Assembly: GCF_000003605.2 (NCBI RefSeq)
Contig: NW_003122908.1
Location: forward strand, 1,216,997-1,252,317
DNA length: 35,321 nt
Source of the DNA: Saccoglossus kowalevskii
Taxonomy: Eukaryota; Hemichordata; Enteropneusta; Harrimaniidae
Direction: 5' to 3'
Under the pieces are notes generated by a model that saw only the letters and a list, made by a program, of their open reading frames with translations, did no database searches and was not told where the DNA came from. A program made the translations under genes and the position numbers. Positions 1-35,321 of this stretch are shown piece after piece; the stretch's first letter is position 1; the number at the start of each line of letters is the position of its first letter.

Positions 1-30
1 AGCCGGCAGGCTGCTTGTTTCTCATTTTGT
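1..30 (+). repeat. Tail of a dispersed repeat (same family as 16390-17944)
   Basis: The first 30 bases read AGCCGGCAGGCTGCTTGTTT and on. They match the tail of the element that ends near 17944 (AGCCGACTGGCTGCTTGTTT), with a few differences. The rest of this copy would lie outside the window to the left. Confidence 0.5.
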
Positions 31-2913
31 GCATCTCAACGGCTCAGTCCCGTTGTGATGTATTGTGTTTTGATATGGGTCATGTACAACCCCTGTCAAA
101 TGTATTATTTACACAAAATTTGAATGTGTACTACACTGAACCATTGCCTTTCAATTTTCACTGAAGCTCATAATTTTTTCCTATCAAAAGTTTGGTTCCA
201 TATTTTTTTTTTTTTTTTTACATTTTATGTATTTTTCTACAGTTTCTTTGTTAATTTTGGACTGAATCAAAATACATGTCCATGTAGTTTTGGAATAAGT
301 TATGCAAGATTATTCTGTGTTTAATAGATTGTAAAAGTTGGCATTCAAATGATTATGATTAATCAATATAAGTTTCATAAAAATTCTTAGAAATTTATTA
401 TACATGTACTCTAATTGCTTCTTCCTATACGTAAGTTGTGTGCAAAAATTTGGCTAACAGACCAAATTTTTCTGGTAAAGATGTCATTATTTTACATGGG
501 ACATACTCTCTATAAAAGACAAAGTAAAACATGACATGTTCATTTATGAAATGTTCTGCCATTTTTTGGGGCTATATTCTTAAAAAAAAGGGGGGGGGGT
601 CACAATTGTAGAGATACTGCAGTTTCAATCAATTATTAAACACATGCTGACACATGGGTGATACATGTAGAACGTGTTCTTGCGTGAGAACTCTTGCGCG
701 TCAACTTCAAACCCATGCACATTGATTTCGTAAAACTGATGAGCCTAAATAAATGCATTTTATTTTCTGTACTGCAAGGTGCCTGTCGAGTTTGTTGCAT
801 TTAGATCAATTTGATGTGTGGGGGTGTGAAGTAGTGTCATGTAACACATGGACAATTTCCCAAGCTGTGTGTACGTGTATTTTTAGTATAATGTGATTAT
901 ACACGTACATGTATAGTCAAATAAGCGGTGCTGATTGGTCGCTTTGTCAAGTAAACAAGTTCAAGTGTTTTTGAAATGAGTCGACTTGATAGAATACCAT
1001 GATAGCCAAGTATATCATTTACAAGTTCATTGTGCTATGGTGCGTTAAGGTCAAGTTCGCCTAAACTTCCAGGCTACTTCAATACAGTTCTAGGTATTAA
1101 AAAGAAGTCCCCAAGTTCTTGTAATATATCATGTCATTATGTTGGAATATCTGACAATAGTTGAGTAACTTTTACTTACACCACTACAAATCTTTGAACA
1201 TCCAAATATTTTCCACCCAAAATCATTTTAATAAATTTTATGTATTTTTTTGTTAATTTTGTATGAAAAAGGAAAAAATTTCAATTTGCATGCAAGTCTT
1301 GATAACAATATTTTTGGGGGAAAAAAATATGGGTTAATTTTTTGATTTGTCATAAAAGGGTATTTTAACACTTAAAGCATTAAATATTAACCATAGTCAT
1401 TTCTAAGTTTTGACATGTACAATGTATCTACCAGTACTTTAGATTGACAATAAATTGAATACCGTATATATCATGTGTTCAATAACTTCTTATGCAGCAT
1501 TTTCACACACACCCCCAATATTATTATAAAATTTTGTAATTTCAATTCACTTGTCCTTAAACATTGTGAGTTTGGTTTCTCTTGTATTCTCTGGGATTAG
1601 AGAAATTTCAATTGGCTTACCGGTATGTAGTGAAATGAATTCTGCAATTACTACATAAAAAGGTTTTTAGTTTATTTAACCTTTTCACCACCTGTTTATA
1701 GTCTGCCCTTTCTTCAAAAGATCGGTACAAAAATAGCCAAATTTTTTGAGTAAAAACTGAAAATTGACTAAAATTTTGTCTGTTTGCTCCAAAATTAGGG
1801 TTCATTTCTTGAAATATCAAAAAAAATATAATAAAAAGTGCAGAAAAATTTTGGGGGGAAAAGTATTAAAAGCAAATCTAAATACAAATACAAAAGTTAA
1901 CTGTAAATGTATGAATAAAATAGTTATTTTGAACACAGACAAGCCCCTGTCATAAATGTACTTAAACAATTTAGTCTAGTTTATAAATAATCAGTTAGAG
2001 ATTGGTGATTAAAAAAAAATCTGGGAGGCCAGGGAGATGGAAAGAAAAAAGTATTTATACTTTTCTATCAGCATGATTTTTTTTTGCTGTGTGTGAGATT
2101 CCTGGCCCCGAGCTTGTAATTTTCATATCTTATTAACATGTAACTTTGCTATACAATGTTGTATATTGTATATATTGTCTAAGCATTTTTTTGTAGAAGA
2201 ATAGCCAAGCTATCACTCATTATGATATTGTAATTTTTTTTTCATTTCACCAAACCTGCATCATTTCAAACCTGCATCTTCGAACAAATGTTTAATTTAC
2301 TGCAAATAATTGAACAATTTGACACTGAGTAAACAAACAATAAGGAGATGCACATTTTCATTTATACCTTTAGTACACGGAAATAGAAAGCTACCTATCT
2401 GTGTCAAGCTTTCTCTTTCTCTCTCTCTGTCTCTCTTGGTTGCTTAGGAACACTAAACAAACGCTATTCTTTTGGAACTACTGCTGAACCTACTGTGACT
2501 CTCTTTGTATACTGAACAATGAGATGCCATTTGTTGAATGCAGTCAGCGTGTGTCTACTTTGCATCTTTCTATATTTAGTTCACAGTATGATATCCCTTC
2601 TGTTGTGCCATTCCCTTAGCCACACCCCTCCTATTAGGCCCAATTACAATACAAGTGATGTTTTGACAGATTTACTATATTGTATGCACAAAGTGACTTA
2701 GTTTATCAAGGCACATAGCAGAAAAATCAGTAATTTTTAGCGACGTATGATTTTATTGAAAGTCCTTTTATGTTTCAAGTGAAAGCCTGTATAGGAATGA
2801 GCTCAATTTCATACCCAATTTGCATATAAGGTCATTTGGGGTCAAAAGCAGGTAATGATCCAAGGCCCCTCAGCTCCGCACTGCAGCAAATAACAGCCCA
2901 GCAGCCATTCATT
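31..2913. other. AT-rich intergenic sequence, no gene recognised
   Basis: I found no convincing coding exon here. ORFs are short and of low complexity. There are homopolymer runs (T around 207-219, A and G around 583-598), a short CT-rich tract near 2410-2437 and several ACATGTA-type words. An AATAAA near 748 (CCTAAATAAATG) could be the polyadenylation signal of a plus-strand gene upstream of the window, but nothing else supports that. Confidence 0.5.
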
Positions 2914-2933
2914 ATGCTGCAGTTCGTACGATG
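2914..2933 (+). CDS. Candidate first exon of MOB2, version A
   Basis: A less AT-rich island at about 2855-2933 contains ATG at 2914 (MLQFVR, then two bases). It is followed at once by a good donor, GTAAGA, at 2934. The exon would end in phase 2. The firm MOB2 exon at 8166 needs exactly two bases from upstream, so the join is in frame (W then KAKKREK). The frame stays open upstream to a TAA at 2827. The alternative is that this is a non-coding 5' exon spliced to 4446, in which case ATG 2914 would begin a short upstream ORF. A phase match alone has a one-in-three chance, so this is tentative. Confidence 0.3.
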
Positions 2934-4445
2934 GTAAGATAACTTCCTTATTGTTTAGTTGCCCGTTGTATATACATATAACGGTATATTTTTGCAACCC
3001 CATCTGATTCATAAGGCATACAGGATAGTGGGATGATTATGTTATTTATGCTATCAACTTACAAACACGCTCATCTGAAGTTAATCCTATTGCCAAGATA
3101 AGATTTGCTTATTGCAGTGTGTAGGTCTTGTGACTTTGTTTGAAGTTCTACGAAAGTGCCTGACACACACTTGTACATACATGTACATTGTAAAAGTAAG
3201 ATTTCCACGTGATCTGTTCAGGTCTAAAAAAAGACATTTCTGATCTGACGTGAATGCCCCCACAAACCTGCATCTATCCAGCCTTCCTTCGTTTTGTTTT
3301 TTGCCACCAGAGAACGATCGTAGGTTTGCAGAGAAAAGTAAAATTTAATAGAAAAATTAACTGTACTTCATGTCAAATAGTTATTTCTATGCCACATTGT
3401 GTGTGTATACCCATACATTTCGTAATGGTAATGTTTCAGCATTACAACTTTCATTAATTAACATAAAATGTAGTTGTTGGCTGGCAATTAGATAATTAAT
3501 GTTTCATTATATAACGTCATATGGCATTACATTGTATATTATAAAATTAAAAAAAAGAAAGATATTTTTATCATACTTATAAGAAAGAAGTGGAATATTA
3601 ATGTATGACAGGCTTCATCAATTTATTTAGTTTTTTTCTAAAAATAGCATTATTTGTTCAATGTAGACGTACATGTACGTGTACGCTGTACAGAATCATG
3701 GTGCCTTGAATTACAAAATATACGTGACTCAGAGTTAAAAATGAGCGCAATTTCTCCTCGCAGTTATGTATTAAACAAGTTTCATTAGGTTTGTCAACCT
3801 TACATGCTGCGGTTAAAAAATTTGATGCGTTATTCTTTAGTTTAAATTCTGACAAAAAGCCAGGTGGGTGTGGTGTTTTCATTATTTACCAAATTATTAT
3901 GTATAGAAAGTGCTACATGACACGCGTGTTAATAATATCACAGACCACGCAGAAGCATTTATTGCTGTATACTGTGTAAACACACAGTTCTGTTTTTGTA
4001 TGATTGCCAGTGTTCGTTTATTCACCTCGCCCCCGATGAGAGCTGGCTTTGTGAGAACAAAACATGTTCTATACGTTAAAAAAGCTAGGCATTTTTGTTC
4101 ATACATCGTATGACTTTTTTGACAAGTGTTGGAAGCGTTGCCATGGTAACATGTGCGTGTGCGTTGTACTGCCCTTATTTTTTTTGCCAATTCATAATTA
4201 AGTGGCCGAGTTAGCTATAAATTGATGTAACTTATGTTCTCATTTAGTAAACAACCGGCAAATATGCTCATTGCATACTGTTTCCATTTCAACATATTTA
4301 ATTTTTCGTAGTCCAATTTTTCCGGTTTTAAATTTTAAAATCTGTCATTACATTGCATAGTATTTTCACCTGTGCTGCCCTGCACATATAGCTACTTAAT
4401 TCACACTGATTTATAATTAATGAGAACTCTCTTGTTCTCTTACAG

Positions 4446-4479
4446 TGTGTATGATGGAAACTAGGGAATTGATGACAGG
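4446..4479 (+). CDS. Candidate first coding exon of MOB2, version B
   Basis: A pyrimidine-rich acceptor ending TTCTCTTACAG (4445) precedes ATGATG at 4451. The short reading frame MMETRELMT plus two bases ends at GTACGA (4480), again in phase 2 and so in frame with the exon at 8166. The joined start reads ELMTGKAKKREK, which resembles the short leader of vertebrate MOB2 (hydrophobic residues, then a Gly and a Lys-rich stretch). The donor is weaker than that at 2934. The two candidates could be alternative first exons. Confidence 0.35.
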
Positions 4480-5175
4480 GTACGAAATTTCGTGTTCAGC
4501 ATTATTTTTATATTCACCCAGTATACAATGTAGCAAGAATTAAAAAAAAAAAAATATTTAATTTTAATAATACTTTTTTTCTGCCTCATATGAACCGTTG
4601 AAAATAGATATATGTCGAAATAAGTATTTTCACAGTATGGGATCCGGCAACCAGCTGTTCCACAGTGAAGTTGAAAACCAAATGAATGTCCATTGTGTAT
4701 TGTTTTTTTTTATGAAATACGCAGCTGAGGTGTGAAAATACTAATTATCATATTTTAAATATCCTTTTAAAATCAATTTTTGCATGAAGTTCTTTTTATT
4801 GATTGATTGTGACATATGTTTTTTATACAATACACATATACAATAATTTTCTAAAAATTTTTAATTTTTGTCAACATTTTTTCAAGAAAAAAAAGCGGAC
4901 TACATGTATAAATGAAACTATGGTGCCTGAAGTTGACTGGCACTCAGCGGGTTAGGCTTGCATATACTGTATTTGCTATATTACAAGAACATCTTCAATT
5001 GAAGTGCATATAAGCCACAAATTTCATTTATTTTATGACCAATATTTTTACAATATAATGCTTAGTAAATACAGTATTGTTACCATGACAACCACTCAAC
5101 CACTGAGGTGTACATTGCTGCAATATTTCACAATTTCCCTCCACACACAAAATTCAACCTATTTTCAGTATACAA

Positions 5176-5357
5176 ATAGAGAGTTGGTAGAATCTGCATG
5201 TGGCAACACTGGTTAGATTCTAATAGAGTTGGTAGAATCTGCATGTGGCAACACTGGTTAGATTCTAATAGAGTTGGTAGAATCTGCATGTGGCAACACT
5301 GGTTAGATTCTAATAGAGTTGGTAGAATCTGCATGTGGCAACACTGGTTAAATTCTT
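5176..5357. repeat. 45-bp minisatellite, 4 copies
   Basis: The units start GAGTTGGTAG at 5181, 5226, 5271 and 5316. The period is exactly 45 bp and the copies are nearly identical, with the last diverging after GGTTA. Because 45 is a multiple of three, the minus strand shows an open frame with a 15-residue repeat. That is a by-product of the period and not evidence of a gene. Confidence 0.9.
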
Positions 5358-5613
5358 AAATTTACAGTTTTCAGGAAAATTTTATATTGTCACACAACTT
5401 TACTCAAATAAAATAAAAGGGTTTTCATTAAAAATGCCTTTATATTTTTTTTTTGACCTACAAAATGTAATATTTGTAATTTGAGCTGGTCACAATTAAA
5501 TAAGTTTGACCTTAGAGAATTAAACGTTATTTTATGAACAGTATGCTAATTGTTTTTTGGTCCCCCCAAAAAAGTGAATCTTTACAAATATTGCTGAGAT
5601 GGTAGTCATGTAA

Positions 5614-6069
5614 GAGACGATGTCAAAAGATCGATGTCGGATAAGAAACTTAATTCCTTTAGTTTTTTTCAAACCCCACCCCCCACTGAAACTTAATTAA
5701 TAAATATTGATCATGACGTCAGACTACATTCACCATTAAATACAAATTGATAATCAGACAGTAGTATGGCATAGCAGTTGGTTGTTGGGTGGGTGTAAAA
5801 TGACTTTACAAATGCACCTCATTTGACGCACATGTTTGCACACGGACCAAACCATTTTCTCGTCTTGGATGTGTTTTTTTCATTTTCTGTTATTTCTGTC
5901 CATGATTGGATAGAAAAAGAACGAACTACAAATACTCCAAGATTTTTTTGACTGCATTAAAAAATAAAATCGTTTTTGTAGGATGGAAACTTTTTGAGGT
6001 CAAAACCCCCCACCCCCAAACTAAAGCAAATAAGTTTTTTATCCGACATCGATCTTTTGACATCGTCCC
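5614..6069. mobile_element. MITE with about 49-bp terminal inverted repeats, PIF/Harbinger-like
   Basis: The left end runs GAGACGATGTCAAAAGATCG and on (5614-5662). The right end is its inverted copy (about 6021-6069) with only about five differences over 49 bp. Both ends are flanked by TAA (5611-5613 and 6070-6072). A 3-bp TWA target duplication and G-rich inverted ends fit PIF/Harbinger; a TA duplication (Tc1/mariner) is the alternative. The 456-bp element has no coding capacity, so it is non-autonomous. The 69-bp minisatellite starts directly at its right edge. Confidence 0.7.
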
Positions 6070-6072
6070 TAA

Positions 6073-6450
6073 GGCAGGTTGTATATATACGCAGGTTGCT
6101 CATATATATGTTATGCTATGGGACTTCCTAAATGTGGTCACTATAGGCAGGTGGTCTTTATACACAGGTTGCTCATATGTTATGCTTTGAGACTTCCTAA
6201 ATGTGGTCACTATAGGCAGGTGGTCTTTATACACAGGTTGCTCATATATATGTTATGCTATGGGACTTCCTAAATGTGGTCACTGTATGCAGGTGGTCTT
6301 TATACACAGGTTGTCCATATGTTATGCTATGGGACTTCCTAAATGTGGTCACTATAGACAGGTGGTCTTTATACACAGGTTGCTCATATGTTATGCTATG
6401 GGACTTCCTAAATGTGGTCACTATAGACAGGTGGTCTTTATATAGAGGTG
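6073..6450. repeat. 69-bp minisatellite, 5 copies
   Basis: AAATGTGGTCACT recurs at 6130, 6199, 6272, 6341 and 6410. The spacing is 69 bp, with one 73-bp unit caused by an extra ATAT. Each unit contains related sub-blocks (CAGGTGGTC and CAGGTTGCTC), so it probably arose from a shorter repeat. The array ends in a degenerate TATAGAGGTGGTC. Confidence 0.9.
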
Positions 6451-8165
6451 GTCAATAACATAGGTGTAGGATTTTATTTTTTAATTAAAAAAATGTATCA
6501 TAATTATTTGACAAATAATTATCAAAATGAACATTTTGCTTTCATTCAACTTTTGACCTGACACTTTACAGTAGGGATGGGCTTGACTCTTACTGAATTG
6601 TAACAGGCTCTGTGAATGGTTGAAAAGTCCAACATATGAACTAACAGGGCTCTATCCACCTATTATAACGCTTCTATTACAGTATAACCACCACAATGGT
6701 AGTCTCTCATGTCCTACAGGGCTGTCTTTTTTCACCATCTGTTATGTGTCTTCAGCAAGCATAACGACTTCAAAATGATGGGATTATTTTCTCTGGAAAT
6801 GCCGTTTTTATCTCATCGTTTTGCCTGCTTAAGGTTATTATGCATAATTGACATTCGTGTTCATCATAGTTCCAATAAGCAAACTACTGGTTTCAGGTGT
6901 TTTCTTTTTTGTGTGTGTGTGTGTATAGTGCTTTTAAATTTTTGTATAAGTTTGGAAATGTAGTCAGGTGAAAAATATGTGTAATTTAATTGGTATCTTT
7001 GGTATTGGTTTTATTGTATCAACTGAGCTCAAGTAATTGTCAATTGCAAGAAGTCAGTGATGGTCATGCTTGTAGATAGTTACATCCAGTTACCCGAATA
7101 CAAGATTAAGAAAAATATAAGCATGTTGATCTTCTGGTATCAAATTTTTTTTTCACTATAGCCCAATGTTATCGAGTCTTCTGAGGGTGTGTCTCACTGT
7201 TGTGTACTTTCAAAGGATTTACTTCTTGCATAGAAAAAAATGTTCACATATCAGTGTAATTATTTATGGGTGTATAAGCAGTGTTGCAGACCTTCATTAG
7301 TAAACTAGCAATCGCTGGAAGCATAGTTTTTTTTATTGCATTATGGTCTTGGCATGACATTGATGCACAAGGTGTGCGTATGATACAACTGCAGTCTTGC
7401 ATCTTACATGGATGTTTACAAGAAGGATTGTTGCCACTTGTGATACTTCTACTGAATAAACAATTTGTAGATAAGATCTAGTAGCATAGTGAATTACTTA
7501 TGTTGAATAATTTATTTTGTTGAAATCAGTTTTTTCAAACATGTTCAATATGTAGTATTAACCCCAACCAAGATATTTCTGTTATGATCCATATGTATTC
7601 CTACAGGCCAATTTAGCCATGACAAATTGCTTGTTACATCATATAATTTGCATAACAAATCATTCTTTGTTTTATTTTCATATTTAAACATGTATGAGTG
7701 ACGCTAAAAATAATCTATGCATGCATAATCCAACTTGGAGATTTACTTTTAATAAATCGCAGTGAAGCGGCTGCTCTGTTAAGTCATCATTGTGATGCCA
7801 CATTAAAAGCGCATTCCCAATAGATGTGCATATAAACCTATAATCGTATTTGTTGAATACTGTACCATTAAAATATGACTTGTTTTGACATTAGAAACAC
7901 TTTGACGCACAAGTGCAATATATAGCTGTAGATGTATGTTTTACAAACTAAAATGCACGATAATTTTTAGTACCTCCGAAGAGATACTCCACCAACCTTT
8001 TAGCAGGAAATGTTGTAGACATTTTGTGATAGAAACAGATTTTACTAAACTGTTACTAGATAAATATACTGTATAATGGTGAACCTTCTGCTAAGTAAGT
8101 TCACTGTCAAGTTATTTACAGCTACGTGGACGTTTACTGAATAATATTATCATTTTCTCACGCAG

Positions 8166-8317
8166 GAAGGCGAAGAAAAGAGAGAAACCACCAGTTGAAG
8201 AAAAAAAATTGTACTTAGAACCAAAGTATGCAAATATCAAATTGGACAATCTAGATTTTTGTGAGACTGTTAAATTACCTGATGGAATTTGCATAAATGA
8301 ATGGTTAGCAACATTTG
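8166..8317 (+). CDS. MOB2: MOB2 exon encoding the N-terminal region
   Basis: The acceptor TTTCTCACGCAG ends at 8165 and the donor GTAAGT starts at 8318. The exon opens with one base completing a codon, then encodes KAKKREKPPVEEKKLYLEP through to EWLATF, and ends in phase 1. The donor sequence TTTG/GTAAGT is the founder of the 40-bp repeat that follows. Confidence 0.9.
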
Positions 8318-11300
8318 GTAAGTTACTATTAGTTTTGTTAGACAATGTTGTCATTTGGTAAGTTACTACCTGAATTGTTAGACAATGTTACCATTTAGTT
8401 AGTAAGTTACTACCTGTATTGTTAGACAATGTTGCCATTTGGTAAGTTACTACCTGAATTGTTAGACAATGTTACCATTTAGTAAGTTACTACCTGTATT
8501 GTTAGACAATGTTGCCATTTGGTAAGTTACTACCTGAATTGTTAGACAATGTTGCCATTTGGTAAGTTACTACCTGAATTGTTAGACAATGTTGCCATTT
8601 GGTAAGTTACTACCTAAATTGTTAGACAATGTTGCCATTTGGTAAGTTACTACCTAAATTGTTAGACAATGTTGCCATTTGGTAAGTTACTACCTGAATT
8701 GTTAGACAATGTTACCATTTGGTAAGTTACTACCTGAATTGTTAGACAATGTTAACATTTGGTAAGTTACTACCTGTATTGTTAGACAATGTTGCCATTT
8801 GGTAAGTTACTACCTGAATTGTTAGACAATGTTGCCACTTGGTAAGTTACTACCAGTATTGTTAGACAATGTTGCTATTTGGCAAGTTACTACCAGTATT
8901 GTTAGACAATGTTCCCATTTGGTAAGTTACTACCTGTATTGTTAGACAATGTTCCCATTTGGTAAGTTACTACCAGTATTGTTAGACAATGTTGCTATTT
9001 GGCAAGTTACTACCAGTATTGTTAGACAATGTTCCCATTTGGTAAGTTACTACCTGTATTGTTAGACAATGTTCCCATTTGGTAAGTTACTACCAGTATT
9101 GTTAGACAATGTTGCTATTTGGCAAGTTACTACCTGAATTGTTAGACAATGTTACCATTTAGTAAGTTACTACCTGTATTGTTAGACAATGTTGCTATTT
9201 GGCAAGTTACTACCTGAATTGTTAGACAATGTTGCCATTTGGTAAGTTACTAGAATAGAATGTTCACTGTGTCATTAACAGTTAACTTTTGTATATCAGC
9301 CCTAAAAATTAAATTAACCATGATACCGGTACTGCTTTTGGCCAAATCAAAGACACCTTTCAAACCTGATTGGCTCAAATATATCTAAAAAAATTCAAAA
9401 TAATTTAATTTTATCTGGATTCCACTCATCCCAAGAACTATGGCCAGATTTTTCAGCTAGTATGAATGAAATGTGTGATTAGTTAGTTACCATTGATTGT
9501 AGCAATAATACAAATGTACTATAAATATTTTGTTGTACTGTTAATGCCAATCTATGTGCAACAACCACGCATGTACTTGTTCTGACCAATAGAATTTTGG
9601 AATGCTAATCTCCATATTTGCCGGTATCTATGGAAACAAAATGGGCGATATTGTCTGACATGTAATTTTTTTTCAAGAACTCAAAAATACAATCCGAGAC
9701 AATCAATCGATATTTATTTAAAGTAATCCTATTTCATCCGTAACAAATGGAACTTCGCAATAGATTTCAATCATAGGTTACACACTGATTGCATGGCCAT
9801 TAAAGCCATTTGAATACGTAATATTGAACATAGAAATCACTTGCGATGAGGAACGGTTTCTTGATGGATTTCTGTGAGATATCTCAGTCAGGATCACAAA
9901 AGTTCAAATATTTGAACCTTTGTAATTGGTAACTAACTATACATACTAGTATTGGTTACATTGTGAATGCCAAAAACAACCTTTATTTTCTACTTTAAAA
10001 TTGAGTGATGTGTTACAATTAGAAGAACTCTTTTATTCAGAATTAGACATTCATTACATTTTTGTTTCATTTCCGTTACAGCTATAGCGTTTTTCAACAA
10101 CATTAATCTGCAGTACGGCTGCATATCCGAATTCTGTACGCAGACTCTATGCTCCACTATGTCGGCGCCAAACTCAACGTAAGTGAATTGTTACTTTTCA
10201 ATTATATTATGAAATTATGTTTGAAGTGCATATTTTACTGATTTTATCTTCACACACACATAACATGATTGATGATGTTATTGAAGTCACCATTTAATCT
10301 GCAATTAAATTGCTTTATGAACTGGTGTACCTGACTTTCACAAATTTTGATTGGTCCACTAGTTTGGCAGCCATATTGGATTTCAATTAACTAGAAGTTG
10401 CTATTTGACCTCTTTCTGATAATCAGGGCAGTCTGAATTTGTACTACAACTCATGTGCAATAGATTTAAGTAGTAAAAACTTTAGTGGTCATGTGACTTT
10501 TTCCTTTTAGATGACAAAAAATACTTGAAAATCTTAACAATAAAGACATTGATCTGGTTTTTAGCCGTTATTTGTGGGTGTAAAGCACATCAAAGTTTGA
10601 AAATTGTTTTTGGGTTGGTCACATGGTTGTTTTTGTTTTTTTTCTAAACAGGAAGTACTCTATAAAAATGTTGCAGACATTCATCCAATTATTTTTTAAA
10701 TTTTCCATGTTACATCTCTATATTGAACCCTTTTAAACAGCAAATAAATAATTTGGATCAGTCACATAATTTCATCACCACCAATTTTTTGGTAAAAATT
10801 ACCCAAATTTAGGCAACTTATTGCTAAGAAGTGTAGCATGTATTGCCAAAGCATCTTACAAGAAAATAAGCCATTTTTGATTTCCGGCAAAAATGGCCAC
10901 AATTTGAGGCATTTGTTTCTCATGAGTGTTTTAACCAACCAACTTGATATTTTGCATATAACATATATGGCCAAAGCAATAATATAATAATAAATAAATT
11001 TTGTCTGTCACATCGTTTTTTTGCCACCTAGGATTTTTGAAAAATGCAAAAAAATTGGCCAATCTGAAAGCAGGGGCTGATAGGATTAGGTCATTTGTAT
11101 CTTTGTGTCCACTTGTTTGACTGTTCATTCATTTAGTGTCATATCTGTGAAATTCTTTCATTCTTTCAGTCCAAAAGATTGTTAATTTTTTTTTCTCATA
11201 TTTGACGTTACTTTTATACAGATTTGTTTATATTATTACACTGTCACGGTCGTCACACCCAGTCATGTACGATGTGGGTTCCATGTAACATGTCTACAAT

Positions 11301-12907
11301 TTGTGTGAAGTACATCATTGTTGTGCTGTGTGTCAGCTGTAAGAAGGAAAGCTTTAAAGTGATGTCTTTATTCAAATTCATAGCGTCAGCGAATAATGGG
11401 CACCTTGCTTTGTGCACGACTGTTTAATTCTGGTTTTGCTTTCATGCAGGACTTACACATGGGTCGATGAAAAGGGCAAGAAAAGTAAATGTACGGCCGC
11501 ACAGTACGTGGATTATGTTATGACATCACTGCAGAAATACATCAGTGATGAAAATGTCTTCCCAACAAAATACGGTGAGTTTGTTGAACAATAATTGATG
11601 TCCTCGGCCAAAAACTGATCATGTCTGTTATTATTTGCTTCAGAAAATGAATGTTCTTTTCTGCATACATACTCCTTATTTCATTCCTTGCCTTTATCGA
11701 CTTTGATGAAATGAGCCATCAGATTCTGCAGTGGTACATTAATCACAATAGTGTATCATAGACTATAGAAAACAGTTGTCTATAAGCACATGTACATTTA
11801 CGATAGAACACTGAAATCATGTTTTCCTTAACATCACTTGTTTCCACAGACCTTTGCAAGTTGATGTGTACAGGAAGTGATCTCTATTATCTGTTTTGTA
11901 TGCATTTCATATTGTCCTTTATTTAACATTGAAATCCTAGATCCCCCCTCCCTGTCCATCAGGGGAGAACCAGTTTTGAGTGGTGTGTTGTGTCAGTCAA
12001 AATGGACGTAGTTGGAGGATCCAGTAAATTGCATTATACATGTACAACTGCAAGTATGTGTCAGTGTGCTCTTCTCTGTCAAGAGTTGTTAACCTCTTTA
12101 AGCCCATCTTGAAAGCTTGTAACATGATATCGGATCTTACGAATCAAAACCTCAATTTTAAATAATAAGTTAGATAGAGTTTAGGACAATGTCCCTCCTC
12201 TCCCAGCGGTGCAGCCAGATGATGGTCCCTGCATCAACTGCAGCCTTCTTATGTACATTGGATTTTAATCAGATGTATTTAGTGTGCCCAAACTGATCTA
12301 TTTTATAATCTAAGCCGTTTTCTTTTCTTGACTCATGTGTCATGTACCTAGCCTACAAAATTAGGGAAGACTAAAGAATCTGGTGTGAGGACGCCCTCTT
12401 TAGGTGAACTCAATAGATTGCACCAAGGAGACTGTACACCCTATAGCATGAATTTGAATTTAATGAATCAAAAATAGATTAACATTGGATTCTCTGGATA
12501 GAAAGCTCTCAAAAACGAAATCAGCAAATATAAAGATTGCATACGCCATAACACTATCGTAAGTATTATTGCTAAGCAGTTTAAGTATTTTTAAATGTTT
12601 TTCTGCTTTTTTTTCAGATGTTGTCTTCCCTGCAGACTTTGAAAGCATCATACAGAGGATATTCCGTATGCTGTTCCATGTCATGGCACACATATACCAT
12701 GCTCATTTTGAACACATGGTTCTTCTAGACAATGAAGCTGATCTCCACTGTTTGTTTACGCATTTTATTTACTTTTCACGAGAATTCAATTTACTGGACA
12801 GCAAAGAGACTGTGATACTCGATGACCTCATAGAGCTTTTAGGACTCAACTCTCAGAGCAAATCGAAAGAGGAATCTGTTACTGCAAATGCAACGACAGC
12901 GAGGTAA
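8166..12907 (+). CDS. MOB2: MOB kinase activator 2 (MOB2), four firm coding exons
   Basis: MOB proteins are non-catalytic co-activators of NDR/LATS-family (AGC) kinases; MOB2 binds NDR1/2 in cell morphogenesis and cell-cycle control. Exons 8166-8317, 10082-10178, 11450-11574 and 12618-12907 join in frame to give 220 residues plus a stop. They have the MOB order: KKLYLEPKY near the start, EWLATFAIAFFNNINLQY, EFCTQTLC, a YTWVDEKGKK segment, a VFPTKY segment, then LFHVMAHIYHAHF and SREFNLLDSKE. The zinc ligands are C69, C74, H149 and H154 of this fragment (CxxxxC and HxxxxH). The YLEP start and REFNLLD..ET..DDL tail favour MOB2 over MOB1 or MOB3. The family is about 240 residues long, so only the short N-terminus is unassigned. 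Every junction uses GT-AG. Confidence 0.93.
8314..9252 (+). repeat. 40-bp intronic minisatellite carrying repeated splice donors
   Basis: GTTAGACAAT occurs 23 times between 8338 and 9230, almost always exactly 40 bp apart. Each unit contains ATTTG/GTAAGTTACTA, the same sequence as the exon end and donor at 8313-8328. Counting the genuine donor there are 24 donor-like sites. Twenty read GTAAGT, three of them preceded by A instead of G. Four read GCAAGT. Two identical 120-bp blocks of three units (8861-8980 and 8981-9100) show later block duplication. Confidence 0.95.
9253..10081 (+). other. MOB2: Rest of the MOB2 intron
   Basis: This is non-coding AT-rich sequence after the minisatellite. It ends in the acceptor TTTCATTTCCGTTACAG (10081). 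I see nothing else in it. Confidence 0.7.
10082..10178 (+). CDS. MOB2: MOB2 exon with the zinc-binding CxxxxC
   Basis: It encodes AIAFFNNINLQYGCISEFC and on, through CSTMSAPNS. It holds both cysteine zinc ligands. It begins in phase 1 and ends in phase 2 before GTAAGT (10179). Confidence 0.92.
10179..11449 (+). other. MOB2: MOB2 intron
   Basis: Non-coding and AT-rich, with no repeat array. It ends with TTTTGCTTTCATGCAG (11449). Short ORFs on both strands look like chance openings. Confidence 0.7.
11450..11574 (+). CDS. MOB2: MOB2 exon, central region
   Basis: It encodes TYTWVDEKGKKSKCTAAQYV and on, to VFPTKY. It begins in phase 2 and ends in phase 1 at the donor GTGAGT (11575). Confidence 0.92.
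11575..12617 (+). other. MOB2: MOB2 intron
   Basis: Non-coding. It ends with a long pyrimidine tract, CTGCTTTTTTTTCAG (12617). No other feature seen. Confidence 0.7.
12618..12907 (+). CDS. MOB2: MOB2 terminal coding exon
   Basis: It encodes VVFPADFESIIQRIF and on, including AHIYHAHF (the two histidine zinc ligands) and SREFNLLDSKETVILDDL. The last 25 or so residues are Ser/Lys/Ala/Thr-rich and not conserved, as in other MOB2 tails. Stop TAA at 12905-12907. The tail GAG/GTAAAG resembles a donor, so an alternative C-terminus cannot be excluded. Confidence 0.93.
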
Positions 12908-15880
12908 AGGTTACCAGCAGGACATTATCAAGAATGACTATGCTTCTGCATCTATAATAATGGTTGTGCTGTGCCGCATGTATGACCTCTAGATATGGAC
13001 GAATACAAACAATGCAATTGTAACAACACCTACCGCATAAATTTCAATGTAATGAATCTCAGTCTACAAATACAAAACTCATTTCAACGGTTAAAGAACC
13101 TTGCGCATCTTGAATGCAACTTTAAAACTCTTGTTGTTCTTCTGTGCAGAATTCCTAACTCCGTCTGCAAGGGCTGTGAACTTTGTCCATATGTGAACAT
13201 TTTGTTTGAACTTGAAAACTGCCATGAAAATGTGATTTTGACAAAATGATGCCTGGTGTAAGTGTTCTGGAATTGGACATCTTGATTCCTGTGATGCTAA
13301 TGGCTGCCTATGTGAATTGTATATTTCATTGACCTGTGATCTTTGATTTAGTACACTCATAATTGTTTAGGTAGATTTCTCTTGTCTGCAACCTAATTAA
13401 TTTTCATTTGGTCACATGGTGAGAAATGTTTGTTGAAATTATTACCCGTTTTAAAAATGTTCAACATAATCGTACAAGTACAGGTGGTAGTTTTGTGTCT
13501 ATAAAAATGAAATAGTCAGATATGATATAAGTAGATTTATGTATGATTGGGGAAAATTTAGAGATTTTTGAGGAATCCGTTGATAGTTGATGATGAAAAT
13601 AAGGAAAAGTTCTAGTTTCGCATCAGTTTTAAACGATACATCATTTTTTGTTGCTCTAAACAATGCAAGTCTTGTTGTAGATTTCAAATTCAATCATGTT
13701 GTTAATTGTTAATCAAGTCTTGCGAAAAGAGCGCCCTCAACCGTGTGCATTCTTGGGTGTTATCCTGTTTACAATTGGACAGTTACATGTACTAATTGTG
13801 AGATGCATGATCCTTTTGAAAGACTGATTGAATCAGTCATGTTTTAAACCTAAAATTTTACCCTTTTTTTTAATCACTTGGCAATTTGATTTTAAAACAT
13901 ATTCAAACTTAGTTTTTTTTTGTTTGTTTTTTGAATTTGTAGTGTATTACGAATCAGCAGTGTAATTGTTACGGTAAAATCATGATTAGAAGTATTGTAC
14001 TACTGACAAACTGCCCCTAATTTTAATCACTAATTTGTTATAAAAAAAGTTATATACATGACAGCCTACTCTTGAAATAGTTACAGTAATGAGGGTTTGT
14101 AAACATGTATCCGCCAATTCTCTGTTTATCTTCAATCAAATTTCAATCACTTTGATACAGGTACTTAAGGTCGGCATGCCATGCGATTATTTTTACCGTA
14201 ATTAAGATAAAATTCTTTTTGTTTTTTCTTCAGTTTTGTATCCGCATTTCTCACAGATTTGGTTTATAAGTGTATTAAGTTTTTTCTTGTTTTTTTTTTT
14301 TTGTTTGCTTCATAAATTTTTGTGCTGTGTTTTCAAATATTCTATTTTTCCAAGTTTACCAATGAAGTTGCCTTGCTTTATTTTCTTCCAAAAGCTTCAC
14401 AATTGTTATATACTTTGTTTTGTAGCTACAACATTTGTTTTGAATCTGCATGCTGGCTTGATATCGGAGGCTTTAATTTTGAGAGACAAATTTTCTAGAA
14501 TTTTTTGAGTTCAAATTGTTTTAGAAGTAGCATTTCACTGGTATCCTCAAAAATAATTTTTGCAAAATTGTTGTCCTTATTTTGAATGCCTTAATTTGCA
14601 ACTATTTCTAGCTTGTGCAAGTATTGATACTCCATCTTGTCTCTGCGCACGGCACTATGCACTGCTCATAATGGACAGCGCCCTCTGCCTATTTGGATTG
14701 TTTACATAATCGTTTTATAACTTCATGCCAAGACAGTTTAATTTGTTGTTGTTTTATTTCCCCGCGAAATTGCTGCCAAATGAACCACACTCCATTGGTG
14801 CTGAAGAGTCCTGTACTTAAAGATGGGATAGATAAATAGGTTTATTTGTAATTAGACAATATGATGCATTTTTTAAGGTAGTGATGATATAGATTCAATT
14901 ATCTCCATGGCAACACATTAAGACACAGTGTAGTTTTAAACTTACAGATTTGAAACGCATTTGAAATTCTTGTGTATTTTCGGATAAAACATTAAAAGTT
15001 TTTAGATAGACTAACATGCTTCAAGAAGCATGGATAACGACCTTTGACCTAATTAGGGAAATAAAGATGCAAAGTTACTTAAATGATATTTAATCTCCAG
15101 TTTTAAAAAAAAAAGTGTGTTAAGATTTTGTGTATAAAGTTTACGAGGTGTTTATAGCAGTTTGTTTATTTATTGGGATTTAGTTTTAGCGGTTTACAGA
15201 TGTTTTATCATTCACCGAAACGAATGCAATTTAGGTGTGTATATTTCATTACAAAAGTACATATTGTGCACTACGAATAGTTCATGCTACTGCGGTGAGT
15301 ATTCTGTGTCACATTCTCTTGTTACCAAAGTAACAGATCAGTTTACGTTTTCGAAAATGTGATCTAAACTGATATATATGAATGATAATGATGATGATTT
15401 GGTGTTTGGGAGTTCTAATTCGCAGGCGAGTGTAGCTAGTGATTCAGTTTGTATCGTAGTGCAAGTTTTTTCAGTGTGGATGATTAGTGATTGCCTCGTA
15501 CATTACACACGGATAAAGTGTTGGAAAATAGATTCACCCACGCGAGACAGAAATTTGATAAAACTTTCCTCCAAAAGTATGCATATAACAGTTAATACCT
15601 GTGTTTTAAAGCTACATCGAAAGAATACAGCAACAACCGTATTGGCTTCTACTTTGGATTGAATTTGATGTTAATTTTTAACTCGCTCTCTGAAAAGAGG
15701 TGATGTGGTGTGCTTTGATTATATGTCGGGTGCAATACCTTTATTTAGAAAGTTCAGTTTGGTGCATGGCTTCTTAGATATGTTTGTTGGTCTTTTTAAG
15801 TTCGGTACTTACACTTTGATCTTGTCTCTCAACTGTGTGAGTGAATCTGTTTTCCTAAATAAATGCAACACTTGACATTG
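12908..15880 (+). other. MOB2: Probable long 3'UTR of MOB2
   Basis: No coding exon was recognised. The sequence is AT-rich with T runs (13865-13871, 14288-14301). The first well-placed AATAAA with GT-rich sequence after it is at 15858. The 3'UTR may therefore be nearly 3 kb, but RNA evidence is needed for its extent. Confidence 0.35.
15858..15863 (+). promoter_or_regulatory. Candidate polyadenylation signal for MOB2
   Basis: AATAAA lies in CCTAAATAAATGCAAC. It is followed within 40 bases by GT-rich TTGGTACATGTACGTTGG and T-rich sequence, the usual arrangement of a cleavage site. Another AATAAA lies near 16090. Confidence 0.35.
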
Positions 15881-16127
15881 GTACATGTACGTTGGATTTT
15901 TTGCACACAATGATATAACTAGAAAATCTTGCTACACTGCATGTTTAGCTTTAATGGGGTTTCCGATATATTTACTGGGGAGTGGGAGAGAAAGTTAACA
16001 GCACTAGAAGGTATTGGTTTGTTTACCTTTGACCTTTGATGGCAAATAAGGTAAAATTAGGTACAGGTGTAACTATTACAATGTGAAAAATAAAAGAAAC
16101 AACTACATCTCACTTTTGTTTTGAGTT

Positions 16128-16389
16128 GTTTTTGACTCCCATGTGTGAAGCACACAATGGGAGCCTTAGCAGTCAGTGTGTCTGTCTGTATGTGTGTGTG
16201 TACTTGCATTATTGATGTTGTAAGGGCAAAATACAGATATATACCAACTTCTGAGGATGTTTTTCATAGTCCTTGGCAAACGTAATTTACATTAATAGTT
16301 AATTTAAGCTTCTTGTTTCTTGGAAGGCTAATTAATTTTAGATATATCTCAAATACTCTCAGTGTATAAGATTTTTTTCTAAGCTTTTT
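16128..16389. repeat. Dispersed repeat head with a hairpin (GACTCCC / GGGAGCC)
   Basis: GACTCCCATGTGTG and CACACAATGGGAGCC form an imperfect inverted repeat around a short AAG loop. A TGTGTCTGTCTGTATGTGTG tract follows. The block TCAATACTCTCAG...TTCTAAGCTT near 16355-16386 recurs near 17387-17424, so this head and the next element may belong to one composite or nested insertion. Confidence 0.5.
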
Positions 16390-17944
16390 AGCTCCGCTGT
16401 CGACAAAGTCAACACAGCGGAGCTGTTCATATTACTGATTGTCCATCGTGGTGTAGGCGGCGGCGGCAGCGTCAACTTTACAATTTCAACTTCTTAGAAA
16501 CCGCAGGTCAGAATGTGTTCAAATCTGATATACAAGTACCTTGGATGGTTCTTTTTCAGATTTGTTCTTTTCATGTCAAAATCTCAAATTTTCTATTTTT
16601 GGTGAATATTTTTGTCATTTTTGGTAAAAAGTGATATTTTCGACTTCTTGTAAAAAAACGTAAGTCTGATTACTTTGATATAACATATATAGGTACTATA
16701 TGTGGACCTCTCTCAGATTTGTTCATTTCGTGATGGTATCTTTAATTCTCTGAGTTTGGTGAATATTTTTGTAATTTTTGGTGAAAAGCGATATTTTCAA
16801 CTTCTTGTTGAAAAGCTCAAGTCCGATTGCTTTGATATCACATGTATAGGTACTACATGTGGACCTCAGATTTGTTCATTTCGTGATGATTTCTTTAATT
16901 CTCTAATTTTGATGACTATTTTTGTCATTTTCGGTAAAAAAGTGAACCTCTCACACATTTGTTCATTTTTGACTCCTGTGTGCTGTGATTTGATCAGTTT
17001 TGGGTAAAAATCTGTGCAATATTAATTACCTATTTTGCATGATGATTAATCAATTTTTGGCTTTTCCACTGATATCTCAATTACAAATCATCACATTTCA
17101 ATAAAATTTGGTACAGAGATGTCATCGGACACTGCACAGACCTGATAGTTTTTAGGGTAATATCAGTACATATTAATTACCTAATTTGCATAATTAATTA
17201 TTTTTCAGCTTTTGATATTTCAAGTAGTAATCATCACATTTTAATAAAACTTGGTACATAGATGCCATAGGACACTGCACAAACCTAATAGTTTTTAGGG
17301 TAATATCAGTACATATTAATTACCTAATTTGCATAATTAATTATTTTTCAGCTTTTGTTATTTTTTTGAATTAATTTTTAATGTGTCTTCAATACTCTCA
17401 GCACACAGGAGTTCTTTCTAAGCTTTCTTTGATCTAATGATATCTTTAATTCTCTATTTTTGGTGAATATTTTTGTCATTTTTGGTAAAAAGTGATATTT
17501 TTGACTTCTTGTTAAAAACCGCAAGTCCAATTGCTTTGATATTACATATAAAGGTACTACATGTGGACCACTCTCAGATTTGTTCATTTCATGATGATAT
17601 CTTCAATTCTTTAATTTTGATGTATATTTTTGTCATTTTTGGTAAAAAGTGATATTTTTGACTTCTTGTTGAAAACCGCAAGTCCGATTGCTTTTATATT
17701 ACATATATAGGTACTACATGTGGACCTCTTTCAGATTTGTTAATTTCGTGGTGATATGTTCAATTATCTAATTTTGATGATCATTTTTGGTGAAAAGTGA
17801 TATTTTTGAATTCTTGTTTAAACAGTCCCATTGCTTTGATACTATACATATTGTTCATTTTCTAATGAAATCTTCTGTTCTTTAATTGAAATGTGCATTG
17901 CTAACAGCGGAGCTATCTCAGCCGACTGGCTGCTTGTTTTGATT
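16390..17944. mobile_element. Dispersed 1.55-kb element bounded by AGCTCCGCTGT boxes, type unknown
   Basis: The 5' end is a hairpin: AGCTCCGCTGT (16390-16400) with its complement ACAGCGGAGCT at 16414-16424. A GGCGGCGGCGGCAGCGTCAAC tract follows. The box ACAGCGGAGCT recurs at 17904-17914, just before a tail (AGCCGACTGGCTGCTTGTTT) that also appears at position 1. Inside are about 158-bp units (TAGGTACTACATGTGGACC at about 16840, 17550 and 17710) and a second tandem family at 17021-17360. There is no coding region. I cannot assign a superfamily. Confidence 0.6.
17021..17360. repeat. Tandem repeat of about 142-151 bp inside the element
   Basis: ATTAATTACC followed by a TTTGCAT..TTAAT stretch recurs at about 17021, 17172 and 17314. 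The units share GGTACA-AGATG and GACACTGCACA-ACCT-ATAG blocks. The array is sandwiched between the 158-bp units and may be a nested element. Confidence 0.65.
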
Positions 17945-19649
17945 GATTTTGTTATTTTAGCATGAAATTGATAGACATTGCTAATTGCTGGAAACATGCA
18001 CTACTGAAAAGCTAAATTGCTTCAAATTCACTCTCATTTGCATTGATGATTGTATCACCAGTGAATCGTATGTATGGTAACTGTTACATGGAACATTAAA
18101 GCAAGCCCTGGAATACAAATTAATCATCAATGGTATGGTATGAGTGAATACGATTTCACTTTCTTATTGTGTATTGTATCATTAGAGGATTATTTCAACT
18201 TTTTTGTGTTTGGCCGAATATTATTTCCCATACGTGTCGGACTGTAGTACATTAAATTAAATAATGCCATTGATTAGGAAGATGATCACACAACCATATA
18301 ATTATATAGTCTTGTACTTGAAAGAAGAAGCAGAATACAAAATGCAATATTTCTCTAATATCAGTGGAAATATTTCACTAATATGCTATCATCCACTCTA
18401 AAATGGTCACAGGATGTTGATGATTCATGCAAATCACAAAAAAATTTGTCAATACCAGACCAAGACCCAGTAATAAGTTGCAGAAATGCTTGATTTTAAT
18501 ACATTACAAAAATAAAATGTTTAGATTTCCAAACAACTGAACTTGAACTTAAATGAATTAGCATAGATAAACACATATACCGGTAATAGTTTTTTATGAG
18601 GAAAGGAAGTCCAAACATAAAGACTTGGTTGTTGATGGGTTGAAATGAACAAAATAAAACAAGCAGTCTTTTGGCTGATCTTTATCTGCTGCTTGTCATG
18701 TTAACGTTACTTACACGAATTGAACAAATTTGACAGGTCCGCAAAAAAGTGCCTCAGCTACATATCAATTACTAAATCAACAGAGCTGTTAGTTTTTATA
18801 AAGAATTCAAAATTTAAATTGTTATCAAAAATTACAAAAACTATTCACTATTAAAGAGAAAATTGGAGATGTCACGAAAAATGAAATTTGGGCAAATCGT
18901 TTATATTTTTGTGATGACAGTATAGATGGTACTCTGACGAGGAAAATATTTGTGTTTTTTTTTTTCAAATAAAGTTATACATTACATCAAATGCATGTGA
19001 TTTGCAGTACTACAATTGCAGGAAATGTGAAAAAATGCTGCAAATGCGAAGATTGACATACACTGTCGTACCTTAATGTAACTAGTATCGGCACAGTAAT
19101 GTACATTAGCGTAATAGAAATGTAATACAGTTAATTTCTACACCACTCATAAATTGTATATAAATGAAGACAAGTAATTCAATATTACAAAATATAGAAC
19201 GTAATGAATACATGTAAAGACGTTCTAAATACAACACCTTTCAAACATACAATGTATCACAGAAGTTTCAAAATATACAGGTAACGTCTCAGCCATGGCA
19301 AGAGTAAAATACTTATAAGCCAGTTTAAGAGAATACCAAAATAACGCAATTGATTAAACATAAGATGCACATGCATATATGGCAATGCATTAAATACAGT
19401 GTCGAGAGACCCAACATTTAAACAAAAACATAGTCAAACAGGAAAACCAAACTGAGGGAGCGGTATAACATATTCGAGACATATTCTACAACATGTACAG
19501 GTACATGCACACATCTGATAGTATTTCATATGCCACAATTGGAGTTTCATTCTACGATCAATATACCATTCTATTTTGTACATATTACATGTCCAGTTCA
19601 TTGAAAGCTATAACGTCATAGGATCTTCTATCACCACGTCGCACAGGAC
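17945..19649. other. AT-rich intergenic sequence, nothing recognised
   Basis: I see no convincing ORF, exon chain, tandem array or inverted repeat. There are T runs near 18956-18965 and scattered ACATGTA words. Confidence 0.5.
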
Positions 19650-19657
19650 GTACCAAT

Positions 19658-20154
19658 CACAGTCACTTGGGGGCTGAANNNNNNNNNNNNNNNNNNNNNN
19701 NNNNNNNNNNNNNNNNNNNNNNNNNNNNNNNNNNNNNNNNNNNNNNNNNNNNNNNNNNNNNNNNNNNNNNNNNNNNNNNNNNNNNNNNNNNNNNNNNNNN
19801 NNNNNNNNNNNNNNNNNNNNNNNNNNNNNNNNNNNNNNNNNNNNNNNNNNNNNNNNNNNNNNNNNNNNNNNNNNNNNNNNNNNNNNNNNNNNNNNNNNNN
19901 NNNNNNNNNNNNNNNNNNNNNNNNNNNNNNNNNNNNNNNNNNNNNNNNNNNNNNNNNNNNNNNNNNNNNNNNNNNNNNNNNNNNNNNNNNNNNNNNNNNN
20001 NNNNNNNNNNNNNNNNNNNNNNNNNNNNNNNNNNNNNNNNNNNNNNNNNNNNNNNNNNNNNNNNNNNNNNNNTCAGGTGTTACGTTTATAACCATTGTTC
20101 ATTTTTTTTTTTGAAAATTAGTATTTATTGATTTTCAGCCCCCAAGTGACTGTG
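19658..20154. mobile_element. hAT-type MITE containing the assembly gap
   Basis: The left end CACAGTCACTTGGGGGCTG (19658 on) and the right end (CAGCCCCCAAGTGACTGTG, to 20154) are perfect inverted repeats of at least 21 bp. The sequence directly outside is GTACCAAT on both sides (19650-19657 and 20155-20162). That is an 8-bp target duplication, the hallmark of hAT transposons, and the ends start CACAG. Only 21 bases remain before the gap and 82 after it. The true length is unknown because the gap size may be an estimate. Confidence 0.85.
19679..20072. other. Assembly gap, 394 Ns
   Basis: A run of N. The gap lies wholly inside the hAT-type MITE, so the missing bases are probably the interior of that repeat. 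Confidence 0.99.
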
Positions 20155-20200
20155 GTACCAATGTGGGGGACGGTCGATTCGTCCCACAAGTCGATTCGTC

Positions 20201-20250
20201 CATGGAGGTAAAAAGAGTCTCTTTTTACCTCCTCTCTTTTTACCTCCATG
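20201..20250. repeat. Perfect 17-bp inverted repeat with a third arm in the loop
   Basis: CATGGAGGTAAAAAGAG (20201-20217) is exactly complementary to 20234-20250. The 16-bp spacer, TCTCTTTTTACCTCCT, is almost another copy of the right arm. Two alternative hairpins can therefore form. Confidence 0.85.
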
Positions 20251-20459
20251 ATTCGTCCCACAAGTTAAAGGGCGGCAGTCGTCGTGCCGCGTCCTGTTCG
20301 ATATGGGACTCGTAGCGACGTATACAACGCGTGTAAAATACATTGTTTATTTACATGAAATTCGAACACGCGCTGCGCGACGACCACCGCGCTTTAATTC
20401 GTCCCACACGTCGATTCGTCCCAAAGTCGATTCGTCCCACAAGTTGATTCGTCAGATTT

Positions 20460-21135
20460 AAGGTTAGCCCACTACTAACTCGCCAAATAAACACAACAAG
20501 ATCCGAACAACAAACTGTTCACGTACACGTCATGCACTGGCATGCGTAATTGTTCATTACGCCATTTTGTTTTTGCCGACGTTGGGTTATACCACGGCTT
20601 CCAGTAACGGAAAGGAACAACAACTATGAGACTATGCAAAAATAAATAAATCTGGATTAAAACTTTTCCTCTCTCTTCCCTACTATTTTCTATGCGCGGA
20701 ACATCCACGGAAGTTGTATATATTAAGATAAATAAATTGTCATATTAAACAAATCAGGCCAACTTTCTCGGACACATTCGAACGAGAAAATACAGCTGTA
20801 AAATATGAAAGTTACAGAAAACTTACATCGGAATATTTATCACATGAAAAATACACTATTAATATTAACAACAAGTAACAACTAGTTTTATTCAATACCA
20901 TGGTTGACAGCCGACGCTTCGGCAAGATCAGTAAAACACACCTTTGACAATAAAATGTAAGTGAGAAGTAGCAAATGGTGGAATGCTCAAGAAAAATTGA
21001 AATGCAAGCTATAACTGTTACCTATAATTCATAACATTCATACAAATACACGTAACGTACAAGATATTAGTTAATAAATACAAATACACCGTACACGTAA
21101 CGTGGAGTTACTAGTTATTACCCTGGCAAACAAAT
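20460..21135. other. Interior of the 3.3-kb element, no gene recognised
   Basis: A 77-codon minus-strand frame (20475-20708) has no recognisable motif. The rest is AT-rich. I do not call a gene here. Confidence 0.4.
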
Positions 21136-21136
21136 C

Positions 21137-22335
21137 TTATAGACTCCTATAGGATTTTCTATGAATCAATCTATAGGTTCCTGTTCAAATTTTTTATAGG
21201 TTTCTATAGGGCTGCCTATAGGTATTTATAGGCTAATATATAGGTTTCAATAGGTAATTGGAACATAATGCTATAGTTGACCATATAAAATCCTATAGAG
21301 TTACCTATTGGTCAACTTATAGAATCCTATAGAGTAATCTATAAATGGATCTGTATAAATAAGGTACGTTTTTAACCTATATAAATATATTGATCAATGA
21401 ATTAATATATAAGCCTATAGGCCAACCTATAGAAATTTACAAATAAATCTATAGGCCAACTTATAGGAATGTATAGATAACCCATTTAAAGCCTATAGGA
21501 CAACCTGTTAGAATTTATATTAATCTATAGGTCAACCTATAGACCTTTATAGATAACCTATATAAATCTATAGGATAACCTATAGGAATTCATATATAAA
21601 TCTATAGGCTAACCTATAGAAATTCATATATAAATTTATTGGCTAACCTATAGGAATTCATATATAAATCTATAGGCTAACCTATAGGAATTCATATATA
21701 AATTTATTGGCTAACCTATAGGAATCCATATATAAATCTATAGGCTAACCTATAGGAATTCATATATAAATCTATAGGCTAACCTATAGGAATTCACATA
21801 TAAATTTATTGGCTAACCTATAGGAATTCATATATAAATTTATTGGCTAACCTATAGGAATTCATATATAAATCTATAGGCTAACCTATAGGAATTCATA
21901 TATAAATCTATAGGCTAACCTATAGGAATTCATATATAAATTTATTGGCTAACCTATAGGAATTCATATATAAATTTATGCTAACCTATAGGAATTCATA
22001 TATAAATTTATTGCTAACCTATAGGAATTCATATATAAATTTATTGGCTAACCTATAGGAATTCATATATAAATCTATAGGCTAACCTATAGGAATTTAT
22101 ATATAAATCTATAGGCTAGCCTATAGGAATTCATATATAAATCTATAGGCTAACCTATAGGAATTCATATATAAATCTATAGGCTAACCTATAGGAATTT
22201 ATATATAAATCTATAGGCTAACCTATAGGAATTCATATATAAATCTATAGGCTAACCTATGGGAATTCATATATAAATCTATAGGCTAAGCTATAGGAAT
22301 TTATATATAAATCTATATGCCTGCCTATAGAAAAT
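21137..22335. repeat. CTATAGG satellite, 34-bp period, about 1.2 kb
   Basis: From about 21560 to 22320 the unit is a regular 34 bp: CCTATAGGAATTCATATATA, then AATCTATAGGCTAA. Each unit carries two CTATAGG boxes, with start-to-start spacing alternating 22 and 12 bp. CCTATAG and CTATAGG face each other, so one unit can fold on itself. From 21137 to 21560 the same boxes occur with irregular spacing and many substitutions, as expected for the older edge of the array. Confidence 0.95.
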
Positions 22336-23417
22336 TATATATTTAACCAGTTTAAAAAAAAACTCACCAGATATATAGTTAACCATAAATATTTAATATT
22401 TTTGAATCTTCAGAAATTGTATCTGACATAAAGAAGTTTGAAGGAAAAAAATCGTAAAAACTGAAATTACTTACTAATTAGTAATTACTAGTCAGTTGGC
22501 AGAAGAAGCATGTAAATAAAATAAAGTTGACATAACAGAATACTGTAGATAAATTAGCAGCATAGTGTAACAATTAGGATGAAAAATACAGTTGAATTAA
22601 TAAATTTTAACAATTTTAAAAATATCCACACAATATCAAAGCAATCTGGCAGTTTTAACAAGATTTGATGAAATGCCAAAAAATGGAATATTATTATTTT
22701 AAAATTCGTTTACTCTCAGTGTTTAACAATTGAGTAATACCAGCTTTAATCTTTTTTTCATCACCACATCTTGTCTGGTCTTTAATATAACCTGAAAATT
22801 ATCAAGTATAAAATGATCATTATACGTAAACACAACAGTTATTTGTACAATATACACAAACAATAAGTTTATAGATATCAGATAAAAATTGGCTGGGTCG
22901 AAAAAAATCATTTCTGAAAACAGTAAAAATGGCGAGCAACTAATTATTACTCACACTTTTTGTATAATTTTTATTTATTTGAATAGTTTTTGGATTAATT
23001 GATAATCAAAATCTGTTTTCTAGGTAAATAAAAAATAATGCCGGAACACCTTTTAGCAGCTTGTCTTATCATATCATATACAACTATTAGGTAAACATTT
23101 TTTTTTTGGCTTGGTCAAGAAAGTGTTAAATCAGATGCAAACAATTACGAACTATTCTGGGGTTTTCAAACCTTTAGGTTTGTTGTTACTATAGAGATGT
23201 AAAACATTTATTTAGTTTTATGCGTCATTCAAGATGGCGGCCCCCATATAGTAAATATCGCATTTATTTCATTATATCAGGTGTGCGCCAGCTGACTGTG
23301 GGTATAACCAAATGTCGCCAAAAACAAAACGGCGTAATGCTGTCCATGATTAGGTACAGTTTGTTATTCGGGTCTTGTTTGTTGCGCGTTTGTACCTGAC
23401 ATTTTTAGTTTCGAAGT
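22336..23417. other. AT-rich interior sequence, no gene recognised
   Basis: No motif-bearing ORF was found. The complement of AATAAA near 23209 and 23262 could serve as polyadenylation signals for the minus-strand RHIM gene whose stop is at 23501, but this is weak. Confidence 0.4.
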
Positions 23418-23500
23418 TGAATCGACTTTGGGACGAATTAATTTGTGAGACGAATCGACTTGGGACGAATGTGATTTGAGACGAATGAACTGTTCACCGT

Positions 23501-23646
23501 TTAGTTCGTAGCTTGAGTATAGCGTTTATCTCTGTCAGTGTACGGTGATCGACGTTCTTTCACTACGTCAGCATACATCGTGCACGAGTTCCCAATCTGT
23601 ACTCTAGCGTCCTCACTGATGGTGCATGTGATATTACCTTGAGCTA
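23501..23646 (-). CDS. RHIM gene C exon 3 (RHIM)
   Basis: The acceptor GGTCACCCAG is followed by 47 codons and TAA. It carries the RHIM core VQIG and the conserved QIGxxC spacing also seen in gene A. The stop lies 13 bp from the TCGATTCGTCCC repeat cluster. Confidence 0.75.
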
Positions 23647-24349
23647 CTGGGTGACCTGGTAAGCGACAAAATACAACACATGATTAACAAAGGAATTTCA
23701 AAAAATCACATTTATTGAACCACGTGACAAGACATCAATAAGATAATCGTCTATATATACATAGCATAAATAGTGGCTGGACCCATAATATGGATGATAC
23801 TCACTTGTTACGATCGTCTCTGCCCCGTCGTTTAATGTCTTTCCAACACACCCTGTCATGTCATGTTCGGTATTCAGTTCTCCTCGTACGGTACCGCCTA
23901 TGTTATTATTTGGATTGTCCCTCATAATATGTGTTGGTGGGTTATTAAAGCCCCTTGCGTAATCATTTGGACGAGAATGGGGACCATCCGTTTCCTCGAT
24001 TGGGCGACCTTTTTATATAATAAAATGAACATGGCGACTAGATATAACGCTATTAAATATTAATCAAAATATATTCGAACGTATCTGGTTGGCGTCGTTT
24101 CACAGCGGTGCCCAAGTTACTGTTTATTTCATCGTTTGGTTTGTAAGTTTCAATCTTAGAATACTCTCTGGCTATCGTTATGCGAGGCTGAACAGAACAT
24201 CCAAATAAAATGCACGGCATTGTTTAAGGTATAATGTCAATTGTTATTTCGGTATTAGATTTATATTAGATTTTATATCAGATGAACTTACCATAGGTAA
24301 ACTGTATAAGCCACTCTAACACAATACGCACATAATACAATATACTCAT
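23501..24349 (-). CDS. Small RHIM-containing protein, complete three-exon gene (RHIM gene C)
   Basis: Exons 24349-24292, 24008-23805 and 23646-23501 join with two phase-1 introns (donors GTAAGT and GTGAGT; acceptors ending AAAAAG and ACCCAG). They give 135 residues. Residues 1-19 (MSILYYVRIVLEWLIQFTY) are hydrophobic and could be a signal or membrane-associated helix. Residues 20-87 are a polar Asn/Thr/Asp/Pro-rich linker. Residues from about 92 read GNITCTISEDARVQIGNSC. This has the RHIM core VQIG with a preceding beta-prone strand and a following polar-x-M, as in RIPK1 (IQIG) and RIPK3 (VQVG). A short charged tail follows. There is no enzymatic domain, so it could act as an amyloid adaptor or inhibitor. 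The motif and phases are seen; the function is inferred. Confidence 0.7.
23805..24008 (-). CDS. RHIM gene C exon 2 (polar linker)
   Basis: The acceptor TTATTATATAAAAAG is followed by GT completing a codon, then RPIEETDGPHSRPND and on. It ends GTA ACA A before GTGAGT. The frame is open throughout, and also opens as an ORF from an internal ATG at 23925. Confidence 0.65.
24292..24349 (-). CDS. RHIM gene C exon 1 (hydrophobic N-terminus)
   Basis: The ATG at 24349 is the first after an in-frame stop 12 bases upstream (TGA AGA CAC GTT). The exon ends TAT G before GTAAGT, in phase 1, and completes a Gly codon with the next exon. Confidence 0.6.
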
Positions 24350-24410
24350 AACGTGTCTTCACTGAAACGCGTAGAACAAGAAGTTAACTCTTCGTCGAAT
24401 ATCGCTCGAC

Positions 24411-24416
24411 TTTATA
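24411..24416 (-). promoter_or_regulatory. Candidate TATA box of RHIM gene C
   Basis: On the minus strand CATATAAAG lies about 62 bp upstream of the ATG at 24349. A start site 25-30 bp downstream would leave a 5'UTR of about 35 bases. No other core element is clear. Confidence 0.4.
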
Positions 24417-24419
24417 TGA

Positions 24420-25832
24420 ATTTTATTTATAAAGCACGATGTCATCGCTAAATGTGGTATTACATGTAATTGTTTTCTTATCGCTCCTCGTGGTTTGCCA
24501 CATTTTTTTGTTGCTGGCCTGTTATAGAATATATTTGCGGTGTTGGTCATTACAACACATTTCAATTGTTATAAATTAGTGTGAAATAAACACACGTGAT
24601 AACAACTATTGACTATACATCTAGGAAAATTTATTTTGTTGTTTGATTTAGGTTTAGCCCAAAGTTATGCAAATATGGCGTTACATTTAGGGGTTATTAG
24701 TAAGAATGTGAATTCAGACAAACTTACAAACCGTTGTTTGATATCTATGAAATTAAATGTTAAAGATTTCTCGAATTTAAAAAATTGCTATTTTGGGATA
24801 TTGCCATTAAAAAAAACTTTCAAAATTGTTCCAATATATCACACTTCAAAAATAAAATTATTGATATCTTACATCTTACACCTATTTGTGTTTAATTAAG
24901 AAAAGAAGTTTTAAAAATGGGGAAACTATTGCAATGACAATCCTTATAATAACTTGTTACAGAATTATTATAAAAATTATTTACAAATAAATGTTTAAAA
25001 AAACTGGTCAAGCAGTTGTACAATATGGAAACATTCAATTAAATGATTATTGGAAGTTAGTTAATGAGTGATGAAGTACTGCATAATTAACACTTCAATT
25101 CATTAGAAAAATATTCAATCTATTGCTGATCTCAAACCATGGTGTATTGGTCACATACTCAAATCAGGTGATAGCGATGGTCACCTGAATGGCTAATATA
25201 GTAGGCGCTGTCCTGAGATGACCTTTTACCCACATGACCAAAGCCACGTACTCTGTAAACCCGGAGTAGTTTCGTCAACTATACAAAAAAGTAAATTTGT
25301 ATTGTTTAAGTACAATAATTAATTCCTAGTTTTACTTGTATGTGGGGCACTGTTTTATTTATAATAGCATATAAATAGCATATAGTCGTCGGAATACACC
25401 GACGTCTTCTGTGTCAGCAGAATACACACCTGATAAATTCCATATCCACATATTAAAACCTCTAGCTGTGGTCCATAGCTCTTTTTAATAGTTATGTTTG
25501 GATTTTAGAATGAATAACAGAATAGCTAGCGACCAAATTCACCGGGAAATTAATCAAACCAATCTAGAAGTTATATAGCTGTGGGTCCATATCTCCTCTT
25601 GTGTGGGTTGGTTTTACGTCTTTGTGATGGTATTTTTTAGTAATTTTAGGTACATTAGTTGTTCTTTAAGTTGTGTGTAGATACTGAGAATGTAGCACAC
25701 AGTATCACACAGTACAGAAGAGCAAAACCATAACAAACATGATATAAGCTATATAACCTCCAGCGATCAGATCAGATTCACGTTATTTGCATCACAGACT
25801 TTACAAATATTCGGATTCCATCACAGTGTATT
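24420..25832. other. Intergenic sequence between RHIM genes C and A
   Basis: No exon chain was recognised. A 96-codon plus-strand frame (24609-24899) has no recognisable motif. TAGCTGTGG(G)TCCATA recurs near 25462 and 25578. A short GTCGG/CCGAC hairpin lies near 25388-25403. Confidence 0.4.
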
Positions 25833-26166
25833 TCACAGAGCCGTTTTACCACGTAAATAATTCTCGTATCGTTGTAACAGTTGCATTAATTTGAATTTGT
25901 AAGTGCCGTAGTTCTTATGTGGTGTTATATCCATAACTTTCGTCAACGACCGTTCACATGACTTCAGATGTTCAATATGATCGTTGATATTTGGCAAGTC
26001 CATATTATATATTTCCACATTACTGAGCAAGCACATGGAAGTGTTAATAAGTTCTAATACGATGTTGGTGAGTTCTTCGCCGGGGTTTTCTATTACGTTA
26101 CATTGACTGCCAATCTGAAGTATGTCCCTCCCGCAAAAATGATATCTCCTTGGACCCTGATTAATT
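25833..26166 (-). CDS. RHIM gene A terminal exon (RHIM and C-terminal helices)
   Basis: The acceptor TTTTTCAACTTGTAG ends at 26167. One frame runs from the acceptor to TGA at 25833 and contains LQIGSQCNV. It can be entered from a phase-2 donor, or in phase 1 from a weaker upstream acceptor AAG at 26189. The second frame starts LIRVQGDIIFAGG, which also resembles the start of the gene B RHIM exon (NPVIRGNITVSG), but stops at TAA after 23 full codons. Confidence 0.55.
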
Positions 26167-27224
26167 CTACAAGTTGAAAAACAAGTCGCTTAGAAGTTAT
26201 TAAATATGCATAAAATAACATTTTAAACGATTTGAGTTGAGGGCACAATCCACAAACAAAATATATGAATCAATATCTGCCTATGGGTTCAAGGGAATGC
26301 GAAAATGTTACAATTATTGGGATCGTATGTAATACATACAATGGCATTCGTCAGCGTATAAAATACCGGAATTTGTTTGGTCTGGTGAAAATTAAATACG
26401 CGATGACCCGTTATTGTTATTTTGCTGAGGTGTTAGTTATGTTTATTTCATCTTTACCACGCACGTTTTTCATGTATTGTCTATTTCTATGCGTTGACGA
26501 TTTGACGATTTTCATCATGATCTTGGTTTGTATTATCAAACTTTCTTGCTCCACAAATTTGCGGAGTTCTTGTCGCTCATTCTGACCTGGATGAATGACA
26601 GATTGACCTGTTAGGTGACAGGGGGTGTATCACGTGATACACCTACATGTTATTGTTTGCATTTCTGCATGATTATGTAACCATTCAGCTGATGTCAAAC
26701 ACTTATTTCCGTTAAATAAAGCTGAGAAATTTACCTACTGACTCGATTTTATCCATGATTTTGTTGGTGAATGACGTAACATCACATAGAGACACAGTGA
26801 AATATTATACACATTGGTAATGTCGTTGATATATTTCACTGTGTCTTTTGTCTTTATTTCATGATATCGCAATCCCACTTTGAATCCTGAAAACAACAGG
26901 TCAGTACAGGAATGAAAATGCTATATTATACCATATGAACGTATTATAACATGTATGTAGCGTATGTAAACCGAGAGTAAAACGTAAAAACTTACTTGCT
27001 AAACTGAATAACCAAATCGCCAAATGTTGCGCTAATTTTTTTTGTTTTATACTTTCATTGGACTTTCGACTACTGAATTTTCCGCATGAATTTATCCCTA
27101 CTTTTTTTATTTTGTGTGAAGAAGTTGTCAATACAGACGAAACATCACCATTATGTATTATATGTGAAAGTATATCGAAACTCGAGACAACATGGAATAC
27201 ATATACAAACATAGAAATATTCAT
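25833..27224 (-). CDS. Helix-rich protein with RHIM-like core (RHIM gene A), frame unresolved
   Basis: Candidate exons are 27224-26996, 26886-26735 (or to 26739), 26586-26458 and 26166-25833. The last exon is open for 110 codons. It reads FCGRDILQIGSQCNV, then an 80-residue helical tail ending LLQRYENYLRGKTAL. LQIG and the Cys three residues later align with gene C (VQIGNSC). Exons 1 and 2 join in phase 1 (GTAAGT; TTGTTTTCAG). From there two solutions exist. (i) Exon 2 uses GTAGGT at 26738 (phase 2), skips exon 3 and enters the last exon in the RHIM frame with no break. (ii) Exon 3 (NERQELRKFVEQESLIIQTK and on) is included, which needs one-base slips in exon 2 and in the T5 run at 26135-26139. 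The gene could be alternatively spliced, decayed or affected by base errors. Confidence 0.5.
26458..26586 (-). CDS. RHIM gene A candidate exon 3 (amphipathic helix)
   Basis: The acceptor ATTCATCCAG (26587) and donor GTAAAG (26457) bound 42 full codons. These are rich in Glu, Lys, Gln, Ile and Met with heptad-like spacing. Both ends are phase 1, like the introns of genes B and C. Confidence 0.45.
26624..26643. repeat. Perfect 20-bp palindrome with a central CACGTG
   Basis: GGTGTATCACGTGATACACC reads the same on both strands. Its centre is a CACGTG E-box. It lies in the intron between candidate exons 2 and 3 of RHIM gene A. Confidence 0.9.
26735..26886 (-). CDS. RHIM gene A candidate exon 2
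   Basis: After a strong acceptor (CCTGTTGTTTTCAG) the frame reads FKVGLRYHEIKTKDTVKYIN and on. It is open to a TAG at 26737-26735, directly before the donor GTAAAT. A second frame opens after a TAA at 26807-26805 and reads DVTSFTNKIMDKIESV, which looks like an amphipathic helix and is in phase with exon 3. The donors GTAGGT (26738) and GTAAAT (26734) are four bases apart. Confidence 0.45.
26790..26846 (-). repeat. Perfect 16-bp hairpin inside RHIM gene A exon 2
   Basis: AGACACAGTGAAATAT (26790-26805) is exactly complementary to 26831-26846, with a 25-base loop. It lies wholly within the candidate exon, so a transcript would carry a strong stem-loop. Confidence 0.8.
26996..27224 (-). CDS. RHIM gene A candidate exon 1
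   Basis: It begins MNISMFVYVFHVVSSFD, a moderately hydrophobic start preceded by an in-frame TAA. It then encodes a Ser/Lys-rich stretch and AQHLAIWLFSLA, ending in phase 1 at GTAAGT (26995). It may be an internal exon trimmed by an acceptor within it if the membrane exon at 28003 is the true start. Confidence 0.4.
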
Positions 27225-27924
27225 TTTATTTTATTCATCATTATTTTATTCATGTTGTTACTGCTGCTGCTGTCATTTTGGTTGTTTCTCGTGAAGTACC
27301 GTTGATGCACTCAAATTTCACTCACCACAATGCTGTACATAGTTTGTTAAATTAACATAACCTTATACATGTAGAGTTAATAACAGAGTCAGCGAACAAC
27401 GCCTTTATTTTATCTTGGGGTTCGAATAGCCGGTTCTTGCCAATCAGTTTCTGTGCAGGCGCATAACGTAAACAAGTGCTGCCGTATATCCACATGCCGT
27501 GTGAGCATAGCAATGACCTTGGACATAATAATTTGTTTTTCCCAACGAGTAATAGGTATTTTAAATACTTGTAATTGACCCATTTTCTGAACGCTGTTTT
27601 CTGTCAGTGATCACAATGGTTTAAAACAACAATTATGTCTACATAACATAAAGAACATTTTGTGCAATTCACGTTTACTGTCTTCCGGCGGTCTGGGGTG
27701 GGATTTCCCCATGTTTTAAGCAACCTGGAATATTGATTGCCCCGTGAATGGGCGGATATTTGATGCAAAAATATTGAAATTCTGACGGACATCCTGTTTC
27801 GAAGAAAACTATGAAAAATGTCACATTCTCTGAAGGTAAAATCAGCTGTTACCCTGGGTTAAGTAATAATAATAATGACACTCATAGTGACCCACACCCC
27901 TGGACCTTGGTCAGTAACAACTAC
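27225..27924. other. Intron or intergenic sequence between the membrane exon and RHIM gene A exon 1
   Basis: No clear coding exon. A 62-codon minus-strand frame (27604-27792) lacks a recognisable motif. A short CTG run lies near 27261-27272. Confidence 0.35.
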
Positions 27925-28003
27925 CTCTGTAAGGTACGGTAAAACACGTGCGTGAAAACATCACGACAACTAATATGATGACGATAACCACGTAGAAGAA
28001 CAT
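27925..28003 (-). CDS. Candidate first exon encoding a membrane helix
   Basis: The ATG at 28003 starts MFFYVVIVIILVVVMFSR followed by TCFTVPYR. It ends in phase 1 (AGA G) before GTAGTT at 27924. Fifteen or so strongly hydrophobic residues followed by Ser-Arg are typical of a signal anchor or signal peptide. The phase matches exon 2 of RHIM gene A (joining as Gly-Phe-Lys) and the phase-1 pattern of this locus. It would be a first exon for RHIM gene A or an alternative one. The upstream sequence CACTTTTTCAG/CACACC resembles an acceptor, so a 5'UTR exon may precede it. Confidence 0.4.
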
Positions 28004-28368
28004 GGTGTGCTGAAAAAGTGGCGAAATTCTGATATTTCACAAGTACATCTAGACAATTCAATACATAAGTTGTGGTGTTGTTATCCCAATCTAACTTTAT
28101 GTACTACATGATGTCATTCCATTGTTTTGTGTGTAATCTGACAGTATCATATTAATCATACATGACCTACATGACCCTTTGGCCGTTCAGAAGGTCCCCG
28201 GGTATTTCTAACGTCGATGCTGATATTTTTGGTCCCCGCAAAAAGTTGCTTTATTGAAATGTAGGAGAACGTCATTTGTTTTTGTGACATCACACGCAAA
28301 TGAGACCTACAGCTAATACGATTCATGCATCTAACTACAGACTGTATGTGAAATACGTTCTTTTGTGT

Positions 28369-28369
<1 letters not shown>

Positions 28370-28459
<90 letters not shown>
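28370..28459. repeat. (AAT)n microsatellite, about 30 copies
   Basis: An uninterrupted AAT/TAA run of about 90 bp, ending at AAGG near 28460. The poly-Ile frame it produces on the plus strand is not a gene. Confidence 0.98.
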
Positions 28460-28646
28460 GGATTATGAACACTTTAAGTGTTTTTAAAGCTGGATAAGCT
28501 TTACATATTTTACTCCCACAGCAGTATTTTAAATAGAAATGTTTATGTGTTTAAGTACAAGTGTAGAAAAAAATGTGTCTAATAACATTTAAAATCTCAC
28601 GCTTGCCATTTTTTTAGCAATTGCTCCTCTCATAGTATTGAGATTG

Positions 28647-29047
28647 TCAAATCAAATTATTTATATGATCGCGATAGTTCACTCCTTCTTCATCTATTCG
28701 TTGATCTGTACATTCATGGGGTCTGGTATAATTTCTATTCGTCATGTTAGACGCTTGTCTACATGATAATGACGGAACTTCTGCCACATTCTGCATTCGC
28801 TTATCGTGGCACTCCTCCTGTGCACACCGAACTTCAGGGCGTGGCATACGAGTGGCAGCGGAACAGTGGACATTAATGCAATCATTGACGTTTGATTCGG
28901 GGATCGAGCTGTGAGTATCACTTGCTGTAACCGCTGTTTCGGTTTCCCGTGCAACAGAGCGTACAGGCACATTCATCGTTTGATTGTTTCCTATCTGTAC
29001 ATTGGCATTGCCACTGACTGTGATGTTGCCACGAATAACTGGATTGC
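28647..29047 (-). CDS. RHIM gene B terminal exon (RHIM and tail)
   Basis: It opens with GC completing a Ser codon. The RHIM core VQIG is encoded at about 29001-28990. The frame is open for 132 codons to TGA (28649-28647), long for this AT-rich sequence. Confidence 0.7.
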
Positions 29048-29534
29048 CTAGAATTCCAAATCATAAAACAACGATTATTGATTACATATAAACACACGTT
29101 CGTACTCTCAAGAATAACAACTCTGAGATGGGGGTTGACGAATGTGTTACATGTGGCTAGAAACTACATACATATAGGCACCATTATTATTTCTATTATT
29201 ATCTACCATCTTCGAAATCTCTGTATGATCAGCTTTCTAATATAGCTAGTATATACACGTGTTCTTTAACCACGTCGTGAAAGCATCTTTCTACTTACTT
29301 GGCATCGCCCTGTCTGCGGCTGAAACAGCAGTCTGAAAACGAGTACCATGCACATCAGTGTTGTTATGTACGCTGGTGTCGCTCGGAATTCCACTATTTG
29401 CTTGTGTATTTGTAGTAGTGGTTTTCTTTCTTGGTACGCTCTCGTCTGCACCCTGTGCGATACCTTGAAGCTGGTTTCCCATGTTTTCCCCCAAGTTTTG
29501 ATCGTTTGAATCGATCGGCAACTGCACTGGACAC
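28647..29534 (-). CDS. RHIM-containing protein, 5' end missing (RHIM gene B)
   Basis: Exons 29534-29299 and 29047-28647 join in phase 1 (donor GTAAGT; acceptor GGAATTCTAG) to give about 210 residues. The first encodes a low-complexity Asn/Gln/Thr/Ser-rich linker. The second begins NPVIR, then GNITVSGNANVQIGNNQTM, which has the RHIM core VQIG, a preceding beta-prone strand and NxxxM after it. A 110-residue Cys/Arg/Thr-rich tail of unknown fold ends INNLI. No start codon is convincing in the first exon, so at least one exon lies upstream. It may lie within 29535-30070 or beyond the retrotransposon. The layout (linker, then RHIM exon entered in phase 1) is the same as in gene C. Confidence 0.65.
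29299..29534 (-). CDS. RHIM gene B linker exon
   Basis: The acceptor ACATGTAACAG at 29535 (or GTGTCCAG at 29527, which would keep phase 1) precedes QLPIDSNDQNLGENMGNQLQ and on. The donor GTAAGT is at 29298. The composition is polar and probably disordered. A second frame is also open, but its phase does not fit the RHIM exon. Confidence 0.55.
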
Positions 29535-30070
29535 CTGTTACATGTATTGTATATAGTAGGTGAAATTCAGGTGATGTAACTGTCCTGCTACGGCATGAGT
29601 AGGCTAAACATACAATCCAAAGTCCACGATTACCAAAATACTTTGTGGATTTTCCTATGACAGAAAAACTATTCTATGGTAGAAGGTGTCTTAAACTATT
29701 AATTACTACTAACTCAATCTGACGCAATCGTCGTATTTTTAAACATGCACATCAGACCCAGTACATTTAAAATGTGATCACAAGCCAGACATGTATATGT
29801 TAAATGTTCAAATTCAATCGAAACGGTGGAAATAATATCACAATTCTACATAAGTAGTAGTATGTATATATATCATTTTTTTTTTACAAAAGATAATTAC
29901 ATATCTTATTACAACTGGTGAATATTGCAGACAATTGCTGGCCCTGGATATGTCCTAATGTACCTAATTCATACCCGGCTGTATCATTCTCCAGGTGAGT
30001 GTGCCCTCTATTCAACATTTTAAGCAGCTCTTGTTTCTGTCTGTGTTCATGTATGGGCTGGTCAAATTAT
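29535..30070. other. Sequence between RHIM gene B and the retrotransposon
   Basis: On the minus strand, 30060-29882 is open and reads HRQKQELLKMLNRGHTHLEN and on. It resembles a coding segment but has no recognised domain. A phase-1 GTACAT site near 29965 could join it to RHIM gene B. I could not identify the first exon with confidence. Confidence 0.25.
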
Positions 30071-30130
30071 ATTAGTGGCTTACCAAAACACAAGACACAC
30101 ACACAGTACTGTTGGGCATAATGGGCAGCT
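30071..30130 (-). repeat. Split direct repeat B2 of the Ngaro-like element
   Basis: TAGTGGCTTACCAAAACACA and on matches 30471-30530 with few differences, including a 5-base AGTAC insertion. It marks the 3' end of the element. Confidence 0.8.
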
Positions 30131-30392
30131 TAGCCCTTTTAATCTGTAACATATGGGCTGAGAAAGAAGACACCCATTTGAAAAATTGTAGAACTACAAA
30201 TGCGAAAAAAAGGAAAAGGTGCCATATGCGTACGTATACAACTAAAGAGTATTGTAGCCAGTTAGAAATCCAGGGTTGGAAAGTGGGTATCATAAGTACA
30301 GCCTGGAGAACGCATTCACAGACAACTTGCATATATTAATAAACAAAAGATATGCCAACCCGTCAACCAGTGCCATGAGAGCGCTATATAAT

Positions 30393-30530
30393 GTAAGACA
30401 ACCTAGGACAATTAGGGCGCTATCACAGAAAGGCCACTAAAGTTCTTTAACACACAGTATTAAACATACATTAGTGGCTTACCAAAACACAAGACACACA
30501 CACTGTTGGGCATAATGGCCAGCTCAGTCT
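30393..30530 (-). repeat. Split direct repeats A2 and B1
   Basis: 30393-30475 matches 33921-33999, the A repeat. A2 also extends down to about 30290 (GTACAGCCTGG, like 33376-33386). 30471-30530 matches 30071-30130, the B repeat. Confidence 0.8.
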
Positions 30531-30594
30531 CAAAGCACGTAAGTATTAATGTGTATGAAGGATTGAGGAGAATTAAAGGCTAGCATGCCAATCT

Positions 30595-31098
30595 TTAAGA
30601 CACAAAGAAAACATGGTTAAGCAAAGAAATGTATGTTGAACAGTATAAAACTTTTAATACAACAACAGCATATTGTAAAAAACTAAATTTTCGGAAAAGT
30701 AGAATAGAAGTAGTTGCCGTGGTGCCCGTATATATTGTTTGGCAGCAGTCTGGACCAAGTTTAATTTCCCAATCTGTAATATCTGAAGCGGCTGCAGTTG
30801 TAACCCCTTCACTACGAAAACTATGCCCACCGTAAATTGCCTGGGTCATGTCCAATGTCCTTAAATTTGAACTTTAAACGAGTAATGACAAATCCGCGCG
30901 TGATGGGCTCTGAAGGAAACAGTGCCAAAGTAGAATATACCCCCTTACTAATACGTAACTTATGAAAATAAGAAAGTACATGAACTGCACAGATGTGTGG
31001 GACAACCTAGTACTACATCTACACTTTAACAGTCTGATTGATGTCATAAACACGAACAATGTCTCTTCTGAAGCTGGCAAAGTTTTCCCATTAATCAT
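30595..31098 (-). pseudogene. Tyrosine recombinase remnant
   Basis: The segment near 31098-31000 has LPASEETLFVFMTSI, like the N-terminal SAM-like domain of these recombinases. The segment near 30835-30735 has YGGHSFRSEGVTTAAA and ends QTIYTG. This supplies the HxxR pair and the catalytic Tyr of the family's C-terminus. The two are in different frames. They distinguish the element from LTR retrotransposons, which use a DDE integrase. Confidence 0.7.
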
Positions 31099-31786
31099 TC
31101 CACAAAAATTGAAGTCAACTTGTTGGCCTAAACTGCAGGTATTTGTTGTGTTATTTAAATATGCCGTTCCAATCAGGTGACAGGCACGAATCCACCAATG
31201 GTCAGAGTTAACTGATATCAGGAAATTTACATATCAATAAATTTGCGAGACAGTGCACCAATTAGACGTAACAGTGCGGCACACTGTACATTACGTGATG
31301 TTCATTTGCTGGTCTTGTAAACCACAAAGGAATTGTCACAGTTGAAAAGAATTCACAGTGTTTTGAAGTTGTTACCACATGCATCAGCAATGCGTGCTAT
31401 GACATATAGTTCACGCCAGTTAATGAAGTATTTTCAGGAGGGGTAATTGTGTACTTCATCCTTAAATTTTCCTTGAAGTGTTTTTGTCCCAAGCATAGTA
31501 CTGTACGTCTAGATGAAAACTTTGCATGAGTTTTGTTTTATTATGAAGATTTTTCAATTTACTAGCCGTATCAATTATTCATCTTAAGAACGTACGGCCT
31601 ACATGGCAAACATTAATGTCAAAACTGAGTTTTCCAATTTAGTCTAGTTGCGTTTCTGTGGTCAAGTTTTACTCTTTACAATCTCCTAAAGTCTTTCATC
31701 TGATATCCGTGCTTTCATTGCTTATGTGTCTAAAACTATCCCAAGGAATTCCAGGCAGGTGCTTGAAGTGCATAATTTGTTTGGGT

Positions 31787-32350
31787 TTACTGGAAACCCA
31801 AACTCTGAACAACAGTCGAGCATACCATTAAGAATTCCATGACACTACTTTCTATGTGCATTGTCGACAGTAATGTAGTCATCCAGATAGTGTTCCACGT
31901 TAGAAAAGAAAAATGTTTACGCACGATATACTGCATAGCATCTGTAAATTTGTTGAACAGGAATGGACTACTATGCAAGCCAAATGACAACACATAAAGT
32001 AATATGTTTTTGACTGTTCTCATCTGTCTATGTCAAGTTCCAAAGAACACCTGAGTAGCTCTCAGTTTGCTGGTCGTACTGGGATCTGATAAAAGGCATC
32101 TTCAAGGTTTACCTTTGCCAGCAGAACCCCTTGCCGGATCGAAGAACATGTTACAGTTAGTTGTTGTATAAGTACACGTGTATTGTTCTTTGCAAATACC
32201 ATCATTTATGGACTGCCCTTGTGGCCGTGAGAGATCATGGATGATGCTGTACTTTCCACTGTTTATTTTAGATCGTGCTGCAAGTAGGGATGATACAAAT
32301 GATGATGAGGGAGGCTCGTGCATGGGACCGGCTTTGTAACCTTTGGCCAC
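31787..32350 (-). pseudogene. Reverse transcriptase remnant
   Basis: The segment 32350-32102 has KGYKAGPMHEPPSSSF and SIIHDLSRPQGQSIND, the RT start typical of DIRS-group elements. The segment 32023-31787 has LSFGLHSSPFLFNKFTDAM. After a frame change the catalytic box HYLDDYITVD is found at about 31895-31866. At least two frame breaks make it non-functional. Confidence 0.75.
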
Positions 32351-32529
32351 TTTATTCAGTTTTCTTGGTAATTGCTGTTTTTACATTTTAGACACTGTTT
32401 CAGTTTTTGGAAAGAATGGGCACCTCCTCCTTGATCCAGATGAGGAGTTTTTCCGTCAGTTTTTCGTCAGGCTGGTCGTAAGTAGTTTTGGCCATTAGTC
32501 ATAGTTAAAACTGCATGCATGGTTTGCTT

Positions 32530-33151
32530 CTACTGATGGAGTCGTTTCCACCACAGCTCATGGTCTAATTTGTTATAGCTGAAATTCCTAGTTTCTGCTA
32601 ACTTGTGGCAAAACTTTATGTCATAGTTATACACACTGTGCCATTGGAACTTAGCATCGCAATTCTGGATAGTGTCGTGATATACATGTAGGGCTGGGCA
32701 CAGTTCTAGATGTTGAAATACTTCCATACACTCCAAAAAATAGCCAACCACTGTGTGAAAAAAATAACTCTAGTCCTTTTAATACTGCCTCATTGGCGTC
32801 ATCATGTTTATGGTAGGATAAATGGCTGGGGTATTGTATCGTTGCTAGATCAATGTACTCAACAGCAAGGAATTTCTTTGTTGTGGCTGCAGATATGTTG
32901 GCATAGCTATCAGCAGCAGCATGCAACCCTCTTGCTTGATCTTGTTGGGATGAATGGAATGGCTTGGGTGGCATTGATGGTGGTTTATCGGCTCTCTTTG
33001 TTGTGTGTGGCATGTATAGGCCGTCATCATTTTTTATGAACATTTGAATGCTGTACATCACTGACTTGTACCTCTGATGTTTTTGGACATACAGGCTTTG
33101 TTCTAATAGAGCTGTGAGCTTGTGATCTTGCCTCTGTTTCTGGTTGTTCAA
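32530..33151 (-). pseudogene. Gag-like region of the Ngaro/DIRS-like element (broken)
   Basis: Two overlapping frames cover it. The first contains ATTKKFLAVEYIDLATI, the second YDIKFCHKLAETRNFSYNK and ELWWKRL. These match the region upstream of the reverse transcriptase in DIRS-group polyproteins (a [K/R]..EYIDLA motif, then YD..FR...W...LW). The frame shift between them shows decay. Confidence 0.55.
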
Positions 33152-33409
33152 AAGGGCGTGTTGAGATTGGGGTCATCAAAGGTTCCTCTCATAAAGGCCG
33201 CCATTTTATTTTGGGGTCGCGAGTTCACTCACCAGACTTCCTTGCCATCCGAAATCTCATGTGATTGGAATGTCATCTATCAAGCAGTTAGGACACTAAT
33301 GTGGAGGCAAACCTTACCTGGGTCGTCAATAATGAGCCATCCCAGTTATATTTGTCTTGAAAAAATGTATCAAAAGTACAGCCTGGGAAACGCATGTACA
33401 GATAACATG

Positions 33410-33908
33410 TGTCGCATACGACTTATTTACCACTTCCGTGTCACTGAAAATGTTCTAGAACCGTACTGTGTCTGGGTGGAATATTCTAGATTTTTTTTTA
33501 GAAACTGGTTGAATAGGTAATAGAACACTGTAGAAGGCAATATAAGGTAATGGAACATTCTAGAAATTTATAGTAAATTCCAGACTCATTATGTATGTTG
33601 ATGTAATGGTCTATTTATAGACAGTGTGGGTATATATAGGGGAGTTGTTCAGCACTGAGATCAGATCGGAGATCTCGTTGAATTGTATTGGAGTTTAAGT
33701 ATCTAGTAGTGGAGTTTTACCGCGTTATTGTACTTGATGTTTGCAGAGTATAATAATACCAGTGCCAGTTGAAACCTCATCTGTTGGCTCCGTGTTCGTA
33801 TTTTATCATCGCCGCCAGGGAAGTCTTTCTGTTACTGTTGCCATTTTGGTATTTGAACCATCACACCTGTACTATACCAATTACGGTAATATTACGTTGC
33901 GTGTGACA
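33410..33908 (+). mobile_element. Solo LTR, 499 bp, inserted in the Ngaro-like element
   Basis: The insert starts TGTCGCATACG and ends GTGTGACA, so its ends are the short inverted pair TGTC...GACA usual for LTRs. It is flanked by a 5-bp duplication ACATG (33405-33409 and 33909-33913). The flanks rejoin to match the uninterrupted A2 repeat. No internal retrotransposon coding sequence is present, so it is a solo LTR left by recombination. It contains HSE-like boxes and a TATA box on the plus strand. Confidence 0.8.
33453..33640 (+). promoter_or_regulatory. LTR promoter: HSE-like TTCTAGAA boxes and TATA box
   Basis: TTCTAGAA occurs at 33453 and 33558, and TTCTAGA at 33484. These are tail-to-tail nTTCnnGAAn units, the building block of heat-shock elements. 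TATATATAGGGG starts at 33631. TCAG initiator-like sites lie about 20 and 32 bp further on. HSF binding is inferred from sequence only. Confidence 0.5.
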
Positions 33909-33920
33909 ACATGCATACAT

Positions 33921-33999
33921 GTAAGGCAATCTAGGACAATTAGGTCGCTATCACAGAAAGGCCACTATAGTCGTTTAACACACAGTATTAAATATACAT
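33921..33999 (-). repeat. Split direct repeat A1, outer part
   Basis: It matches 30393-30475 through CACACAGTATTAAAtATACAT, where the similarity stops. This sets the 5' end of the element near 33999. Its inner part lies at about 33360-33409, across the inserted LTR. Confidence 0.75.
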
Positions 34000-34301
34000 C
34001 ACTAATGAGTCAATTTAAGGCGCAATTCATAGTGATTTAACAAGCAGACACGTGTTATTATAAATCATGATTAAAGTCTGTTTCCAAAATCAATGCATCG
34101 TCCGAATCGCACAGTTTCGCTAAAACCGGCCATTCATAACCGGCCCACGAACCCGTGCGTGATCGTGTTAGGAAAAGCTGTAGTCACTGCAGCTAAATTG
34201 AGTCATTTGATTTGGCACGCCAAGGAGCTGGCGCCACCAATCAGAGTTACTGTATCATAAATGTGAAGATCAGGGATCATTTAATATCACATATTAAAAC
34301 A
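34000..34301. other. Intergenic sequence
   Basis: Nothing recognised; it lies between the end of the retrotransposon and the short zinc-finger-like ORF. Confidence 0.4.
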
Positions 34302-34457
34302 ATGGCGACGTGTAGGCTCTGTACTGATTCACCGGAGTCAAGAACAGAAGGTCTATATTCGTTGATACATTCCAAAATTTCTTATTCAAACATTTTAATT
34401 GTTTGTGGGCATGTGAATGAGGACAATGGAATGTCTAAATATGTGTGCAAACGTTAG
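34302..34457 (+). CDS. Short ORF resembling the start of a ZAD-type zinc-binding domain
   Basis: ATG at 34302 (CACATATTAAAACAATGG) starts MATCRLCTDSPESRTEGLYS and the frame ends at TAG 34455-34457 after YVCKR. CxxC near the start, a central hydrophobic helix, VCGH and a final VCKR resemble zinc-finger-associated domains. In those the last pair would be CxxC; here the stop falls where the last Cys is expected. It is either a truncated copy or a 51-residue micropeptide. I see no downstream zinc fingers. Confidence 0.3.
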   Translation: MATCRLCTDSPESRTEGLYSLIHSKISYSNILIVCGHVNEDNGMSKYVCKR

Positions 34458-35321
34458 TTCTGATTGGGTGAAGCAAATGAGACGAAGTGAATCTTATAAT
34501 AGTTTGAGGGCGTGCGACATACAGTGAATCGTGGTGAAATCTGCCAAGGGTTTGTCATGGATTTATTTCCATGTGTCTAGAGATCGGTCACGGATACGAG
34601 TTGATAACTGGTTTCATGTGAAGTGCTGGGTGACATCATCATCATAACCTGTCATCATTAGGTTTATAGAAGTACTAGACGTAACTCGAGTCAGTGATTG
34701 GAACTAATTACGATATAAACGTCACCACGGACTGCTATTCCTGACAGTTTGATATGTGTAGTCTCTTAATGTACAATTAATGAAGTATATTTGACGTGTT
34801 AAATACTTTGTGTGATTGGCTACATGCGAGTGGAATGTGTGGAGGCCACGCCTCTAGCTCTTTAAACTTCCATGTGAAAGTGAATAAAGCTAGTCTTGTC
34901 AATCTTGGGGAGTTCTTCGCAAGGCGAGTCAGTCTTGGCGAGCTCTCCACATGGCGCGAAGACTAGAGGTTGTGACGAATTCCATCTCTGTGTTTGTCTT
35001 TGCTTGGTTAAAAGTTTGCAAACGTATCGACCCCCAGTTACCTGATGTAATGCTAATACGAACATAATTAAACCGTTATAGGTTAATGTTGAGGCCTCGG
35101 TCGAATAAATGGTCCTTGGCTGGCGAAGATGATGTCATTGGTGTTTTACAAGCTTTTTTCTTAATAAAACCTATTTATATATAATTCAAGCAACAAACTT
35201 AGAAAATTGAACGTGAATTGAGTACAGTATATACATACAGAAAAATCTACGTACATAGTAAATGTTATGAAGATAATAAAAGTTTATACCGAACTTATTT
35301 ATGAAAAAAACACACTGGAAA
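34458..35321. other. Intergenic sequence to the window end
   Basis: No gene recognised. A 67-codon minus-strand frame (34862-35065) has a short internal duplication (SPCEEL/APCGEL) but no domain. Confidence 0.4.

What the first reader, a model, noticed from the sequence alone, without database searches (positions are those of the whole stretch)
23501..29534. Tandem cluster of three RHIM-like genes on one strand
Three consecutive minus-strand gene models each have an exon with a RHIM-type core: VQIG at about 28990-29001, LQIG at about 26109-26120 and VQIG at about 23593-23604. The match goes beyond the tetrapeptide. A GNIT-type strand precedes the core in B and C, and a polar residue or Cys and then M or V follows. 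RHIMs form hetero-amyloids in necroptosis and innate immunity. Small RHIM proteins encoded side by side, with no kinase or death domain in sight, would be a new kind of locus: adaptors, decoys or a combinatorial amyloid signalling set.
Basis: partly seen in the sequence, partly recalled or inferred. Interest (0 to 1): 0.92.

Follow-up and report, generated by a model that had tools for sequence, protein, structure and literature searches.

The report
Clustered small RHIM-like motif genes
An unnamed animal-like genome carries, side by side, a few small related genes whose best-kept part resembles the short sticky motif that immune and cell-death proteins use to build signalling fibres; whether these proteins really form fibres is untested.

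Summary
The motif observation holds: VQIG (29000-28989), LQIG (26120-26109) and VQIG (23602-23591), all minus strand, in open frames. It is not chance. A RHIM-core DNA pattern has 16 matches in the 572-Mb genome, and 4 lie within 38 kb here. A second, partial A-B pair lies 31-33 kb away on the same contig and strand; what aligns between the copies is centred on exons. Conservation peaks on strand-VQIG-strand: A and A' agree at 22 of 27 residues there and 4 of 17 beyond. A, C and the outside gene B' give open gene models with phase-1 introns. B as assembled is out of frame just before LQIG, and A' is a truncated exon.

RHIM membership is not shown. Pfam RHIM matched none of the exons or cores; the A core has a sub-threshold Het-s match (E 0.028). 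No kinase, death, TIR or CARD domain was detected in the 82 flanking frames scanned.

Best reading: a locus-restricted family of small amyloid-motif proteins, RHIM-like but outside the RHIM profile. Fibre formation, topology, LC8 docking by B' repeats and an immune role are inferred.

The parts
29299..29482 (-). Gene A, exon 1 as modelled from an ATG (MGNQ...); start uncertain, an upstream exon is possible
   Evidence: Open frame, donor GTAAGTAG, phase 1; no hydrophobic first exon found upstream; no other copy in the genome
28647..29047 (-). Gene A, last exon with GNIT strand and core VQIGNNQTM (VQIG 28989-29000)
   Evidence: paralogue A' 57% identical, E 6.2e-8; Het-s profile E 0.028 and Gp5_C E 0.0021 on the core, both under cut-off
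27925..28003 (-). Gene B, exon 1: hydrophobic N-terminus MFFYVVIVIILVVVMFSR...
   Evidence: Aligned with B' exon 1 and 53 bases upstream of it; phase-1 donor GTAGTTGT
26458..26586 (-). Gene B, middle exon (helical-looking); donor chosen for phase
   Evidence: 26520-26585 aligns with B' exon 3; model
25833..26166 (-). Gene B, last exon with core LQIGSQCNV (LQIG 26109-26120) and a ~75-residue tail; frame broken upstream of the core relative to B'
   Evidence: B' 49% identical, E 2.6e-14; out of frame with homologous splice sites
24292..24349 (-). Gene C, exon 1: weakly hydrophobic N-terminus MSILYYVRIVLEWLIQFTY
   Evidence: Donor GTAAGTTC, phase 1; under the hydropathy threshold of the exon-1 scan
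23805..24008 (-). Gene C, exon 2: polar linker
   Evidence: Phase 1 to phase 1, weak acceptor; no other copy in the genome
23501..23655 (-). Gene C, last exon with GNIT strand and core VQIGNSCTM (VQIG 23591-23602)
   Evidence: only other genome matches are A and A'; flank similarity to A reached by 2 of 2000 shuffles

Best explanation
A small, locally duplicated gene family encodes short proteins whose best-kept part is a strand-turn-(V/L)QIG-strand block, an amyloid signalling motif of the RHIM/HET-s kind that lies outside the RHIM profile. Shown by sequence: the motif cluster, the A/A' and B/B' paralogy, exon-centred conservation, a core kept better than its surroundings, and phase-1 gene structure. 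Inferred: the block stacks into cross-beta fibres, so that A (no anchor found), C and B' (N-terminal hydrophobic segment, perhaps a membrane anchor with the motif in the cytosol) can self- or co-assemble and act as adaptors or brakes for a signalling or cell-death complex whose kinase or executioner is encoded elsewhere. Speculative: six TQ repeats of B' bind LC8 dimers, which hold chains in register and ease fibre nucleation.
For: 4 of 16 genome-wide core matches within 37.9 kb; paralogy; C's only other matches are A and A'; four collinear exon-overlapping DNA matches between the two copies; core against tail in A/A': 22 of 27 against 4 of 17 identical, NG86 dN/dS 0.34 against 0.94; Het-s profile match of the A core at E 0.028, seen in 0 of 30 shuffles that keep VQIG; tetrad (V/I)Q(V/I/L/C)G (PMC9444067, passages) met by A, A' and C; six TQ motifs spaced 26-27 residues in B', 3 of 6 full TQT, LC8 motif definition from PMC10046861 (passages).
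Against: No Pfam RHIM match, though one of 30 shuffles reached RHIM at E 0.19; Het-s and Gp5_C matches are under cut-off; B/B' begin the tetrad with L and their flank similarity to A, A' and C is weak (35, 105 and 155 of 2000 shuffles); YN00 gives dN/dS 1.12 for B/B'; B broken, A' truncated; N-terminal segment could be a cleaved signal peptide; no partner found; no RNA, expression or fibre data.
Confidence: 0.5

Rival explanations
1. The conserved block is a small beta-arch or beta-solenoid folding element of a fast-evolving orphan family; VQIG is a packing constraint and the proteins form no signalling fibres.
For: Best profile match of the A core is Gp5_C, a beta-helix repeat (E 0.0021, under cut-off), and A' matches it too (E 0.067); no RHIM match.
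Against: Only a single short block is present rather than a run of repeats; tetrad and hydrophobic residue at +8 follow the RHIM pattern; Het-s match.
Confidence: 0.27
2. The hydrophobic first exon is a cleaved signal peptide and the proteins are secreted; the motif, if amyloid, serves an extracellular material or defence function.
For: First exons end at a phase-1 intron right after the hydrophobic stretch, a layout common for signal peptides (recalled); GNIT is also a glycosylation sequon (recalled).
Against: No basic residue before the hydrophobic stretch in B and B', basic residues after it (sequence), which fits an N-out anchor; A has no such exon found.
Confidence: 0.13
3. A decaying cluster: relics of an older gene pair, little or none of it expressed.
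For: B out of frame and A' truncated; tail dN/dS near 1 in A/A'; YN00 above 1 for B/B'.
Against: A, C and B' are open over their full modelled length with GT/AG sites; core dN/dS 0.34.
Confidence: 0.08
4. Chance tetrapeptides in unrelated frames.
For: The bare tetrapeptide is expected 0.72 times in long frames of this window.
Against: Clustering, paralogy, constraint centred on the core.
Confidence: 0.02

Closest known systems
RHIM proteins (RIPK1, RIPK3, ZBP1, TRIF; RIPK1-like proteins of zebra mussel, Lingula and lancelet, PMC12119088, passages)
   Same: Tetrad VQIG in A, A' and C; hydrophobic residue at +8; strand before the core
   Different: No Pfam RHIM match; Q or C instead of N at +6 (N recalled as typical); no kinase, TIR, Z-alpha or death domain detected; short proteins in a cluster
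HET-s / PP / BASS amyloid signalling motifs (PMC7889193, PMC12261475, passages)
   Same: GN-turn strand layout; weak Het-s profile match of A (E 0.028); motif at or near the end of small proteins; clustered genes
   Different: Cut-off not met; one copy of the motif, not two; no NLR or pore-forming partner detected nearby
[quoted passage not shown]
   Same: Divergent RHIM-like segment in invertebrate proteins, one of them membrane-bound
   Different: No PGRP or death domain detected here; here the tetrad is intact in A and C, in insects it is altered
CARD-RHIM gene of bivalve iridovirus BiIV1 and its bivalve relatives (PMC12452177, passages)
   Same: RHIM proteins without a kinase in an invertebrate setting
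   Different: No CARD detected here; sequences not compared; host of this window unknown
Multivalent LC8 clients such as ASCIZ (PMC10046861, passages), for B' only
   Same: Six evenly spaced TQ motifs, 3 of 6 with full TQT
   Different: No known LC8 client with an amyloid motif was looked for; binding untested

Membership tests
RHIM | Core tetrad (V/I)-Q-(V/I/L/C)-G (PMC9444067) in A, A' and C | tested here: met
   VQIG in all three
RHIM | Core tetrad (V/I)-Q-(V/I/L/C)-G in B and B' | tested here: not met
   LQIG: L at the first place
RHIM | Match to Pfam RHIM PF12721 at its cut-off | tested here: not met
   Not listed at E up to 10 for the exons or isolated cores of A, A', B, B', C
RHIM | N at +6 and M/L at +8 after the tetrad start (recalled consensus) | tested here: inconclusive
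   +6 is Q (A, A') or C (B, B', C); +8 is M, L, V, I, M in A, A', B, B', C
RHIM | Carried by a kinase, TIR, Z-alpha or death-domain protein | tested here: not met
   None detected in the exons or in 82 of 122 flanking frames of 75 aa or more; shorter exons not scanned
RHIM | Forms amyloid fibres and binds other RHIMs | not testable with these tools
   Needs peptides
HET-s family motif | Match to PF11558 at its cut-off | tested here: not met
   A core 14.8 bits against 32.2; others not listed
HET-s family motif | Two motif repeats and a partner NLR gene beside it | tested here: not met
   One block per gene; no NACHT or NB-ARC in 82 flanking frames scanned
Multivalent LC8 client (B' only) | Repeated motifs anchored by TQT (PMC10046861) | tested here: inconclusive
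   6 motifs, 3 of 6 with full TQT, spacing 26-27; binding not testable

The most novel reading that the evidence does not exclude
A kinase-free, locus-encoded amyloid signalling set: a soluble protein (A), a membrane-anchored protein (C) and an LC8-zippered membrane-anchored scaffold (B') share one RHIM/HET-s-like motif and co-assemble, with duplicated partners lost reciprocally between the two copies of the locus.
Probability: 0.15. Interest if true: 0.82.

Novelty: new variant of a known kind. Interest (0 to 1): 0.5.

Why it matters
The best-known animal RHIMs sit in kinases, sensors or adaptors with other domains. [quoted passage not shown] A clustered family of minimal motif proteins lying between RHIM and HET-s would be a cheap, concrete test of that question and of how amyloid adaptors arise, duplicate and are regulated.

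Tried and rejected
RHIM membership by profile: rejected (L002, the place's one hit over the cut-off, was looked at). Solved relatives: the A exon gave one hit at E 0.67, profile A1 gave 16 at E 0.057 or worse, B' none at E 1. One search's rows share GN or QIG pieces, toxin entries among them, and were not followed. Viral relatives: 13 and 31 stretches matched a peptide pattern, none confirmed by tblastn. NCBIfam: none for A and C; B' three weak matches, best DbpA 20.8 bits against a cut-off of 210. PHROGs: weak only, best E 0.0035. Pfam on the B' repeat exon: 12 weak families, best Isochorismatase 24.8 bits against 27, taken as repeat artefacts. Structure: B' last exon at pLDDT 62, helices only; Foldseek 225 matches at E up to 10, none at 0.001. 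B' repeat exon at pLDDT 32, uninformative. A hydrophobic first exon for A: none found; with the relaxed settings the held 93 kb has 21 minus-strand and 16 plus-strand candidates, so such an exon is weak evidence without a paralogue. Mollusc test by PF14830: no hit, control silent, so inconclusive. Further copies: none found, but N stretches of 18.6 kb and 8.4 kb flank the second copy. Kajava 2014 (srep07436) is not held; known only through other papers' passages.
Full report
Setting. The window is contig C1550:1216997-1252317 of an unnamed 572-Mb genome in 4830 contigs. Spliced exons and a Mob1/phocein exon (12563-12907, E 1.5e-20) fit an animal. I could not name the phylum: molluscan haemocyanin PF14830 was not found, but that search's control was silent too.

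Observation. The three cores are on the minus strand at 29000-28989 (VQIG), 26120-26109 (LQIG) and 23602-23591 (VQIG). In frames of at least 50 codons the window holds 4 extended core matches against a mean of 0.11 in 300 shuffles; the fourth, at 30779, is probably chance. A stricter DNA pattern has 16 matches in the whole genome against 3 for the reversed control, and 4 of the 16 lie within 37.9 kb here: A, C, A', B'. B itself does not match it, since S replaces N. I read the other 12: 3 have a stop inside the core; 9 lie in frames of 50 codons or fewer (those 3 included); 2 of the 3 long frames are near-identical copies; by eye none has the preceding G(N/D) strand. A Poisson estimate for the clustering is 1.7e-14, but the four are linked by duplication, so it overstates independence.

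Relatives. In single-protein searches of the genome, A finds A' (57%, E 6.2e-8) and two matches at E 1.68 and 9.79 elsewhere. B finds B' (49%, E 2.6e-14) and one at E 0.0995 with stops; B' finds B (E 2.2e-13) and two at E 2.66 and 3.11. C finds only A (E 0.68) and A' (E 1.99) besides itself: weak E-values, but both in this cluster. With the QIG core left out, the flank similarity is reached by 0 of 2000 shuffles for A-A', 2 for A-C, 10 for A'-C, 35 for A-B', 105 for A'-B' and 155 for C-B'. So A and C are probably related; descent of B/B' from the same ancestor is plausible but not shown by sequence. Three non-core exons searched, the B' repeat exon at E up to 1 and A exon 1 and C exon 2 at E up to 10, found only themselves.

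Second copy. A' and B' lie about 26 and 21 kb beyond the window's end, on the same strand and in the same order. Blastn between the copies gives nine matches. Four are collinear and each overlaps an exon (A last exon, B exon 1, B middle exon, B last exon); the B exon 1 match also takes in 53 bases upstream. The other five, of 15-32 bases, look like chance. Introns otherwise do not align, which argues for selection on exons. An 18.6-kb run of N separates the copies.

Gene models. C: exons 24292-24349, 23805-24008 and 23501-23655, 138 aa. A: 29299-29482 and 28647-29047, 194 aa. B': four exons, 336 aa. The introns are phase 1 with GT/AG ends. For A and B' this follows from the open frames; in C I chose the exon chain by phase (one acceptor is weak), and in B the middle donor, so there the agreement is partly by construction. 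B, read with the sites homologous to B', runs out of frame and meets stops at the place of the core; compared with B' it is one base shorter in a T-run just upstream (sequences). That may be a true lesion or an assembly error. A' ends early and shows, by eye, no phase-1 acceptor. The working set may be A, C and B', an apparent reciprocal loss (inference).

Constraint. Between A and A', 22 of 27 residues around the core agree and 4 of 17 after it (Fisher p 0.0003). NG86 dN/dS is 0.34 for the core (0.085/0.252) and 0.94 for the tail (0.507/0.539), 0.61 over all 44 codons. For B/B' over 89 codons NG86 gives 0.52 but YN00 1.12, which is against constraint; YN00 failed for A. All are short pairwise estimates.

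Family tests. Pfam RHIM was not listed for any exon or isolated core at E up to 10 (the tool's filters drop most matches above about 0.1). One of 30 VQIG-keeping shuffles of the A core reached RHIM at E 0.19, so the profile can respond to such peptides and does not respond to the real ones. The A core matches Het-s 218-289 at E 0.028 and Gp5_C at E 0.0021, both under cut-off; neither was listed for the 30 shuffles at E up to 1. That points to a GN-turn beta-arch that suits HET-s-like amyloids and beta-helix repeats alike. I call it RHIM-like and do not file it as RHIM. Of 122 frames of 75 aa or more listed for the held 143 kb (49,882 bases N), I scanned 82 against Pfam and left out 40, among them the exons scanned before. 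Six families matched at E 0.001: Mob1/phocein, Lig_chan, zf-Mss51, Adeno_E3_CR2, CorC_HlyC and YjhX_toxin. None is a kinase, death, CARD, TIR or NLR domain; shorter exons would be missed.

Mechanism. RHIM and HET-s motifs signal by templated cross-beta stacking (PMC7889193, passages; PMC9444067, passages). The simplest reading is that A, B' and C stack through the block. B and B' have no basic residue before their hydrophobic N-terminal stretch and basic ones after it, which fits an N-out, C-in anchor; C's stretch is weaker. B' adds six repeats, VE..TQ[TKA][DE], spaced 26-27 residues, 3 of 6 with full TQT; LC8 clients carry TQT-anchored motifs that can be bound in register (PMC10046861, passages). 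LC8-aided nucleation is speculation. The B' tail is predicted helical at low confidence. Possible partners are open: PMC12119088 (passages) reports RIPK1-like RHIM proteins in zebra mussel, Lingula and lancelet, whereas PMC9573974 (passages) found RHIM only in vertebrate RIP kinases.

Literature. Searches combining RHIM with molluscs, HET-s, oyster, spiralia, insect Imd, invertebrate genome expansion, Nematostella and tandem listed no paper whose title or opening abstract describes such a cluster; this covers open-licence PMC papers and listings only. PMC9835746 (passages) reports no RHIM in the transcriptome of one nemertean and the genome of another. PMC12452177 (passages) reports a CARD-RHIM gene in a bivalve iridovirus with bivalve relatives.

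Verdict. A real, non-random, locally duplicated motif family with its best-kept part on the core; RHIM identity not met by profile; amyloid and immune function untested.

Noticed in passing
L013:4753-5310 (C1550:1274753-1275310, minus strand), outside the window: B' repeat exon: six 26-27-residue repeats with TQ motifs like multivalent LC8 sites; no other copy in the genome at E up to 1, structure model uninformative.
   Followed up: partly
window 28004-28025 and 24350-24375; C1550:1278365-1278380: Acceptor-like stretches ending in AG lie 6-12 bases before the start codons of B, B' and C, which could mean a 5' untranslated intron or spliced-leader trans-splicing.
   Followed up: no
window 12563-12907, plus strand: Mob1/phocein exon (E 1.5e-20); looks MOB2-like from memory.
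   Followed up: no
window 31787-32380, minus strand; L013:2296-2892, minus strand: Frames that look like retroelement remnants (reverse transcriptase-like and gag-like, recalled resemblance; the Pfam scan listed no such family).
   Followed up: no
window 21559-22342 and 8312-9252: Satellite-like arrays: 34-bp unit, 23.1 copies, and 40-bp unit, 23.4 copies.
   Followed up: no
window 30779 (minus strand); L013:3351-3611 (minus strand): Two further core-like strings, LQIGKLNLV and FQIGKNLQM just downstream of B', in frames with no known relatives; probably chance.
   Followed up: no
L044 (C4445:196523-196548, minus strand): IQIGNNCKF core in a 44-codon frame elsewhere in the genome; not clearly chance.
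   Followed up: no
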